64,000 nucleotides of DNA from Acidobacteriota bacterium (GTDB lineage Bacteria > Acidobacteriota > Thermoanaerobaculia > Multivoradales > J023): the NCBI GenBank assembly GCA_029263395.1, contig JAJCXO010000206.1:1-64000 (forward strand), written 5' to 3'. Below are positions 1 to 64,000 of the stretch, in pieces (position 1 is the first letter of the stretch; each line of letters opens with the position of its first letter). The position numbers and the translations under genes were made by a program. The notes under the pieces were generated by a model. It saw nothing but the letters and a program-made list of their open reading frames with translations, made no database searches and was not told the origin of the DNA.

Positions 1-53
1 CCCCCCGGCGATGGAGCCTGAGAACGGTCTAATTTCGACGCCGCGGAATTCAC
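1..53 (-). CDS. Possible 5' end of next gene in the M16 operon (partial)
   Basis: The TGA stop of the M16 peptidase at 50-52 overlaps a GTG codon at 51-53 read leftwards (GTGA). The frame from that GTG stays open to the window edge for about 17 codons. Paired M16 genes in tandem are common, so a second subunit is plausible. Nothing in these few residues identifies the product, so this is context only. Confidence 0.3.
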   Translation of the reverse strand, partial: MNSAASKLDRSQAPSPG

Positions 54-1408
54 GACCGAACTCCCGTACCGGCACTCACTTCACTCCTCGGTACCACGGT
101 CACCACCGCACGCTGATTGTTCTTCAAGTGTCGAGCGGCAAAAGCCTGAATATCTTCTGGGGTGAGGGAGCGATACCGCTCTACCTCCCTGATCATGCCG
201 TTCGGATCATCGAAGTAGGTAGTGAACATCGATAACAAATCAGCCCGTCGATCAAGGGTCTGGAGTTGGCTGTAGTAGTCGGTGAGACGCTGATTGAGAG
301 CCCGTTCGAAATGTGCTTCGGCCAACGGTTCCGCGGCTACCCTTTCGAAGTGCTCCGACAAAGCCGCTTCGAGCTCCTTGGGGTCAACTCCCGGTCGAGC
401 GGTCGAAATCACGGCGAAGGTTGCTGTCACCTCAGTCGGAAACACGTAACAACCGACATCTTGCGCCAGCTGCCGGCGATAGACGAGGTCTTCGTATAGG
501 ACGCTCGACTTGCCCTCGGCCAAGGCCGCTGACAGTAAATCCGCCGCATACCAACCCTCTTCGCCATAGGCAGGAGCGTTGTAACCCATATAAATACGTG
601 GCAACTGGACATCGTCACCTTGAACTTCCCGCCGCTCTTCCCGCAATCGGGCCACCGGCACCTCGAGGGTCGGAATCGGCTTGCCCGCGGGGATATCGCC
701 AAAGAAGTGCTCAACTCTGGACAGCGCGTGGTCGTAGTCGATATCACCTGCCAGAGTCAGTACAGCGTTCGACGGCACATAAAATGTGCCAAAAAAATCC
801 CGCACGTCGGTGAGCGTTGCCGCGGTGAGATCCTCGACATACCCAATCACCGGCCAACGGTAGGGATGGCCCTCCTCGTACAACAGCTCGTGAAGGCGTT
901 CGAAGGCACGGCCGTAGGGCTGATTGTCCATCTTCTGCCGACGCTCGTTGATCACCACCTCACGTTGGTTGTCCATTTTCTCCTGGGTGATCGCCGGGAG
1001 GAAAAAGCCCATCCGATCAGACTCCAACCACAAGCCGAGATCGAGATGATGACTCGGCAACACCTCGAAGTAATTGGTACGGTCATACCAGGTAGAACCG
1101 TTGGCGACCCCGCCAGCTTGTTGGATATACCGAAAGTGGTCATTGGTGCCGACATTCTCGCTGCCCTGAAACAGCAGATGCTCGAAGAGATGGGCGAATC
1201 CAGTGCGCCCAGGGCCTTCATTCTTCGAGCCGACGTGGTACCAGAGATTGACCGCAACCAACGGCAAGCTCGGATCGCGATGCAACACGACCTTCAAGCC
1301 GTTGGCAAGGCTGGTTCTCTGGAGATCGAAGCTGCCGTGCGACGCCTCTCGGACGTGCGACGCAGTAAGACGCTCGGCGGCATCTCGCGGAGTAGGTAAC
1401 GATGTCAT
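50..1408 (-). CDS. M16 family zinc metallopeptidase (insulinase/pitrilysin type)
   Basis: A 452-residue M16 peptidase, the usual length of a bacterial single-cassette member. The inverted zinc motif HxxEH is present as HLFEH near residue 72, and the downstream zinc-ligand glutamate lies in NERRQ. The C-terminal half matches the second, inactive M16 lobe. Such proteins cleave short peptides and often work as a pair encoded by two adjacent genes; here the stop overlaps a possible start of a second gene leaving the window. No signal peptide is evident, so a cytoplasmic location is inferred. It is divergent from lexA, with a 179-bp gap between them. Confidence 0.93.
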   Translation of the reverse strand: MTSLPTPRDAAERLTASHVREASHGSFDLQRTSLANGLKVVLHRDPSLPLVAVNLWYHVGSKNEGPGRTGFAHLFEHLLFQGSENVGTNDHFRYIQQAGGVANGSTWYDRTNYFEVLPSHHLDLGLWLESDRMGFFLPAITQEKMDNQREVVINERRQKMDNQPYGRAFERLHELLYEEGHPYRWPVIGYVEDLTAATLTDVRDFFGTFYVPSNAVLTLAGDIDYDHALSRVEHFFGDIPAGKPIPTLEVPVARLREERREVQGDDVQLPRIYMGYNAPAYGEEGWYAADLLSAALAEGKSSVLYEDLVYRRQLAQDVGCYVFPTEVTATFAVISTARPGVDPKELEAALSEHFERVAAEPLAEAHFERALNQRLTDYYSQLQTLDRRADLLSMFTTYFDDPNGMIREVERYRSLTPEDIQAFAARHLKNNQRAVVTVVPRSEVSAGTGVRS

Positions 1409-1533
1409 CTGGCGCTAGGGCCCTGTCTCAAGATGGCTAAATGGCGAAGGTGGGATCTCTTGGGAGTGCCGAAGGGAGCTGGCCCGCCGAACGAACGGAG
1501 AGATCGGCGAGTGTAGGAGTCTACGCCGGGAGT

Positions 1534-1554
1534 GTCAAGCAGAGAGCGCTTGAC
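1534..1554. promoter_or_regulatory. Candidate LexA operator (7-bp inverted repeat, 7-bp spacer)
   Basis: GTCAAGC at 1534-1540 and GCTTGAC at 1548-1554 are a perfect inverted repeat with 7 bp between the arms. The right arm covers most of the -35 hexamer of the lexA promoter. A dyad overlapping the promoter of a repressor gene is typical of autoregulation. It matches none of the classic LexA boxes (CTGT-N8-ACAG, GAAC-N4-GTTC, GTTC-N7-GTTC), so assigning it to LexA is inference. Confidence 0.55.
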
Positions 1555-1578
1555 TTACGCTCAATTGCCGCCTAAGAT
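1550..1578 (+). promoter_or_regulatory. Sigma-70 promoter of lexA
   Basis: TTGACT (1550-1555), a 17-bp spacer and TAAGAT (1573-1578) are close to consensus. The ATG of lexA is at 1588, only 9 bases after the -10 element. Transcription would therefore start at or next to the start codon. No Shine-Dalgarno sequence can fit, so the mRNA is probably leaderless. Confidence 0.75.
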
Positions 1579-1587
1579 ACGCTTGTC

Positions 1588-2235
1588 ATGATCAACAGTA
1601 CAGGCGGTCGACGCCAGCCCACCTACCTCACCGAACGACAGAAGACGATTCTGGAGTTCATCGCCGAGTACCAGCAACGCCATGGCATCTCGCCAACCCA
1701 TCGCGAGATCCGTGATGAATTCGGTTACTCATCCTTCGGCACGGTGTATAAGCATCTGAAGCTGCTGCAAGAGAAGGGTTATCTACACCGCGATTGGAAC
1801 CAGAAGCGTGGTCTCGAGCTGGTACGGGCGGTCCCTGGAGTCCAGGCTTCGACGGGCGCCGAGGTGCCATTTCTCGGCATGATCGCCGCCGGTCAACCGA
1901 TCGAGGCATTGCCGGGGCGGGAGCAGCTAGCAGTACCACACCATCTTTTCGGAGGGCAGTCGGCTGACCATTATGTGCTGCGCGTTTCCGGCGAGTCGAT
2001 GATCCAGGAAGGGATCTATGACGGTGACTTCGTCGTCGTCCTGAGACGCGAACGTGCCATGCCCGGTGAAATGGTTGTAGCGCTGGTCGGAGTCGAAGCG
2101 ACCCTCAAGCGTTATTACCCAGAGGGTGAAATGATACGGTTGCAACCGGCCAATCCAGACATGGAGCCGATTCGCGTACCGGCGACGGAAGTCCAAGTCC
2201 AAGGCGTCGTTGTGGGTTTGATGCGGAAATACTAG
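1588..2235 (+). CDS. lexA: SOS repressor LexA
   Basis: LexA is a 215-residue repressor with an N-terminal winged helix (residues about 12-75) and a C-terminal S24 autoprotease domain. The cleavage site is Ala101-Gly102 (MIAAGQP). The nucleophile Ser137 lies in SGESM and the general base Lys174 in ATLKRYY. On RecA-ssDNA stimulation it cuts itself and releases SOS promoters. The recognition helix region (SSFGTVYKHLKLL) differs from the E. coli protein, consistent with a different operator. The start follows a strong promoter by 9 bases, so translation is probably leaderless. The gene stands alone, ahead of an unrelated pilus ATPase gene. Confidence 0.97.
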   Translation: MINSTGGRRQPTYLTERQKTILEFIAEYQQRHGISPTHREIRDEFGYSSFGTVYKHLKLLQEKGYLHRDWNQKRGLELVRAVPGVQASTGAEVPFLGMIAAGQPIEALPGREQLAVPHHLFGGQSADHYVLRVSGESMIQEGIYDGDFVVVLRRERAMPGEMVVALVGVEATLKRYYPEGEMIRLQPANPDMEPIRVPATEVQVQGVVVGLMRKY

Positions 2236-2397
2236 GGCCTGAAGTAATTCAGCAGTATCTAGTTCTGAGCGAGCTCGGCGATGCGAGATGAGATGAACCC
2301 CCTCTATCTCCCTTCGCCCCTCTGCTAAACTCTCCAGCCTTGACGATGAACGACCTGGATTCGGGTCGTTCAAGCATGGTTCGGAGAAAAAGCGCGC

Positions 2398-3822
2398 ATG
2401 GATCTCGATCAGTTACTGACCATCATGACGAAGCAGGGGGCGTCGGATCTCCATATCAAGCCGACCCGCCCCCCACTGCTACGCTTGAACGGCAAACTTT
2501 TGCCGCTCAAGACCGACCCTCTGAGGCTCGAAGAAATCGGCGAGATGGTCGACAAGATCCTCACGCCGCCGCAGAAGCGCAAGCTGGAAGAGCAGATGTC
2601 GGTCGACCTCGGTTATGGCGTGCCTGGTGTTGCCCGGTTCCGTGGCAACATCTTTATGCAGCGTGGCAATCTTGCAGCTTGTTTTCGTCGCATTCCGTTT
2701 CAGATTCAAGCGATCGAAGAACTCGACCTGCCGCCCGTGCTGCTCGACTTCTGCAAAATGCCGATGGGACTGGTCCTCGTAACGGGACCCACCGGCAGTG
2801 GTAAGTCGACGACGCTGGCAGCGATCATCAAATACATAGCGGCCACCCGACCGGTGCACGTCATCACCATCGAAGATCCGATGGAATTCCTGTTCTCCGA
2901 CAACATGGCCTCGATCTCTCAACGCGAACTCGGCACCGATACAATCGGCTTCGGCGCCGCATTGACCAATGCGATGCGCCAGGATCCTGACGTCATCATG
3001 GTTGGAGAGATGCGCGACCCGGACACCATTGGTACGGTAATCACAGCGGCCGAGACCGGGCACCTGGTTTTCTCGACCCTGCACACCAATAGTGCCACCC
3101 AAACCATCGACCGGATTCTCGATTCCTTCCCGGTTGATCAGCAAGGGCAGGTCCGCGCTCAGCTCGCTCAAGTACTCAAGGCGGTGGTATCGATGAAACT
3201 CGTGGCTCGGCGAGATGGCAAGGGTCGTGTCGCGGCACTCGAGATCATGCGGAACTCGCCCAAGATCGCCAAGCTCATCGAGAAGGGGCAGACGTCCGAG
3301 CTACACGAAGAGCTCGAGTCATCGGTGGGTTATTACCGCATGCAAAGCATGAATCACTCGCTGTTGGCGCTTTTGGTGCACAACGAAATCAACTACAAAG
3401 AGGCGATGGAACAATCGCCGGATCCGGAAGATCTATCCCTCAAGCTACGGAAGATGTTCCCCAATCTGGAAACCCAAGGAGGCGAGATGTCGACTTCGGA
3501 CTTTGCCGAGATCCAGGAACTGCAACAGTTCCGGAAGCTCTACGAGGAGCAGGAGATCAAGATCCAGGAGCGCCTGGCGGAAAAGGACGAACAAATGTCC
3601 CATCTGCAAGGGACGATCGATGATCGCGACCGCGAGCTCCGCGAGTTCCACGACCGCACCGATGAAATGAAGCAAGAGGTCGAGCGCATGCGAGGCGAAT
3701 ACTCCCGTCTCCGCGATGAAGCGCAGCAAAAGATCGAGAAACTCACCAATCGAATCCGTGAGCTCAATCAGCGCTTGGCCGGCGGCGGTGCGGACCCCAA
3801 GAAATCAGGAATCTTCCGTTAG
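2398..3822 (+). CDS. pilT: PilT/PilU-type pilus retraction ATPase with coiled-coil tail
   Basis: Residues 1-355 are a standard PilT/PilU ATPase with Walker A GPTGSGKST at 130-138, the Asp box around ITIEDPMEF and the Walker B region DPDVIMVGEMRD. These hexamers power type IV pilus retraction at the inner membrane. Unlike ordinary PilT (about 345 residues) it continues for about 110 more, residues 363-470. That tail is highly charged and heptad-patterned, almost certainly a long coiled coil, and ends in a Gly-rich stretch. SD-like GGAG lies about 11 bases before the ATG. No other pilus gene is adjacent. PilU rather than PilT is possible. Confidence 0.92.
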   Translation: MDLDQLLTIMTKQGASDLHIKPTRPPLLRLNGKLLPLKTDPLRLEEIGEMVDKILTPPQKRKLEEQMSVDLGYGVPGVARFRGNIFMQRGNLAACFRRIPFQIQAIEELDLPPVLLDFCKMPMGLVLVTGPTGSGKSTTLAAIIKYIAATRPVHVITIEDPMEFLFSDNMASISQRELGTDTIGFGAALTNAMRQDPDVIMVGEMRDPDTIGTVITAAETGHLVFSTLHTNSATQTIDRILDSFPVDQQGQVRAQLAQVLKAVVSMKLVARRDGKGRVAALEIMRNSPKIAKLIEKGQTSELHEELESSVGYYRMQSMNHSLLALLVHNEINYKEAMEQSPDPEDLSLKLRKMFPNLETQGGEMSTSDFAEIQELQQFRKLYEEQEIKIQERLAEKDEQMSHLQGTIDDRDRELREFHDRTDEMKQEVERMRGEYSRLRDEAQQKIEKLTNRIRELNQRLAGGGADPKKSGIFR

Positions 3823-3859
3823 TCTGCAATTGGCTAGCGTGCCTCCTCGCAGCGACTCC

Positions 3860-3940
3860 ATGACTTTAAGCCGTGAAGATGTGCAGTGGATCGCCGCCTT
3901 GGCTTGGCTCGACTTGACGGCGGCAGAACGCTGGAATTGA
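3860..3940 (+). pseudogene. Remnant of gatC (N-terminal stub of amidotransferase subunit C)
   Basis: This 26-codon reading frame starts with ATG at 3860 and ends with TGA. Its product begins MTLSREDVQWIAALAWLDL, which reads like the first 20 residues of GatC (typically L-[ST]-R-x-[DE]-V-x-x-I-A-x-L-A-R-L-x-L). The rest of the protein (normally about 95 residues) is missing and no gatA or gatB follows. It sits in the 122-bp gap between the pilT-like gene and the amidase gene. I read it as a decayed or displaced gene end; a short chance match is the alternative. Confidence 0.5.
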
Positions 3941-3944
3941 CCGC

Positions 3945-5678
3945 ATGAGAATCCTCCAACCAACTGGACTCTCATCTCGACTGCTGGTTGTCCTGATGGG
4001 TTTGGCCCTGGCCTTCGGTCACAGCTTACCTTTGCGGGCAGCCACTTCACGAGCATCGGTTGGCAACGGTATCGTTGCTGCTTTGACTGATGATCAACAG
4101 ATCTTTCTCGAAGCACCACCGCTACGAGGCGAAGGATTACACGCCTATGCCCGACGGCTGACCAACAGCGGCGACGCCTCAAACGTCACCCGTCTCGATG
4201 GCAAGCGGCCGCGGAGGCTGCTGGCTGGTATTCGATATCGCGTCCCCTACGAAGCTTTGAGTAGTCGATACCAGCTCGCCGCTGTTCAGGCACTCTTTCC
4301 TGAAGACCGGAAACTCACTGTCGGCTGGCAGCACACCGTGAAAAGACCCGTGAGCTTATGGCAGCTCGCCGAGTGGCTGACCGGAGACGGAGCAAACTTC
4401 GTTGCAATCCGCGAACACAACAACCTCAGCGACGAAGTGCTCTCCTCTGGAAAGATCTTGATCATTCCGAGAGACCTGCTCTTGTCGCCATTCCGCGCCG
4501 CGTTGCCCGAGGCTTCGACTGCACACAATCTAGGCTATATCGAAGATGAGGCCGGAAGTTTCGCGGTGTATCGGCTAAAAAGGGGTGAGGCCTTGTATTC
4601 GGCGGTCGTGGTGCAATTCACCGGCGGCACCTTCGCCGACGATGTCAACGCCCTGGCAGCCGAGTTGGCTGACCTCAACGGTATCCGCGATGTCACCAAC
4701 ATGCCGGTTGGTCAGCGGGTTCGGATCCCCTTCGATCTGTTGCTTCCCGAGTTCCTGCCCACCACCCATCCGCGACGAGTGGAATACGAAAAAGATCGCT
4801 CAGAGCGTGAAAAGTACTCCAACACGGTCCAAGCCAAGAGCCTCGAGGGCATTACCGTCTTATTGGATGCTGGCCATGGAGGACAAGACCCGGGGACGAT
4901 CGTCAACGGTACCTGGGAGAGCGTTTACGTCTACGACATCACGCTACGGGTCAAGAAGCTGCTCCAAGATACGACGGCGGCCAAGGTCTTCACTACGACC
5001 CAGGACGGCTCGAACTTCGACATCCATGACGCCGACATCCTACCGCGTTCGCGCAGCCACTCGGTCCTGACCACACCACCTTACGCTATTGCAGACGCCA
5101 AAGTCGCCGCCAATCTTCGCTGGTACCTCGCCAATAGCCAGCATCGATCCGCGGTGGCACAATCCCGCAATGCCGCCAAGACGGTCTTCCTGTCGATACA
5201 CGCCGACTCACTGCCGCGATCACATCGCGGCGCGATGATCTACATTCCTGCTGCCAGCCTGACCCGCGGCCGCTACGGCAAAACCGGCACGGTTTACTCA
5301 TCACGGCGCGAAGTCAAACAAAAACCCACTGTCGAGTATAGCTGGCAGGAACGGACTCGATCGGAAGGTTTGTCACGTCAACTGGCTCAGAACCTTTTAC
5401 AGAGCTTGCAAAAACACAATCTCGCGATACATCGAGAAAAGCCGATTCGTGACCGGATCATTCGCTGCCGAGGATGCCGACCCTGGGTGCCCGCAGTCGT
5501 TCGCTATAACGCCGTGCCGCCCAAGCTTTTGTTGGAGGTTTGCAACCTCAACAACCCCGAAGATCGACGCTTGATTCGGACACGCAGATTTCGTCAGCGA
5601 ATGGCCGAAGCCATTGTCGACGGTATCCTCTCCTACTACGGACAAAGCAACAGCTCGACGCAGAAGGTTGCCCGCTAG
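3945..5678 (+). CDS. Exported N-acetylmuramoyl-L-alanine amidase (Amidase_3)
   Basis: This 577-residue exported amidase cleaves the lactyl-peptide bond of peptidoglycan. A signal peptide covers residues 1-33 (LLVVLMGLALAFG core, cut near LRAA). The middle carries LysM-like segments (for example around AVYRLKRGEALYS). The Amidase_3 domain begins near residue 300: zinc ligands in DAGHGG, a Glu in WESVYVYD and the His of SIHADS, with the catalytic Glu in LLEVCNLNNPED. An insertion of about 50 residues lies between the second and third zinc ligands. The ATG is 4 bases after the gatC-like stub. A hairpin at 5697-5732 probably ends the transcript. Confidence 0.93.
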   Translation: MRILQPTGLSSRLLVVLMGLALAFGHSLPLRAATSRASVGNGIVAALTDDQQIFLEAPPLRGEGLHAYARRLTNSGDASNVTRLDGKRPRRLLAGIRYRVPYEALSSRYQLAAVQALFPEDRKLTVGWQHTVKRPVSLWQLAEWLTGDGANFVAIREHNNLSDEVLSSGKILIIPRDLLLSPFRAALPEASTAHNLGYIEDEAGSFAVYRLKRGEALYSAVVVQFTGGTFADDVNALAAELADLNGIRDVTNMPVGQRVRIPFDLLLPEFLPTTHPRRVEYEKDRSEREKYSNTVQAKSLEGITVLLDAGHGGQDPGTIVNGTWESVYVYDITLRVKKLLQDTTAAKVFTTTQDGSNFDIHDADILPRSRSHSVLTTPPYAIADAKVAANLRWYLANSQHRSAVAQSRNAAKTVFLSIHADSLPRSHRGAMIYIPAASLTRGRYGKTGTVYSSRREVKQKPTVEYSWQERTRSEGLSRQLAQNLLQSLQKHNLAIHREKPIRDRIIRCRGCRPWVPAVVRYNAVPPKLLLEVCNLNNPEDRRLIRTRRFRQRMAEAIVDGILSYYGQSNSSTQKVAR

Positions 5679-5696
5679 GCACCTTACACAATCCAA

Positions 5697-5732
5697 GTAG
5701 GGTCGGAGCTTTCTGTACCCTCCGAACCCTAC
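5697..5732 (+). terminator. Hairpin downstream of the amidase gene
   Basis: The arm GTAGGGTCGGAG pairs with CTCCGAACCCTAC with one bulged base across an 11-nt loop. No U-tract follows. The position just after the stop suggests a transcript end, but it is not a canonical intrinsic terminator. Confidence 0.5.
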
Positions 5733-5883
5733 CGTCTCAATCAAGGGTAGAGTCTTGAGGATTGGGCAGAGTCTCAAATTTGGATAGAGTTGGAACCGAA
5801 ACATGTTGCAAAGGGTCTAATTGATTCGAGCCACTTACTAGCCGGGGTGGCGACAACCAAAAACCACCGATCCGGAGGATCTT

Positions 5884-6480
5884 TTGGCGGCGATTATGGC
5901 GGCAACCTCAGCGGCAACATCATTGAGTTCAAATCCCGACCTCGACCTGGCCACGCGGCATCGTTACGGCGATCCAAAGGCTTTTGAGGAAGTCTACAGC
6001 CGCTACGCACAGATGATCTTCAATCTCGCCTATCGAATGTCGGGAAAACCCGAAGAGGCAGAGGACTTGACCCAGGAGATCTTCCTTCGCATCCACCGCC
6101 ATTTGGCCCGATTCAACGGCCGTTCCGCCCTAAAGACATGGGTCTACCGAGTCACCCTGAATCACTGCCGTAGCAAGCTAGGGCGACGTCACTATCCAAC
6201 CCAACCCCTCGCTGATGAGAATGACGGTGAAGGCGTCAATCTGGTTGACGAGAGTCGAGACCCCGAAGACCTCGCCCTCGCTCGGGACGCCAGCCGCCAG
6301 ATCAGTTTGGCGTTGCGACAGGTCAAACCGGTTTTTCGCGAGGCAGTCGTCCTGCGTGATCTCCAAGGGTTGAGCTACGATGAAATCGCCGAGATCCTAG
6401 AAGTGCGGGTTGGTACGGTACGATCCCGTATCGCCCGCGGCCGTGACCGCCTCCGGGTCGTTCTGGAGAAATCCTCATGA
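5884..6480 (+). CDS. ECF RNA polymerase sigma factor (RpoE-like)
   Basis: This 198-residue ECF sigma factor has region 2 (FEEVYSRYAQMIFNLAYRMSGKPEEAEDLTQEIFLRIHRHL, residues about 34-75) and region 4 (residues about 135-190, with YDEIAEILEVRVGTVRSRIARGRDRL). GGAGG at 5874-5878 is 5 bases before the TTG at 5884 and 17 before the ATG at 5896, so I prefer TTG. The stop overlaps the next gene by ATGA, so it is co-translated with its likely anti-sigma factor. Its targets cannot be read from the window. Confidence 0.95.
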   Translation: MAAIMAATSAATSLSSNPDLDLATRHRYGDPKAFEEVYSRYAQMIFNLAYRMSGKPEEAEDLTQEIFLRIHRHLARFNGRSALKTWVYRVTLNHCRSKLGRRHYPTQPLADENDGEGVNLVDESRDPEDLALARDASRQISLALRQVKPVFREAVVLRDLQGLSYDEIAEILEVRVGTVRSRIARGRDRLRVVLEKSS

Positions 6481-7124
6481 CCTCCCACGCATCGGCAGAA
6501 ATGCTCTCCGCCTATCTCGACCAACAACTCGTGGCGCGAGAGGCTCGCGAACTCGAGGAACATCTCGAGACATGTTCGCAATGCCACGTTCGCCTCGAAG
6601 GCCTTCGTAAGGTTATCGACAACCTGCGCAGTATCCATGAGCTGTCTCCACCCTCGACGCTGCAACAGGCCGTGGTGCGGCGGATCGCCTTGACCGACGA
6701 ACCGCCCGGATTGCTCGACCGCTTCGAGCAAGGGCTATCACTCCTCAATCGGCAGAATCCGATTCTTGCCATGTTCGGGGTGGTGATCGCCCTGGTGCTT
6801 TTCATCTACTTGTTTTCCTACAACCTGAAACTGCACGAGAATCAGAACAGCACCATTCCGGTAATTTTTCAAGATCCCCCGGCCGCCATCGCCGACATCG
6901 CTGCTGGCACCCGACTAGTGGTCGCTGACCGTTCATTGGTCTGGAGTGCCGAGGGTTATTGGCTCGAAGAGGGCATTGATGTGGGAGCGGTCAGCCACAG
7001 CCTCGAGATCGACTCTAGTGCTGGCAGTGAGCTGTTGGCTGCCCACCCCAAGCTTGCCGAAGTGGCGGCGCTCGGCAGAGCTGCGGTGATCAACATCGAA
7101 GGCGATGTTATCCGCCTAGAGTGA
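6477..7124 (+). CDS. Zinc-finger anti-sigma factor, membrane anchored
   Basis: A 215-residue protein whose N-terminus carries the anti-sigma zinc finger HxxxCxxC (HLETCSQC, residues about 29-36). A membrane segment follows near residues 97-116 (ILAMFGVVIALVLFIYLF), then a roughly 100-residue periplasmic domain. It overlaps the upstream sigma gene by 4 bp, the arrangement of cognate sigma/anti-sigma pairs. It should hold the sigma factor at the inner membrane until an envelope signal triggers release. The periplasmic sensor part (about 120-215) resembles no family I can name. Confidence 0.92.
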   Translation: MTSHASAEMLSAYLDQQLVAREARELEEHLETCSQCHVRLEGLRKVIDNLRSIHELSPPSTLQQAVVRRIALTDEPPGLLDRFEQGLSLLNRQNPILAMFGVVIALVLFIYLFSYNLKLHENQNSTIPVIFQDPPAAIADIAAGTRLVVADRSLVWSAEGYWLEEGIDVGAVSHSLEIDSSAGSELLAAHPKLAEVAALGRAAVINIEGDVIRLE

Positions 7125-7153
7125 TCGCCTGACAGGCCACGCTAGAAACCCAC

Positions 7154-7270
7154 GGACCGGTCCTTTACGACCAGACCGGGTTAATCGATTTATCACTACA
7201 CGGCCTCAGGTGTGGTAGAACTCGCTGACGCCAATCCAAGGCAGCGAAGAACACCTGAGAGGACCGGTCC
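7154..7270 (+). promoter_or_regulatory. Structured leader of the phosphorylase gene
   Basis: Two copies of the 10-bp palindrome GGACCGGTCC lie at 7154-7163 and 7261-7270, the second immediately before the ATG at 7273. Between them CTCAGGTGT (7205-7213) pairs perfectly with ACACCTGAG (7251-7259). The right arm runs into the SD-like GAGAGGA at 7257-7263, so the hairpin would mask the ribosome binding site. Either an RNA switch or a repeated operator is possible. The first palindrome could also serve as the terminator of the anti-sigma gene. Confidence 0.45.
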
Positions 7271-7272
7271 AG

Positions 7273-9429
7273 ATGCACAGCCCTATCCAGCCTCAGATTC
7301 CGACACACCACGTGACGGAAATCGAAATGCCGCGCGAGTTCGAGCAGCTCTACTCCCTGGCCTACAACCTATGGTGGGTGTGGACGCCCGAAGCCCGCGA
7401 GCTGTTTTCGGCAATCGACAGTGCCAAGTGGGGTCTGTATCGGAACCCCGTCCAGCTGCTGATCAACGTCGACCCCAAACGATGGTATCCGCTGCTCGAG
7501 AACGAAGCGTTCCTATCGAAGTACCACAAGGTCATGCGTGCCTTTGACGACTACATGCAGCCCGAAAACGGCACTTGGTTCCAGAACAACCATCCCGAGG
7601 CCGCCAGCGACACTATCGCCTACTTCTCGATGGAGTATGGGCTCCATCAATCGCTGGCGCTCTACTCGGGAGGCCTCGGCGTCCTGTCGGGCGATCACTG
7701 CAAGGCGGCGAGCGATCTTGGCCTGCCCCTGGTCGCCATCGGCCTACTCTACCGCCAGGGTTATTTCCAACAGACTATCGACGCTGATGGTCTCCAGCAG
7801 CACACCTATCCAGAATACGATTTCACCCGGCTGCCGTTACGTCCAATCGCTTCCGCAACTGGCCGCGAGGTCACCATCCCGGTACCGTTACCGGGCCGGG
7901 ACGTCAAAGCCAAGCTGTGGCTAGCCCAGGTTGGGCGTGTCCCACTCATCCTGCTCGATACCGACATCCCCGAGAATGATCCCGCAGATCGGCCCATCGC
8001 CAACCAGCTTTATGTCAGCGGCCGTGAGATGCGGCTTCTACAAGAGATCATGCTCGGTATCGGCGGCGTCAAGGCGCTGCGAGCTGTCGGCATTGAACCA
8101 TCGGTGTGGCACCTCAACGAGGGCCACAGCGTTTTTCTGCAACTCGAGCGGCTACGGGAGTATCAAGCCAACGGCCTCGATCTCGGCCAGGCAAGACAGC
8201 GGATTCGTTCCAATGCCGTCTTCACGACCCACACTCCGGTCCCGGCGGGCAACGAGCAATTTGATTTCGGGCTAATCGACAAATACTTCCGTTCATGGTG
8301 TGACACCACCGGAACTCCCCTCGACGAGCTCCTGGACCTCGGCCGGGCGCATCACGGCGACGACTCCTTCAACCTCACCGCCCTGGCAATCCGTACCACT
8401 CGCTGGGCGAACGGCGTCAGCAAACTCAACGCTGAGGTTGCAGGCCGGATGTGGCGTCATCTCTTCCCCGAAGGCAGCGCTGAACCGCCGATTCATGCCA
8501 TCACCAACGGCGTCCACGCCCGAACTTGGCTCGGCCAGGAAACGCAAACGCTACTGAGATCGCGACTCGACCCCCACTGGGAGGCCATGCTCCTATCCGA
8601 CGACGGCTGGGATCGCATAACCCAAATTCCGGATCACGAGTTATGGGCCAGTCACCAGGCCCAGAAGGACCGCCTCGGCCGATTCACATCTTCGCGACTG
8701 CAAGAACAATACGCTCGCCATGGTGCGTCTCCTGACGAGCTACGTGCAGTTCCCGCACTGTTCGACCCTCGCGCTCTGACTATTGGTTTCGCCCGCCGAT
8801 TCGCGACTTACAAGCGGGCCAAGCTAGTTTTCTCCGACGAACATCGATTAAGGGCTCTCCTGACTGACGAAGAACGGCCGGTGCAGATGATTTTCGCCGG
8901 TAAAGCTCATCCCGCTGATCGCCCGGGGCAGGAACTCATTCAGCATATTTTCGAACTCAGTCGAAACGCAGGATTCTCCGGCAAGGTCTTCTTCTTGGAG
9001 AATTACGACATGCGCATGGGCCGCATGCTGGTGCAAGGTGTCGACGTCTGGCTCAACACACCACGACGGCCCCTCGAAGCCAGCGGCACCAGCGGCCAGA
9101 AGGTTGCGATGAACGGTGGCCTGAATTTTTCGATCGCTGATGGCTGGTGGCCCGAAGGCTGGAATGGCGACAACGGCTGGGTGATCGGTTCTTCTCAGGC
9201 CGAACTCGATGACGACCACCAAGATGCGGCTGACGCAGGATCGCTCTACGAAATCCTAGAAACTCTGATCGTGCCAACCTACTACGAGCGCGATGACACC
9301 GGACTACCCCGGCGTTGGATCCGAATGATGAAAGCTTCGATCGCATCGCTGACCTCTAGCTTCTCTGCTAGCCGTATGGTCAGGGACTACGCCGAGAACG
9401 CCTATCTGCCCGCGGCGGGGAAACATTGA
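7273..9429 (+). CDS. glgP: Alpha-glucan (glycogen/maltodextrin) phosphorylase
   Basis: This is a 718-residue member of the short alpha-glucan phosphorylase subfamily (GT35, as in Thermotoga), which releases glucose-1-phosphate from glycogen or maltodextrin. Visible signatures are SMEYGLHQSLALYSGGLGVLSGDH near residue 118, HLNEGHS, and the PLP-lysine region EASGTSGQKVAMNGGLN near residue 610, where the usual GTGNMK is altered to GTSGQK as in this subfamily. The GWWPEGWNGDNGW segment follows. Its 3' end overlaps the convergent holA by 50 bp. A CBM48 glycogen-binding protein at 58.8 kb could act on the same polymer. Confidence 0.95.
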   Translation: MHSPIQPQIPTHHVTEIEMPREFEQLYSLAYNLWWVWTPEARELFSAIDSAKWGLYRNPVQLLINVDPKRWYPLLENEAFLSKYHKVMRAFDDYMQPENGTWFQNNHPEAASDTIAYFSMEYGLHQSLALYSGGLGVLSGDHCKAASDLGLPLVAIGLLYRQGYFQQTIDADGLQQHTYPEYDFTRLPLRPIASATGREVTIPVPLPGRDVKAKLWLAQVGRVPLILLDTDIPENDPADRPIANQLYVSGREMRLLQEIMLGIGGVKALRAVGIEPSVWHLNEGHSVFLQLERLREYQANGLDLGQARQRIRSNAVFTTHTPVPAGNEQFDFGLIDKYFRSWCDTTGTPLDELLDLGRAHHGDDSFNLTALAIRTTRWANGVSKLNAEVAGRMWRHLFPEGSAEPPIHAITNGVHARTWLGQETQTLLRSRLDPHWEAMLLSDDGWDRITQIPDHELWASHQAQKDRLGRFTSSRLQEQYARHGASPDELRAVPALFDPRALTIGFARRFATYKRAKLVFSDEHRLRALLTDEERPVQMIFAGKAHPADRPGQELIQHIFELSRNAGFSGKVFFLENYDMRMGRMLVQGVDVWLNTPRRPLEASGTSGQKVAMNGGLNFSIADGWWPEGWNGDNGWVIGSSQAELDDDHQDAADAGSLYEILETLIVPTYYERDDTGLPRRWIRMMKASIASLTSSFSASRMVRDYAENAYLPAAGKH

Positions 9430-10864
9430 TCGCCGTGACCAATTGAGTCATCAACGCGGCGATAGCGACGTCGGGCTCGGAACTTTCACCCTTGATCCGC
9501 AGTTCGGTTTCGAGCACCAACCACGGTAGACGAGCCAGCAGGTCTCGATCCATCTGTGACGCGGTCATATAAGCGCGGTGAAGGCGAAACGGGTGGAGTC
9601 CTGCGAGAGGATTCTTGCCGATCTCTAGATCACCTTGTAATTGTGCTGCCCATCGAGTCTTGAATTGGTTGTAGTTGCTGACCCCGGCCGGTATCCGACG
9701 CAACCGGGCAACACCCGCCACCGCCGTCAAATGGCGACAGAACCCTGCAAGCAAACCGAAAAACGACAGTCGTGCCGAGATCAGATCACCTGATGACGTC
9801 AGGTAGCGCTGGTATCGCTCCAAGGCCTCCCGGGCGCTGCCCTTGCCGATTGCATCAAGAATCTGCCACACATCCTGCTCGCCACGATCCTCAATTGATG
9901 AGACCACCATCTGACGGGTGATTTGCCCACTTCCTGCTTGAGCAGCCAGTTTGCGAAACTCGCCTGCAAAACGTGCTGTCGACTCGGAGTCGACACCGCG
10001 ACTCTGCCAACCACTCTCTTGGCGCAGGGTGCGGCGAGCGAGTTCGCTCACGGCTGAGCTCGCAATGGACACCGAGGTTTCTGCCGTCAGCTGATCCGTA
10101 AGAGCTTTCAAGCCTTGCCAATCACCACCTCGACCGGCCGAAACCTGTCCGACATCGAGGAAAGCACCGCGTTGGTTCAGAGCTACGACGACCGGATGAT
10201 CCTTGGCGACTGCGTGTTCCGCCAAAACCAGAACGTGGCCTTCCGGCAATCCGTTGGCGACGATATCGCCGAGCTCCGCCAAGTCTCCCTCGGCATAACC
10301 TTCGAGACCAGCTTGTCGCGCCGCTTCCAGCAGCCCCGCCAAACCATCGCGCAAATTCGTTGCCTGCTTCGCTGTTCGGCCACGTCCGGAGCGCTTCTTG
10401 CGGAAGGCGGCACCACCTTCCACCGCCCACTTCGGCAACGAGCTGATCACGTCAGCCGGCTCCCCAGCCGTCGCATCCAGCCCGAAAACCCTTAACGCCT
10501 GGAGCAAACGGGACGCACCTTCGAGCCCGGCGGTATCGAGCTCGCCAGACACTGGCAGGGCATTCTCTGCTTGATCGATCAACCCAGCCGCGGAGCTTCT
10601 GTCGGCGAAAATCGCGGTGTCGACCACCAACATGATCTTGGCTGAAGCGAACAGCGAAAATGTCTTCAGATTTTGAAAGACATCCCCGAGGCTGCCTGGG
10701 CGCCGCCTACTTTCGACATCACAGCCGGCTGCTTTGGCCAGACCATCGGCTAGCTTCTGGGCCTGTGGCGTGGCGACTACCAGATCACCGCTCACCAAAT
10801 AGACCGGACTACCGTCCCCCTCGGCGGCGGCTTGCAACAATCTGTCGACGCTTGGCTTGGCCAT
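9380..10864 (-). CDS. holA: DNA polymerase III subunit delta (HolA-like)
   Basis: This is the delta subunit of the clamp loader, which opens the sliding clamp. The order of N-terminal domain, region with WQILDAIGKGSAREAL, and C-terminal collar domain fits HolA. At 494 residues it is clearly longer than the usual 330-350. The extra length lies mainly around residues 110-190 and contains a basic stretch (FRKKRSGRGRTAKQ). The last 16 codons are antisense to the end of the phosphorylase gene. Divergence from E. coli HolA is large, so a delta-like paralogue is possible. Confidence 0.8.
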   Translation of the reverse strand: MAKPSVDRLLQAAAEGDGSPVYLVSGDLVVATPQAQKLADGLAKAAGCDVESRRRPGSLGDVFQNLKTFSLFASAKIMLVVDTAIFADRSSAAGLIDQAENALPVSGELDTAGLEGASRLLQALRVFGLDATAGEPADVISSLPKWAVEGGAAFRKKRSGRGRTAKQATNLRDGLAGLLEAARQAGLEGYAEGDLAELGDIVANGLPEGHVLVLAEHAVAKDHPVVVALNQRGAFLDVGQVSAGRGGDWQGLKALTDQLTAETSVSIASSAVSELARRTLRQESGWQSRGVDSESTARFAGEFRKLAAQAGSGQITRQMVVSSIEDRGEQDVWQILDAIGKGSAREALERYQRYLTSSGDLISARLSFFGLLAGFCRHLTAVAGVARLRRIPAGVSNYNQFKTRWAAQLQGDLEIGKNPLAGLHPFRLHRAYMTASQMDRDLLARLPWLVLETELRIKGESSEPDVAIAALMTQLVTAINVSPPRADRRSRRSP

Positions 10865-10957
10865 CGACCTATCCCACCAGACTTTAAGGCTCGTGTCGAC
10901 AGGTGATTGTAACTATCCGTTCTGAAAATCTGATGACGAGTGCCGAATCAGCCCTTG

Positions 10958-12430
10958 TCAGCTACCATCCGGCGAAGAAGCCTCCGGCGAAGTAGCCTCC
11001 GACCTACCTTGCTCCCGGGCACCGTCTTCTGGAACACCGTCTTCCCGAAGACTGTAGCCGCCCCAGACTGGCGCCGTAACCACACCGATCTCTTCGGCCT
11101 TCAGTTGCTCTTCCTGAAATGCCAATTCGACAGAATTCCATGAACCACAGGCCTCACAACGATCCTGCCATTCCGCAGACTCAGCGCCGCAGGCTTGGCA
11201 AACGTAGCTCGCAACCGAGACACCGAGTCGTTTAAGACAGGTCAGGTAGCGCGCTACCGCTCCAAGTTGATCGTTACGGCGCTGCCGGATGCGACCGAGC
11301 AAGAAATGATAGGTCGGTGACACGTCGAGACGCTCGCCGATCGCCTCGAGAACCTTCAATGCTTCATCGTGCATCTCGAGTCGATAGTAGAGCCGCCCGA
11401 GGAAAAAACGGACCAACAAGTCGTCCTCGGCCTGGCCTAAGAGGGAACGTAGCGTCTCGATTGCACGTGCGGGTTGCTCAGCCTCGATGTAATGGTCTTC
11501 CATCCGCTGCAAATACACCGGACTGCCGGTCCGTTTGAAGCCGCGGCGCCACTCATCCAGAGCTGCGTCTTCATTGTCTTGTAAGAGCTCAGCCTCCCCC
11601 AGCATGATCCCTGCGGGAATAAAGCGGGGCTCTTGATCCAGCAGGCCCTGAAAAACTGCCGCGGCTTCATCCGGGCGATCTTTTTCCAGCAACTCGACAC
11701 CACTCTGATAGGTCAGTCCTTGCGAAATCGTTCGCTCGCGCTCTACAGCAGAGGTGTCACCAGCATCCCCGAGCAAAGTACTGACCTTGTCGTGCCAACG
11801 TACAGCCTCGTCCCACTTTCCGGAGGCCATACATTGGTCGCGGCGCAGACGCATAACGTCCAAGCCATGGGTCGGGAAGTCTCGCAGAATCCGGTTGCGG
11901 ATCTCGTCAGCAACCTGGACATCACCCGTCGCATCATAGTCTTCCGCCAATTGGTAAAGCAGCGCCACACTTCGAGGGTAGAGTACCGAGGCCCGACGAT
12001 GAATTTCGAGCGCTTCTTCCGTCTTACCTTGGTGCCGCTGCACCTGACCCGCTCGTAACATCGTGGCAAAATGCTCGGGCCGTTCGGTGAGCAGGCTACT
12101 GAGCGCTGCGGATGCTTTCCCGAATTGCCCGTCCACGTGGAAATCGACCGCACGGCGGAAACGATGATCAAAACTGTCGGCCTCGCGGCTTCGCCGACGC
12201 TGGCGACGCTGCGACAGATCTTGCTTCAGCGAAGAGACCAGGAGGGCGGTCACTGGCGGCAACAGGCCGGCCAAGAAAACTGCCAGCAATACAGCGTAAA
12301 GCGGCATGCTGAGCTGCGATCCCAATTGGAATGGCAGCACCAGCAAATCAATGTTGAGCGGAGTCAGAAAAGACACATAGACGACGATCAGAACGCCAAG
12401 CAAAATGCCAACATACGTTCGGATCTGCAT
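10958..12430 (-). CDS. LapA-LapB-like envelope TPR protein (fusion)
   Basis: Residues 1-70 hold two membrane helices (IVVYVSFLTPLNIDLLVLPF and MPLYAVLLAVFLAGLLPPVTALLV), the layout of the small protein LapA/YciS (DUF1049). Tetratricopeptide repeats fill residues about 95-420. The C-terminus has the LapB rubredoxin-type metal site, CQACG and CEACG, near residues 432-450. In E. coli, LapA and LapB are separate neighbours that control LpxC turnover and LPS synthesis. Here they appear to be one 490-residue protein. An acidic tail follows the metal site. Transcribed leftwards after dksA. Confidence 0.85.
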   Translation of the reverse strand: MQIRTYVGILLGVLIVVYVSFLTPLNIDLLVLPFQLGSQLSMPLYAVLLAVFLAGLLPPVTALLVSSLKQDLSQRRQRRRSREADSFDHRFRRAVDFHVDGQFGKASAALSSLLTERPEHFATMLRAGQVQRHQGKTEEALEIHRRASVLYPRSVALLYQLAEDYDATGDVQVADEIRNRILRDFPTHGLDVMRLRRDQCMASGKWDEAVRWHDKVSTLLGDAGDTSAVERERTISQGLTYQSGVELLEKDRPDEAAAVFQGLLDQEPRFIPAGIMLGEAELLQDNEDAALDEWRRGFKRTGSPVYLQRMEDHYIEAEQPARAIETLRSLLGQAEDDLLVRFFLGRLYYRLEMHDEALKVLEAIGERLDVSPTYHFLLGRIRQRRNDQLGAVARYLTCLKRLGVSVASYVCQACGAESAEWQDRCEACGSWNSVELAFQEEQLKAEEIGVVTAPVWGGYSLREDGVPEDGAREQGRSEATSPEASSPDGS

Positions 12431-12475
12431 ACTGCGTGTCAGGCCCTAATGCCAGGGCGCCTGCTGTGGCTCGCC

Positions 12476-12865
12476 TCAACCATTCAAGATTCCTTTTTCC
12501 TCCAACTCTTGGCAGGCTATACAGTACCGCGCCCAGGGCAGGGCTTTCAAGCGTGGTAGGCCAATCGGCTCGCTGCAATTTTCACAGCGACCGTAGCTAC
12601 CCTTGTCGATTCGCTGGTAGGCATCTTCGATGTAGATCAGCATCTGCCGCTCGTTATCGGACAAAGAAAACATCAATTCGCGGTGAAAAGAGTTGTTGGC
12701 GCGATCGGCAAAATCGTCAGAATTGTCGTCGGTCGACTGTTTGCCGGCCTCGACGTCATGCTCATAGAGATCGAGCATCTCCCGTCGCTTGGCGTCGAGA
12801 CATTCGCGTAAGCTCGCGATAGCAGTCGTACTGTGGAGCTCCTCTACCTTGCTGGTCATCGGCAC
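12476..12865 (-). CDS. dksA: DksA/TraR family C4 zinc-finger protein
   Basis: This 129-residue DksA/TraR protein binds the RNA polymerase secondary channel with ppGpp. It has a coiled coil (residues about 15-85) and the C4 zinc finger CENC...CIAC near 93-116. The coiled-coil tip reads DDNSDDFADRAN, retaining acidic residues. GGGAG lies 7 bases before a GTG at 12865 and too far from the ATG at 12859, so I keep GTG. It is 45 bp ahead of the LapB-like gene on the same strand. Confidence 0.93.
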   Translation of the reverse strand: MPMTSKVEELHSTTAIASLRECLDAKRREMLDLYEHDVEAGKQSTDDNSDDFADRANNSFHRELMFSLSDNERQMLIYIEDAYQRIDKGSYGRCENCSEPIGLPRLKALPWARYCIACQELEEKGILNG

Positions 12866-13088
12866 GTTTCTGCTCCCTAAGCTGGCGTATTGGAAGTCTA
12901 GCCTTCACGCTCCTGCGACACCTTCATACGGGATGATGCATGCCTAGTGCAGGAACCCGGTTGACCCGTCCGAGACGCATCTCGGCCAGGGCTACAAGAG
13001 GAGGAGACATGAACTCCGTTTCGCTTCTTCGATCGACTTCAGAGCTCTACACTCCCCCAGCCGAAATCCGGATCGCTCCGGTTAACGT

Positions 13089-13565
13089 TCAGAACGCCGA
13101 GCGGTGGTACTTTATTCCTCGATCGATGCAGATAGCTCGATATATCTGCTCATAGAGCACCAACCGAGCCAACTCGTGCCCAAAGATCATCGGCCCGAAA
13201 GACAAGCGCCGCCGAGCTTGCCGCACGACCTCCTCGTCTAATCCGAGATCCGATCCGATCAGAAATACAATCGGGTGAGGCCACTCGTCAGCCAGCCGGC
13301 GAAGCTCGCTGGCAAATTGTTCGGAGCTCGATGCCTTGCCTCTCGGATCGAGAACGATTGTCCAACTGGGGTCGGGTAGTCCAGCCAGCATAGCCTCACC
13401 TTCAGCCTTACGACGAGCTGGGTCCCCACCCTTCGACCTGACTTTGATCCACTGATCTCGAATCGATGCATAACGCCGGATCCGCGACCGGTAATCCTCG
13501 CACAAGGTCTCCCAAGGCTTGCGCTGATGCCGCCCCGCCCACACGATCCGCAGCTCGCGAGCCAC
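13089..13565 (-). CDS. rlmH: 23S rRNA (pseudouridine1915-N3)-methyltransferase RlmH
   Basis: A 158-residue SPOUT methyltransferase that methylates pseudouridine 1915 of 23S rRNA. Typical signatures are LDPRGKASSSEQFA, the knot motif FLIGSDLGLD and the C-terminal HELARLVLYEQIYRAICIDRGIKYH. The frame is open further upstream, but homology begins at LRIVWAGR, so I place the start at the GTG at 13565, giving the family's usual length. It follows the deformylase gene by 28 bp and is probably co-transcribed with it. Confidence 0.93.
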   Translation of the reverse strand: MARELRIVWAGRHQRKPWETLCEDYRSRIRRYASIRDQWIKVRSKGGDPARRKAEGEAMLAGLPDPSWTIVLDPRGKASSSEQFASELRRLADEWPHPIVFLIGSDLGLDEEVVRQARRRLSFGPMIFGHELARLVLYEQIYRAICIDRGIKYHRSAF

Positions 13566-13593
13566 TCCTTCAGCTCTTGGCGAAGCGCCGCAT

Positions 13594-14166
13594 CTAACCG
13601 ACCTGAGCGTCTTCGTCGTCGGACTCGGTGAGAAACTCTTCCCATTCGGCACCGAAAGCCAGTGAGCGCATATCGCGCATCCGGTCGAGGAAGACAACAC
13701 CGTTCAGATGATCGTACTCGTGCTGGACGATTCGCGCTGCGTATCCCTCAGCTCGATAGTCGAGTATTTTGCCATGGCGATCGAGAGCGTGGACTCGAAC
13801 GCCAAAGTGGCGCGGTACCAGACCTCTAAGATCCGGAATCGACAAGCAACCTTCCCAGTCGTAGACAAGCTCGCCCGCAATCGGCTCGAGAGCCGGATTG
13901 ATCAAAGCCACAAGCTCAGGATCGTCGGCCTCTTCACCCTCGGCCGCAGGCTCGGCATCCGGATCAACCACGGCATAGACAAAAAGCTGCAGCGAGAGAC
14001 CGATCTGTGGCGCCGCCAAGCCAACACCACCCGCCGCCAACATGGTCTCGAACATATCGTCGACCAGGGCCTGCATTTCAGGATCGGACAGACGCTCGGC
14101 AACCACCGGCTGCGCCGGGGTACGGAGTGCTGGGTGACCAAGGCGAACAATCGAGCGAACCGGCAT
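13594..14166 (-). CDS. def: Peptide deformylase
   Basis: Deformylase removes the formyl group from nascent proteins. All three family motifs are present: GVGLAAPQIG, EGCLSIP (the Cys is a metal ligand) and QHEYDHLNG (HExxH). The 190-residue protein has an acidic insertion after VVDPDAEP (about 12 residues) and an acidic C-terminal tail. The start is fixed by a very strong SD (GAGGAGGAGG) 4-5 bases before the ATG. Expressed leftwards with rlmH. Confidence 0.97.
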   Translation of the reverse strand: MPVRSIVRLGHPALRTPAQPVVAERLSDPEMQALVDDMFETMLAAGGVGLAAPQIGLSLQLFVYAVVDPDAEPAAEGEEADDPELVALINPALEPIAGELVYDWEGCLSIPDLRGLVPRHFGVRVHALDRHGKILDYRAEGYAARIVQHEYDHLNGVVFLDRMRDMRSLAFGAEWEEFLTESDDEDAQVG

Positions 14167-14284
14167 TCGAACCTCCTCCTCCGCATTCTAACCTGTGCTT
14201 CACGTCGGCCTGCCACTCGAATGTCGAACAATCACTATGACCGTCACCGATGGATCACCGAGTTGGCCATGGTATCCTGTCGAC

Positions 14285-15277
14285 ATGGCACCTTCTCGCG
14301 ACCAGGAGCTCCGACAGAAACGACGCAAGCGCTTAGTCCGCGGCTTGCTGATGGGTGGTGCGGCGATTGGCGTTCCGGCGTTGTTCAACGCCTTGGTCTC
14401 CAAGCGGGCAAAACAATTGACCGCTCCAGCTTGGGGCGAGGGCGAGACATTCCGTTGGAAACAAGGGGACGTGTGCTTTCAGCGGCTAGGAACGGGCCGA
14501 CCGCTGTTGCTACTGCACTCCCTCGGTCCTGGACACAGTTCTACGGAATGGCGTCGAGCCGGCGAGTTGCTGGCCGAACATTACGAGGTCTTTGCACCGG
14601 ATTTATTGGGTTGGGGACAATCGGACAAACCCACCTTGACATATGACAGTGAGCTCTACATCGACCTGATCGGCGACTTCACCAAACGGGTTGTCGGCGA
14701 CCGGCCGATCGCGGTTGCAGCCGGCCTGCCCGCTGCCTATGTGACTCAACTGGCGATCGATCAGCCGGAGCTATTCCGTGCCCTGGCGCTGGTCGTGCCG
14801 GTGGGGATCGAGCTGCAAAGTGATGAACCCGATTTCAAAGACGCCATCGTCCACTGGCTTCTCCGCCTACCGGTCCTGGGCACTTCTGCGCTCAACGTCT
14901 ACACCAGCCGAACCGCGATCATCAACTACTTGCGACGAGAGGTTTATGCGGTACCAGCGCGGGTTGACGACACTTTAGTAGATCGCCACTACCGCAACAG
15001 TCACCAGCCAGGAGCACACGGAGCGCTGGCCGCTTATCTCAGTGGCTACCTCAATCACAGTGTGCGCGAGATCCTGGATAGCGTCGACATTCCGGTGTGG
15101 TTGGGCTGGGGACGGCAGGCAGCAGCGCCGGAGGTGGAGTCGGCCGACCTCTGGCTTCGACAACTCGACGGCGCCGAGCTCGAAATCTTAGAGCACTGCG
15201 GAATCTTGCCGCACACCGAAGCGCCTGACGAGTTCGTCAAACGCCTCCGGCATTTTCTCAGCTCCCTCGACAACTGA
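14285..15277 (+). CDS. Alpha/beta-hydrolase-fold protein lacking the catalytic triad
   Basis: An alpha/beta hydrolase by overall pattern: LLLLHSLGPGHSSTEW oxyanion region, FAPDLLGWGQSDKP, and PHTEAPDEFVKRLRHFL at the C-terminus. The N-terminus is basic (SRDQELRQKRRKRL) followed by a short hydrophobic stretch, so it may be membrane attached. The nucleophile elbow GxSxG reads AAGLPA with Gly in place of Ser. The acid position reads GRQAAAP, and the histidine motif GHLPH reads GILPH. All three triad residues appear lost, so I call it a pseudoenzyme. The ATG at 14285 is chosen because residues before it lack homology. Its 3' end overlaps the next gene tail-to-tail by 90 bp. Confidence 0.8.
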   Translation: MAPSRDQELRQKRRKRLVRGLLMGGAAIGVPALFNALVSKRAKQLTAPAWGEGETFRWKQGDVCFQRLGTGRPLLLLHSLGPGHSSTEWRRAGELLAEHYEVFAPDLLGWGQSDKPTLTYDSELYIDLIGDFTKRVVGDRPIAVAAGLPAAYVTQLAIDQPELFRALALVVPVGIELQSDEPDFKDAIVHWLLRLPVLGTSALNVYTSRTAIINYLRREVYAVPARVDDTLVDRHYRNSHQPGAHGALAAYLSGYLNHSVREILDSVDIPVWLGWGRQAAAPEVESADLWLRQLDGAELEILEHCGILPHTEAPDEFVKRLRHFLSSLDN

Positions 15278-16006
15278 GCAGGTCTCTCTACCCACCAGGT
15301 TGTCACCCAACTGGTCTTCGCCTGACAGGTCTTCGCCTGACAGGTCTTCGCCTGGTTTGTTGACCCTCGCTGGATCGTCGATCCGGTAAGCAGTTGCCCG
15401 ATTGATCGCGGTCGCAACTTTTCCCGCCTCGCTTCGAACCTCGGAAGCGAGTTGCAGAGACAACAAGAACTCACCTTTCTCGAGGGCTAGCTCAGCCTCC
15501 GTCAACGACTCGAGTAATGCGTCGAGATCGGATCGCATCTTCAGGATTTCGATCCAAGTATCCTTTCCCCGCGGTGAACGCCAATAGGCTTCGGAGGCAC
15601 GGTCGAGCGCCTCGTGGGCACCGGTGACGGCCTGGCTTGCATCGCTCCGAGCCCGCACTACCGCCGCCGCTGCTTCAGCCCGCACCATGCTGGCCGCCGT
15701 TTCTGCCTTCATCAAAAGCTGTCGCGCTCGCCGGTGGGTGCCCAAAAACCAGGGCCTGCCACGCTGCGCCTCCTGCTCAGCTCGGGTCCTAGCCAACAAC
15801 TCCTCCGCACGTGCGAACGCATCCGGTACATATTGTTCGGCGTGATAGGACCGCGCCTCGTCCAACAACCGGGCAATTGCCAACACGCGTTCTTCGGAAG
15901 TCCGGGCACAGGCCAGACTCAAGCACGACAACCCCAGGGCCCCAAGCCAAGCGGTAGGAGCACTCAGTCCTTTGGGCAGTCCCGACCTCGTAGATCCATT
16001 CGGCAT
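15188..16006 (-). CDS. Lipoprotein with coiled-coil (DUF4398-like)
   Basis: The 272-residue product begins with a signal peptide and lipobox (LSLAC), so it should be a lipid-anchored envelope protein. The mature part is helical and rich in Ala, Glu and Arg, with a pattern like DUF4398 proteins (RLLDEARSYHAEQYVPDAFARAEELLA). Near the C-terminus a GEDLS repeat encoded by 15-bp units is followed by a segment antisense to the hydrolase-fold gene. GGGAG 7 bases ahead of the ATG at 16006 decides the start. Function unknown. Confidence 0.75.
   Translation of the reverse strand: MPNGSTRSGLPKGLSAPTAWLGALGLSCLSLACARTSEERVLAIARLLDEARSYHAEQYVPDAFARAEELLARTRAEQEAQRGRPWFLGTHRRARQLLMKAETAASMVRAEAAAAVVRARSDASQAVTGAHEALDRASEAYWRSPRGKDTWIEILKMRSDLDALLESLTEAELALEKGEFLLSLQLASEVRSEAGKVATAINRATAYRIDDPARVNKPGEDLSGEDLSGEDQLGDNLVGRETCSVVEGAEKMPEAFDELVRRFGVRQDSAVL
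15313..15355. repeat. 15-bp tandem repeat, about 2.9 units
   Basis: Three consecutive copies of a 15-bp unit starting GGTCTTCGCC lie inside the lipoprotein gene. They encode the in-frame pentapeptide repeat GEDLS. The first two copies are identical, suggesting recent slippage. Confidence 0.9.
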
Positions 16007-16166
16007 CATCCGTCTCCCATTCAACATCGCAGCTAGATCAAGCTCCCAAGTCTGCGGAGTCCCATCAACGTAAACGTCTTGATTAGGGATATAGCCATTC
16101 ATCACAATGTGATTATAGCATGCAGCTGTCCGAGCGCAACCTCCTTGCTACCTTCTCCTCGAACCA

Positions 16167-16769
16167 TCAACTAGCGTCGGCGGGCTTAGGTGTCAGAGCC
16201 GATAAGATGTCGCGAGGTTTGAACTCATCGAAGCAACGTCGACAACGTGCCTCATAGGATTCAGTGTCGCCAACTTGCACTTGCTCGCCGCCACCAGCGG
16301 TCCGTTGGCTGTAGTGGGCTGGCGCCCCACAACGCACGCAAATCGCATGGACCTTGTCGACGTACTCAGCGGTCGCAAGGATTGCTGGCATCGGACCAAA
16401 AGGCTGCCGCCGGAAGTCTTGATCGAGCCCGGCCACGATGACCCGAACGCCGTGGTCGGCTAAATCGTTGAGTAGATCGGCGAGCCCTTTGTCGAAGAAC
16501 TGAGCCTCGTCGATGCCAACCACCTGCACACCCCAATGCAGCTTCTTTCTGAGCTCTCGGCTATCCACGACAGCTTCGGCATCGAGTTCCCGATTGTCCC
16601 TGGTCACCACCCGTTCGCCTTCATGGCGAGTGTCCACGCCAGGGGTGAAAACCTGCACTCGCTGGCGAGCAATAACGGCACGTCGCATCCGCCGCACCAG
16701 TTCTTCGCTCTTGCCGGAGAACATGCCGCCAGCAATAACCTCGATATGACCGTTTGATCGCTCGTCCAT
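16167..16769 (-). CDS. tdk: Thymidine kinase
   Basis: A 200-residue type II thymidine kinase that phosphorylates thymidine for salvage. Visible are the P-loop GGMFSGKSEEL (residues about 13-23), VGIDEAQFF with the catalytic Glu, the lasso region, and zinc-binding cysteines CVRCG and CRRC. The ATG at 16769 has AGGAGA at the right distance, so the 25 upstream codons are left out. Standalone gene. Confidence 0.96.
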   Translation of the reverse strand: MDERSNGHIEVIAGGMFSGKSEELVRRMRRAVIARQRVQVFTPGVDTRHEGERVVTRDNRELDAEAVVDSRELRKKLHWGVQVVGIDEAQFFDKGLADLLNDLADHGVRVIVAGLDQDFRRQPFGPMPAILATAEYVDKVHAICVRCGAPAHYSQRTAGGGEQVQVGDTESYEARCRRCFDEFKPRDILSALTPKPADAS

Positions 16770-16896
16770 GGGATTCTCCTGCCTGACAACTCGCCACGAC
16801 GCCGATTGCCACACCGGCGCGGCGCGACATCGTATCGCACTCACCGAGCTTTGCCCACGGGCTCGGCACCCGAGGGGTCAATCAATAGACGGCGGG

Positions 16897-17598
16897 TCAG
16901 ACACTACCGGCAAAAAAGGTGTGCAACTTGCTCAGATCCAATTCGGCAATCGAATCAACAACCCGATCGGCAGCCTCCAACTCGGTTGCCGGATAAGTCT
17001 GCGCTACGCCCAAGGTGCTCATGCCACAAGCGGCTGCCGCCGCCAATCCTGCAGGCGAGTCTTCGATCGCGACCACCTCGTGGGGGTGAATGAGGCGCGT
17101 CGGCAAAGGCGGCAGCGCATTCAGATTCTCGAGCCCGCGGCGGTACCCCTCTGGATCGGGCTTACCGACCTCCACATCCTCGGCGGTGACTAGCGTCTTG
17201 AAACGATTGCGTAGACCGAGTTGCTCGAGAGCACCTTCCACCTCATCACGCAGCGCTCCGCTCACCACACCGAGAGTCATACCGCCATCTGACGTTGCGG
17301 TGATCAACTCCGCCGCCCCAGGGAAGGTCGGGAAGCCCTGCTGCCGAATCCGAGCGTGGTAATACGCCGACTTGCGGGCGATCAATCGCGAGACTCGATC
17401 TGGGCTGACCGGACTCCCAGCGGCCTCTAAAACTGCCTGAAAACAACCGCGATCGTCGAACCCTAAATAGTCGGCGTAGTAGCTCTCCGAACTCAGCTCG
17501 ATCTCTTCCTCAGCCAGTACTTTCTGGAAGAGCTCGAGATGGATCGGTTCATCGTCCACCAAGACACCGTTGAAGTCGAACAGAATGGCCCGCAACAT
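16897..17598 (-). CDS. HAD-superfamily hydrolase (beta-phosphoglucomutase/phosphatase-like)
   Basis: A 233-residue HAD subfamily IA protein with motif I FDFNGVLVDDEP (DxN variant), motif II in GVVSGAL, motif III Lys in VEVGKPDPEGY and motif IV in VVAIEDSPAG. The cap is helical. Members are beta-phosphoglucomutases or sugar-phosphate phosphatases. DFNGVL rather than DxDGT at motif I keeps the nucleophile Asp but changes the general-acid Asp to Asn, which would favour non-standard chemistry or weak activity. Start chosen at the ATG 17598, where homology begins. Confidence 0.88.
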   Translation of the reverse strand: MLRAILFDFNGVLVDDEPIHLELFQKVLAEEEIELSSESYYADYLGFDDRGCFQAVLEAAGSPVSPDRVSRLIARKSAYYHARIRQQGFPTFPGAAELITATSDGGMTLGVVSGALRDEVEGALEQLGLRNRFKTLVTAEDVEVGKPDPEGYRRGLENLNALPPLPTRLIHPHEVVAIEDSPAGLAAAAACGMSTLGVAQTYPATELEAADRVVDSIAELDLSKLHTFFAGSV

Positions 17599-17741
17599 CG
17601 TCCGATGATATCGAAACCAGCGCTTCGGAACCGCATCTAAGAGAGTGCTTTCATTGACATTGGCCAAGACATCCCGGTATCTTCCATTAGCGCACATGCC
17701 TCGTCCGTGGAAATGACAGCATCTGAAAGGAGCGAGGATCC

Positions 17742-18140
17742 ATGGCAACCACCGAATCAGTAGCCAACACATCCGAAAACACACCCGAAGTTTTGACGGG
17801 TTCCACTGAGGTTCCGGTCACGGTCACCAAGAAGGCGGCCGATATGGTCAGAATCACCAAAGAACAGGAAGGTATCGACCCGTCCTACGGGCTGCGCATC
17901 GCCGTACGCGGCGGCGGCTGTAGCGGGTTCGAGTACGCCCTCGACTTTGAAGAAGACGTGAGAGACAACGATCTGGTCTACGAGCAGGCGGGCCTCAAGG
18001 TTATCGTCGACCCGGTCAGCGCCCGCTACTTGGCGGGTACCGAAATCGACTACTCGCTCGGGATGAGCGGTGCTGGGTTCAAGTTCAACAACCCCAACGC
18101 TATCGGCACCTGCGGCTGCGGCTCGTCGTTCACTGTCTAG
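17742..18140 (+). CDS. erpA: Iron-sulfur cluster insertion protein (ErpA/IscA family)
   Basis: This 132-residue A-type carrier transfers Fe-S clusters to apoproteins. The three conserved cysteines are present: GGGCSGF near residue 65 and TCGCGSSF at the end. An N-terminal extension of about 24 residues rich in Thr and Glu precedes the fold. AAAGGAG lies about 10 bases before the ATG. It is convergent with the YgfZ-like gene, another Fe-S maintenance factor. Confidence 0.95.
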   Translation: MATTESVANTSENTPEVLTGSTEVPVTVTKKAADMVRITKEQEGIDPSYGLRIAVRGGGCSGFEYALDFEEDVRDNDLVYEQAGLKVIVDPVSARYLAGTEIDYSLGMSGAGFKFNNPNAIGTCGCGSSFTV

Positions 18141-18277
18141 ACAGCACTCGACTAAAACGGGCCAGCCTAAACAAGGCTCCCACCAACGCATCATCGATAG
18201 GTCGAAGAGGGTTTCCCTTTTTGGCCTATTGTGATTCTTGGCCGGCGGGCGTGCTGGGTTGAGACCGGCCCCGGAAT

Positions 18278-19396
18278 CTAGGCGTCGAAGGGTAACTCTA
18301 CGATCCGGGCGCTACCACCACCTTCGACCTCGATATCGGCACCCACCGCTGCCCTTTGGTGAAGGATAGACAGGCCAATACACTGGCCGTTCGAGGTTTC
18401 GACGACGCTCGTCACCACGCCGGATTGACGGCCTTCGCTCAGCAGCGGCTTCCCGACCAGATCGGTTGCTGCCATCGACGCTTCATCATCGAATACGAGC
18501 CCTCTTAAATGACGGTTGACGCCACCACGGTAGTGGATCCGCGCCACAACCTCCTGCCCGAGGTAACAGCCTTTGGTATAGCTCACTCCCTGGTCTTCGA
18601 GGCCAGTCTCCTGCGGAAAGTTCTCTGGGCCAAAATCGACGCCGAACAACGGGCGACCGGCTTCGACCCGCAACCGTTCGTATGCTCGATAGCCAGCCGG
18701 TGTCGCACCAGCTTGTATCAACGCGTCGAACACCGCGGGGGCGTCCGCCGAGTCTGTCCACAGGGTCCACGCTTCGGACCGTGCTCCAGGTCCATGCAAT
18801 GGCTGGCGCACCAAGCGGACACCGCAGCCACTGAAGGTGGTTTCGAGGTGCTCGTAATCGCCTGACGGCAACCCGTCGAGACCCAACACCGACTTGGTCT
18901 CGGGCCCGATCAAGGTCAAGGGCACACGATCTTCGAGGGGCTGGATCTCCACCCGGTCGACGATCACATACTTTCTCAAGTGGGCCGAGATCTCAGCACC
19001 GAGGCCCGAAGGTAGCTCGATCCACAGACGATCCTCGAGCGCCAGGACCGTCAGATCTGCCATCACCCGCCCCTTGACCGTCGTCACGAATCCGTAGACA
19101 CCTTGCCCAGACTCGAGGCTTTTGACATCGCACGTCACCAGGCCGTTGAGAAACCGTCCTCGATCCTCGCCGGTCATCTCAATCCGCGATATCCACGACC
19201 GATCGACCACTGCGCAGCCTTCACGCATCGCGCTAGCCTCCGCATCGACATCACCATACTCAGCCGGCACGTCGACACCTAGATAGGGAGCGAGGCGAGC
19301 TCCGAGATCCACGTGTACATCAGCCAACGGAGTGACGGTTTGGTCGGAAGGTCCATCCACAACATCCATATCGGGTGACTCTTGATTGGTGCTCAT
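18278..19396 (-). CDS. ygfZ: YgfZ/GcvT-domain folate-binding protein (Fe-S repair)
   Basis: A 372-residue GcvT-fold protein with the YgfZ signature K-G-C-Y-x-G-Q-E (KGCYLGQEVVARIHYRGG, near residue 262). YgfZ binds tetrahydrofolate and supports assembly or repair of Fe-S enzymes such as MiaB. The ATG at 19396 sits 8 bases after AGGA; an upstream GTG is less likely. Its convergent placement with erpA suits a shared Fe-S role. Confidence 0.92.
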   Translation of the reverse strand: MSTNQESPDMDVVDGPSDQTVTPLADVHVDLGARLAPYLGVDVPAEYGDVDAEASAMREGCAVVDRSWISRIEMTGEDRGRFLNGLVTCDVKSLESGQGVYGFVTTVKGRVMADLTVLALEDRLWIELPSGLGAEISAHLRKYVIVDRVEIQPLEDRVPLTLIGPETKSVLGLDGLPSGDYEHLETTFSGCGVRLVRQPLHGPGARSEAWTLWTDSADAPAVFDALIQAGATPAGYRAYERLRVEAGRPLFGVDFGPENFPQETGLEDQGVSYTKGCYLGQEVVARIHYRGGVNRHLRGLVFDDEASMAATDLVGKPLLSEGRQSGVVTSVVETSNGQCIGLSILHQRAAVGADIEVEGGGSARIVELPFDA

Positions 19397-19432
19397 CACG
19401 TCATCCTAACAAGCTAGGAACGATAAGATTGG

Positions 19433-20329
19433 ATGATGGAAGGTCAACACTCATTTGTTCTCGACAGTAACCCAAACGCTGGCGGCCCGAACGCTGGCGG
19501 CAGCACACGCAAAATCTACGGCATCGCTCAGTGGTCGACATCCAAGGCGCCCTCGATGTCTGGCTCGGGCCGACCCACAGCCGTGATCTGTCACGGCTTC
19601 AAAGGCTTCATGGAATGGGGCTTCTTCCCACCGCTCGCCGAGCTGTTGGCGGAACGTGGCTTCACCGTCATCCGGTTCAATTATTCGGGCAGCGGCATGA
19701 TGCCCGGCGACGAGCTCGTCACTGACCCGGACGCTTTTCGTTCCAACACCTTCAGCCAAGAGCTTGAGGAGACACTGCAGGTACTGCGCGCCGCGGGCCA
19801 TGAGATAGCACCCGGGCAAGTCGATCGCGAGCGTATCGCCCTCATCGGGCATAGCCGAGGCGGCGGCGCTTCACTGCTGGCAGCGGCCCATCCCGAATGG
19901 CGAGATCAACTGCGGGCACTGGTCACCTGGGCCGGCGTCGGCACCTTTGAGCGTTTCGACGAAACCGCAAAAGACCCTTGGCGACACAATGGAGCGATAC
20001 CGATCAGCAATGCTCGCACCGGCCAAGAACTCGAGCTCGGTATCGAACTCTTGACAGACCTCGAACAGAACAGCGCTGCGTTGGACCTAAAGCCTGCCGC
20101 AGCCGAGCGTCAGGCGCCCTGGCTGATCGTGCACGGCTCCGGTGACGCGACTGTGCCAGTGACCGAGGCTCAACAGCTGGATCGTGCCGCCAGGGCACCT
20201 CGAGAGCTACTGGTTGTCGAGGGTGCAGACCACACGTTCGGAGCTCGACACCCGTTTGCCGGGCCAACACCAGATCTCATCGCGGCGATGAATGCCACCC
20301 AGAGCTGGTTGCGGCGACATCTCGAGTAG
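19433..20329 (+). CDS. Alpha/beta hydrolase (dienelactone-hydrolase-like)
   Basis: A 298-residue serine hydrolase with an intact triad: nucleophile elbow GHSRGGG near residue 140, acid in GSGDATVP and histidine in GADHTFG. ICHGFKGFMEWG forms the oxyanion region. No signal peptide is visible, so it is probably cytoplasmic. The N-terminus contains a small tandem repeat (NAGGPNAGG, 12-bp units). The substrate cannot be inferred. Confidence 0.88.
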   Translation: MMEGQHSFVLDSNPNAGGPNAGGSTRKIYGIAQWSTSKAPSMSGSGRPTAVICHGFKGFMEWGFFPPLAELLAERGFTVIRFNYSGSGMMPGDELVTDPDAFRSNTFSQELEETLQVLRAAGHEIAPGQVDRERIALIGHSRGGGASLLAAAHPEWRDQLRALVTWAGVGTFERFDETAKDPWRHNGAIPISNARTGQELELGIELLTDLEQNSAALDLKPAAAERQAPWLIVHGSGDATVPVTEAQQLDRAARAPRELLVVEGADHTFGARHPFAGPTPDLIAAMNATQSWLRRHLE

Positions 20330-20366
20330 CACCGCCGAGGGGCGGCGCTGTCACAAACCAGCGCGC

Positions 20367-20397
20367 CGAGAGAATCGCCCAAGGGTCGATTCTCTCG
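20367..20397. terminator. Bidirectional hairpin between convergent genes
   Basis: GAGAGAATCG (20368-20377) and CGATTCTCTC (20387-20396) pair perfectly, extended by one more pair at the base, with a 9-nt loop. It lies between the converging hydrolase and dodecin genes, which fits a terminator serving both strands. Confidence 0.75.
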
Positions 20398-20415
20398 CGG
20401 CTGTGTTGGAGAGAC

Positions 20416-20616
20416 CTACTTGAGGATGAAGGTCACCTTCATGTTGACCCGCCACTCGACGATCTTGCCACCCTCGACCACAACACTCTCTTCTTGCACC
20501 CAAGCGCCAGTGATGCCCTTGAGCGTCTTACTCGCACGGGCAATACCCTTCTCCATTGCGTCGTGGAAGCTCTTCTTCGAACCGGCAGTGATCTCAGTAA
20601 CTTTGGCTACAGCCAT
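20416..20616 (-). CDS. Dodecin (flavin-storage protein)
   Basis: Dodecin is a 65-70-residue protein forming hollow dodecamers that bind flavins. This 66-residue product shows the whole family pattern: VAKVTEITAGSKKSF, the helix AMEKGIARASKTL, and the flavin-stacking Trp in VEWRVNMKVTF. Short standalone gene ended by the hairpin at 20367-20397. Confidence 0.96.
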   Translation of the reverse strand: MAVAKVTEITAGSKKSFHDAMEKGIARASKTLKGITGAWVQEESVVVEGGKIVEWRVNMKVTFILK

Positions 20617-20636
20617 GATTGGCTCCTTTCAAAAAT

Positions 20637-20834
20637 TTATGACTTGGCGACAACGGAGGTTGCCACCCCAAAAAACTGACGAATCGCGCAAAAGCAGCCG
20701 CCCCGGCACTCGAGCCCGCAGCTCTGACAGCGATTGATGCGATCCGCAATTCTCTCAGACGCTAACAGAGAAGCAAGTCGGGTGCCAACGCAATCTCGGC
20801 ACCGCCAGGCCGTTTCTCGCCTGACAGGCGTCAT
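20637..20834 (-). CDS. Small cysteine-rich protein, possible zinc ribbon
   Basis: The 65-residue frame encodes two CxxC pairs (CRDC and CQSC), 20 residues apart, plus three further cysteines (GLECRGGCFC). AGGA precedes the ATG by 4 bases. It lies between dodecin and a HAD phosphatase on the same strand in an otherwise empty 280-bp gap. It resembles a small zinc-binding protein but no family is recognised, and a chance frame cannot be excluded. Confidence 0.35.
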   Translation of the reverse strand: MTPVRRETAWRCRDCVGTRLASLLASERIADRINRCQSCGLECRGGCFCAIRQFFGVATSVVAKS

Positions 20835-20897
20835 TCAATCCTGGGATTTCTACCCACACTGGTAGGAATTCCCTGACAACCGAGAAGAGGCCAACCT

Positions 20898-21584
20898 TCA
20901 GCTAACGAAGTCTTCGATCTCGCTTGCAGCCTGTGCCAGATCAGGAAACACCCATTCGGCTCCGGCCGCGTGCAAACGCTCCGCATCCGTAAACCCGGTG
21001 GTGACCGCCATCGACCGTACCCCTGCCGCCAAGGCACAGTCGACGTCGAGTTCGGTGTCACCCACGATCAGGGTCCGTTGAGGCTCGAACTCGCGACCAC
21101 ACAGCTTGGCGGCTCGCGCTTGCGCCACAGGTACCAAATCGCGACGGTTGATCCCGTCGTCGCCGAAAGCTCCAACAGCGAAGTAACGGTTGAGGCTGAA
21201 GCGTCCAAGCTTGATCTTGGCGCCGCCCTGCCAGTTGCCAGTCAGCAACCCAACCAACACATCGTCGCGTGCGGACAGTCGCCCCAGAAGATCCTTGACA
21301 CCGGGCAGCAGACGCATCTGCTCACGCCGCAACCCACGCTCGAGATTGCCCAAGTAGATGCTTCGCATCGCCGCCAGCTTGGGTACGATCTCGGATTCCT
21401 CCCGCCCGGTAGCACCAACCAAATCGATCACAATCCGTGGATCGGTCTTACCCGAGAAACTGTAACCATCCAGCTTTCGATAGTTACCGAAAACTTGCGC
21501 CATCGCATCGACGAAAAGTGGCCCAACCTGAGGGCCACAGCGCAACAGCGTTCCGTCGATATCGAAAAGAATGAGGTGATTCAA
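20898..21584 (-). CDS. HAD-superfamily phosphatase (phosphoglycolate-phosphatase-like)
   Basis: A 228-residue HAD hydrolase with motif I FDIDGTLL at residue 6, motif II Thr in GLLTGNW, and motif IV VGDTELDVDCA. The pattern is closest to phosphoglycolate phosphatase or related haloacid phosphatases. The start codon overlaps the stop of the enoyl-CoA hydratase gene (ATGA), so the two are translationally coupled. Confidence 0.88.
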   Translation of the reverse strand: MNHLILFDIDGTLLRCGPQVGPLFVDAMAQVFGNYRKLDGYSFSGKTDPRIVIDLVGATGREESEIVPKLAAMRSIYLGNLERGLRREQMRLLPGVKDLLGRLSARDDVLVGLLTGNWQGGAKIKLGRFSLNRYFAVGAFGDDGINRRDLVPVAQARAAKLCGREFEPQRTLIVGDTELDVDCALAAGVRSMAVTTGFTDAERLHAAGAEWVFPDLAQAASEIEDFVS

Positions 21585-22378
21585 CGCCAGCTCGGAGGTT
21601 TCTTGGTGTCGAGAAACGTGGCGATGCCGTGTTTACAGTCGGCGGTAGCGCGAGACGCGGCGTTGACTTCAGCAGCAAGGGCCATCGCGTCCTCCAATGG
21701 GCGCCCCATGGACTCGAGCAACAAGGCTTTGGTTCGAGCGATCGATTCCGAGCTCGAGCGCTTCAGGATCCCCGTGACTAGTTCAGTGGATGCTTCGACC
21801 AACATCTCCTCCGCCACTACTCGGTTGACCAAACCGATCTCGAGAGCCCGTTCGGCGTCCATGAACTGCGGATCCAACAGCAATTCACGCAGGTCGCGTC
21901 CCTTGACCCGCAAGGGTAAGTACGTCGCGACCAAAGCCGCTACAAAACCGATCCGGACTTCGCTATACATGAATCGCGCACTGTCCGTGGCGACCACATA
22001 GTCATGCGCGGTTGCCAACCCGCAACCACCCGCAACGCACGAGCCATGCACCATCGCGACGGTCAGCGCTTCCTGTTTCAGGATGGAAGCAAAGAGCCTA
22101 CGTAGCGCTTCGGAATCTCGCCGATTTTCTGCTTCCCCCGCATCCTTCAGACTCTTGAGGTGATCAAGATCTGCTCCGGCCGAAAAGTGTTTGCCGGCGC
22201 CGCGCAACAGTACCGCTCGGACACCCTCGGCTCGCAGAGGACGGCTGTACAGGTCCGTCAACTCCGCAATCATCGCTGGCGAGAGAGCATTGGCCTTGCG
22301 AGGGTTGTCGAGGGTCACCCAAAGCAGATCTTCTTCGCGACGCAGACCAAGAGCTTTGACGGGCGGATCGCTGGACAT
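21581..22378 (-). CDS. Enoyl-CoA hydratase/isomerase family protein
   Basis: A 265-residue crotonase-fold protein. The CoA-binding and oxyanion-hole segments are clear: GKHFSAGADLDHLKSL and HGSCVAGGCGLATAHDYVVA. The second catalytic Glu position falls in FMYSEVRIGF (Glu retained). Next to an HMG-CoA-lyase-like gene, divergent from it, and 9 kb from an acyl-CoA carboxylase subunit, it could be a methylglutaconyl-CoA hydratase, but the family is broad. The ATG at 22378 is preferred over an upstream TTG. Confidence 0.88.
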   Translation of the reverse strand: MSSDPPVKALGLRREEDLLWVTLDNPRKANALSPAMIAELTDLYSRPLRAEGVRAVLLRGAGKHFSAGADLDHLKSLKDAGEAENRRDSEALRRLFASILKQEALTVAMVHGSCVAGGCGLATAHDYVVATDSARFMYSEVRIGFVAALVATYLPLRVKGRDLRELLLDPQFMDAERALEIGLVNRVVAEEMLVEASTELVTGILKRSSSESIARTKALLLESMGRPLEDAMALAAEVNAASRATADCKHGIATFLDTKKPPSWR

Positions 22379-22519
22379 CTGGGTTCCGTTCGGCGGCAAA
22401 TCAGGTGGCAAACTAGAGCGGTAGGTGGGGCCGAGACGATGGCTATCCTACATCACTCAACTTGAGGGGTATATGATTCTTGACTGCCTACCGCCGGACT
22501 CGACGAACGAGGAAATACC

Positions 22520-23518
22520 ATGGAATCAAAGACCATCAATGGGTCAGACGCGACGAGCGAGCCAGCCCTAAAACCCGACGTCAAAATTTGCGACGTCACC
22601 CTACGGGACGGCATGCAGGTACTCAACCGTAATGCGCTGATCCCACTCAAGATGCGGCTGAGGTTGGCCGAGTCCTTGCTCCGAGCCCGGCTCCCCTACA
22701 TCGAGGTCGGATCGTTCGTGAACCCTCGCATGGTCTCGGCGATGCAAGACACGCCGGAGCTCTTCGCCAACCTCCACCCTGCCAGCGATCAACAGCTGGC
22801 GGCGCTGGTGCCAAAGCTCAAGTACTACGAGCAGCTCAAGCAAACTCCGGGCGTGGACACCGTTGCGCTCTTCATCTCCGCGTCCGAGAGCTACTCCATT
22901 GCCAACACTCGTATGACCCGTTCCGAAGCGGTCAAGAACGCCCGTGAGGTCGCCCTGGCCGCCAAGCAAGACGGTTACCGCGTGCGGGCCTACTTGTCCT
23001 ACGCCTTCCGCGAAATGATCACCTCTCCAGGCGCGATGCCATCGGATACCGTCGAAGAGCTCTGCGAAGCCTTGCTCGAAATGGGCTGTGAGAGCGTCGC
23101 GTTGTCTGACACCGATGGCCGGTCTACCCCTCAGGACGTCGAGCGCATCCTTCGTCATGTCGGCTCGACCATGGGGCTAGATCACATGGGGGTTCACCTC
23201 CATGACCTCCACGGTCTCGGACTCGTCAACTCGCTGATTGCCTACCAACTCGGCATCCGCACCTTCGATTGCTCGATCGGCGGGCTCGGCGGCAACAAGA
23301 TCGTCGAGAACTCGGTCGGCAACGTCGCCACCGAAGAGCTGGTCAACATGTTCCGTGGCATGGGCGTCGAAACCGGCATCGACTTCCGGTACCTGCTCCG
23401 TGCCGGACGGATCGTCGTCGACATGGCGCAATATGTTGGCGACCCCGCGCCACCAAGCCGCATCCTCGCCGACCGTCTGAACTTCAACGAGAGCCCGCAA
23501 CGCGTCGCAATGGTCTGA
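22520..23518 (+). CDS. HMG-CoA lyase-like (HMGL/DRE-TIM family) protein
   Basis: A 332-residue DRE-TIM enzyme: VTLRDGMQ at the N-terminus, metal-binding HLHD, and GLGGNKIVENSVGNVATEELVNMF. True HMG-CoA lyases have GLGG-C-PY with a catalytic Cys; here that position is Asn. The remainder of the signature (S-x-GN-x-ATE) is kept. It may cleave a related 3-hydroxyacyl-CoA or work by a Cys-independent route. GAGGAAA precedes the ATG by 4 bases. Divergent from the hydratase gene with 141 bp between starts, suggesting joint control of branched-chain acyl-CoA catabolism. Confidence 0.85.
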   Translation: MESKTINGSDATSEPALKPDVKICDVTLRDGMQVLNRNALIPLKMRLRLAESLLRARLPYIEVGSFVNPRMVSAMQDTPELFANLHPASDQQLAALVPKLKYYEQLKQTPGVDTVALFISASESYSIANTRMTRSEAVKNAREVALAAKQDGYRVRAYLSYAFREMITSPGAMPSDTVEELCEALLEMGCESVALSDTDGRSTPQDVERILRHVGSTMGLDHMGVHLHDLHGLGLVNSLIAYQLGIRTFDCSIGGLGGNKIVENSVGNVATEELVNMFRGMGVETGIDFRYLLRAGRIVVDMAQYVGDPAPPSRILADRLNFNESPQRVAMV

Positions 23519-23642
23519 GCTGACCGCCTGCGGGAGCGTCCCGACAAACAGAGAGCCGTACGCTCTCTTCGTCGCCCCTTGCCCTGAGCGCTTGGATGTC
23601 GACGACTGGGACTCCTTGCCTGGACACTCTTTGCCTGGACAC

Positions 23643-23671
23643 TTGACAGTGACATAGTCATTCTGTAATTT
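23643..23671 (+). promoter_or_regulatory. Sigma-70 promoter upstream of the cysteine-rich secreted protein
   Basis: TTGACA (23643-23648), a 17-bp spacer and TAATTT (23666-23671) form a near-consensus promoter in an AT-rich patch. Expected start near 23678 gives a leader of about 140 nt before the ATG at 23820. The 80 bp before it carry a duplicated 15-bp unit containing TTGCCTGGACAC. Apart from these elements the 301-bp gap 23519-23819 shows nothing. Confidence 0.7.
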
Positions 23672-23819
23672 AACTTACTAGATATATTGTCGCTGATTCC
23701 CTTCAGAGATTCGTGCTGTCGTGTCGACTCGATAGCAGCAGGAAGACGTGTCTCTCGATTGATCAGAACCCGAATCGAGGCCACACCTGTCAAAAAACAG
23801 CAACAAGGAGACTTGGAAA

Positions 23820-24347
23820 ATGTTTAGAACAGCACTTTGCTTTACATTCGCAGCGGCTTTGTTGGCCGGATCCAGTCACGCCAATGGAACAACCGACGGC
23901 TCGGCAGGAGACACTACGCCTACGACAGCCGAGGAGCAAATCACAGAGCTCCGCTCGCTGGGGCGCCATGCAGAGGCGGACAAAGTAGCCACCGATGCTG
24001 GCATCACCGTCTACCGTTCCGAAACGGAATTTGGGCTGCCGCGATCATTCAAAGAGACGATGGACGCTGGGGATGACCCCTTCGTGCCAGGCTGTGTCTG
24101 CTGCTACGAAGATCGTGCCTGTTCTATTATCGAGGGACGCAGCGTCGACGAGTGTTACCCCGGCGGAGATGGTGGCGATGATCTGAGTGAAAATATCGCC
24201 GGAACCACTTGCAAGCAGGGTGTTGCTTGCGCCAAACGCAAACGATACAAATGCAGTGACCTGGTCCGGGGTTCAGTATGCCGGTTGAAGAGCATTACCT
24301 GCTGTGGTGTCCAGACCACGTCTGGATACTGCGAGGTGACGCCATAA
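23820..24347 (+). CDS. Secreted cysteine-rich protein, unknown family
   Basis: A 175-residue exported protein: signal peptide at 1-22 (FTFAAALLAGSSHA) with a likely cut after SHA. The N-terminal half of the mature part is helical with charged residues. Residues about 84-175 hold 13 cysteines, including CVCC and CC pairs, so it should be disulfide-stabilised outside the cytoplasm. AAGGAG is about 9 bases before the ATG. It has its own promoter (23643) and terminator hairpin (24395). I recognise no family; a toxin-like or natural-product-like role is speculation. Confidence 0.8.
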   Translation: MFRTALCFTFAAALLAGSSHANGTTDGSAGDTTPTTAEEQITELRSLGRHAEADKVATDAGITVYRSETEFGLPRSFKETMDAGDDPFVPGCVCCYEDRACSIIEGRSVDECYPGGDGGDDLSENIAGTTCKQGVACAKRKRYKCSDLVRGSVCRLKSITCCGVQTTSGYCEVTP

Positions 24348-24394
24348 CAGCACTCTTTGATTCCCTTTCGGAGAGTCCTGCTCGAAACCCTCTC

Positions 24395-24419
24395 AGCCGT
24401 GCAGTCACGCTGCACGGCT
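24395..24419 (+). terminator. Hairpin terminator after the cysteine-rich gene
   Basis: AGCCGTGCAG (24395-24404) and CTGCACGGCT (24410-24419) pair over 10 bp with a 5-nt loop, followed by a short run of T. It lies 48 bp after the stop codon. Confidence 0.8.
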
Positions 24420-24429
24420 TTGCGCCGCT

Positions 24430-24541
24430 TGCGGCATCGGGGACGATGCCGACCGACCGACGCAGGAAGCCGCGGCCGTCGCAGAGCAGATCGCTGCTGG
24501 CACTGGCCGCGATGCGCTCTTTGACGCTCGATGCGGTTGGC
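24430..24541 (-). pseudogene. Orphan fragment of an Rhs core sequence
   Basis: Read leftwards, this stretch encodes ASASSDLLCDGRGFLRRS and then VGIVPDAASG, nearly identical to residues encoded at about 26050-26160 within the large Rhs gene (DLLYDGRGFLRRSTGIVPDAASG). Similarity stops sharply after DAASG, where the intact protein continues into its GFESGDTS segment. It has no start and no continuation. It is a displaced or leftover piece of an Rhs gene. The remainder of the gap (24542-24709) shows nothing recognisable. Confidence 0.75.
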
Positions 24542-24709
24542 TAAATTGATCTCAACGGGAGAGGTTATATTTTGTCGATTTTGGCATGACTACCTGTCAC
24601 ACATAGAAGCACGTATCACGATGTCGAAACGCGCGTCACCGCGGAAACCTAGGCGCCAAACTAGCCGCAGCTACCCGATGATGGACGCGGCACTTCGGGT
24701 CGGATCTTC

Positions 24710-25063
24710 CTAATATTCGTAAATCACAAGGTAGCCGATCCGCTCCACACAATCTACGTGAGACTGGCTGTCGAAGTAGACGAATAGCGAGGCACGTGAC
24801 TTTCGGTAGTAGACGTGGGCTGTTTCATAGTCTGGGCTGCGACAACGATGAACAGGCGAAGCTAGGCTCGATCGGTCAGTTTCTACGAGAGTCGCTGGAC
24901 CGAGGATGGCCTCTACCTCGCGAGCACTCATCCCTACACGTATACTGTCTAACTTCTTCTCGTCCTGAGAATAGAGAAAAGAACGAAACATAAAAATTAG
25001 CACTCCCAGAGAGAAAAAGATCGCGCAACCAACAGCTCGCCATCTAGCGGCTAAGTTAGCCAT
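24710..25063 (-). CDS. Candidate immunity protein of the Rhs toxin (BamE/SmpA-like)
   Basis: The ATG at 25063 overlaps the end of the Rhs gene by 8 bp, the normal position of an immunity gene. The 117-residue product has one membrane helix (VGCAIFFSLGVLIFMFRSFL, residues about 11-30). It is followed by a SmpA/OmlA-like segment, SIRVGMSAREVEAILGPA, then an aromatic-rich end. The frame is open to 25207, but that part is antisense-free only in the Rhs tip and is not needed. BamE-like folds are used by other inhibitor proteins. The immunity role is inferred from position. The region is noticeably AT-rich. Confidence 0.6.
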   Translation of the reverse strand: MANLAARWRAVGCAIFFSLGVLIFMFRSFLYSQDEKKLDSIRVGMSAREVEAILGPATLVETDRSSLASPVHRCRSPDYETAHVYYRKSRASLFVYFDSQSHVDCVERIGYLVIYEY

Positions 25064-28000
25064 CACCGGAGCGACCCATGAATAAAGGACTGGGATGTGT
25101 AAGATCGACAAGAAAAGATCTGAACCGAAGTCCCGAAAGACCGATTTGGTATAGTGCCTTGCAGTCTTTTTCACAGACAGATTTTCTTCGGTATCTTGCT
25201 CGCTCAAGGCCAGCTGCGGAGCCAGCTAGATTTTGAAGATACCTCGTGGAAGTATTCACATGCTTATACTCTTCATTTCGGATTTTTTCTGGAGAGTAAC
25301 CAGTGCCCACTGGGTAGTAGACATCAAACCCTGCTTTGATTGTCACCCTGGCCCGATATCTCTCGCCTGAGCACTCGCATTTGCAATCAACTGAGAAAAG
25401 GACTTTGGTGCAGCCTAGGACGAAGGTCCCGCCAGCCTTGCAGAAGTTGTTCCTCATATCGTCGAAGGATACTGGGTGATCTATTGCGGGCTTTACGAAC
25501 AGCGCGACAAGCCCAAGTGGATCCGTTCCGTTCAACGGCCTGTTGAAGACATATGAGTAGTGAGCTTCCCGAAGTGGGTTATAAATAGGGTCCGGTCTCG
25601 AGAATCTTCCATTGGAAGGCTGATACCACCGATGGACGTTATAGACGACCTCCCCGCCCGCTCCCGACTCTGCCCAAGTGGCATCATTCCATTGACCTGG
25701 GAATCGTAAAAATACCCCGGCCGCCGACGCACCAGCGTAGTCGGCACCGAACGGTTCGAAACCGCCTTCCCAGACGACTGTCCCCGACGTATCCATCGCC
25801 AATGCTGGTGTCCCGAGGTGATCGGTTGTCAGGTAGAGCAAAGTGCCACCGGTGTCGAATTGGGCAACCGGACGGCCCGCGAAGTACAGCACGTAACTCG
25901 CCTCGCCGGGACGGAAGATACGATGCAGTCGGCCGTCCGAGTCGTAGGTTGGCTCGCTGAAGTCTAGGCTGGTGGTCGGCGGACACGGGCCGGCACTACC
26001 CCAGATGCTGGTGTCACCACTCTCGAAGCCGTCGCAGAAGATGCCGCTGGCGGCATCGGGGACGATGCCGGTCGACCGACGCAGGAAACCGCGGCCATCG
26101 TAAAGCAGGTCGCTGCTGGCACTGGCGACGGTACGCTCTTGACGCTCCATGCGGCTGGCGGCGTCGTAGTCGCGATCAATGATGTTGCCCGCAACATCGA
26201 GTTGGGTCTGGTTGCCGGCGGCATCGTAGCTGAAGGTGTGCGTGCCACCGGCACCCAGTGTGATCGAACCGAGGCGAGCGGAGTTGCCCATCGCGGCGTT
26301 GGCGACGTAGGTGTAGGTGTCGACCACGGTGTCGCGGGTTTCGGTGAGTCGGTTGCCGATTTGATCGTAGGTCCAAGCCAGATCTCCCCATGGGCCATCT
26401 CCCTGGGTCAGGTAGTACTGGACGTCTTGGTAGGCGTATGCTCGATCGTTCGCCATGTTGAGAGCGTCGCTAATGCCGGTGATATTGCCGACGGCATCGG
26501 TGGCGTACTGCCAGTCGAACAGTGCGCCAGCCTGAATGGACGCGGGGAAATACCGGGTGTCATAATTTCTGGTTTCGATGACCCCGTTACCGAGGGCCAG
26601 TGAAGCCAGCGGCCCAGCCGGCTCGTAGCTCGACGCGGTAACAATTCCCAGCTCCGGCAGCCCTGGACGTTGTAACGCCATCGTGGCTTGGCGGTCGACC
26701 TCATCATAGGTGGCCGTGGTACTCACACCACCAGGATACCCGATGGTGGTGCGGTTACTGTTCTTGTCATAGCCGTAACTCAGATCGCCATCTTGCAGCA
26801 TACGGCCGAACCGATCATAGCCATAGTCGACGCTGTGACCATCCCGATGGATGCGGGTCAGGCGGCCGAGAGAGAACGCAACGGCGGCATCGTCGTAGGT
26901 ATAGATCACGTCGAGCGCCGTGCCAGGATAGTCCTGTAGCGTTACCCGATCGAGCGCGTCGATGGTACGCGTCATGACGATGCCGCGAGCGTCTGTGCGG
27001 GAGGTTGCCTCGCCGTGTTCATTGTAGGTCTGGGTGGTGATGCCGGAGACCTCGGACGCTTCCATCGTCATCAGGTCACGATCGCTGGTGACGTAGGTAG
27101 TGACGCCACCTTCGCCGTCGGTGACCTGGGCGAGATGGTCTTGGATATCGTACCCGTAGCTCACCGTGGTGGTGCCGCCACCCTCACCGCCCCACGGCTG
27201 ACTCACTGCGCTGAGCCGATCGAGCGCATCATAGGTGTATACCGTAGACGCTGGGTTGATCTGACCATTGCTCGGGTGATTTGCGTCCCAGATACGTTCG
27301 ATGTTGCCCTCGCAATCGTGAGCATACTCCGTGATCGCCTCGTCGCTGTTGAACCCTTGGGTGAGCTTGGCAAGCTGGCAACGATTGTCGAATTGGAACG
27401 CGGTTTGAGATCGCTTCTCCCACTCCGTGCCCGTCCAGCGTTCTTGCGCCTCGAGCACCCGGTTGCCGGCTCCATCCAGGGTGTAGACGACACGCTCGGT
27501 GTGGTTCGTTGCCTGATCGTCGGCCTTGCGCTCGATCGACACCAAACGACCCACGGCATCGTAGCCGTACTCGATGACGTTGCCTTCCGGCAGCACAGTC
27601 TGGAAGAGGTCACCGAAGACGTTGTAGCGCCGCTCGGTGACGAGATCATCGGCCGGGGTCGACCCACGCTGAATAATGAAACGAATACGATCGAGCGCGT
27701 CGAATTGGGTCTCCGTGACGACACCGTTGGGATCGGTCACGGAGGTTCGACGGTTGAACGGATCGTTGCCGAAGAGGGTGGCACCGATCAACGGGTCTGT
27801 TCGAGACAACGGCACCAGGAAACCGTTGCCGCGAGTGACGTCGTAGGCAAACGTCGTTTGATCATTCGTGCCGTAGCCTGGCGGGTCGACTGAGGTTATC
27901 TGGCCACCGGTGTTGTAAACGGACACCGTCTCATAGCTGAACGCGGCCCCGGCTTCGAATCCGTCGAACATCTGGCTGGTTCGGTTGCCAAAAGCATCGT

Positions 28001-29813
28001 AACCATGGGTGGTGGTTTTGACGTTGGGGAAGCCGGCCGTCGACGGCTGTTCTATGGTGGCGACGAAGGCTGGAAAGGTGGGGTTGTAGGTCCAGATAGT
28101 TTCCCGTTCGAGCGTTGAGCCGAAGGCTTCGATGCGACTCGTCAATCGACCGTTGCCATCGTAGGCAAACTTGGTGACGTGGCCACGACCATCGGTCTCT
28201 TGCGTCACGCGATAGGGGTTGACCGAATCTTCGTAGGCAAGCTGACTGTTGGGACCGACACCGCACGCCGGACAGTCGCCGTTGACTTGCACAACTCTCG
28301 GTTTGCGCTCCACCACATCACGGCCGTCCCAGATCGTCGTCGAAACGGTACCGAGAGGATCGGTGATGGTGGTGACGGTAGGTAACACCGGGTTGTCGAA
28401 GACGAAGGACCACTGGTCAACGCCGTCTTCGAACGTCGCCGCGCCGCGCCACAGTTTGACGACATTCCCCTCGGCGTCGTACTCCCAGGCGGCGGTGATG
28501 CGTTCACTCGTGCCATCGGTGCCGATGAGGGTGGCTCGGGTCATGTAGCCAGCGTTGGCGGGGTCGTCATATAGATACTCGATGGCAGTGCCATCGGGGC
28601 GGTCGAGGCGGGTCAAATCGCCGCTGGTCCAGGTGTAGGACCAAACGCGAGTGGTGGTGTCATCGACGCCAACCTCGGTGATCGACGCGAGCATGCCGCC
28701 GACGTCGTAGCCGAAGTCCTCGCGACGACCATCGGGGAAGCTCACCGAAGTGAGTAGCTGGCCGGTGTACGAAGCGACGGTGGTATTGCCGGTGCGATCA
28801 GCTCGTTGCAGCCAGAAACCCATGGTGTCGAACGTGTCAACGGTGCCGTCTAGATCCGTCAACGTCCAGCCACTGGCGGTGGGCGCTAGGCTACGGTATT
28901 CGTCACCCGGAAAGACCAGCTCATAGATGTCGTCCCCGTCATCGTCAATGAAGGTGCGGTAGACAGCGGTGTCGGTCACCAGATACACGCGACTGGCATG
29001 AGGGGCGGGATCGTCGTCTTCGAATAGACGCATGGCATAACTGTGGGACCAGAAGCGCCCCAACCCTGGAGCGGGACTGCCTGGTAGGTCATCGCGACCC
29101 ACGCTGCCAGCTTTGTAGCGCAAGAACGCACCAGGACCGGTGCCGATGCCGCCGCCATGGCCTCCGCCACCAGCCGCCGAGGCACCACCGCCGCCAGCGC
29201 CGCTGCCGGTGGTACGACAGGCCAGGCAGTTCTCGTCACAGTCGTCCTCAGGTGGCCTCGGGCACACTGCCGGGTCAATGGCACCATCGGTCAGATCCAC
29301 AAACATCGAACGATTCTGTTCGCAACCCCCGACCCCGTCGCAAACCGTGATGTGGAGCTCGTAAACTTGGCCACCACCGCTGTCGCCACAAGTGAAGGAT
29401 CGCTCGATCCAGGTCTCACCCTCATCCACTTGGATACGTGCTCCAAAGTTGCCACACGCGCCGACAAAGTTGTTATCGGCATCTTCCCACAGCAGCTTCG
29501 CCGGGCTGTCGATGAAGCCGATCCCGGTACTATTGTTGTGGTTGCCCGGGAACTCCATCGGCACCACCGCCCGCACCGTGCACGTTGCCTCCGTCGGATC
29601 GCAGCCTGGTGGCAGGATACGGTAGTCGACGGCGGACACCGTCGGCGGGTGGCACCAAAACAGATTCTGACAGTTACGGGACGCGTTGATCGTCGCACCA
29701 CCGGCCGCGAACCCGATCGCCGGGCTGCCGACACAAACCTGCGCTTGTAGAGGGGACGCGGTGAGCATCCACGTTCCCAGCAACATCCAAGACCCTCGAA
29801 GAAACCAACGCAT
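25056..29813 (-). CDS. Rhs-repeat protein with C-terminal toxin-like tip
   Basis: A 1585-residue exported Rhs protein. GGAGG 5 bases before the ATG at 29813 sets the start; a signal peptide follows (GSWMLLGTWMLTASPLQA). An N-terminal Cys-bearing domain (about 30-170) and a Gly-rich linker lead into some 1100 residues of YD/Rhs repeats (for example IEYGYDAVGRL). The core ends with RWYQPSNGRFSRPDPI and NGTDPLGL. Beyond DPLGL lies a tip of about 160 residues that is AT-richer, has CKCEC, and includes EEYKHVNTS, which resembles a weakened zinc-peptidase helix. A GFESGDTS insertion lies in the core. Probably a secreted or surface polymorphic toxin; target unknown. Confidence 0.9.
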   Translation of the reverse strand: MRWFLRGSWMLLGTWMLTASPLQAQVCVGSPAIGFAAGGATINASRNCQNLFWCHPPTVSAVDYRILPPGCDPTEATCTVRAVVPMEFPGNHNNSTGIGFIDSPAKLLWEDADNNFVGACGNFGARIQVDEGETWIERSFTCGDSGGGQVYELHITVCDGVGGCEQNRSMFVDLTDGAIDPAVCPRPPEDDCDENCLACRTTGSGAGGGGASAAGGGGHGGGIGTGPGAFLRYKAGSVGRDDLPGSPAPGLGRFWSHSYAMRLFEDDDPAPHASRVYLVTDTAVYRTFIDDDGDDIYELVFPGDEYRSLAPTASGWTLTDLDGTVDTFDTMGFWLQRADRTGNTTVASYTGQLLTSVSFPDGRREDFGYDVGGMLASITEVGVDDTTTRVWSYTWTSGDLTRLDRPDGTAIEYLYDDPANAGYMTRATLIGTDGTSERITAAWEYDAEGNVVKLWRGAATFEDGVDQWSFVFDNPVLPTVTTITDPLGTVSTTIWDGRDVVERKPRVVQVNGDCPACGVGPNSQLAYEDSVNPYRVTQETDGRGHVTKFAYDGNGRLTSRIEAFGSTLERETIWTYNPTFPAFVATIEQPSTAGFPNVKTTTHGYDAFGNRTSQMFDGFEAGAAFSYETVSVYNTGGQITSVDPPGYGTNDQTTFAYDVTRGNGFLVPLSRTDPLIGATLFGNDPFNRRTSVTDPNGVVTETQFDALDRIRFIIQRGSTPADDLVTERRYNVFGDLFQTVLPEGNVIEYGYDAVGRLVSIERKADDQATNHTERVVYTLDGAGNRVLEAQERWTGTEWEKRSQTAFQFDNRCQLAKLTQGFNSDEAITEYAHDCEGNIERIWDANHPSNGQINPASTVYTYDALDRLSAVSQPWGGEGGGTTTVSYGYDIQDHLAQVTDGEGGVTTYVTSDRDLMTMEASEVSGITTQTYNEHGEATSRTDARGIVMTRTIDALDRVTLQDYPGTALDVIYTYDDAAVAFSLGRLTRIHRDGHSVDYGYDRFGRMLQDGDLSYGYDKNSNRTTIGYPGGVSTTATYDEVDRQATMALQRPGLPELGIVTASSYEPAGPLASLALGNGVIETRNYDTRYFPASIQAGALFDWQYATDAVGNITGISDALNMANDRAYAYQDVQYYLTQGDGPWGDLAWTYDQIGNRLTETRDTVVDTYTYVANAAMGNSARLGSITLGAGGTHTFSYDAAGNQTQLDVAGNIIDRDYDAASRMERQERTVASASSDLLYDGRGFLRRSTGIVPDAASGIFCDGFESGDTSIWGSAGPCPPTTSLDFSEPTYDSDGRLHRIFRPGEASYVLYFAGRPVAQFDTGGTLLYLTTDHLGTPALAMDTSGTVVWEGGFEPFGADYAGASAAGVFLRFPGQWNDATWAESGAGGEVVYNVHRWYQPSNGRFSRPDPIYNPLREAHYSYVFNRPLNGTDPLGLVALFVKPAIDHPVSFDDMRNNFCKAGGTFVLGCTKVLFSVDCKCECSGERYRARVTIKAGFDVYYPVGTGYSPEKIRNEEYKHVNTSTRYLQNLAGSAAGLERARYRRKSVCEKDCKALYQIGLSGLRFRSFLVDLTHPSPLFMGRSGDG

Positions 29814-30130
29814 AGCAACCTCCACATATATGGTAACCCTAAACGGCCCCCGCAGCCAGCTAGCGCCCATCGGGCTCCGACTGGTTGGGCTCACTCAGAC
29901 CTGGGCGCAGTTGTCCCTGTGCAACCCTGGTTGAAAACCCCTATCCCGACCGCACTTGCGGCCTACCCGCCATCAAGCCAGCAAAGTGGCCCCCCGGCGA
30001 ATGCGCCGAGTTGCCCAGAGAAGACGATGAACCCCTCGCTGCTTAGCGGCCAAGCGTTTAGCGGTTGAGAGAGCTTTCTCCGGCCTTTCGAGGACCAACG
30101 GGAGTTGACTGCCGCCATCAACTTCACGGC

Positions 30131-30372
30131 TTGATTTCTACAAGTCAACACGGTCACGGCCACCTTGTCAACTTGAGATTCACAGGCCAACAAGGTCACC
30201 GCCAACTTGCTGACATGGGATTCCCAAGTTGGCAAGTCTGAAATCACATTGTTGACTTAGTATTTACAAGCCAACAAGGTGACGAAGACTTTGCTGACTT
30301 GAAACTTTCAAGCCTACAGCTCCAATCTCACCTTGCTATCTTGAACACATCAAGACGGCAAGTTCGTGGCAC
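30131..30372. repeat. 42-bp degenerate tandem repeat
   Basis: Five full units and one partial unit with a period of exactly 42 bp begin at 30131, 30173, 30215, 30257, 30299 and 30341. Each contains a version of CAAGCCAACAAGGTCAC and most end in CTTGCTGAC. The rest of the 588-bp gap 29814-30401 shows no gene. A leftward frame through the array would read a 14-residue repeat (ESQVDKVAVTVLTC), but it lacks a credible start. It lies between the Rhs and CGNR genes. Confidence 0.85.
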
Positions 30373-30401
30373 CAGAACCGGCCGTTCTCCGCAAGGGCCC
30401 T

Positions 30402-31109
30402 TCAGGTTTTGCCTGCGAGTCTCCGCGCCAGCCCTTCCTCCCCCAAACGCTTCCGCTCTTTCTCCATACGCTCGTTCATGGGCTTGACCCTGCGGTGGTA
30501 GTCACGGAGAGCCCTGACACGATTGCCACACTTTGGGCCGCACCACTTGCGAGGGCTACCCGAAGTGCGGTCGACAAACATCACATCGCAACCTTCCGCG
30601 GCGCATACGCGGACTTTGTGACTAGCCGTTTTCGATAGCAGGTCGGCCGCGCAGCTCACCACCGGCCACAACATGCGATCCAAGTCGTGGCCATCGCGGT
30701 TGCCCCACACCCACAGGCAACGGCTACCGGTTTTTGTCGAAGGACCGCTGGCTTCGGTCAAGCGGCGGGCAGAGAATGCGATCGTCAGCTCGAGGTTGAG
30801 CGCCTCGAGGTCGGCGACGGGAAGACTTTGGCGACCGGCAACGGCCAAGAGCATGCGCCGCAGGTTATGCCGCAGATCGAGGCCTCGTTGCAGGACCTCA
30901 GCAGCGGTGTCGGCACGTTCAACCGCCATCCGCTCCAAGCGCTCGCGGTCACTGCCCACGAGCACCCCGCTAGCCACACCCCAGGACACCAACTCACGAT
31001 AGGTCTCAAACGAGCGCCGCTGCGTTGTGAGGGTGTTGACGAAGTAGATACACAGCGCCCCGTCTCGGCGCACCGGCCCGGGCTGGTCTCTGTGTTTACG
31101 CTCCTTCAC
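30402..31109 (-). CDS. CGNR zinc-finger transcriptional regulator (ABATE domain)
   Basis: This 235-residue protein has an ABATE-type N-terminal domain (from FVNTL to about residue 150) and a C-terminal CGNR zinc finger. The finger reads C-x4-C ... WCGPKCGNRVRALRDYHRR, with the CGNR signature. CGNR proteins are putative DNA-binding regulators, often stress related. It starts with GTG, AAAGG 9 bases upstream, 33 bp after the carboxylase gene, so it may be in the same transcript. A truncated relative lies at 48737-49117. Confidence 0.88.
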   Translation of the reverse strand: MKERKHRDQPGPVRRDGALCIYFVNTLTTQRRSFETYRELVSWGVASGVLVGSDRERLERMAVERADTAAEVLQRGLDLRHNLRRMLLAVAGRQSLPVADLEALNLELTIAFSARRLTEASGPSTKTGSRCLWVWGNRDGHDLDRMLWPVVSCAADLLSKTASHKVRVCAAEGCDVMFVDRTSGSPRKWCGPKCGNRVRALRDYHRRVKPMNERMEKERKRLGEEGLARRLAGKT

Positions 31110-31141
31110 GCTGAGAACCTTTCAGTCTGATTGGGAGGACC

Positions 31142-32803
31142 TCAGGTTTGCATCACCCCGGTCCGAAACGGCGGGATGTCAGGATTGGTCGCAGCGCAGG
31201 CCAAGGACCTGGACAGCACACTGCGCGTTTTGGCGGGATCGATGATGGCATCAACCCACAGCCGAGCGGCAGCAAACCTTGGATCCATGGCCGCCGCGTA
31301 GCGCGCTTGAATACGCTCGAGCAACTCGGCCTTCTCTTCCTCGGACACCGCGTCGCCACGGTTCTTGAGCTGGATCGAAAGCAATGTCTTGGACGCCTGG
31401 GCGCCACCCATGACCGAGATCGCAGCCGACGGCCAGGCGTAGACGAACCGGGCGCCGTAGGCTTTGCCGCACATCGCGTAGTTGCCGGCCCCATAAGAAT
31501 TGCCGGTGAAGACGGTGATCTTGGGCACCACCGAGTTGGATACCGCGTTGACCATTTTGGCGCCGTTTTTGATGATGCCTCGGCGCTCGGCTCGGCTGCC
31601 GACCATGAAACCCGTCACGTCCTGCAAGAAGATCAACGGGATCTTCTTCTGATTGCACAACTCGACGAATCGTGCCCCTTTGTCTGCCGAGTCCGGGTAG
31701 ATCACACCGCCGATTTGCATCTCTTGATCGCGGGGCTCTGTGCCGGTCCTGCGTCGCACAACCGACCGTTGATTGGCAACAATACCGACCGCCCAGCCGT
31801 CGAGCCAGCCGGTACCGCAGATCAACGATTGGCCGTAGGTCTCCTTGAACTCGTCGAACTCACTGTTGTCGAGCAGGCGGGCCAAGACGTTGCGAACGTC
31901 GTACGGCTTGGCACGATCCACCGGCATCACGCCATGGAGCTCGTCTTCTGGGTAGCGCGGTGGGGCCGGCTCCCGGCGGGCGAACGGCGCCTGTTCGGCC
32001 GCCGCCAACTGAGCAAACTGAGAACGGATCTTGGCCAGGCAGGTTGCATCGTCTGGATGGCGATGATCCACCACACCCGAGATATCGGCTTGCACCACGG
32101 CGCCGCCGAGTTCCTGGTTGTCGATCTGTTCACCAATCGCCGCTTTCACCAGATGGGAACCGGCAAGGAAAATGGAGCCTGTGCCTTCCACGATGTGCGA
32201 CTCGTCGCTCATGATCGGCAAGTAGGCACCGCCGGCAACACACGAGCCCATGATCGCCGCCATCTGAAAGACCCCCTCGGCGGATAGCCGAGCGTTGTTG
32301 TAGAACACGCGCCCAAAATGATCCCGGTCGGCAAAGATCTCCTCTTGCATGGGCAAGAAGACGCCGGCCGAATCCACCAGGTAGACGATCGGCAAGCGAT
32401 TCTCGAGTGCCATCTCTTGCGCTCGCAGGATCTTCTTACAAGTGATCGGAAACCATGCCCCGGCTTTGACCGTCGCATCGTTGGCAACCACCAAAACCTC
32501 GCGGCCATGAATCTTGCCGGTACCGGTCACCACTCCGCCGGCCGGTGCGCCACCATGCTCGGCATACATCCCGTGGCCGACCCACAATCCCCACTCTAAG
32601 AAGCTGCCGGGATCGCACAGTGTTTCGACCCGTTCACGGGCCAACATCTTGCCCTTATTGCGTTGCTTTTCTTGGCGTTTCGGACCGCCACCGGCACGGA
32701 TTGTTTGTTCCGCCTCTGCCAGGTGCTCGAGCTCGCCTCGCCAATGTTCTAGCCGGCGATCAAAGCTCTCGTTGCGTCGCAGCTGATCTTCGAGAATGGT
32801 CAC
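31142..32803 (-). CDS. Acyl-CoA carboxylase carboxyltransferase (beta) subunit, methylcrotonyl-CoA type
   Basis: A 553-residue biotin-dependent carboxyltransferase that moves CO2 from biotin to an acyl-CoA. Two crotonase-type halves are visible; typical stretches are SCVAGGAYLPIMSDE and GNSYGAGNYAMCGKAY. The sequence pattern (GRVFYNNARLS, QEEIFADRDHFG) matches the 3-methylcrotonyl-CoA carboxylase beta subunit better than propionyl-CoA carboxylase. The alpha (biotin) subunit is not in the window. GTG start with AAGGAG 6-7 bases upstream. Along with the hydratase and lyase-like genes 9 kb away it suggests leucine/isovalerate catabolism. Confidence 0.9.
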   Translation of the reverse strand: MTILEDQLRRNESFDRRLEHWRGELEHLAEAEQTIRAGGGPKRQEKQRNKGKMLARERVETLCDPGSFLEWGLWVGHGMYAEHGGAPAGGVVTGTGKIHGREVLVVANDATVKAGAWFPITCKKILRAQEMALENRLPIVYLVDSAGVFLPMQEEIFADRDHFGRVFYNNARLSAEGVFQMAAIMGSCVAGGAYLPIMSDESHIVEGTGSIFLAGSHLVKAAIGEQIDNQELGGAVVQADISGVVDHRHPDDATCLAKIRSQFAQLAAAEQAPFARREPAPPRYPEDELHGVMPVDRAKPYDVRNVLARLLDNSEFDEFKETYGQSLICGTGWLDGWAVGIVANQRSVVRRRTGTEPRDQEMQIGGVIYPDSADKGARFVELCNQKKIPLIFLQDVTGFMVGSRAERRGIIKNGAKMVNAVSNSVVPKITVFTGNSYGAGNYAMCGKAYGARFVYAWPSAAISVMGGAQASKTLLSIQLKNRGDAVSEEEKAELLERIQARYAAAMDPRFAAARLWVDAIIDPAKTRSVLSRSLACAATNPDIPPFRTGVMQT

Positions 32804-32905
32804 GTCTCACTCCTTCTGGGGCATCTCTTCTTGGATACGGCTCGACGCTTCCTGCCGATCCCTCCAATTACAAGGTTACAGAGGTTTTGCCTGCGCCAGC
32901 CTCAT

Positions 32906-33322
32906 CTACGGTTCCTGCCAGTCCTCGAGAGCGAGGTCAACGATACGGCTGAATTCTCGGGTATTGTGTGTGACCAGAGTAGCCTTATGCCGCACAGCAA
33001 TCGCGGCAATGATCAAGTCATTCGGCCCGATTGGCTCTCCCGCTGCGGCCAAATTGGCCCGTACCTGCCCATAAGTATCAACGGCCTCGTCGTCAAATGG
33101 TAGAACAAGGAATTGTTCGAAGAAGGAGCCAAGAAGTGCGAGGTTACTTTCCACCCTTGCACTCCGATATGCCCCATAAAGGAGTTCTGCCTTGACAATC
33201 TGGCAAAGGGCCACCCTCTGTCTTGGCTGGGTCGAAAGTTTGCGAGCCACCCCAGAGATGCTGTCGTTCAAGACAGCGATACATGCATTCGTGTCGAGCA
33301 AGTAGGGAGACTGAATCGTCAT
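32906..33322 (-). CDS. vapC: PIN-domain ribonuclease toxin VapC
   Basis: VapC toxins are Mg-dependent RNases. The 138-residue product has the PIN acidic residues: LLDTNACI (Asp), KAELLYGA (Glu), PIGPNDLIIAA (Asp) and THNTREFSRI (Asn/Glu). AAGGAG stands 5 bases before the ATG. Unusually, no antitoxin gene lies upstream on the same strand. The likely antitoxin (33562-33813) faces the other way, 240 bp off, across a moaD fragment. Whether this toxin is controlled normally is unclear. Confidence 0.92.
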   Translation of the reverse strand: MTIQSPYLLDTNACIAVLNDSISGVARKLSTQPRQRVALCQIVKAELLYGAYRSARVESNLALLGSFFEQFLVLPFDDEAVDTYGQVRANLAAAGEPIGPNDLIIAAIAVRHKATLVTHNTREFSRIVDLALEDWQEP

Positions 33323-33408
33323 ACCTCACTCCTTCTGAAACGATCTTCGTGCTACCAGTAGTCGGTACCTGCGACAGGCTCCGAGGTGCATAGTGCTTGC
33401 GTCGAGCG

Positions 33409-33479
33409 GATGCTAGCATCCTGCTCCCTGAAGATCCGAATCATTGCCTTCGCAACGGTGAGCGCTTTTCTGGGCAAGG
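33409..33479 (+). pseudogene. Duplicated, broken 5' end of the moaD-moaE gene
   Basis: About 70 bp match the start of the intact moaD-moaE gene and its leader (33876-33944). The first 18 bp (GATGCTAGCATCCTGCTC) are identical and the remainder about 80% identical. The start codon is destroyed (CCTGAAG in place of ATGAAC). The copies are 467 bp apart in direct orientation, bracketing the antitoxin-like gene. Confidence 0.75.
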
Positions 33480-33561
33480 GTCGATCCCTGATGACTGCAG
33501 CTGGGTGCGACTAGTGGACCGATTTAGCTATACTCGCTAGGATGATTCGCCGAGGAGCACT

Positions 33562-33813
33562 ATGAACAGTATTCAGTTGAAGACCAGAGTCGGGGCAGAC
33601 GGGGTCCTCAAACTGGAGGTCCCCGTAGAAGTCACGGAGACAGATCTTGATGTCCTCGTCGTCTTTCAGCCGCTGACTCAGAGACCGACAGCCGCCCCTG
33701 ACAAGCTCGGCTGGCCGACTGGTTTCTTCGAAAGAGTCGCCGGGGGATGGCAGGGCGAGCCCTTGGAGCGAGCTTCCCAAGGCGTCTTCGAGAACCGCAC
33801 CAAGCTGAGATAA
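33562..33813 (+). CDS. VapC-associated antitoxin-like protein
   Basis: An 83-residue protein of the pattern IQLKTRVGADGVLKLEVP ... LGWPTGFFERVAGGW followed by an acidic-basic tail. I recall this pattern from small proteins encoded immediately upstream of VapC toxins in cyanobacteria and other phyla, where they act as antitoxins. GAGGAG is 4 bases before the ATG. No toxin gene follows; the matching VapC type is divergently encoded at 32906-33322. The pairing is inferred. Confidence 0.65.
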   Translation: MNSIQLKTRVGADGVLKLEVPVEVTETDLDVLVVFQPLTQRPTAAPDKLGWPTGFFERVAGGWQGEPLERASQGVFENRTKLR

Positions 33814-33893
33814 CCTCGATCCTCGCGGACGGGCTTGTCTGTGAGTCCTGGATGACATGGTGCCTGTGCCAAGTGGATGCTAGCATCCTGCTC

Positions 33894-34592
33894 ATGAACA
33901 TCCGAATCATTGCGTTTGCGACGGCGAGCGACATTCTGGGCAAAGAGCCCGTCGAGATTGTGATACCCGACGCCAGCCGCTTGAATGATCTGCAGCGTGA
34001 GTTGGTGACGCGGTACCCTGAGCTCGACAAATTGTGGCCGCGGCTAGCGGTAGCGGTCGACGGTGAGCTGGTGCGCGACGACCGGGAGCTCCCCGACGGT
34101 TGCGAGATTGCGTTGCTGCCCCCGGTCTCAGGCGGGTCCGGTGGAACCGGCGGCCGCACCGGCTTGACAGACGATGTGATCGACATTGCTGCGGTTGAAC
34201 ACTCAGTCACCGATCCAAGCTGCGGTGCCGTGCTGCTGTTCCTGGGCAACGTCCGTGATCACCATGCCGGTCGCCAGGTGGCACGCCTGGCTTACAGCGC
34301 CTACCGGCTGATGGCCGCCAAGACCCTGGCACGGATCGCTGCCGAGCTCGAGGCTGAAAGTGCCGAGCGGGGCGTGCGGATGAACGTCGCGATCGTTCAT
34401 CGCCTGGGTGAAGTCCCGGTCGGCGAAGCAAGCGTCGTCATCGCCGTGTCTTCACCCCATCGCGACGCCGCCTACCAGACCAGTCGCGAAGCCCTCGAAC
34501 GGCTCAAACGCGAAGTGCCGATCTGGAAACGGGAGCACTACGCTGACGGCGAAACTGTCTGGCGAGAAGAAGAGTCGTTGGCCGCAAGTTGA
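33894..34592 (+). CDS. MoaD-MoaE fusion, molybdopterin synthase
   Basis: The 232-residue product joins the small sulfur carrier MoaD (residues 1-82) to the catalytic subunit MoaE (about 92-225). MoaD's terminal Gly-Gly occurs in LLPPVSGG but is followed directly by a Gly/Ser/Thr linker and MoaE. MoaE shows FLGNVRDHH, HRLGEVPVGEASV and the active-site lysines around VPIWKRE. Because MoaD must carry a C-terminal thiocarboxylate, the fusion probably needs cleavage after the Gly-Gly, as reported for mycobacterial MoaX. The ATG at 33894 is where homology begins. MogA is encoded at 57 kb. Confidence 0.93.
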   Translation: MNIRIIAFATASDILGKEPVEIVIPDASRLNDLQRELVTRYPELDKLWPRLAVAVDGELVRDDRELPDGCEIALLPPVSGGSGGTGGRTGLTDDVIDIAAVEHSVTDPSCGAVLLFLGNVRDHHAGRQVARLAYSAYRLMAAKTLARIAAELEAESAERGVRMNVAIVHRLGEVPVGEASVVIAVSSPHRDAAYQTSREALERLKREVPIWKREHYADGETVWREEESLAAS

Positions 34593-34604
34593 CGGCCAGA
34601 CGGC

Positions 34605-35837
34605 CTACCGTCTGTGGTGTCGAATCAGTCCCACGAAGGGGACCAACGAGATGCCAGCTCCGACCAGCGCCAACCCGTCGAACGACCAGGCTGACATCAT
34701 GAATCCAGAAGCGAGCGCAGCAAGCCCACCGCTCGCCCAGGTCATCGAGTCGGCCAAACCTTGCAGGCGTAGCCGGTCACCCAGCGCCAACCCTTCCTGC
34801 AGCGCCGAACTCGCTGAGACGAAACCGAAGTTCCAACCCACCCCGAGCAGGAATAACGAGACGGTCAACGGCAAAGCCTGTGCCTCGCCAGCAACCGCAC
34901 TCAGCAGCGACGACAGCGCCAGGAGCAGGCTACCGGCGGCGATCATGCGATGTGGACCAAAGCGATCCACCAGGTAGCCGGTGAGCGGCGCAATGGCAAA
35001 CATGCCCAACGTATGGGACATCATCACACCGCTGACCAAGCCAAGGCCGTGATGGTGGCCGCTGATATGCAGCGGTGTCATGGTCATGACCAAAATCATC
35101 ACGAACTGCGAAATCATCAGCACCAGCAAGGACAACTGAGCGGTGGGATGTCGCACCAATTGCCACAGCGAGGACTGCCGGGCGACGCCGGAGGTCTCAA
35201 CGCCATCGGCGATCGGCACCACTTCCGGAACGTTCGCCAGTGTCAAGGGCTCGGGCCGAAGCATGACGAAGTACCACAGGGCAGCCAGAGCGAACCCCGC
35301 TCCGCTGATGGCGAAGGGTCCCGCCAACTCGGCACCGAGGTAGGCAGCTCCGAGCCGGCTGGCCGGCACGATGAGTAACGGCCCGGCAACCGAGCCGATG
35401 GTCGCCGCCCAGACCACAAACCCAATAGCCGATGCCCGCCGATCGTCGGACCATAGATCCCCTGCCGCGAACCGCGCCAGCTGACTCACGCTGCGGCCGA
35501 ATCCCATGATCAGCATGGCAGCAAGCAACACTCCGTAGCTCGCCATCCACAACGAGCTCACGCCGATCGCACCACCCGCCGCAGAAATAGTAAAACCGAG
35601 ACAGAATGCGGTACGGCGCCCCGAGCGCCGGCTCAAAGCAGTGAGCACGGACGCCCCTAATGCCGAGCCCACGGTACCCAAGGCACTGGGTAATCCGGCC
35701 CACTGAGTTGACCCCGTCAGCCCCTCAGCAGCGATAGACACCACCGAAATTGCCGCCAAGAAAGCGGTGGACGCCAACGCGTTGCCGATGAAGAGGGCGC
35801 CGGTCAAGCGACGCCGCTGCCGGTCTTGTAGCTTCAT
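34605..35837 (-). CDS. Major facilitator superfamily transporter
   Basis: A 410-residue membrane protein with about 12 hydrophobic helices in the MFS arrangement. Loop 2-3 carries RRSGRRTAF, a form of the family A-motif, and a similar RFGPHRM lies in the second half. The substrate is unknown; the pattern is of a drug/H+ or metabolite exporter. The start overlaps the stop of the inositol-phosphatase-like gene by ATGA, so both are co-translated. Confidence 0.88.
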   Translation of the reverse strand: MKLQDRQRRRLTGALFIGNALASTAFLAAISVVSIAAEGLTGSTQWAGLPSALGTVGSALGASVLTALSRRSGRRTAFCLGFTISAAGGAIGVSSLWMASYGVLLAAMLIMGFGRSVSQLARFAAGDLWSDDRRASAIGFVVWAATIGSVAGPLLIVPASRLGAAYLGAELAGPFAISGAGFALAALWYFVMLRPEPLTLANVPEVVPIADGVETSGVARQSSLWQLVRHPTAQLSLLVLMISQFVMILVMTMTPLHISGHHHGLGLVSGVMMSHTLGMFAIAPLTGYLVDRFGPHRMIAAGSLLLALSSLLSAVAGEAQALPLTVSLFLLGVGWNFGFVSASSALQEGLALGDRLRLQGLADSMTWASGGLAALASGFMMSAWSFDGLALVGAGISLVPFVGLIRHHRR

Positions 35838-36652
35838 CCGCGGATTGTAGTCGGGAGCTGGATGCCGCCCGTCAGCAAGTCCCGCAAGGGTTCCCACAAG
35901 GCCGGCGGTGCCGCGAGCAAACGAGGGGGTCCCACCGACGGTTCGAGAGCCTCGACCCGCGCGCCAGCCTCTCGCATGATCACGCGTCCAGCCGCCAAAT
36001 CTTGCGGCTTGGTATAACCGGTGAGGTCGACGTAAGCGTCGAACGCACCGCTAGCCAACCAACAAGCTGCCAGGGAACCGAGCCCGAGGGCGCGGATCCG
36101 GTAGACGCGGCGCGTCAGCTCGAGCAACCGACCCTCGAACCATGCACGCTCCGCCGCCGACAACGCATGGGTCTGCGGCGTGTCGACATTGATGATCACC
36201 CGTGACATCTCAACAACCGCCGAACCCGTCAGCCGTTCGTCGTCGACAAAAGCACCGCCACCATCAAAGGCGTGGAAACAACGGTTCGCCGCCGCATCGT
36301 AGACCACCCCCAACACTGGACGATCGCGATACAGCAAACCCACCGACAGCGAGAACAAGCTTGCCTGGGCGGCATAATACTTCGTGCCATCGATCGGATC
36401 GATCAACCACTGATATTCGGCATCAGCCTGGTCGGCGCCGGTCTCCTCACCGCTCAGGCCATGGCCAGGAAAGCGGTCCGCCAGGGCCGCCTTCAGATGC
36501 TGCTCGACCTCGACATCAACACTGGTCGCAAAATCGCGACGATCCTTGGCTTGGGCGGGGACAGCCGACCGCCAACGGTCGATCACCAAGGCTCCTTGCG
36601 CTTCCACCAACGAACGAACGAAATGCGTTGCGTCTGCGAGGTCGAGATTCAT
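35834..36652 (-). CDS. Inositol monophosphatase family protein
   Basis: A 272-residue Mg-dependent sugar/nucleotide phosphatase of the IMPase/CysQ/FBPase family. Motif 1 is complete (GEETG followed by WLIDPIDGTKYY). The usual second motif WDxAAG reads QDLAAG, keeping the metal-binding Asp but not the Trp. CysQ-type (3'-phosphoadenosine 5'-phosphate) or histidinol-phosphate activity is possible. It precedes and overlaps the MFS gene by 4 bp. Confidence 0.88.
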   Translation of the reverse strand: MNLDLADATHFVRSLVEAQGALVIDRWRSAVPAQAKDRRDFATSVDVEVEQHLKAALADRFPGHGLSGEETGADQADAEYQWLIDPIDGTKYYAAQASLFSLSVGLLYRDRPVLGVVYDAAANRCFHAFDGGGAFVDDERLTGSAVVEMSRVIINVDTPQTHALSAAERAWFEGRLLELTRRVYRIRALGLGSLAACWLASGAFDAYVDLTGYTKPQDLAAGRVIMREAGARVEALEPSVGPPRLLAAPPALWEPLRDLLTGGIQLPTTIRG

Positions 36653-36710
36653 GGTCCAAGCCTAAGTATTGGAACACCTACTTCCGTCAAACGCACAGCC
36701 GCCGGCCGAT

Positions 36711-37976
36711 TCAACCTCTTTCATCCAGGTTTTGTTCCAACAGAGCTCGCTCAGCTTGCAACCACTTCACAAGCTCCTCCTCGGTCGGCAGTTCCAACAT
36801 GTATCGCGAGACAAAAAGAGAATCGGCCAACCCCGCGGTGGCATAGCGGACAACTTCGCTATCTTTGCCTGCACACAGCAAGATACCAACCGGCGGGTTC
36901 TCGTCGGACCGGGTGGCGTGTTCAGCCAAGTAGTTGAGGTAGAAACTCATCTGCCCGGCGTGAGCGGGCTCGAAGTCCCCAACCTTGAGGTCAATGGCGA
37001 CAAGCGAGCGCAGCCCACGATGGAAGAAAAGCAAATCGAGGTGGTGGTGGACATTGCCGACCGTGACGCGGAATTGCCGATCCACAAAACAGAAATCGCG
37101 CCCAAGCTCTAAAAGAAACTCCTGAAGGTGATCTAGGAGAGCCTGTTCCAGATCCGCCTCACCGAAGCCGGCGGATGGCTTCAAACCCAAGAATTCGAGC
37201 ACGTAAGGATCACGGACCTCAGTACTCGGTGTTGTGACCAGTCCACCGTTTCGGACGAGAGCTAAGACCGCATCACGGTCTTTCGATAGACCAACTCGTT
37301 CATAGAGGAGACTGTTACGTTGGCGCTGGAACTCACGGACGGCCCAACCTTCCTTTAAGCAATGAAGTTCGTAGAAAGATCGTTTCAGGAGATCGTCAAT
37401 ACGGGAGAGCTCCAAGAGATGAGAAAATGAGAGTGTAGAGAAAAGTCGTTCGACCCATTCCGAATCCTGCCACTCAAGCTTCTTGGCTTTCTTGGCGCGC
37501 TGGGCCACAGAGGGGAACAATACTGCCTCGGTCGCTGACGATCCGCTATCAAGAATAGAAACGCCAGGCGTCTGGCGTTTCGACTCTTCTGGCCTGGAGG
37601 ACGCCGACACCGGTCGCCTCAAGAGACCGAGACCAAAAACGCCAGACGCCTGGCGTTTTGGGAAATCAGAACCGAACCTGGCGGGAAGTGCATGCCGAAT
37701 CTCGAGGCCAGGCCATGTCAAGGTCACCTGGCGGCAGTTCTTCAAACTGCTCACACCCAGTCCTTTGTACCCTCGCACGTCTAGCTCGGCGGCGAGCCTT
37801 GGGAAGAGGCGATCACCGTATGCAGCACGATCTTCACCCGTTTGTTCGTACTCGACAAGATAGGCACCAATGAGCCAATTACGCACCGAGAGCAGTCGTG
37901 CGACCGATCGCCCGGCCGCCTCCTGCAACGAATCGGTGATGGCACCTAGGTCAAAGAGAAGGGTCTCGAAGTTCAT
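36711..37976 (-). CDS. YhcG-type (DUF1016) PDDEXK nuclease-domain protein
   Basis: A 421-residue DUF1016 protein. The N-terminal DUF1016_N helical domain (RLLSVRNWLIGAYLVEYEQ) is followed by an atypical stretch of about 60 residues, then the WSHLLELSRI-like part and the PDDEXK nuclease core. The core shows HHHLDLLFFHRGLRSLVAIDLKVGDFEP, i.e. D ... D-x-K. Such proteins are associated with restriction or defence islands. The extra stretch includes two related octapeptides (KRQASGVF, KRQTPGVS) encoded by an inverted palindrome pair. The ATG at 37976 fits the family start. GC is lower than in flanking genes. Confidence 0.87.
   Translation of the reverse strand: MNFETLLFDLGAITDSLQEAAGRSVARLLSVRNWLIGAYLVEYEQTGEDRAAYGDRLFPRLAAELDVRGYKGLGVSSLKNCRQVTLTWPGLEIRHALPARFGSDFPKRQASGVFGLGLLRRPVSASSRPEESKRQTPGVSILDSGSSATEAVLFPSVAQRAKKAKKLEWQDSEWVERLFSTLSFSHLLELSRIDDLLKRSFYELHCLKEGWAVREFQRQRNSLLYERVGLSKDRDAVLALVRNGGLVTTPSTEVRDPYVLEFLGLKPSAGFGEADLEQALLDHLQEFLLELGRDFCFVDRQFRVTVGNVHHHLDLLFFHRGLRSLVAIDLKVGDFEPAHAGQMSFYLNYLAEHATRSDENPPVGILLCAGKDSEVVRYATAGLADSLFVSRYMLELPTEEELVKWLQAERALLEQNLDERG
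37558..37659. repeat. REPIN-like inverted pair of 22-bp palindromes inside the nuclease gene
   Basis: A near-palindrome at 37559-37580 (AAACGCCAGGCG followed by TCTGGCGTTT) and one at 37637-37658 are exact reverse complements of each other. About 56 bp separate them. The whole 102-bp block is a multiple of three and stays open in the host frame. The layout of two inverted palindromes roughly 100 bp across is that of REP doublets (REPINs). Confidence 0.8.
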
Positions 37977-38062
37977 GGGATGTCTCATCCGTCCAACAGA
38001 ATCTTCGAGACGCTGCCTCACGTCGAAACTGACATAGCACTTTCCTGGGCTCGAGATTCAAG

Positions 38063-40255
38063 CTAGCCGTCCGCCCAGGACCGCAGCTCGTCGAGCAGCG
38101 CTCCTGAAACCCCTTCCGTGCTCCATTCGGCACAAAGATGGCCAACCGGCGCTTTGAGTGCCGGTAGCGGATTGCTACCCGGGGTCATCGCCGCCACTTC
38201 GCCACGCAGCCACTCGAGTAAGGATTCGAGTGACTCGAACGACCCGTCAGCCAAGGCCTGACGCAGACTCGGCACGGTGTGGGTTTCGAAGTTTTGTTTG
38301 CGGTCGAGATCGACGATGTCCGGCAGTAGCAGGGACGCTTCGGTGAGCGACAGCTCAATGCGCGCCAAGAGCTCATTGTAGATCCGACGGGCGATGGTGT
38401 CGGCCTTGACCCGGACCTCGCGCAATAGCTCTTCGCCACGGGCCCCGGAAGGCTCGCCGTGGGGCAACAATTGGCAGTAGAGCTTGAGCTTGGGCTCGGT
38501 ACCCGACGGCCGGATGGTGATGATGAACGAATCGGTGAACAGCTGCAGCACGTTGCGCGGGGTTTTGTCGGTATCGCTGACGAAGGGGCCGAAGGCCTCT
38601 TGATCCCAATAGTCCACCATCTTGTGGACCGTCTGGCCACCCAGGACTGCCGGCCGGTTTTCCCGCAACGACGCCATGATGCGATCTTTTTTCAGCATGC
38701 CGGCAGCACCCGCCATCATGATCGAACGGTTGACGGTATCGAAGCCGCCGAGCTCTTCCAGGATGCCGGTGTAATAGTCGAGTAGCGTCTTACCTTCTTG
38801 CCGCAGGCGTTGGTAAAGCGCCGCCAGGTACATGCAAGCCGGAGTGGCATCTTTGTCGCGGATCGACGGCAACATCACAACACCGTGACTCTCCTCGGCC
38901 GCCAAGACCAGGTCCTGATCGGAGCAGGTGACGTCTCCCCAGGGTTTGCCAGCTTGCAGCGTCTTGAGTACCGCCGCAACGTATTTGAAGCCGACCAGCA
39001 AGTCGTCGACCAACCAGGAGTCCCCCGCCTTTTCGACGATTTTGCCGAGAATTTTGGTGGTCACCAAGGTTTCGACCACCAACCCCTTACGCCGCGGTCC
39101 GTGGGGATCGAGCATCAGGTAATAACACAGCACAGCAGCGATCTGATTGCCGTCGAAGTGGTACCAGGAGCCATCCGGCATCGCCATCTCGAGACCCACA
39201 CGGTCAGCGTCGGGATCACTCGACAGCACGACGCCGGACCCCTGTTCGTCGGCGTAGCGACGAGCCGGCTCAGTGGCCTGGGGGACCTCCGGGTTGGGGG
39301 CCTTGAACGGGATCACCGAGAAGCTACCGTCGGGCCCTTCGGCGGGTGGCACAACCAGTGGGAAGCCAAGCTTCTCGAGCACGTCACCGACGGTCGACAG
39401 GCCACAGCCACAGAGCGGCGTGTAGGTCACCGGGTAATCCGCCGTCGGAGTGAAAACGCCATCATAAAGCTCGATGTAGGCTTGAACGTAGTCGTCATGC
39501 AGGGCGGTCGGCACCGCTCGAATTTTGCCGGCGGCGAGCGCCTCGTCGAAGGGTGTCGAACGGATATCGGTCGCCCGCTCCATGGCGTCGACCAGGTGCT
39601 GGTCGTCAGGGGCGATCGGTTGCGAGCCGAAGCGATCGTAAACCTTGATGCCGTTGTCGTCCGGTGGATTGTGGGACGCCGACAGATTCATGCCGCCGAC
39701 GGCTCCCAGCTCGCTGATCAAGTAGGACAGCTCGGGAGTGGTCAACACCGCGTGCTCCGCTTCCGGCTCGGCGAAGTAGGCGACGATGCCGTTGCCAGCG
39801 TAAATCTCACAGGCCAGGCGACCGAGGGAGCGCGCTGAGACGCCAACCAGCGGGTGATCCTTGTCCAAGAAGCCATACCGTCCGGCGTTGTCGAGGAAAA
39901 CCCGCACGTCGTTGGCCACCACCACGGTCAATTCGTCGCGGTCGGGGAAGGCCTCCCGCAGGTACTGACAGTGGCCCTGAACGGTCATGCCGACGGTGGT
40001 CGGATTCATCCGGTTGGAGCCATAACCCACCGGGCCACGGCGACCGCCGGTACCGAACGGCAACACTTGCCAGAAGGCGTCGAACAATAGATCGACGTGC
40101 TCTTCAGCCAGGTGTTGCTCGAGAATCTCCGGATAAGAATATGGGACATCGCCGGACAGCCACTGGCGCAAACGCTCGGCGGCACTGCGGCCGAGCTCGT
40201 CGTAGCGGTCAGCGAGAAGGTCACAGACCTTCTGGAGCGCTGCGGTATTAGACAT
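38063..40255 (-). CDS. Phosphohexomutase (phosphoglucomutase/phosphomannomutase family)
   Basis: A 730-residue alpha-D-phosphohexomutase. Catalytic serine loop NLSASHNPPDDNG, metal loop SSDPDADRVGL, sugar-binding ESHGVVML and phosphate-binding RPSGTEPKLKLY are all intact. Family members are mostly 450-600 residues; here about 110 extra C-terminal residues follow the phosphate loop domain, with a leucine-rich helical segment (SLTEASLLLPDIVDLD). AAGGAG precedes the ATG at 40255 by 6-7 bases. It could supply glucose-1-phosphate for glycogen or mannose-1-phosphate for surface sugars. Confidence 0.92.
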   Translation of the reverse strand: MSNTAALQKVCDLLADRYDELGRSAAERLRQWLSGDVPYSYPEILEQHLAEEHVDLLFDAFWQVLPFGTGGRRGPVGYGSNRMNPTTVGMTVQGHCQYLREAFPDRDELTVVVANDVRVFLDNAGRYGFLDKDHPLVGVSARSLGRLACEIYAGNGIVAYFAEPEAEHAVLTTPELSYLISELGAVGGMNLSASHNPPDDNGIKVYDRFGSQPIAPDDQHLVDAMERATDIRSTPFDEALAAGKIRAVPTALHDDYVQAYIELYDGVFTPTADYPVTYTPLCGCGLSTVGDVLEKLGFPLVVPPAEGPDGSFSVIPFKAPNPEVPQATEPARRYADEQGSGVVLSSDPDADRVGLEMAMPDGSWYHFDGNQIAAVLCYYLMLDPHGPRRKGLVVETLVTTKILGKIVEKAGDSWLVDDLLVGFKYVAAVLKTLQAGKPWGDVTCSDQDLVLAAEESHGVVMLPSIRDKDATPACMYLAALYQRLRQEGKTLLDYYTGILEELGGFDTVNRSIMMAGAAGMLKKDRIMASLRENRPAVLGGQTVHKMVDYWDQEAFGPFVSDTDKTPRNVLQLFTDSFIITIRPSGTEPKLKLYCQLLPHGEPSGARGEELLREVRVKADTIARRIYNELLARIELSLTEASLLLPDIVDLDRKQNFETHTVPSLRQALADGSFESLESLLEWLRGEVAAMTPGSNPLPALKAPVGHLCAEWSTEGVSGALLDELRSWADG

Positions 40256-40399
40256 CTCGTCTCCTTGTTGCGAGCGGATCGAAGCGGCGTGACGGCCTCG
40301 AGTGACGCCGACGTATTGTGGAAGGGGACGGGCTAGTTCAGCCCACCACGCCGATGGTACCAAAACTCCGCCGTCGTCAGGTATCGACTTGGAGCAACC

Positions 40400-41785
40400 T
40401 CAGTTGGTGCTCGCTGGCAACCGTTCGACCTCGGCGCGATGTTCGATCCAGGCTCGGAACCGGGCGTTGATCACGCTCCAATCTTCGCCCAGTTGGGTTC
40501 GCAAGGTGGTGGTCGTCGGCGGCGCACCGCCGGCCACTTCATCCAGAAAAGAGCGGAAGGCGGCAGCGTATCGTCCATTCTCGCCACCCATCAAGTAGCG
40601 AATCCAAAACGACGCAGCAGCATAGTGGATCTTGACCTTCGGAGTACGCACGAAGTCTTGCCAGTCGGTGCTCATCAGTGCTGGCACCGCCGGTAGCTCA
40701 CCGGTCTGTAACGACTCCCGCAAACGCCACAGGTTGGCGAACCCACCTTCGAACCGATACTCGTTGCGCCGCACGAGACGCCGGCCCCCCAAGTCTTGTG
40801 GAAACAAAGCACCGGTATCGTCAATGCGTCCTTGCGCCAACGCATCCGCCAAGCCTTCATCGAGCCAGGGTGGCAGCTGCGGGCCGACCGCACGCCGATT
40901 GATGAAATGCACCAACTCGTGCACCACGGTCGAGGCAACTTCGCTCCGAGATCGGCTACCTATATAAAGCGCCGCTACCCCCTTGGTGCTGTGGCCGGCA
41001 GCCGCCAACCCGGCGATCCGCTGCGATTTGCGTTGCAGCAGACGATAGGCAATGTCACTCTGGAACAACACCACCGCTTCGCTAGGCTCGCCGATCGGCT
41101 GCCGGTCATAATGCTTGATGTAGGCAGCCTCGACATTCTCAACCACTGCGTCGAGAAATGCGATCAGCTCGTCATCGGAGCTGTCGGTGTAGAGCGCATA
41201 CGGCCCCAGCCGAGACACCCGCTCGCCGCCCCTCAAGTATTTGCGCGTCGCCGCCAACAACGTCTCTTCAGGGACCTGTGGCGCTACCGGTCCCACCGGC
41301 TCGGGCTCCTCACCGTAGGGAATCTCCGCGTCCTCGTCATAGTTCCGGAGGTGCACCCAGCCTTCGCGGCCATGGTAGTCGACGCTGTACCAGTCGCCAC
41401 GGTTTTCGACCTTGCCGGCACGGCTCAGCTTCTCGAATTGAAAAACCGTGGGGGCATCCGCCGAAGCTCGGCTTTTGAGCTCCATTCCTGGAAGCACCCA
41501 AACGTGCTGAGCGAAGACCGGTGACGGCGGCGAGGGTATGGCCTCGGCTATTCGATCCAGGTCGGTCATTTCAGAACTGGCGTCGAACGCCTCCGAATCT
41601 TCCCTCTCCGTCTTGTAGGAGGCGCGGTAGGCCTGCTGGAAACGCACCGCCAACTTCCCAACCACTGGCCAGTTTTCGGCTCGACGCAGAATCTCAGCAT
41701 CCGGGTTGCGGGTCAGCCAGGTAAGCGAACCGAAGACCCCGAGCAGTCCGAGAACGAGAATATAGGCCCAAATCGATCGCCGCAT
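40400..41785 (-). CDS. Membrane-anchored MA-type zinc peptidase with SH3-like domain
   Basis: The 461-residue product begins with a membrane anchor (IWAYILVLGLLGVFGSLTWL). A bacterial SH3-like domain lies near residues 95-160 (WYSVDYHGREGWVHL). The C-terminal half carries the zinc motif HELVH in STVVHELVHFINRR, followed by PPWLDEGLADALAQG, the signature of peptidase MA-like proteins. It probably cleaves envelope substrates outside the cytoplasmic membrane; the SH3 part would bind peptidoglycan. The ATG at 41785 gives the anchor its usual short basic start. Confidence 0.85.
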   Translation of the reverse strand: MRRSIWAYILVLGLLGVFGSLTWLTRNPDAEILRRAENWPVVGKLAVRFQQAYRASYKTEREDSEAFDASSEMTDLDRIAEAIPSPPSPVFAQHVWVLPGMELKSRASADAPTVFQFEKLSRAGKVENRGDWYSVDYHGREGWVHLRNYDEDAEIPYGEEPEPVGPVAPQVPEETLLAATRKYLRGGERVSRLGPYALYTDSSDDELIAFLDAVVENVEAAYIKHYDRQPIGEPSEAVVLFQSDIAYRLLQRKSQRIAGLAAAGHSTKGVAALYIGSRSRSEVASTVVHELVHFINRRAVGPQLPPWLDEGLADALAQGRIDDTGALFPQDLGGRRLVRRNEYRFEGGFANLWRLRESLQTGELPAVPALMSTDWQDFVRTPKVKIHYAAASFWIRYLMGGENGRYAAAFRSFLDEVAGGAPPTTTTLRTQLGEDWSVINARFRAWIEHRAEVERLPASTN

Positions 41786-41883
41786 ACTCGTTAGTCTAGC
41801 GGTCGCCGAGATCACTTCGCCGGTAGCTCAACGCGGCTGTCAGGCTACCTACCCCTGCCTTGCTTCAACTGTGTCGGCACACT

Positions 41884-42678
41884 TCAGCTCTCATTGCCCG
41901 CTTCGCGCTCCTCACGTTCCAGTCGTCGCGCTTCACCCAACGCCGAGGCGACCAACCCGGCTGGCATCGCAACCACCCCCAAGCCGACCATGAGCACAAC
42001 AAAGGTGAACACCCGACCACCCGTCGTCACCGGCACACTGTCGCCATAACCCACCGTGGTCACCGTCACCACCGCCCACCACAGGCTGTGAAACACCGAG
42101 GAAAACGTGTCCGGCTGCGCTTGGTGCTCGAAGTAGTAAATGCCGGTAGCGGCCAGGTAAAGGACAAGTAGCGTGGACGAGATAAAAATGACGAGCTCAT
42201 CCTTGGCCAACTTGAGCGCAAGATGGTAGCGCCTGAGCGCTGAGCTGTAGCGCACCAACTTGAACAGCCGAAGCAGTCGACACGCTCGCGCCGATCTCAT
42301 GTCGACGCCGGTGAACAGGAGAAACGGCACGATCGCAATCAGATCGATCAAGCCGAAGAAGCTGAAGATGAAACCGAGCTTGTTTTTGGCCAGACTGACC
42401 CGCAACAAATACTCGACCGTGAAGGTCACCAGAATCACAGTGTCCAGCGCCCGGAGCCAGCCACGGGTTGCATCACCAATATCGGGCAGGGTCTCGATCG
42501 AGAACGACACCACCGAGACCACAATCAACAGCTGGATGAACAGATCGAAGCGACGTCCACCCGGCGTGTCGTTACGTTCGACAATCGATCTCAGGCGTTC
42601 GAGCAAGGGGATCGCGCTCCGTTCAACTGAGTCACGGGTTTGACGTTTACGGTCTGGACGGTACGGCCTGATCGGCAT
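41884..42678 (-). CDS. Voltage-gated-type potassium channel
   Basis: A 264-residue six-helix ion channel. The selectivity filter TVGYGD is present in TTVGYGDSVP, preceded by a pore helix. The S4 segment carries spaced basic residues (RSARACRLLRLFKLVRY), so it may be voltage sensing. The C-terminus is a short charged helix. The ATG at 42678 is preferred to a TTG six codons upstream. Standalone gene. Confidence 0.92.
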   Translation of the reverse strand: MPIRPYRPDRKRQTRDSVERSAIPLLERLRSIVERNDTPGGRRFDLFIQLLIVVSVVSFSIETLPDIGDATRGWLRALDTVILVTFTVEYLLRVSLAKNKLGFIFSFFGLIDLIAIVPFLLFTGVDMRSARACRLLRLFKLVRYSSALRRYHLALKLAKDELVIFISSTLLVLYLAATGIYYFEHQAQPDTFSSVFHSLWWAVVTVTTVGYGDSVPVTTGGRVFTFVVLMVGLGVVAMPAGLVASALGEARRLEREEREAGNES

Positions 42679-42748
42679 CTTACACTTGCTGGGCAAGTCG
42701 ACTCTGGTTACGACTTGGGCGGCGCAAAGCGGCTGCCAACCGCGAGCG

Positions 42749-43192
42749 TCAAGTGAGCTTCAACTCACCGACAACAATTGGCGCCTTCATGAAATTCTCC
42801 CCCGGGACCGCTTGGCCGGCCATACGGCGCAAAGTCGCTAGCTGCCCAACATGGGTCATACAGTCGCTGAGTGGTCCTTGCAGGATGGCAGACAAAGTCA
42901 TGGACTGCGGCTCCTCACCGTTCTCCAAGAACCCGTCGAGCTGTTCCAGACCACTCTCGAGTCGTCGTAGCTCGTCGTCCCAAGACAGGGACTCGAGCCG
43001 TCCCCAGGGTTCGCCGCTAAAACAGTGGACGGCGTAGGCGATCACCCCGGACATATGGCCCAGAATCTTGAGTGGTGTCCGCACGCCATAACCAGCGTCG
43101 AAATCGGGATAGCCAGCCGGCACTCGGCGGACTATCTGGCGAGTACGGTAGGCAAAGGTTGCCAGCATGTGGCGGAGTGTGTCGCGGTCCAT
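42749..43192 (-). CDS. DinB-like four-helix-bundle protein
   Basis: The 147-residue product fits the DinB/YfiT superfamily: helix 1 TLRHMLATFAYRTRQIVR, a His in LGHMSGVIAYAVHCF, and a final H in DCMTHVGQLATLRRMAG, which would bind a divalent metal. Members include thiol transferases, but most are uncharacterised. AAGGAG sits 5-6 bases before the ATG at 43192; the 41 codons upstream in frame are not homologous. Confidence 0.75.
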   Translation of the reverse strand: MDRDTLRHMLATFAYRTRQIVRRVPAGYPDFDAGYGVRTPLKILGHMSGVIAYAVHCFSGEPWGRLESLSWDDELRRLESGLEQLDGFLENGEEPQSMTLSAILQGPLSDCMTHVGQLATLRRMAGQAVPGENFMKAPIVVGELKLT

Positions 43193-43463
43193 GGGATCTC
43201 CTTGGTCAAGCATCAAAAGAGCATCGTAAAGCCAAGGAGCCGGATTGACCAGGATCAGGTCCACACCCAATGCAAAAGCCGGCGGCTGGGCGCCGCCGGC
43301 TCTTGGAGCCATCAAAGGCAGGGAAGCTGCTCGTCTTCCGTTGAGGAACCACCATTATATCGACAAACTTCGATGGAACAAGTCGAAACGCTAATATTTT
43401 ATGCGAACTTTGAACACGCGACCAACCGCCACCGCAAAGGACTTTGTTCGGATTCCACTCGCT

Positions 43464-43485
43464 GTGTCGCCACACCGGTGAATCC
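43464..43485 (+). promoter_or_regulatory. Shared leader motif, copy 1
   Basis: A 22-bp element with core GTCGCCACAC followed by CGGTGAATCC, 48 bp before the ATG of the small exported protein. It matches copies at 43880 and 46807 at 15-16 positions. Its function is unknown. Confidence 0.5.
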
Positions 43486-43532
43486 CTGTCGACGGCAGAC
43501 TCGCCGTCGTCAGCACGGAAAGGAGTCCATTG

Positions 43533-43820
43533 ATGACCAGGCTTCACAGGCCTAGACAACGAGCGACGGTGTGGTTGGCCGTGGCGTGTATCACGTTGGC
43601 CCACGTCACGCCGACCTACGCTCACGAGAAGCGAGTCCATCAGGACATGACCGACACCGCCTTCAAAATCATGCAGAGGGTGCACGCCAATCCGGACGAA
43701 TTTACCGGCAATTGGCAAAACTCGTCGGTCAACTTCGAGGAAGTCCGGATCCATGTCTTCGACTCCATGGTGTCCGACGCAGGAACACCGAGTTTCCGCT
43801 TCAGACCTCCCCCTTGGTAA
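43533..43820 (+). CDS. Small exported protein, possibly truncated
   Basis: A 95-residue product with a signal peptide (VWLAVACITLAHVTPTYA) and a short mature part starting HEKRVHQDMTDTAF. That stretch with spaced histidines resembles the N-terminus of larger secreted zinc-dependent phospholipase or nuclease-like proteins, so the gene may be a truncated relative. AAAGGAG is 7 bases before the ATG at 43533. A short hairpin (GGGAC-TTCA-GTCCC, 43836-43849) follows the stop. First of three consecutive secreted-protein genes with a common leader motif. Confidence 0.6.
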   Translation: MTRLHRPRQRATVWLAVACITLAHVTPTYAHEKRVHQDMTDTAFKIMQRVHANPDEFTGNWQNSSVNFEEVRIHVFDSMVSDAGTPSFRFRPPPW

Positions 43821-43879
43821 AAAAGGCAACCTAGGGGGACTTCAGTCCCGTTCGGTTTTCTGTTCACTTTCCCGCCATT

Positions 43880-43901
43880 GCGTCGCCTCACTGGGAAACC
43901 C
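43880..43901 (+). promoter_or_regulatory. Shared leader motif, copy 2
   Basis: Core GCGTCGCCTCAC followed by TGGGAAACCC, 45 bp before the metzincin start. Similarity to copy 3 extends about 20 bp further upstream, beginning at CTGTTCA. Confidence 0.55.
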
Positions 43902-43946
43902 AACGGCCACAACGTCCGATTGTGGCTGTTCATCCAAGGAGTTCTC

Positions 43947-46619
43947 ATGATGTCCACGCCGGTGCCCAGGCACACTCTCATTGCACTCACCATCCTGATT
44001 GTCACCAGCCTATTCCCCACCACCGCAACCGCAGGCACTCAACTTTGCGACAGCACCGTCAGCACCTCTGCTAGCGGCCTCTACGGCACAACGCCGCCGA
44101 TGGCCTTCGACGGCACCAACGCCACAGCATTCCGTTCGAGCAACAACAACTGGCAATTCCTCCAGTTGCGTTTCGACTGCGAGATCGAGCTCACCGCATT
44201 GCGCCGTTTTATGACGCCGAACGGCTCCTCGACCAACGGTCATCGTGGCTGGCAAGGCGAGCAGGTGTCGTACTCCCTCGACGGCCAGACCTTCCACTAC
44301 ATCACTCCTGCCGCCAGCAGTGGTTGGGAAAGTTATGTCGCTTACCATCCGCGGGCTTGGCACTCGGTCGAATACGGCCTGTCACGGTGGTTGGTACCCG
44401 ATCAGAAGATCCGCGCTCGTTATGTGCGCTTTCACTGGGACGGCAACTACGACTACCTGCATGAGGTTGAGCTCGACGCACGCGCCGTGTTGGAAACCAC
44501 CAACTTCCGCCTCACCCAGAGTGGCATGGTCACCACTGCCGTCCCCTCGCAGCCCCTGGTCGCCGGTAAGACAACTCTGCTGCGAGCAACGGTGATCCGC
44601 GTTGCTGGCGGCCCAACGACCGCCGACGAAGCCTTCGTCGACGTGATTCGCGAAGATACCGGCGCAGTCACCGGCACGATACGCGGCCACGCCATCGCCA
44701 GTGACAACCGTTCGCTGCGCACCACAATCGCGGAAGGCGAAGACGTCCATTTTTTCATTCCCGGCAGGCGACTGCGCGATGAAACGACTTACCGCTTCCG
44801 GGTGCGGTTGGTGTCCGGTGGACAGAGCCATACCACCACGGTATTTACCGGCATCGCAACCCGCGAAAACGCTGGCCTACCGGTTCTCTTCACCGACTAC
44901 AACGAAGGGCTGTTCGCCTCCCTCGGTGACCTCTTACGTTTCATCGACGCGGTCATCCACACCAGTCGCATCCTGCCGATCAAAGATACCAACGATGGCT
45001 TGCTGCCGTACGGCACCCCGACCACCGGAGCCAGAGGTTTACGTTACGAGTACGTCATGAACCTGCCCCTGGCTTCTCCCGGTCGCCTCGGCCAATTTGT
45101 TCAAGACTTTGTACAAAACGACACGACCGTTGGCACCGGAAACAATGCGGCGGGTCAAAACTGTGCCTCCAACATCCCGCGAGCATTCAATGCCGGCCCC
45201 TTCTTCGCCTACAACTTCACCTTTCCCGAAGACCTCGACGGCAACAACGTCCTCGACGCCGCTGAGCTTGCTCAATGCAGGCCGGGAGCTGGAGGCACCG
45301 ACAGCCCACTCAGAACACGGATCAGCAACTTCGGCAGCCGCATCTGGACCGATATCGCACAGCGCAAAGCGTCGACCATGGCGAGCGGACGCGAGTTTCC
45401 AAACTATGGCCTGCAACTGGTGCCCAATGGGCCGACGCGGCATCACCGTCTCAATTGGCTAGGTTATGCCGGGCCAACCTCTGGCTGGGCTGCGGTCAGC
45501 ATGGCCGGCAACCCGTTCCCAGCCCTACCTCACGAGCTTGTCCACGAACTCGGCCGCAACCACTCCCCCACAACCTCCCTGCCTGGGCCAGGCTATGACC
45601 TGAAACGCAAACGGCGAGTACCCAATCCCTTCGATCTGATGGCGGGTTCCTTCGACCCTAACCAGAACTTCTTTAATTCGTTCATGAGCGACACCGACTG
45701 GAACGCCCTGCTGGCCACGATCCCGACCGCCTCAGGGCAAACGCAGCCGCCGCCGATCGGGCCACCGACCGTGCGCATGACCGGCACTATCGACAGCCAA
45801 GGCACCCTGAGTATATTGCGCACCCGGACCCTCCCCGCGGCCACTGAGCTCGAGAGCCTGAACGCGGACATGACCGTGGCGCTGTTGGACGACGGCGACA
45901 ACGTCCTCACCTCCGGCCCGGTGGAAGTATCCGAGGCCGGCGGTGCCGACTGGCCCAAGGAGCTGCCGCCACCGCTCAATCTCGATCTACGCGGTGAGGT
46001 CGAATGGGTTGAAGAAGCTGTTGCCTTGGCGGTATTCGACGAGTCGGGCCAAGAGTTGACCCGACTCGACATCTCATCAACCGCGCCGGTCGTCACCGTG
46101 CTCGATGTCGACACCGAGAGCGATCCAATCGTCGTCGACTGGAAGGGCTACGATCCGGACAAAAACACCCCCACGTACGATGTCAGCTTCGTTTACCCTG
46201 ACGGTCGGGAAGTCCTCGCCGCCGCTGAAGTCGACGCTCAACAAACAAAGATCCCGGCCAACCGAGTCCCGGGCGGCGACGACGTCGCCGTGCGGGTACG
46301 TGCCACCGACGGCTTCCGCGTCTCAGTCGACGAACTGTCCGGCCTCAGTCTGCCGAATCGCGCCCCGCAGATCACCATCCTGGCTCCAGTGGCAGGCGAA
46401 ACCTTCGAGACGGGTGCAGCGGTTGCTCTCGTGGCAACCACCCAAGACCTCGAGGACGAGGCCGTCGACGTGACCTGGACCTCGGACCACGACGGCTTCC
46501 TAGGCACTGGCGATGAGCTGACCCTGAAGCTGTCCTCCGGCAGCCACCAACTCACCGCTACTGCCTCCGACACGGCGGGCGGCGAAAGCACGATGTCGGT
46601 CGCGATCACCGTCGAATAA
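43947..46619 (+). CDS. Secreted metzincin-type metallopeptidase with discoidin and Ig-like domains
   Basis: An 890-residue exported protein. Signal peptide at 1-30 (LIALTILIVTSLFPTTATA). Residues about 35-180 resemble a discoidin/F5-8C carbohydrate- or lipid-binding domain. The peptidase part includes the full metzincin zinc motif HExxHxxGxxH as HELVHELGRNH near residue 532, with a plausible Met-turn at FDLMAG. From about residue 600 Ig-like beta domains follow, ending in a PKD/cadherin-like module. AAGGAG precedes the ATG pair at 43947. The assignment to a named metzincin family is open. It ends in a strong hairpin at 46652. Confidence 0.85.
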   Translation: MMSTPVPRHTLIALTILIVTSLFPTTATAGTQLCDSTVSTSASGLYGTTPPMAFDGTNATAFRSSNNNWQFLQLRFDCEIELTALRRFMTPNGSSTNGHRGWQGEQVSYSLDGQTFHYITPAASSGWESYVAYHPRAWHSVEYGLSRWLVPDQKIRARYVRFHWDGNYDYLHEVELDARAVLETTNFRLTQSGMVTTAVPSQPLVAGKTTLLRATVIRVAGGPTTADEAFVDVIREDTGAVTGTIRGHAIASDNRSLRTTIAEGEDVHFFIPGRRLRDETTYRFRVRLVSGGQSHTTTVFTGIATRENAGLPVLFTDYNEGLFASLGDLLRFIDAVIHTSRILPIKDTNDGLLPYGTPTTGARGLRYEYVMNLPLASPGRLGQFVQDFVQNDTTVGTGNNAAGQNCASNIPRAFNAGPFFAYNFTFPEDLDGNNVLDAAELAQCRPGAGGTDSPLRTRISNFGSRIWTDIAQRKASTMASGREFPNYGLQLVPNGPTRHHRLNWLGYAGPTSGWAAVSMAGNPFPALPHELVHELGRNHSPTTSLPGPGYDLKRKRRVPNPFDLMAGSFDPNQNFFNSFMSDTDWNALLATIPTASGQTQPPPIGPPTVRMTGTIDSQGTLSILRTRTLPAATELESLNADMTVALLDDGDNVLTSGPVEVSEAGGADWPKELPPPLNLDLRGEVEWVEEAVALAVFDESGQELTRLDISSTAPVVTVLDVDTESDPIVVDWKGYDPDKNTPTYDVSFVYPDGREVLAAAEVDAQQTKIPANRVPGGDDVAVRVRATDGFRVSVDELSGLSLPNRAPQITILAPVAGETFETGAAVALVATTQDLEDEAVDVTWTSDHDGFLGTGDELTLKLSSGSHQLTATASDTAGGESTMSVAITVE

Positions 46620-46651
46620 GTCCGGTCGAGCGATCACCTGAAATTCAGCTG

Positions 46652-46683
46652 GGATCGGTCCGGTTCGCGAACGGGACCGATCC
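46652..46683. terminator. 16-bp hairpin after the metzincin gene
   Basis: GGATCGGTCC and the next six bases pair with 46668-46683 in 15 of 16 positions, with essentially no loop. No T-run follows. It is 32 bp after the stop codon. Confidence 0.65.
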
Positions 46684-46759
46684 GGCTCCTTCGGTACCAA
46701 TCCGTGCCACCAAGGGGCAACCACGAGTGGACACCGCCAGTTCACGTTGACCGGCTTCG

Positions 46760-46793
46760 TTGAACGGTCTGTTCACATTGAACGGTCTGTTCA
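46760..46793 (+). promoter_or_regulatory. Twin dyad sites upstream of a secreted-protein gene
   Basis: TTGAACGGTCTGTTCA occurs at 46760-46775 and again at 46778-46793, 18 bp apart. Each is a dyad TGAAC-N5-GTTCA. Two identical dyads in phase upstream of the leader motif and the gene at 46904 look like operator sites for a dimeric regulator. Confidence 0.55.
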
Positions 46794-46806
46794 TTTCCTA
46801 CCGAGC

Positions 46807-46828
46807 GCGTCGCCTCACCAGGAAACGC
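46807..46828 (+). promoter_or_regulatory. Shared leader motif, copy 3
   Basis: Core GCGTCGCCTCAC followed by CAGGAAACGC, 75 bp before the GTG start of the secreted protein. Here the ends (GCGCGT and ACGCGC) can also pair as a small hairpin. Confidence 0.55.
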
Positions 46829-46903
46829 GCGTTCTCCTTCGTCGCTGATCGTGTGGGTCTGCGACGTTTGCTGACGCCTCACATCTCAGAAAAGGACTGA
46901 ATC

Positions 46904-47539
46904 GTGCATCAATTTGTTATCCGTTGCCTCATCCTGATCGCCTTCGTCTGCCTCCCCGTCACCGGCGCTTATGCCGACTATTGGGGGACCTCTCTGGTCA
47001 CCGGCACACCGCAGTTCAACCCAAAGGACGACTCAGACATCGTCACCGTCTACGGTACCCCTGATGGCCACGGCGTTGTCTCCGAGGCGCCCTGGGAGTG
47101 CGATGGCCGGATCAACTGTCGCAGCACGGGACGCCTCTTCGTGCCTGTCACCGAGCCACGAGGAACCCAATTCGAAACCATCTGGCTGCGGGCCAACGAC
47201 ACCGCCTCAGGAGGCTACGTGCGGGCCGCCTTCTATCGCCAGAACCTACTCGGTGGCCCACCGGAACTGCTGGGCTTGGTCTCCACCCAAGACAATGGGC
47301 ATCAAGTGGTGATGGATGTGGTCAAGGCCACCGATGCTTCGGGCAATGTTGGACCGGTGGTAATTGGCCCCATCGCTATCTTCGAGGCGACCTACACCTA
47401 CTACATTGAGGTCGCCATCATCCTCGACGAGTTGATCTTCGATCCTGACGCCATCCTCATCGGCTACGACGTCGGCTTCGATCTCGATCCGTGCAGCAGC
47501 CCCGAACTCCCGAATTTCGACGGCACGTCCTGCTTCTAG
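46904..47539 (+). CDS. Secreted protein, unknown family
   Basis: A 211-residue exported protein with signal peptide LILIAFVCLPVTGAYA. The mature part is beta-rich, with few lysines and two cysteine pairs (around CDGRINC and CSSPELPNFDGTSC). GTG start with AAAGGA 7 bases upstream. It is the third gene in the series with the shared leader motif, and is preceded by twin dyads. A 26-bp palindrome ends the unit. No family recognised. Confidence 0.7.
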   Translation: MHQFVIRCLILIAFVCLPVTGAYADYWGTSLVTGTPQFNPKDDSDIVTVYGTPDGHGVVSEAPWECDGRINCRSTGRLFVPVTEPRGTQFETIWLRANDTASGGYVRAAFYRQNLLGGPPELLGLVSTQDNGHQVVMDVVKATDASGNVGPVVIGPIAIFEATYTYYIEVAIILDELIFDPDAILIGYDVGFDLDPCSSPELPNFDGTSCF

Positions 47540-47717
47540 TGCCCTGTTGGACTAGAACCTTCCGAATATTCTCGAGGATTTCTTGTGGCTGACAAGGCTT
47601 GCCGACGCAAGAATAGTGGGGCTCTTTTGAGGAGGCGTAACGCCGTCAGGCGCAAGAAAGACCGAGAATGGCGGGAGGGAATAGTCAACAGGGTACTAGA
47701 TTTGGATCGTTGAATCC

Positions 47718-47743
47718 GCTGGCCGGGACCGGTCCCGGCCAGC
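47718..47743. terminator. Perfect 26-bp palindrome between convergent genes
   Basis: The 26-bp sequence centred on GGACCGGTCC is a perfect palindrome beginning GCTGGCCGGG. It lies between the secreted-protein gene and the convergent carbonic anhydrase gene and can terminate both strands. The remaining part of the 224-bp gap shows nothing. Confidence 0.7.
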
Positions 47744-47763
47744 TTGCCAAGGTTACGGCAGGT

Positions 47764-48606
47764 TTACTGAATCGGCGCCAACAACTCAGGCGCGGTCACC
47801 AACTGGCGCACACCGTGGGACTCGGTCTCACCGAAAATATTGTCACTTTCAGCCCAACGGTGCAGCGATGCGATATCGAGCTTCGCACACGTCGGTCGGA
47901 CGCTCCAGGTCACCTTGAACGGCGAACACTCAGACTGAGTGAAGTCCGGTCCGGTGCTGGACCCGAAGAATTCCACCGGGTCGCCGGTTCCGCTCGGCAG
48001 CGAGGCCGCCTGATGAAAGTCATTACGCACCGTACCGTTGTAGGCAAATTCAGCAAAATCCAAGGCGTTGCTATCATTTACGACTAGGAACGTCTGGGCC
48101 TCGACGCGAAGGAGCGGCTCGCCGCAGGTATCCGTCACGCAAGCATTGAGGGTGGGTCCCGGCGTCTCGATGGGGCAACTGGTGTGAACCCAATGCACTT
48201 CGATCGTGTCACCTGGTTTGACTTTCCCGTACGCACCCTCGAGCGGCTCGAGCTCGGCCTCGGTCAGGTCCGCCGTCTCGTTACAGGCATAACCGCCGTA
48301 ATCGCTGTCGTCGACGAAGACGCTGAACCCAGGGCCTTTGTGCTCGGCGTTGGTGTGGGTGTGGAGGTTACACAGATTCATCTCACTGGGCGCTGGCGCC
48401 CGATCGATCGGAGTGGTGTTGAGTCCATGGGGGTTAGAGATATCCCGTGGTGTCTGTGGACCGGCATCGACACACAGAGCAGGCGTTTCGACAACCGCTT
48501 CCGGCTCAGGTTGCACCGCGGCGGTTTCGGCGGTCTCGGTGGGTTCAGAACCGCAACCAGAGAAGATCAAAGCGATAGCGGTGAAGAGGATCAAACAGCG
48601 ACTCAT
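47764..48606 (-). CDS. Delta-class carbonic anhydrase, lipoprotein
   Basis: A 280-residue lipoprotein (lipobox FSGC after IALI; AGGAGA before the ATG at 48606). The sequence matches delta-class carbonic anhydrase: FGPQTPRDI-like GPQTPRDISNPHG, NLCNLHTHTNAEHKGPGF with the zinc-binding histidine region, IEVHWVHTSC, and SLHRWAESDNIFG. This class was first found in diatoms and catalyses CO2 hydration with zinc; bacterial members exist but are uncommon. A periplasmic or surface location would serve bicarbonate supply or pH. An acidic Thr/Glu linker follows the lipid anchor. Confidence 0.8.
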   Translation of the reverse strand: MSRCLILFTAIALIFSGCGSEPTETAETAAVQPEPEAVVETPALCVDAGPQTPRDISNPHGLNTTPIDRAPAPSEMNLCNLHTHTNAEHKGPGFSVFVDDSDYGGYACNETADLTEAELEPLEGAYGKVKPGDTIEVHWVHTSCPIETPGPTLNACVTDTCGEPLLRVEAQTFLVVNDSNALDFAEFAYNGTVRNDFHQAASLPSGTGDPVEFFGSSTGPDFTQSECSPFKVTWSVRPTCAKLDIASLHRWAESDNIFGETESHGVRQLVTAPELLAPIQ

Positions 48607-48736
48607 GGGGTTCTCCTGAAGAAAATTGGACACACTTTTGCCCTGAAAGGCTCACTTGGCGAGACTGTCACCAGTGTCATGGCCATCCTATACAGGAATC
48701 TTCGTAGGATCCGAGTGGCCAGATTCAAAGCCACAG

Positions 48737-49117
48737 TTAGATATTCCCATCGGCCACCACCAGACCCAGCTGGCCATTGTTGGCTAGACGCAGGAACGGT
48801 TGGACACCGCCAAAGGTGTGCTGGAAAGCCTCGACTTCTCCCGCCGTCATGGGCCGGCCGCTATGATGCCGCGCCAGGGATCGTAGGGCCTTCCGTGCAG
48901 CCAGGCACTGCTGCCAAGCGGGTTCGTCCAAAGTTGCGTTCGCCTCTAATAGCCGCCGGTGGGACAACCAATCCGCCACCGCTTGCGGGCTGGCAAGCTC
49001 GTCCGTGTTGGTCTCGATCTGGCGAGTGTTGAGGAACTGCTGAACTAGACGCAGGCGACCCGGTGCCGGGTGGGGATCTTTGAGGGAAGTACGGTGTTTC
49101 AGGACATCCTCGGCCAT
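48737..49117 (-). pseudogene. Truncated CGNR/ABATE-domain protein
   Basis: The 126-residue product is an ABATE domain only: RLRLVQQFLNTRQIE, DELASPQAVADWLSHRRLL, and AARKALRSLARHHSG. Intact relatives continue for another 60-80 residues to a CGNR zinc finger, which is missing; a stop occurs after VADGNI and no finger is visible in other frames downstream. Probably a decayed gene, though a free-standing ABATE protein cannot be ruled out. Compare the full-length protein at 30402-31109. Confidence 0.7.
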
Positions 49118-49272
49118 CAAGACGCCACAATCTCGACCGAGAGGCAAGACGCCCTGTGAAAGTTAGGCCCTTGATGTTACTTGTTGGCGGTGACGAGCGA
49201 AACGTACGGTGTCAGCTACGCGGGCGTTGGCCTAGCGATCCACTCACTCGACATTCCTCAAAGGATATGGAT

Positions 49273-49734
49273 ATGACCCACCTCACTCAAAAGACTCGCT
49301 CCCTCCCCGATCTCATCGTGTTGTTGCTGCTGTTTTTTGCCGCTAGCACCCAGGTAGCTGCCCAAGGCGCCACTGCAGCCGGCGCCACTGCAGCCGGCGC
49401 CACTGTAGCCAGCGGATCTTGGACCAAGAAGACGCAGTCTGCGAGCGGTACCTGGAAGATCACCGAAGCCGGCGACCAATTGAAGTTCGAGGTCAGTAGC
49501 GACTTCAAGACTCGCAAAGCGCCCGATCTGAAGATTTTTCTCTCTCCACTGACCGCCAGCGAAGCTCAGAATAACAACGCCGTCAACGAGTCGCTTTTAG
49601 TTGCTGAACTGCCCAAGGTTTCGGGCAGCTTCGAGGTCACCTTGCCCGCGGGCACCAACCTCAGTGATTACAACAGCGTCCTCGTTCACTGTGAGAAGTA
49701 CACCAAGCTGTGGGTAGCCTCGGATCTCCACTGA
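49273..49734 (+). CDS. Exported DM13-domain protein
   Basis: The 153-residue product has a signal peptide (LIVLLLLFFAASTQVAAQ), a Gly-Ala-Thr repeat linker and a DM13 domain (about 45-150) with the marker SVLVHCEKYTKLWVASDL including its conserved Cys. DM13 proteins are thought to be extracytoplasmic, possibly in electron transfer. AAGGA is 7 bases ahead of the ATG at 49273. An ATG 6 bases earlier is too close to the SD. Confidence 0.82.
   Translation: MTHLTQKTRSLPDLIVLLLLFFAASTQVAAQGATAAGATAAGATVASGSWTKKTQSASGTWKITEAGDQLKFEVSSDFKTRKAPDLKIFLSPLTASEAQNNNAVNESLLVAELPKVSGSFEVTLPAGTNLSDYNSVLVHCEKYTKLWVASDLH
49366..49410. repeat. 15-bp tandem repeat, 3 units
   Basis: Three copies of a 15-bp unit beginning GGCGCCACTG occur in the DM13 gene; the first two are identical, the third has one change. 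They encode GATAA repeats between signal peptide and domain. Confidence 0.9.
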
Positions 49735-49758
49735 TCTGACGGCACCGGTACGGCTCCT

Positions 49759-50484
49759 CTACCGGACGATGATCTCCTCGCCGAGTTCGACGCGACCACC
49801 CGCCTCGAGCACGGCGCCACAATCGGCGTCGAGATCACCGGCCGGTGCTGGCAACCGGTTCGGCGATTGTAAAACAACCGGCTGGTAACGTCCGATCCCC
49901 TCGGTAGCCGCTCGCAGGCTCAGTCGTCCCTCAATGGAGACACAGTCCGAGGAGCTGGTCTCCTCGCTCACACCCGTCTCCGCGGGTAGACAACGAGCCA
50001 CCAGCTGCCGGTCGTTAAGATAGAGACGCAGTTCGAGATGTTGATCGGGATCACCTTCGGCGTCGAGGACCAGGACATCACCGGGGCGTGCAGTCTGCCC
50101 ACGGAAGGCGACTGTACTGTGCTCGACGCGAGTGGCGAGACTGAGCTCCGGCGGTTCGCTCCACCGGGGACTGAAAATAGCCATTGCCAACCCAGCAGCG
50201 GCAGCCAACGAGGCGACCGGCCACCAACCACGACTGGACGTCAGGGGTGATACCTGCGGCGCGTCCAGTCTTCGATCCCGGATCCGTCGTCGCACTTGCT
50301 GCTGCCAATCGGCAGCGGGCTCTTCAGCCTTCCCCAATTCGGCAAGGTCTCGCATGAGCGTTTCGTAGGCTGCCCGCTGCTCCACACAGTCAGGACAGGA
50401 GACAAAGTGGCCGGTCAGCGACAGTCCGGATTCCAATCGTTCAAGGCCTTCGCTCTCGAACCGTCGACAAGGGCTCACGCTCAT
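49759..50484 (-). CDS. Zinc-finger anti-sigma factor
   Basis: A 241-residue protein with the anti-sigma finger HxxxC-type HFVSCPDC (residues about 26-33), a short membrane helix (WWPVASLAAAAGLAMAIF, near 87-105) and a beta-rich outer domain. It overlaps the ECF sigma gene by 4 bp (ATGA) and is the last gene of the CHAT cluster. It should retain the sigma factor at the membrane. The outer domain (about 120-241) is a candidate target or sensor for the CHAT protease. Confidence 0.88.
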   Translation of the reverse strand: MSVSPCRRFESEGLERLESGLSLTGHFVSCPDCVEQRAAYETLMRDLAELGKAEEPAADWQQQVRRRIRDRRLDAPQVSPLTSSRGWWPVASLAAAAGLAMAIFSPRWSEPPELSLATRVEHSTVAFRGQTARPGDVLVLDAEGDPDQHLELRLYLNDRQLVARCLPAETGVSEETSSSDCVSIEGRLSLRAATEGIGRYQPVVLQSPNRLPAPAGDLDADCGAVLEAGGRVELGEEIIVR

Positions 50485-51254
50485 GGTGTGGCTCCTTTGG
50501 ACTCCAGGCAGTGGCGGAGCGCCGGCAGGGCTCGCACCACGCGAGCCCGCAGGGCCGGTGGGCGTTCATCTGCCACCCGCGCCATCTCGACATAGGACAA
50601 GCCTTGCTGGAATCGCAGCAGGATCGCATCGCGCACTCTTGGCCCGAGTGCGGCTAGACAGTCGGCCAACGCTGCCAAATGGCTGCGGGCGGAAAGCTGA
50701 TCGTCTTGGGGTGGCAATGGAGACGGCCGCTCGGGCAACCGATCGGTGAGCTGGAAACGTCGATCCCGACGACGGCGAATCTTGACGGCGTCGAGACTAC
50801 GATGGCGAGCGATGCCAAACAACCAAGTCCGCAGGGAAGAGTGCCCACGAAACCCCTCGAGACCATCATAGGCCTGGATGAACGTGGTCTGATGGACCTC
50901 TTCCGCCAATTCAGCATCACCTACCAAGTGTCGACAGTAGCGGTAGACGGCGGTCCCGAAGGTGTCCATCAACACCTCCAGAGCGCAGTCGAGATCGCCT
51001 CGGGCGATGGCCTGGCGAACGAGGGTTTCAGGCCTGTCGAGTGCGCGGTCAGGCTCAGGCTCGTCCAGCCGATCGCTGGTGCCGGGTGAGAGCACCCGGC
51101 TGGGATACCGGACCACAGCTGGCGATGGCCTCGAGTCGGGTTCCAACCCACTGCTCGACTTCGAGACCGTCTTGGGCGTGGAGACTGCGTTAGGCGTGGA
51201 GACCGTGCTAGGCATCGGACCGCTGCTAGGCAGCACTGGCTCAAATGTTCTCAC
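50481..51254 (-). CDS. ECF sigma factor of the CHAT cluster
   Basis: Residues about 78-250 form an ECF sigma factor: region 2 FGTAVYRYCRHLVGDAELAEEVHQTTFIQAYDGL and RTWLFGIARHRSLDAVK; region 4 GLSYVEMARVADERPPALRARVVRAL. An N-terminal extension of about 75 residues is Ser/Pro/Thr-rich and coded by imperfect 18-bp repeats (STPNAVSTPKTV). A strong hairpin at 51081-51100 lies inside this extension, so the true start may be further in. The gene overlaps the anti-sigma gene by 4 bp. Confidence 0.88.
   Translation of the reverse strand: MRTFEPVLPSSGPMPSTVSTPNAVSTPKTVSKSSSGLEPDSRPSPAVVRYPSRVLSPGTSDRLDEPEPDRALDRPETLVRQAIARGDLDCALEVLMDTFGTAVYRYCRHLVGDAELAEEVHQTTFIQAYDGLEGFRGHSSLRTWLFGIARHRSLDAVKIRRRRDRRFQLTDRLPERPSPLPPQDDQLSARSHLAALADCLAALGPRVRDAILLRFQQGLSYVEMARVADERPPALRARVVRALPALRHCLESKGATP
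51081..51100. terminator. 8-bp hairpin with AGAG loop near the 5' end of the sigma gene
   Basis: GCCGGGTG (51081-51088) and CACCCGGC (51093-51100) pair perfectly with a 4-nt loop. If the sigma factor starts inside the annotated frame, this is an intercistronic attenuator that would lower sigma expression relative to the CHAT gene. Confidence 0.4.
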
Positions 51255-51362
51255 GTGGTATCCCTTGAACCGTTCACTGCTGGAGATTTGGACCGCCAGC
51301 CCCTTAGGAACGTCGTTACTTCATGAGGCGACGCTGGCCGCTCAAAACGAACAGGTCGAGCC

Positions 51363-51851
51363 TCAAGGGATTGGGTCGACTGGATCAACCCCCGGCAAGA
51401 TCGCCTGGATATAGGGGTTCGGCAGCGGCGGGCGAATCGGGAAACAGCCTGCTGGGAGCTCCGCACAGGGCAGGAAGACACCGTCTTCGAACTGGGCAAT
51501 CGGTACCATGCGATAGAAGGTCATGGCTTCGACTGAGGTGAGATCCAACTCGACGGTTTCGGGGGTTTGTAGGAGTTCACTGTCGCCGAGCTCTAACCAT
51601 GCATTGGGATCGGTCAAAGAAGCAAAGCCGATGTAGGCCGCATCGGGGCCGCCGACCGAAATCTTCAATTGCTGGTCGGTTTGCTGCCAGGTGAAGAATC
51701 CACCTTCGCCACCCGAACTGTCGGTGGGATCATCGGACGGTGCTGCGATGGCGACCTGGGGCGACCAGCCGAGCTGACCGAGAGTCAAACCAGCGCCGAA
51801 AATCGTCAGCGCGGCACAAACTATGAGGGATAGACCAAACCAGTGTTTCAT
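51363..51851 (-). CDS. Small exported protein of the CHAT cluster, unknown family
   Basis: A 162-residue product with an N-terminal signal or anchor (GLSLIVCAALTIFGAGLTLG), a Gly/Ser-rich linker (DDPTDSSGGEGG) and a beta-rich part of about 90 residues ending in a proline-rich tail with two cysteines. AGGAG is 6 bases ahead of the ATG. It lies between the CHAT gene and the sigma gene on the same strand, so it is probably co-transcribed. No family recognised; a ligand-sensing or substrate role is possible. Confidence 0.7.
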   Translation of the reverse strand: MKHWFGLSLIVCAALTIFGAGLTLGQLGWSPQVAIAAPSDDPTDSSGGEGGFFTWQQTDQQLKISVGGPDAAYIGFASLTDPNAWLELGDSELLQTPETVELDLTSVEAMTFYRMVPIAQFEDGVFLPCAELPAGCFPIRPPLPNPYIQAILPGVDPVDPIP

Positions 51852-51911
51852 GAGGTACTCCTAGGTTGAGTTGAGGTTTTGGCAACAGGTAGTGTTCACT
51901 GCATCGAAGTT

Positions 51912-54437
51912 TCACGGAGCCAACGGTGTCGACTGGTTGAGGCTTGTCGGTCTTGGCCGATCGGCGAACAACCCCAGGACCACAAATGGCGCCCAGGTGG
52001 CAACCGGCTGCCCGACAGCGATGAGCTCACGTTGGGCGCTGGCCAGGGCAAAGACCGGGTCCTCGAGCCCGCCGTGGCGATAGAACGCAAGCGCAACGGC
52101 TTCAGCATCAGCATCGGGAACCGACACCAACGACGCCACCACGGCTTCGCTGCCAGCGGCGAGAAATACCGCACCGAGGGAGCCCCACAGCTCACGCCCT
52201 GGGCGCGCTGCCGAGGCGCAGGTTGCCAACACAGTGAGGCGCGGGGCACGAGTCTTGGCCAGCAGGACATCTGCCGCCAACGGCCCGTCAGCGAGTGCGA
52301 TCCATGGTCCACCAGGGCCGAGGCCGGTGTGGGTTGCGAGATGCAACACGGCGGGCCGAGTCGACTCGTGCCAAAGGCCCTGCTCTGCAGCATCGCCGAG
52401 CCAAGGTGTCGACCCGACGAGCTCGGCAACCGCAATCGCCTCGGAACGCGCCCGCGGTAGATCACCCAGCGGATCGCCAAGCACCAACGGCGGGCCGACC
52501 TCGCCCCTGGGCCGCTCCAGCAACGCGGCCAGCGCCTCCAGGCTCGGCACGTACGTCACCGGATGGCGCTCGACCAGATATCGCCCGTCGATTCGCAACG
52601 CGGCAAACGGTAAACGACCGAGGGCACCATCGGTCACGATCATCAAAGGCTCGTCAGCTCCCGGAAGCCCGCTCGTCGGCAAGACTTGGGCACCCAATTG
52701 TGCCGCCAGTTGGTGGTCGTCCAAGTTGGCGAGAAATGTATCCACAGTGGCCTCGATATCCGCCGAGTCACCGAGTCGACGCCAGGATCCCGCGACGCCA
52801 CTCAAAACCCATAGTGCGCCATCAGCTTCGAAATAGCTCAACACCGACCTATGCCGCAGGTTGTGGCGCAACTCGCCCACCGGCCGCGGTTCGGGTGACG
52901 GCGCGGCAGCAACCGCTGGCAACAACCCTTCGAGCACCCGCAAGCGTTCCAGCGCGGCGGCGCCAACATCGACTCGCTCCGGATCGGAGAACTTCGGTAC
53001 CGTCTCGCTATCGGCCACCGTCTTGCTATCGGCCACCGTCTTGCCATGGTCTACCGTCGCATCGAGACCTCGGACAAAGGCGTCGAGAAAGGTGCGCGCC
53101 CGCGCTCGCTCGACGATCGCCAGTGCCTCGTCGGAGCGCCCTTGATGCAACAGTAACAGAAAAAGCGCTTCGAAGGTCTGTCTCTTCTTCTCGAGCAACC
53201 ACGGCTTGAGGGTGTCGAGGGCGAGCGCACGACGCATCGCTTCGACCTCGACGATAGCGGCCCGATATGCAGCCTCAGCGGCAACAAGGTTACCCCGGGC
53301 CTCCTCCACTCTCCCCAGCAGCTGTTGCAAGGTCCAGATCCAGTCTGTCACTGGCGAGGCGACGAGCGCCGTTGCCAGATCCCGGGCGGCTGCGTCCCAG
53401 CGCCCTTCCTGATGAGCCAACCGAGCACGATAATAAAGTAGCGAGGTCGGCAGACGCCGATCTTGGCCGGGGCTCTGATCATGAAGACCCTGATCACCAC
53501 GGCCCTGATCACCGAGACTATGATCCGCCGCGTGTTCGAAGGCGGCATCCAAATGGAAGTGAGCCCGCTCCAACGCTCCACGTCGTAAAGCGATCTCGAC
53601 CAGGTTCAGGTGGGTCGAGCGGAAAAGCTGGCTGCCGAGCTCCACGCTGCTTTGATCGGAGCTCTCAGCCGCAACCTCGAGCGCCCGCAAGGTAGCATCG
53701 CGGGCGAGCGACAACCGCCCACTGTCGAGCCACAAGTCGCCTTCGTGCGCCAACAAGAAGGCATCATCCTGCGGACTGTCGGCGGCCAACCCCTCACGCA
53801 GCTGCTGCACCGCGCGGGCACTGTCCAGGTCACCAACTGCGGACAACACCCCCTGCTGCATCTCGACGGCCAACTTCTCTACCCGTGCGTCGCCTTCGCG
53901 ACGTGCCACCACCGCGGAGTCCAAGGCATAGGCGAGTGCTGACCGATACTGCGTCTGGCTCCATTCGAGGTAGGCCAAGAGGTACAGCGTCCAAGCCTCT
54001 TTGGATGCCTCGGCTGAAACTGGTTGCAGGCTGCCAGAGGTTTCGACCGTCAAGCGCTCGAGTTCAAGCGCTCGTTCGAGGGCCGTGCGAGCAGCCGTGA
54101 TCTCCTTTCGATCACGCCAGATGCTGGACGCCAGGCGTAACACTTCAGCATGCTGTCGGGTACCCGCCAAACGTCCGGACCAAGCCAGAACTTCGTCGAG
54201 GTGGCCCAGCTCGAGCTGAGAGCGGGCCGCCCCCAACCCGGCCTTGGCATCACCCTCAGCAGCAAACGCAGCAGCACAAACCTCGGCCGCTTTGGAAGGG
54301 TCTCCGGCCTGCAACAAGGCCTCACACGAGCGCTGGCCAGGATGACAACCGAGCACAGCACACCCTGCCATCAGCACCAAACCGCCGGCTGAGGACCAGG
54401 GACGCCGAAGCAAAAGTGAGGGATTCATCGCAACCAT
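51912..54437 (-). CDS. TPR-CHAT caspase-like protease, lipoprotein
   Basis: An 841-residue protein with a signal peptide and lipobox-like AVLGC near residue 31, so it is probably lipid-anchored outside the cytoplasmic membrane. TPR-like helices fill about residues 35-480. A repetitive linker (TVADSKTVADSETV) precedes the C-terminal CHAT domain (about 560-830). The catalytic dyad is intact: His in VLHLATHTGLG and Cys in TVLATCASA. CHAT proteases cut specific partners, as in the Craspase (gRAMP-TPR-CHAT) complex. The first gene of a four-gene unit with an exported protein, ECF sigma and anti-sigma. An in-frame second ATG lies at 54428. Confidence 0.9.
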   Translation of the reverse strand: MVAMNPSLLLRRPWSSAGGLVLMAGCAVLGCHPGQRSCEALLQAGDPSKAAEVCAAAFAAEGDAKAGLGAARSQLELGHLDEVLAWSGRLAGTRQHAEVLRLASSIWRDRKEITAARTALERALELERLTVETSGSLQPVSAEASKEAWTLYLLAYLEWSQTQYRSALAYALDSAVVARREGDARVEKLAVEMQQGVLSAVGDLDSARAVQQLREGLAADSPQDDAFLLAHEGDLWLDSGRLSLARDATLRALEVAAESSDQSSVELGSQLFRSTHLNLVEIALRRGALERAHFHLDAAFEHAADHSLGDQGRGDQGLHDQSPGQDRRLPTSLLYYRARLAHQEGRWDAAARDLATALVASPVTDWIWTLQQLLGRVEEARGNLVAAEAAYRAAIVEVEAMRRALALDTLKPWLLEKKRQTFEALFLLLLHQGRSDEALAIVERARARTFLDAFVRGLDATVDHGKTVADSKTVADSETVPKFSDPERVDVGAAALERLRVLEGLLPAVAAAPSPEPRPVGELRHNLRHRSVLSYFEADGALWVLSGVAGSWRRLGDSADIEATVDTFLANLDDHQLAAQLGAQVLPTSGLPGADEPLMIVTDGALGRLPFAALRIDGRYLVERHPVTYVPSLEALAALLERPRGEVGPPLVLGDPLGDLPRARSEAIAVAELVGSTPWLGDAAEQGLWHESTRPAVLHLATHTGLGPGGPWIALADGPLAADVLLAKTRAPRLTVLATCASAARPGRELWGSLGAVFLAAGSEAVVASLVSVPDADAEAVALAFYRHGGLEDPVFALASAQRELIAVGQPVATWAPFVVLGLFADRPRPTSLNQSTPLAP

Positions 54438-54602
54438 TCGATTAATAGTTAAGGGAGGGACAGTTCGGACTTAGCCGGTCCACTATGAAACGATCGTGGA
54501 CCACTCACCTAGGAAGACGGTCTTCACCTAGGAAGACTCTGCAACCGTCCGAATTGTCCCACCCACGTTGATCTTTTTTCGTCGTTATCGTCTGGGGGCT
54601 GG

Positions 54603-54878
54603 ATGTCTGCACGAATCTTCCGGCCGCCAACCACCGGATATGATCCGACTCTCGAGCAACGTTTAGAAGCGGCAAACCATGGATGCAGTCCATCCAGCAG
54701 GGCCGACTCAGCACCTCTACGGTCGCCACAAGGGGCCCCGTTGCCAGATGAGCTTCAACAGCGCCTGATCCCAGGATCGACGATCTACTGGCGAATCGTC
54801 GAGCGGGCTGAGCTCGAACGCCGGGAGTCGGCGCTGTTTCGCTTTCAGCTCGCAGCCGAGAGCCCCTCGCATCCTTGA
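54603..54878 (+). CDS. Short open frame, uncertain
   Basis: A 91-codon frame in the 609-bp gap 54438-55046, divergent from the CHAT gene. Its C-terminal part (IPGSTIYWRIVERAEL, then FRFQLA) reads like the ending strands of exported beta domains attached to some anti-sigma factors, so it may be a fragment. The N-terminal part is low complexity. No good SD. Nothing else is visible in this gap. Confidence 0.25.
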   Translation: MSARIFRPPTTGYDPTLEQRLEAANHGCSPSSRADSAPLRSPQGAPLPDELQQRLIPGSTIYWRIVERAELERRESALFRFQLAAESPSHP

Positions 54879-55046
54879 CTCGCCCGGCCACCTGCCTAGC
54901 TTTGGCGTTGATGCTGGTTGCGCCTCGCCAAGCTTGACACGCTGGCCAACATAACCACCCGTCATCCCGCCAACTGGGCCGCCTTCGTCTTGATCATCCA
55001 ATGTAGAATAGGCTAGCAGCACAATGGTCTCGACAAGGTCGTGCCT

Positions 55047-55382
55047 ATGCCTAGTGACGCCCAATCGATACATCCCACACTACCTGGTGATCTGCGGCCC
55101 CTCTTTTGGGACTACGATTTTCAAGATCTGTGCTGGGACGATGATCGAGCCCTGATCATCCGTCGAGTTTTGACCTCGGGCCCTTGGGACAGCGTGCAAT
55201 GGCTGCGTTCCAGAGTGAATGATGACACGCTGGGACGCTGGATCATCGACCACCAGGGCCGCGGGTTGAGTCCACAGCAACTTCGTTTTTGGCAATTGAT
55301 CCTCGATCTACCGACCGAGCAGGTTGATGGGTGGCTGGCTGACCGGCAAACCGATCCCTGGCATCACCGACAGGCCTCATGA
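55047..55382 (+). CDS. DUF6922-like protein, likely antitoxin partner of AbiEii-type toxin
   Basis: A 111-residue protein whose core (RVLTSGPWDSVQWLRSRVNDDTLGRWII ... LSPQQLRFWQLIL) matches small proteins usually encoded directly before AbiEii-like nucleotidyltransferases. Here the stop overlaps the next start by ATGA. By that context it is a candidate antitoxin or partner. The ATG at 55047 is preferred to a GTG two codons earlier because of AAGG 9 bases upstream. Confidence 0.75.
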   Translation: MPSDAQSIHPTLPGDLRPLFWDYDFQDLCWDDDRALIIRRVLTSGPWDSVQWLRSRVNDDTLGRWIIDHQGRGLSPQQLRFWQLILDLPTEQVDGWLADRQTDPWHHRQAS

Positions 55383-56026
55383 CGTTTCACTCCGAGGTCC
55401 TAACGACACCTCAGATCCACGCTCTTCACGCGATGGGACCGGCCATGACAACCGGTCACTTTTATCTTGCTGGAGGCACCGCCCTGGCCATCATCCTCGG
55501 GCACCGCCTGTCGGTTGACCTCGACTGGTTCACCCGTAAACGATTTGCAGATCCGATGCGTTTAGCCGCCGAGCTGCGAGATGACGGAATCCAGCTAAAG
55601 ACAACACGGGTGGAACGCGGCACTCTGCATGGCCATATCGACGATGTGCGGGTCAGTCTGCTCGAATATCGCTATCCATTGCTAGCTCCCGTCATCGTAT
55701 GGAGCGAGCATCAATGTGCACTCGTCTCGCTCGACGATATCGCTTGCATGAAGCTGTCTGCGATCAGTCAACGCGGAGCCAGGAAAGACTTCGTCGACCT
55801 CTACGCACTCGTCCAACGGCACCGACCGCTGGATGAGCTTCTGAAGCTGTACCAAAAGAAATACGACACGACAGATATCGGACATGTTCTAGTGTCCTTA
55901 GCCTACTTTGACGACGCCGAGCGAGAGCGGATGCCAAAGATGCTTTGGGATGTGAGCTGGCAGGATCTCAAGACTCAGATCCAGAGGTGGGTGCTGGACC
56001 TAGCGCTGCCCCCTGTGTCTGGGTAG
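55379..56026 (+). CDS. AbiEii/AbiGii-family nucleotidyltransferase toxin
   Basis: A 215-residue nucleotidyltransferase-fold protein. GGTALAIILGHRLSVDLDWF contains the GG and D-x-D motif of the AbiEii family, and KDFVDLYAL the downstream family motif. AbiEii proteins add nucleotides to tRNA or other targets and cause abortive infection in type IV systems. It overlaps its upstream partner by 4 bp. It could be an active toxin of a phage-defence module; activity is not shown by the sequence. Confidence 0.88.
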   Translation: MTFHSEVLTTPQIHALHAMGPAMTTGHFYLAGGTALAIILGHRLSVDLDWFTRKRFADPMRLAAELRDDGIQLKTTRVERGTLHGHIDDVRVSLLEYRYPLLAPVIVWSEHQCALVSLDDIACMKLSAISQRGARKDFVDLYALVQRHRPLDELLKLYQKKYDTTDIGHVLVSLAYFDDAERERMPKMLWDVSWQDLKTQIQRWVLDLALPPVSG

Positions 56027-56132
56027 TTGTCGCATGAACTGGAATCGCGAACGATTCTGGGGGCAGGAGCACTATCCATCTCAGGTAAAGGCGCCGTCCT
56101 TGGATTGGTACGACCGCCTTGGCCAGCCAACG

Positions 56133-56972
56133 CTACAAAGACCGCTTGAGCGCCTGCTGCTTGCGTAACCCTTGACGCGCCATCACTTTGGCAAGGAATC
56201 CAGCGCAACGTGGTGACAGGTCACCGAGGCGGGCGAGCCAGCCACGCCAGCGGGGGATGGCGACGAAAAGCGGGCGTCGACGCAGGACACGACCGAGGAT
56301 GACCCGCGAAATATCTTCGACGGTCAGCACCCGAGGCGCGGTGAAGGTGAGGGCCGCTTCGGGATAGTCGAGCTGTTTGTCGAGCATCGGGGTGGCGACT
56401 GCATCGGGGCAGACGACGGTGACGGCAATACCTTCGGGGCGAAGCTCTTCGGCGGCGACGAGGGAAAAGGCACGGACAGCGTATTTGGAGGCCGAGTAGA
56501 GCGAGATGCCAGGGATCGGTGCCAGTGACGCGAGGGAGGCGATGTTGATGATATGCCCTCGATCTCGAGGAGCCGCGCCATGCTCCATCATGACCCGCGC
56601 CGCAGCACGGGTTCCGAAAACGAGACCCTTGACGTTGATGTCGAAGTGACGATCGACATCAATGTCGTCGACTTCGAAGCAGCGACCGGGACGAATATAA
56701 CCGGCGACATTGAGCATAACGTCGATACCACCCCACCCTTCGACGACGGCCTCCATCGCAGCGGTCCATGCGACAGGGTCGCACACGTCCAGCAGCTCAA
56801 TGTGCACCCGATCGGCCGGCCAACCGGCAGTGTCAGCATGTTGCCGCAGAGCATCGAGATCGATGTCGGTGGCGACGACGCGATGGCCGCGCGCTAGCAG
56901 CTCGTCAGCCAGATGACGGCCGATACCACTGGCACAGCCGGTGATGAAAAATCGATCGCCGAGAGTTGTCAA
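56133..56972 (-). CDS. Short-chain dehydrogenase/reductase
   Basis: A 279-residue SDR with cofactor motif TGCASGIG (TGxxxGxG) at the N-terminus, ATDIDL at the end of the second strand (Asp implies NAD preference), N at LNVAGYI and the active site S/YSASK as LYSASKYAV. The substrate is unknown. Last gene of a tight leftward run with mogA and the M29 peptidase. Confidence 0.93.
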   Translation of the reverse strand: MTTLGDRFFITGCASGIGRHLADELLARGHRVVATDIDLDALRQHADTAGWPADRVHIELLDVCDPVAWTAAMEAVVEGWGGIDVMLNVAGYIRPGRCFEVDDIDVDRHFDINVKGLVFGTRAAARVMMEHGAAPRDRGHIINIASLASLAPIPGISLYSASKYAVRAFSLVAAEELRPEGIAVTVVCPDAVATPMLDKQLDYPEAALTFTAPRVLTVEDISRVILGRVLRRRPLFVAIPRWRGWLARLGDLSPRCAGFLAKVMARQGLRKQQALKRSL

Positions 56973-56978
56973 CAGCGT

Positions 56979-57539
56979 TCACTGATGGGGTCGGTAGGCG
57001 CGGATCCGCTCGGGATCGGTCTCGATCCGAGCACCACCGATCAGGTCGACACAATCGGGCACAGCAGCGAAGACTGCATCGAGGCAAGTCTTGACAGCCC
57101 GTGGACTGCCGGGCACGTTGATGATCAAGCAAGTGCCACGGACCGCACCGTGTTGACGGGAAAGAATGGCGGTGGGTACTTCGTTCAACGAGACTCGCCG
57201 CATCAGCTCACCAAAGCCTGGCAGTAAACGAGTCGCCACCGCCTCGGTCGCTTCCGGGGTAACATCCCGCGGCGCCGGACCGGTGCCGCCGGCCGTCAAC
57301 ACCAAATCGCAGCCAACATCGTCGATCAGCTCGATCAAGGTGGCCTCGATCAGGTCTCGGTCGTCGGAGATCAAGCGAAAGTGGTGTTCGCTCGGCGAGG
57401 TCACAACCTCGTCGAGGTAGGCTCGCATGGCGGGCCCAGAGCGATCTTCATACTCGCCCCGGCTGGCACGGTCGGAGATCGACAAAATACCCAAGCGAGC
57501 GGGACGTTGTCCCTCGCTCGGCTGTTTGCTCGCGGCCAC
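56979..57539 (-). CDS. mogA: Molybdopterin adenylyltransferase (MogA)
   Basis: MogA adenylylates molybdopterin before metal insertion. The 186-residue product has ISDRASRGEYEDRSG, the ligand-binding LVLTAGGTGPAPRDVTPEAT and NVPGSPRAVKTCLDAVFAAVPDCVDLIGG. The longer C-terminus points to MogA rather than MoaB. GTG start one base after the M29 stop, so translation is probably coupled. A MoaD-MoaE fusion at 34 kb is in the same pathway. Confidence 0.93.
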   Translation of the reverse strand: MAASKQPSEGQRPARLGILSISDRASRGEYEDRSGPAMRAYLDEVVTSPSEHHFRLISDDRDLIEATLIELIDDVGCDLVLTAGGTGPAPRDVTPEATEAVATRLLPGFGELMRRVSLNEVPTAILSRQHGAVRGTCLIINVPGSPRAVKTCLDAVFAAVPDCVDLIGGARIETDPERIRAYRPHQ

Positions 57540-57540
57540 G

Positions 57541-58659
57541 TCAGTCGACCAACCGCTCGGGATTGAGATCTTCGAGTTCGGGAATCACGAACCGACCATC
57601 TTTGCGGATCAGCCGATCGTCGAAGTAAATCTCGCCACCACCGACTTCTGGCGTCATCAACAACACCATGTCCCAATGGACGTCACTCTCATTACCGTTG
57701 TCGGCGCTCTTGTAGGCATTACCGGGGGTGAAGTGGATGCTGCCGGCGATCTTCTCGTCGAACAGGATATCCTTCATCGGCTTGGTGATATGGGGATTGA
57801 AGCCGATAGCAAACTCGCCGACGTAACGGGCGCCTTCGTCGCTGTCGAGGACAGTGTTGAGGTGCTTCGTGTCGCTACTCGTCGCCTCGACCACTTTGCC
57901 ATCGCGAAAGACCAAGCGGATATCACGATGGGTTGCACCCTGGTAAATCGTCTCGGCATTGAATTGGATGGTGCCCTGGACCGAATCGCGCACTGGGGCG
58001 GTGAAGACCTCACCGTCGGGAATGTTGCGGCCGCCGTCACAGGTCACTGAGGGGATATCTTTGATACTGAAGCGGAGATCGGTTCCTGGCGCCACCAGAC
58101 GGACTCGATCGGTCCGGTCCATCAACTCCTTGAGGGGCTGCATGGCCCGCGACATCCGTGCGTAGTCCATCGTGCAGACGCGAAAGTAGAAGTCCTCGAA
58201 CTCCTCCGTCGACATCTCGGCTTGTTGGGCCATCGAAGGGCTCGGCCAGCGCAGAACAACCCAGCGGGTCTGCTCGACGCGCAGATCGCGGTGTGCGGGC
58301 TGCCACCACAGGCTCTGATAGAGCTTCATCTTCTCTGGCGGTACGTCGGACCACTCGGAGATGTTGGGGTTGCCGCGGACACCGATGTACGCCTGCACCT
58401 TCGACATCCGGTAGGCGTCGATCTCACCGATCAGACGCATCTGATCTTCGGTGCCTGACAACATCAAATCACGCATCACCGCGTTGGAACGCAGGCTGAC
58501 CAACGGTAAGCCACCCACCGCCGAAACCGCTCGAATCAAACTGCGGGTGAAGTCATCAGGCAGGTCGAAAGCCTCGATCAGGACTACTTCACCGGCTTGC
58601 AACGCGCAGGAGTAGTTGACCAGTACGTCGGCCAGCTTCTCGTATCGCGGATCTGCCAT
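57541..58659 (-). CDS. M29-family aminopeptidase
   Basis: A 372-residue thermophilic-type metallo-aminopeptidase (M29; AmpS/PepS). Features are the N-terminal YEKLADVLVNYSCALQAGEVVLIEA and the metal-binding C-terminal part (GRNIPDGEVFTAPV, with E in FNAETIYQG, GEFAIGFNPHI, SDVHWDMV). It removes N-terminal residues from peptides in the cytoplasm. First gene of the M29-mogA-SDR unit. Confidence 0.92.
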   Translation of the reverse strand: MADPRYEKLADVLVNYSCALQAGEVVLIEAFDLPDDFTRSLIRAVSAVGGLPLVSLRSNAVMRDLMLSGTEDQMRLIGEIDAYRMSKVQAYIGVRGNPNISEWSDVPPEKMKLYQSLWWQPAHRDLRVEQTRWVVLRWPSPSMAQQAEMSTEEFEDFYFRVCTMDYARMSRAMQPLKELMDRTDRVRLVAPGTDLRFSIKDIPSVTCDGGRNIPDGEVFTAPVRDSVQGTIQFNAETIYQGATHRDIRLVFRDGKVVEATSSDTKHLNTVLDSDEGARYVGEFAIGFNPHITKPMKDILFDEKIAGSIHFTPGNAYKSADNGNESDVHWDMVLLMTPEVGGGEIYFDDRLIRKDGRFVIPELEDLNPERLVD

Positions 58660-58684
58660 ATCTAGGGCTCCTCGTGGGTCGGGG

Positions 58685-58712
58685 ATGAGAGGGTTCGGAC
58701 GAACCCTCTCAT
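58685..58712. terminator. 13-bp hairpin after the CBM48 gene
   Basis: ATGAGAGGGTTCG (58685-58697) and CGAACCCTCTCAT (58700-58712) pair perfectly around a 2-base tip (effectively 12 bp and a tetraloop). It lies 60 bp past the stop of the leftward CBM48 gene. Confidence 0.7.
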
Positions 58713-58771
58713 GTTATCGCCGATCGACGAGCTAGCGGCCATCCGTTGCGGACGGCTACTCATCGCGAGAG

Positions 58772-59068
58772 CTAGACCGTGATCAAACAGTCGCGGCTGC
58801 CGTACTGGTTGGGCACCAGGCGATCGGGAGTCTCGTCGTTCGCCCACCGCTCGCCATCGAGCAAGTAACGGAAGCGATAGTCGTTGCCGGCATCGAGCGA
58901 AACAGTGACGCTGCGGCTGCCGTCTTTGAGCTTCTTCAAGGGATGGCTGTCAGCATCCCATTCGTTGAACTCGCCGAGCAAGGCGACGCGCTCGGCTTCG
59001 AGCTCCGCCGGGACTTTGAACGTGACTCGGCACGAGGTGCCAGTCTTGGAGTAGTTTTTCTTGAGCAT
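58772..59068 (-). CDS. Isoamylase early-set/CBM48 glycogen-binding protein
   Basis: A 98-residue free-standing CBM48 domain, as found N-terminally in glycogen-branching enzymes. VALLGEFNEWDADSHPLKKL and YRFRYLLDGERWANDETP contain the aromatic carbohydrate-binding residues. GAGGAG 5 bases ahead of the ATG at 59068. Without a catalytic domain it may target partners to glycogen; the phosphorylase at 7.3 kb acts on the same polymer. Confidence 0.88.
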   Translation of the reverse strand: MLKKNYSKTGTSCRVTFKVPAELEAERVALLGEFNEWDADSHPLKKLKDGSRSVTVSLDAGNDYRFRYLLDGERWANDETPDRLVPNQYGSRDCLITV

Positions 59069-59315
59069 GAGGTTCTCCTCTAGTGTGTGTTGCAAAGAGC
59101 CCAGAGCAGATCTGTGATTTGCATTCAGCAAGTCTGATCGTCAGCTATGGCACTGCTTCAGTAGCACTGCCATAGCGGCGAACTGCCTGCGATTCGTTTG
59201 TTTCGGTACTGCCCGAGCTGTGCGGGAATGACGTCGCTCGGAAGGATCGGCAAGGAAAGCCGGAGTGAGCGACAACGCGGCGGTCCGCGCGCGGGCAAAC
59301 TAGCACACTCTAGAG

Positions 59316-59381
59316 CGAAAGGCTACGCCAAACAAAACGAAAGGCTAGGCCAAACAAAGCGAAAGGCTACGCCAAGTATTT
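59316..59381. repeat. 22-bp tandem repeat, about 3 units
   Basis: Units start at 59316, 59338 and 59360, each opening CGAAAGGCTA(C/G)GCCAA. The third decays at its end. It fills the space just past the 3' end of the cNMP/TPR gene. The rest of the 263-bp gap shows no gene. Confidence 0.9.
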
Positions 59382-59394
59382 TGTAGGCTAGCTG

Positions 59395-61173
59395 CTAAGC
59401 AGCGGCGTCGGGCAACGCCGTATCGGGATGTGCACCCGACATGATGCGCCAACTGGTCACCTTCTCGTCGATCTCACGCATGCGTTTACAGATCAACCGA
59501 CAAAGCAGCATCATGAAGCTGCGCGCAGCCCGCGGATCCATCGCCATGATCTCGTTCAGGGTCTGGTCGTCAAAGGTCACAACAGTGACCGGCCCCTGAA
59601 ACGCCTTGGCATCGGCTGAACGCGGCTCTCCGTCGATCAACGACATCTCGCCGAAGAAATCTCCACGGTCGAGGATCGCCAGTGCTTCTTCACCACCGCC
59701 GGGGATGAACTTGCTGATCATCACCTGGCCTTCGAGCACCACATACATCTCGTGGCCCTCGTCTCCCTCACGGAACAAGAATGTACCGCTCGGATAACGT
59801 TTGACGTTGGAGAAGTTGGCCAGGGTCTCGAGCTCCGCTCCGCTGAGACCTTGCTCGCGAAAGAGCTCGATCTTATCGTCGGCTCCGACGTCCACCGCAC
59901 CGGTCTCGGCTTGACTTTGGCGCAATTCCTGAAGGTCTTCGGTCGAGTTCTCCTCTACGAAAAAAGTCCGCAGCTGTTCGTTGGCGCTCCGTAGCTTTTG
60001 CGCCAGACCGTGCCAGAAGCCCCAGAAAACCTGGACGCCCAAATCGGGATGCTGATCGAGCACTGTTTCGAGCTGGGTGGGGTCGAGACGGACCAACTCG
60101 CAGCCTTGGCCCGCCACGGCATCGCCGGTCCGCTCACCGGGTAGGATGAAGTTGATCTCACCGAAGACGTCACCCGGGCCCAGACTGCCGAGCGGATAGC
60201 TACCGTAGGACGTCTGTCGCCGGATCACCACGGTACCCTTCTCGACAATGTAGATATCGGCATCGGAGCTGCCGAAGGAGAAAATCTCCGCGCCCTTTTC
60301 GAAATGCTCCTCGTGGGCCGCCAAGGTGAGATGAAAAACCTGCTCGTCGTCTAGATGAGACCAGGCTTCGATCTTGCGCATCCGCCGGGCGAGCTCCAGA
60401 CGGCCACTCTGCGGCCTGGCTGGCGCCTTGACAGGGATCTTTCGGGTAGCGTCCTCGTCGCGCAGGAACCGCTCACGCTGCAGCTCCAGGCGGTCGAAGG
60501 CGGTCTGCAGCTTTTCTCGACGCTCCCGAAACAACTGCACCAGATCCGCACTGGAGATCTTGCGAATCGTTTTCAGAGTCCGGATCCGCTTCTTTAGATG
60601 TTTGCCCTTTTCGCGATCGTCGTCCTGTAACAACAAGAAGGCATCGATCGTCGCTTCGATTGCCTCCCGGTAATGCTCGCGCTCGTACTCGACGCGCCCT
60701 AGCAGATCGGCGATCTCGCGATCGAACGGATTGTAGCGCTGAGCGCGGCGTAGCTCGCGACCTGCTTCGTCATACCGCTTGTCGCGAAACATCAACTTGC
60801 CGTTGAGCTTGTGAACGTAAGGATTGGCCATTTCCTTACTGCTGGCGATTTGCAGACATTCAGCAGCAAGATCTGGCTTGCCGCGCTCTTCGTAGAGAGC
60901 GGCCAAGCCGAAGAAATGGGCCGAGTCGATCGCGTTACGCCGCAGACGCTCTCGCAGCGCCTGCTCCGCATCACGCGTCGAGTCGCCCAGGCTCTGGCGT
61001 CGGTGTTTGCGCACCTCAGCTAAATTGAGCTGGATGCCCATATTGTTGGGCGCAAAACGCTGGGCAAGCTGAAACAGCTCGTCCGCTTCGTCGTACATGT
61101 CGCCATCAGCGAAACGCTTGGCAAGCGACGTGAGGAGCTCCAGATCCACCGGAGGCTTCTTCGAAATGGACAT
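59395..61173 (-). CDS. TPR protein with two cyclic-nucleotide-binding domains
   Basis: The 592-residue product has TPR-like helices (about 15-200), a charged coiled segment (RERREKLQTAFDRLELQRERF), and two Crp-type cNMP-binding domains. The first (about 275-390) contains GDVFGEINFILPGERTGD, the second (about 440-560) GDFFGEMSLIDGEPRSADA, with FGE and RxxA-type phosphate-cassette residues best kept in the second. No DNA-binding helix-turn-helix or kinase domain is seen, so it is probably a scaffold that responds to cyclic nucleotides. Confidence 0.88.
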   Translation of the reverse strand: MSISKKPPVDLELLTSLAKRFADGDMYDEADELFQLAQRFAPNNMGIQLNLAEVRKHRRQSLGDSTRDAEQALRERLRRNAIDSAHFFGLAALYEERGKPDLAAECLQIASSKEMANPYVHKLNGKLMFRDKRYDEAGRELRRAQRYNPFDREIADLLGRVEYEREHYREAIEATIDAFLLLQDDDREKGKHLKKRIRTLKTIRKISSADLVQLFRERREKLQTAFDRLELQRERFLRDEDATRKIPVKAPARPQSGRLELARRMRKIEAWSHLDDEQVFHLTLAAHEEHFEKGAEIFSFGSSDADIYIVEKGTVVIRRQTSYGSYPLGSLGPGDVFGEINFILPGERTGDAVAGQGCELVRLDPTQLETVLDQHPDLGVQVFWGFWHGLAQKLRSANEQLRTFFVEENSTEDLQELRQSQAETGAVDVGADDKIELFREQGLSGAELETLANFSNVKRYPSGTFLFREGDEGHEMYVVLEGQVMISKFIPGGGEEALAILDRGDFFGEMSLIDGEPRSADAKAFQGPVTVVTFDDQTLNEIMAMDPRAARSFMMLLCRLICKRMREIDEKVTSWRIMSGAHPDTALPDAAA

Positions 61174-61413
61174 CGGACCTTATAGTTTAGCATGAGCCCT
61201 CCGACCCTCCGCAAGATTCACTCCGCAGCTGGCCAGCTGAGCAATCCGTCGGATCTCTGACAATGGTGGTACTTAGCTTTCTATGGCTATTCCACTATGA
61301 TTGCCATATTCTGACCCGGCTTGGTAGTCGAGTTCGATCAAACACAGGCGCTGGGCAACACCGTAGCGCGGTCCCCACCGTCGGTTCCTCCTGATCTCAT
61401 TGTCGAAAACGCC

Positions 61414-61890
61414 ATGACAGCCAACACGAGTGAGCCGCTAGAGGTCGCCTTGAAGGGTATCGAGCTCTGTCGCCAAGGCGACTGGAACGAGGGCCTTTAT
61501 TGGCTGAGCCAAGCAGCGGCGGGTGAAGGCAAAGGGCACGAGTTGCCGGCTCTCTTCTACTCGTACTTCGGCTACGCAATCGCCAAGAAGCAAGACCAGG
61601 TGGCCCACGGGCTCAGGCTCTGCAAACGAGCCGTGGAGCTCGAGCTCTACCAGCCTGAGAGTTATTACTTCTTGGCTCGGACCCATTTTCTGGACGGCGA
61701 TCGGAGGGCCGCCTTTAAGGTTGTCGAGCGCGGACTGCGGATCGACTCGACCCATGCCGACTTGCTCGAGCTCAAATCAAAGCTCGGTCGACGCCGTAAG
61801 CCCGTGATCTCGTGGTTGGCGCGGCGGCACCCGGTCAACCGCTTTTTGGGCAGGGTTCGGCATCGGCTGCTCGGTTCGAAGCACCGCTGA
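61414..61890 (+). CDS. Small TPR protein
   Basis: A 158-residue product of three TPR-like helical pairs (ALKGIELCRQGDWNEGLYWL; ALFYSYFGYAIAKKQDQVAHGLRLCKRAVEL; ESYYFLARTHFLDGDRRAAFKVVERGLR) and a basic C-terminal tail (RRRKPVISWLARRHPVNRF). Probably a protein-protein adaptor. The ATG at 61414 is where TPR similarity starts; the frame is open 31 codons further up. Divergent from the cNMP/TPR gene. Confidence 0.75.
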   Translation: MTANTSEPLEVALKGIELCRQGDWNEGLYWLSQAAAGEGKGHELPALFYSYFGYAIAKKQDQVAHGLRLCKRAVELELYQPESYYFLARTHFLDGDRRAAFKVVERGLRIDSTHADLLELKSKLGRRRKPVISWLARRHPVNRFLGRVRHRLLGSKHR

Positions 61891-62081
61891 GCTTCCCGCC
61901 GCAGTAAACTAGGGTCCGCTTGGTAAATCGGGTCCGCTGGAATTGCATCTCGATGGCGCAGTGCCTGCTGCCGTGGATCTCTGGTGACCAATTGTGCGTA
62001 GTTCCACGAGGCGACTCGACAGCTTTCGCGCAGTGCTGCTCCGGCTGTCGATTTGTCGCCGCCCACTAGACTCTTGTGATC

Positions 62082-64000
62082 ATGAAAAAGACTACCCGCG
62101 ATAGCTCCAAACGACGCAAGACCTTGACCGTCATCTGTTCCAAGGGTGCCCGCCAGCGGTTCTTGCGCGGCATGATCACGCACGATCTTGTACAGCGTGG
62201 ATTGAGCTTCGACGACGGCTATGCCGCAGCCCATGCTATTCGTGACCGCCTTGCTGAGCGTGAGGAAGTGACGACCTCTGAGATTCGAGACATGATCCAA
62301 GAGCATTTGGAGAGCACTCTTGGTTCCGACCTGCCAGCACGGCTGCGCCGACCGATGCGGAGGGAGCCGCAACATTTCGTGCTCAAGGACGGCAAGAAGC
62401 AGCCTTTCTCTCGTGGCCTATTGGCTCGCAGTATGTACGCTGCAGGCCTCGACCTCGAGCGTGCTTATCGACTGGTAGCAGAGCTTGAGAAAGAGTTGCA
62501 AAAGACCGACTCCACCGTATCCACCAGTTCAGACATCGCTCGTCAAACCGCGGAGATCTTGGAACGCCTGGAAGGTGACGAGATCGCGCAGAGGTACCGT
62601 TTGGTACGTCGCATCCACCGACTCCCCAGACCCCTAGTGATCTACGTCGGCGGGGCCAGTGGAACAGGTAAGTCTACGGTAGCTCTCGAGCTGGCTCCCC
62701 TATTGCGCATCTACCGTGTCACCTCCACTGACACCATCCGCCAGATGATGCGGATGGTTTTCTCGCCCACTATTCTGCCTGCACTTTATAGTTCCAGCTT
62801 CGAAGTTGCGCCGGCCTTCGGCGATGGTTCGATCCCGGACGACTACCACGTGTCGGCCCAAGATCCTGAGTTTATTCAGCGCCTGACATCAACTTTCGAG
62901 GAGCAGTCGACCCGGGTGTGTGTCGGAGTCCGGGCGGTGGTCGAACGTGCCATTGCCGAGAACATGAGCATCTTGGTGGAGGGTGTCCACCTGTGTCCGC
63001 CGTTGGTGCCGTTCAGCGATCTCGAAGGCGCCGCCTATCAAGTTCCGATGATGATGACGATTCCTGACGTCGAGGTCCATCGCTCGCGCTTCCTCAATCG
63101 CGCTCGACTCGGCGGCCGTCGAGCCGAACGTTATGTCGAGAATTTCGAAGCGATCCGCATGGTGCACGACTTTGTGCTGCAACAAGCCGAAACGCATGAT
63201 GTCCCGCTCCTCGATACGTCCTTCGATGATCCGCCCGTCGTCCAAAGCTTGCGTTTAGTCACAAGCTTGCTACAAGAGCGGCTGCCGGCGCTGGCGCAGG
63301 CTGGCTGGCATACAGCTAAACCAATCACCCCGACACTGCTGCTGGTAATTGATGGTCTAGCGGATCGGCCGGTGCGCGCTCTCGGTGGGCGAACACCCCT
63401 ACAGGCTGCCGAAACGCCCCATCTCGATCGACTGGCGGCGGAGGGCCAAAGCGGTTTGGCGGATCCGATAGCTCCGGGGGTGGTACCCGACACCGCGGCG
63501 GGTACGCTGGCGCTCTTCGGTCAGTCACCCCTCGCTCTCAAACGCGGTCCGGTAGAAGCGCTAGGTGCGGATTTCGAGCTCAATGTTGGCGATATCGCGT
63601 TGCGTGGCAACTTCGCCACGTTGGGCGACAACAATCAAATCATCGACCGTCGGGCCGGACGGATCCGCGGACAAACCGACAAGCTAGCAAAAGCAATCGA
63701 CCGCCTACCGCTGCCTGGCAGTCTTGGTCGTGAGGTGGAGATACGAGTCAGGGCGGCGACCGAGCATCGCCTGGCGATCGTGATGCGAGGCGACGGCCTA
63801 TCGTCGAATATTCAAGGTTCGGACCCTGGTGATGGCGCCGCGGCCGGGCCGGCTCTAACACCGCGACCGAACGAGCCCAACGACGAACGGGCGGTCGAGA
63901 CCGCACGGATCCTGGCGCTTTTCGAACAGAAGGCGCGCAAGGTGCTGGCCAAGCACCCGATCAACCTAGCCCGCAAGGCCGAAGGGCTGCCGCTCGCCAA
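62082..64000 (+). CDS. 2-phosphoglycerate kinase fused to archaeal-type phosphoglycerate mutase (partial)
   Basis: The frame from the ATG at 62082 stays open to the window end (at least 639 codons). Residues about 1-130 resemble the ATP-cone-like region of 2-phosphoglycerate kinase, followed by a kinase domain with Walker A GGASGTGKST at 190-199. From residue about 418 it turns into a cofactor-independent phosphoglycerate mutase of the archaeal ApgM type: VIDGLADRP with metal-ligand Asp424, GGRTPLQAAETPHLDRLAAEG, RGPVEALGADF and GDIALRGNFATL. The nucleophile position (SD in most ApgM) reads PDTAAG, Thr471. No clear SD. The fusion could link 2- and 3-phosphoglycerate to 2,3-bisphosphoglycerate. 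Confidence 0.85.
   Translation, partial: MKKTTRDSSKRRKTLTVICSKGARQRFLRGMITHDLVQRGLSFDDGYAAAHAIRDRLAEREEVTTSEIRDMIQEHLESTLGSDLPARLRRPMRREPQHFVLKDGKKQPFSRGLLARSMYAAGLDLERAYRLVAELEKELQKTDSTVSTSSDIARQTAEILERLEGDEIAQRYRLVRRIHRLPRPLVIYVGGASGTGKSTVALELAPLLRIYRVTSTDTIRQMMRMVFSPTILPALYSSSFEVAPAFGDGSIPDDYHVSAQDPEFIQRLTSTFEEQSTRVCVGVRAVVERAIAENMSILVEGVHLCPPLVPFSDLEGAAYQVPMMMTIPDVEVHRSRFLNRARLGGRRAERYVENFEAIRMVHDFVLQQAETHDVPLLDTSFDDPPVVQSLRLVTSLLQERLPALAQAGWHTAKPITPTLLLVIDGLADRPVRALGGRTPLQAAETPHLDRLAAEGQSGLADPIAPGVVPDTAAGTLALFGQSPLALKRGPVEALGADFELNVGDIALRGNFATLGDNNQIIDRRAGRIRGQTDKLAKAIDRLPLPGSLGREVEIRVRAATEHRLAIVMRGDGLSSNIQGSDPGDGAAAGPALTPRPNEPNDERAVETARILALFEQKARKVLAKHPINLARKAEGLPLA

Follow-up and report, generated by a model that had tools for sequence, protein, structure and literature searches.

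Proteases linked with sigma factors

Bacterial proteases with a caspase fold are known, for the most part, as effectors of immunity inside the cell. CalpL, a SAVED-Lon protease of the cytoplasm, is triggered by cyclic oligoadenylate (cf. the ring nuclease paper, PMC11417357). In type III-E CRISPR systems the TPR-CHAT protein Csx29 cleaves Csx30, which relieves the inhibition of an ECF-like, RpoE-like sigma factor, CASP-sigma (PMC10028731, PMC9729208); the substrates of CHAT proteases are commonly encoded nearby (PMC9729208). Operons with C14 metacaspases and sigma-70 factors are found in Myxococcus and relatives (PMC3501461), and there are EACC2/caspase loci with an ECF sigma factor and a TPR protein (PMC8195603).

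The locus which we have studied is found in a stretch of 64,000 nucleotides from an Acidobacteriota bacterium, which we will call the window. It combines a CHAT protease with an ECF sigma factor. This pairing is present in soil-type Acidobacteria, many times over in the genome of the window, and also in several further phyla; it looks widespread, and it would be an apparently undescribed route from extramembrane events to gene expression. In the literature searched for CHAT proteins together with ECF or anti-sigma factors, which did not include the 2021 reclassification of ECF sigma factors, the CRISPR papers were the only relevant ones; an earlier mention in the reclassification is possible.

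Organization and conservation of the locus

The locus occupies positions 49759-54437 of the window. Its four open reading frames are found at the place given in the preliminary description, all on the minus strand, in the order CHAT protease, small exported protein, ECF sigma factor and anti-sigma factor. The CHAT and small protein genes are separated by 60 bp, the small protein and sigma genes by 108 bp; the sigma and anti-sigma genes have a 4-bp overlap (ATGA). Judging from this spacing, it is plausible that the four genes form a single transcription unit.

Searches in whole genomes and named contigs with the CHAT and anti-sigma sequences gave six relatives besides the window. OFTM268, the congener, belongs to the same genus; P_S1_bin.14, gp7 AA5 and UBA5704 belong to the same order, by the kinship given by the search tool; Mor1 is a member of another class of Acidobacteriota and OFTM154 is a metagenome-assembled genome (MAG) labelled Gammaproteobacteria. 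The relatives of CHAT in genome contigs were found with an alignment of six sequences; a scan with a single CHAT sequence found nothing.

The preliminary description had made its proposal depend on a gene order shared with relatives. The complete set of four genes is present at all seven loci and the order is that of the window in six of them. The exception is Mor1: it has a divergent sigma/anti-sigma pair, which is separated from the CHAT and small protein genes by an S8 subtilase. The co-occurrence of the four families, which it had been suggested to survey, is seen at all seven loci; their linkage is far above chance. Matches which span the outer domain of the anti-sigma factor are found in 5 of 149 genomes of the class and in 3 of 396 genomes of the phylum, always at these loci; no paralogue of this domain is present among the open reading frames of the loci which we fetched. 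Since all seven loci hold the set, and the outer domain is found only there among the genomes searched, we conclude that the four genes are passed on together as one unit, with a patchy distribution in the phylum.

Features of the four proteins

The CHAT gene (51912-54437, minus strand) codes for a TPR-CHAT protein with a Pfam CHAT match (PF12770) of 111 bits, for a cut-off of 24. It belongs by family to the His/Cys-dyad proteases and is a predicted peptidase. The catalytic dyad H703/C740 is invariant in the seven sequences, the window copy included. A lipid-anchored protease with an intact dyad had been described from the window alone, and a cytoplasmic CHAT had been named as an observation that would speak against the proposal: a lipoprotein is predicted at each of the seven loci, with a small correction, because the lipidation cysteine common to the seven sequences is C31 (lipobox VLG-C), not C26. 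None of the seven sequences has Asp directly after this cysteine; by the Lol rule of E. coli, sorting to the outer membrane would be expected. If sorting is of the E. coli type, CHAT would be placed on the outer membrane, apart from the anti-sigma factor, a point against the switch proposed below. The protein probably starts at the ATG at 54428 (MNPS), which corresponds to the start in the congener, rather than at 54437. Two inserts (52999-53044 and 53475-53518), made by short repeats similar to that of the sigma gene (see below), are specific to the window copy. When solved structures were searched with the CHAT profile, only TPR proteins were matched, with no CHAT structure above threshold.

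The small exported protein (51363-51851, minus strand) has a signal peptide, a short beta-rich region, a C-terminal Cys pair and a Pro-rich tail. Nothing specific was found for it in PADLOC, NCBIfam and Pfam, and its AlphaFold model is of low confidence (pLDDT 48). It was already recognized as exported in the preliminary description, which agrees with its signal peptide and with the relatives: the same slot is filled at all seven loci, AA5 and OFTM154 included, by a small exported open reading frame with a Cys pair and a Pro-rich tail. The sequence changes rapidly (18-29% beyond the congener) and can hardly be aligned.

The sigma factor (50481-51254, minus strand) has Pfam matches above cut-off with Sigma70_r2 and r4_2 and shows 37-73% identity to its relatives. 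It had been presented as an ECF sigma factor with a long Ser/Pro extension: the assignment as ECF stands, the description of the extension needs a correction. This N-terminal region is missing or different in the relatives, and repeat analysis of the sequence places an 18-bp tandem repeat behind it (51163-51231, minus strand). We reject it as a functional feature and consider it a non-conserved product of the repeat.

A sigma-dependent promoter and its targets had also been suggested as an object of search. A sigma-70 promoter scan gave no match. Comparison with the congener gives a weak candidate for an ECF-type element, GGGACAA-N16-GTCTTC (54532-54560, minus strand), upstream of CHAT in both genomes; it is not seen in relatives beyond the congener, and its single match in the 10.7-Mb genome yields no regulon. 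Remnants of a deleted ECF2-anti-sigma2-CHAT2 module are found in positions 54530-54995 (minus strand). They were detected by blastn against the congener, in which the module is intact (L050:933-5164): matches of 117, 123 and 69 bp correspond to the sigma2 upstream region, the anti-sigma2 3' end and the CHAT2 3' end.

The anti-sigma factor (49759-50484, minus strand) has the zinc motif HFVSCPDC near its N-terminus, which corresponds to H-x3-C-x2-C, with H26/C30/C33 invariant. One predicted membrane segment (residues 91-110 approximately) is followed by an Ig-like outer domain (about 112-241), which is kept at all seven loci. These features bear out the membrane anti-sigma factor with an outer domain which had been described; judged by hydropathy, the membrane segment is weak in the copy of the window and clear in the relatives. 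Also conserved are the C165/C181 pair of cysteines of the outer domain and a C-terminal (I/V)-x-V-R, the latter with a final Tyr in OFTM154. No Pfam family is matched; the N-terminal half matches the NCBIfam 'antisigma' model at 1e-7, below the model cut-off. In the AlphaFold model (pLDDT 76) there is a helical zinc domain, a membrane region of low confidence and a confident beta-sandwich, which resembles immunoglobulin-like domains in Foldseek, with modest TM-scores. A search of solved structures gave a weak match of the zinc domain with RsiW (E 0.45). The gene adjoins that of its ECF sigma factor at all seven loci. The protein is classed as a class I zinc anti-sigma factor (ZAS), a class from which inhibition of the sigma factor is predicted.

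CHAT genes and ECF sigma factors throughout the genome

The locus is one instance of a theme which is repeated throughout the genome. In the 10.7 Mb of the window's genome we have found 42 CHAT and 140 ECF matches. We count a CHAT gene as near if it lies at most 6 kb upstream of an ECF gene or 3 kb downstream of one: this is the case for 22 of the 42, compared with 4.9 expected (P about 2e-10), and 18 of them are on the same strand. Subtilases, taken as a control, are near an ECF gene in 4 out of 25 cases. In Mor1 the corresponding figures are 5 of 21 CHATs, with 1.6 expected, among the ECF matches listed.

A common layout in the loci which we fetched is an ECF sigma factor, a one-pass protein with H-x3-C-x2-C and a TPR-CHAT with a signal-like N-terminus; the anti-sigma factors which adjoin linked CHATs are membrane proteins with outer domains. 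A fixed search for the three genes with the strict motif finds them at 9 of 40 CHAT genes, the window not counted. The triad is also seen in MAGs of Aminicenantes, Pyrinomonadaceae, Chloracidobacterium, Myxococcaceae, Deltaproteobacteria, Chloroflexi and Acidimicrobiia. Among distant CHAT genes 23 of 69 have it, a figure which is no survey fraction, since these loci were drawn by their similarity to the window CHAT. No ECF gene is in range of CHAT in the three cyanobacterial loci examined.

ECF genes are also found beside Ser/Thr kinases, in at least 38 cases in the window's genome when counted by eye; two of the 22 ECF-linked CHAT cases (contigs 67 and 162) are ECF-kinase pairs. Because ECF genes adjoin many kinases as well, linkage alone is no proof of an upstream role for CHAT.

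A possible extracytoplasmic switch

Other features of the linked genes bear on the mechanism. By a crude hydropathy rule, 19 of the 22 ECF-linked CHATs in the window's genome have a signal-like N-terminus, compared with 7 of 18 unlinked ones (Fisher P 0.003). In 16 triads of this genome the similarity of the outer domains is correlated with that of the CHAT domains (rho about 0.36-0.37, Mantel p 0.004), while its correlation with the similarity of the sigma factors is rho 0.10 (p 0.16). The partial correlations are 0.35 for CHAT and outer domain given sigma (p 0.004) and 0.01 for sigma and outer domain given CHAT. With shuffled outer domains rho is 0.03 +/- 0.08, with a maximum of 0.18 among 40; it is 0.32 with composition-corrected scores and 0.40 when a near-duplicate is removed. 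The test was carried out within one genome, so that the relatedness of species is no confounder. Such co-variation is what a direct relationship between CHAT and outer domain predicts; shared ancestry or joint movement of adjacent genes could contribute part of it.

The sequences are consistent with an extracytoplasmic switch, in which a periplasmic CHAT would cut its own anti-sigma factor as site-1 protease and the small protein would be a cofactor, ligand or inhibitor. This may well be the case, a possibility which we place a little short of probable. The TPR-CHAT lipoprotein would face the periplasm, and the cytoplasmic zinc domain of the anti-sigma factor would keep the ECF sigma factor at the inner membrane, and its exposed Ig-like outer domain would share a compartment with CHAT. 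The protease would be activated by a periplasmic cue, detected through the TPR part, the small Cys/Pro-rich protein or the two together, and would then clip the outer domain or the juxtamembrane linker (site 1). The breakdown of the anti-sigma factor would be completed by general proteolysis, at site 2 and in the cytoplasm; this would free the sigma factor, which would probably transcribe its own operon too. An M50 site-2 protease is found in the window's genome. A single mechanism may not fit all cases, since the orientation of the triad varies and some linked CHATs look cytoplasmic (L157 and L158, in Chloroflexota). The idea of a caspase-like sensor, already put forward in the preliminary description, is partly supported: it has gained from the wider linkage of CHAT, ECF and anti-sigma genes and from the co-variation of CHAT with the outer domain, and the comparison with CalpL has proved not to be the closest one.

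The main rival of the protease switch is that CHAT is an output: the sigma/anti-sigma pair would sense envelope stress and transcribe the operon, and CHAT and the small protein would then attack other periplasmic substrates, in processes such as damage response, predation or cell death. A CHAT gene in the first place and a regulator pair in the last is the typical arrangement of autoregulated ECF operons, ECF sigma factors often control their own operon, and many of those in this genome adjoin other signalling genes such as kinases. We consider this rather unlikely, since the orientation of CHAT with respect to sigma is variable: it is rearranged in Mor1 and convergent in L076 and L109, while in L127, L149 and L161 an ECF-anti-sigma pair is flanked by two CHATs. 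Furthermore the outer domain co-varies with CHAT and not with sigma, a feature not called for if CHAT were an output. Binding alone could explain this matching, if CHAT were a non-proteolytic sensor of the outer domain and its peptidase activity irrelevant to signalling. However the dyad is retained in 51 of 52 ECF-linked CHATs (58 of 59 in unlinked ones), and such a sensor appears very improbable.

It is also conceivable that the substrate of CHAT is the small exported protein and not the anti-sigma factor: its cleavage would give a peptide, or the loss of a securin-like inhibitor, acting on the outer domain or on CHAT. Its slot is always filled in spite of the fast divergence of the sequence, and CHAT genes often have their substrates encoded next to them (PMC9729208). 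On the other hand such a gene is missing from most of the other ECF-anti-sigma-CHAT triads, so that it should be accessory, and its structure model is poor; we find this choice of substrate distinctly unlikely. As for an adjacency due to chance or housekeeping, without a functional link, it is hardly credible even in a genome which is dense in ECF genes. We reject it, given the conservation of all seven loci, including the rearranged one, and a genome-wide count of linked CHATs which is well above expectation and is not shared by subtilases.

Comparison with known systems

CalpL/CalpT/CalpS, which had been proposed as the analogue, share with the protease switch a protease which frees a sigma factor from its inhibitor. 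They are not the best comparison: a SAVED sensor, a Lon-type protease and a CARF part are all absent from the four proteins, as judged with Pfam, NCBIfam and PADLOC. A type III CRISPR module can also be rejected, since RAMP proteins (PF03787; Cas7-11/gRAMP) have no match in the whole genome. The caspase loci mentioned at the beginning (PMC3501461, PMC8195603) are similar in that caspase-fold proteases are genetically tied to sigma-70-type factors. However their proteases are caspases of C14 type, not CHAT, and no triad with an exported protease and a membrane anti-sigma factor is described in the available parts of these papers.

Craspase, which follows the same logic in the cytoplasm, is more similar: there too a TPR-CHAT with a His-Cys dyad is encoded together with an ECF sigma factor and an inhibitor, whose cleavage has been shown in that system and is proposed here. 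The differences lie in the compartment and in the inhibitor. The CHAT of our locus is an exported lipoprotein, so that the signal must be extracytoplasmic, and the candidate inhibitor is a one-pass zinc anti-sigma factor instead of the soluble Csx30. In its topology the locus is similar to DegS/RseP/RseA/sigmaE and RsiW/sigmaW, which also have a one-pass anti-sigma factor with an extracytoplasmic part, an ECF sigma factor and a site-2 protease; by analogy with them, a sequential cleavage at sites 1 and 2 may be proposed for this anti-sigma factor. The proposed site-1 protease is nevertheless different: it is a TPR-CHAT lipoprotein of caspase fold, whose gene accompanies those of its own sigma pair. 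Furthermore the RseA and RsiW systems have a single enzyme of HtrA or PrsW type, whereas here there are many parallel copies of CHAT.

We tentatively suggest that these genes could form a large new class of extracytoplasmic signalling systems, in which exported TPR-CHATs would be dedicated site-1 proteases of their own ECF sigma/anti-sigma pairs, with a dozen or more matched copies in a single genome and a spread over several phyla, as a counterpart and possible source of Csx29/Csx30/CASP-sigma; we regard this as somewhat doubtful. If true, it would point to a defined candidate substrate for dozens of CHAT proteins which are so far unassigned, account in part for the large set of ECF sigma factors in Acidobacteriota and give a hint at the origin of the Craspase sigma switch. 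By analogy, the closest known logic appears to be that of Csx29/Csx30/CASP-sigma, with DegS/RseA as the closest system for the membrane topology.

Genomic neighbourhood of the cluster

The four-gene cluster is adjoined by a small ORF and an AbiEii-type nucleotidyltransferase gene (window 55041–56026), possibly a type IV toxin-antitoxin system, and this pair has the same position beside the cluster in the congener OFTM268. Convergent with the anti-sigma gene lies the gene of an exported DM13-domain protein (49156–49734), which contains a 15-bp tandem repeat; the congener has a similar flank on this side. The window also encodes a lipoprotein-like delta carbonic anhydrase (47764–48633; Pfam CA_like, 203 bits), an enzyme uncommon among bacteria.

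In OFTM268 the cluster is also adjoined by a second, divergent ECF-anti-sigma-CHAT module (locus L050, 933–5164). Comparison with window positions 54530–54995 finds scraps of 117, 123 and 69 bp as its sole remnants: the module, intact in the congener, has been deleted in the window.

Arrangements in other loci

In one further triad, a small gene separates the anti-sigma gene from that of CHAT (L083:5965–6528); its product is exported or lipoprotein-like and has no Pfam match. Acidobacteria bacterium Mor1 has a gene for an exported S8 subtilase immediately upstream of CHAT (L017:5068–7953), divergent from the sigma/anti-sigma pair. A layout with two inward-facing CHAT genes flanking the ECF-anti-sigma pair recurs in L127, L132, L149 and L161, loci from Aminicenantes and one MAG labelled Clostridiales.

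A second large ECF pairing in the window organism's genome is with Ser/Thr kinases: of the 140 ECF genes on its contigs, at least 38 have a kinase gene as neighbour, in a genome with about 150 kinase matches.
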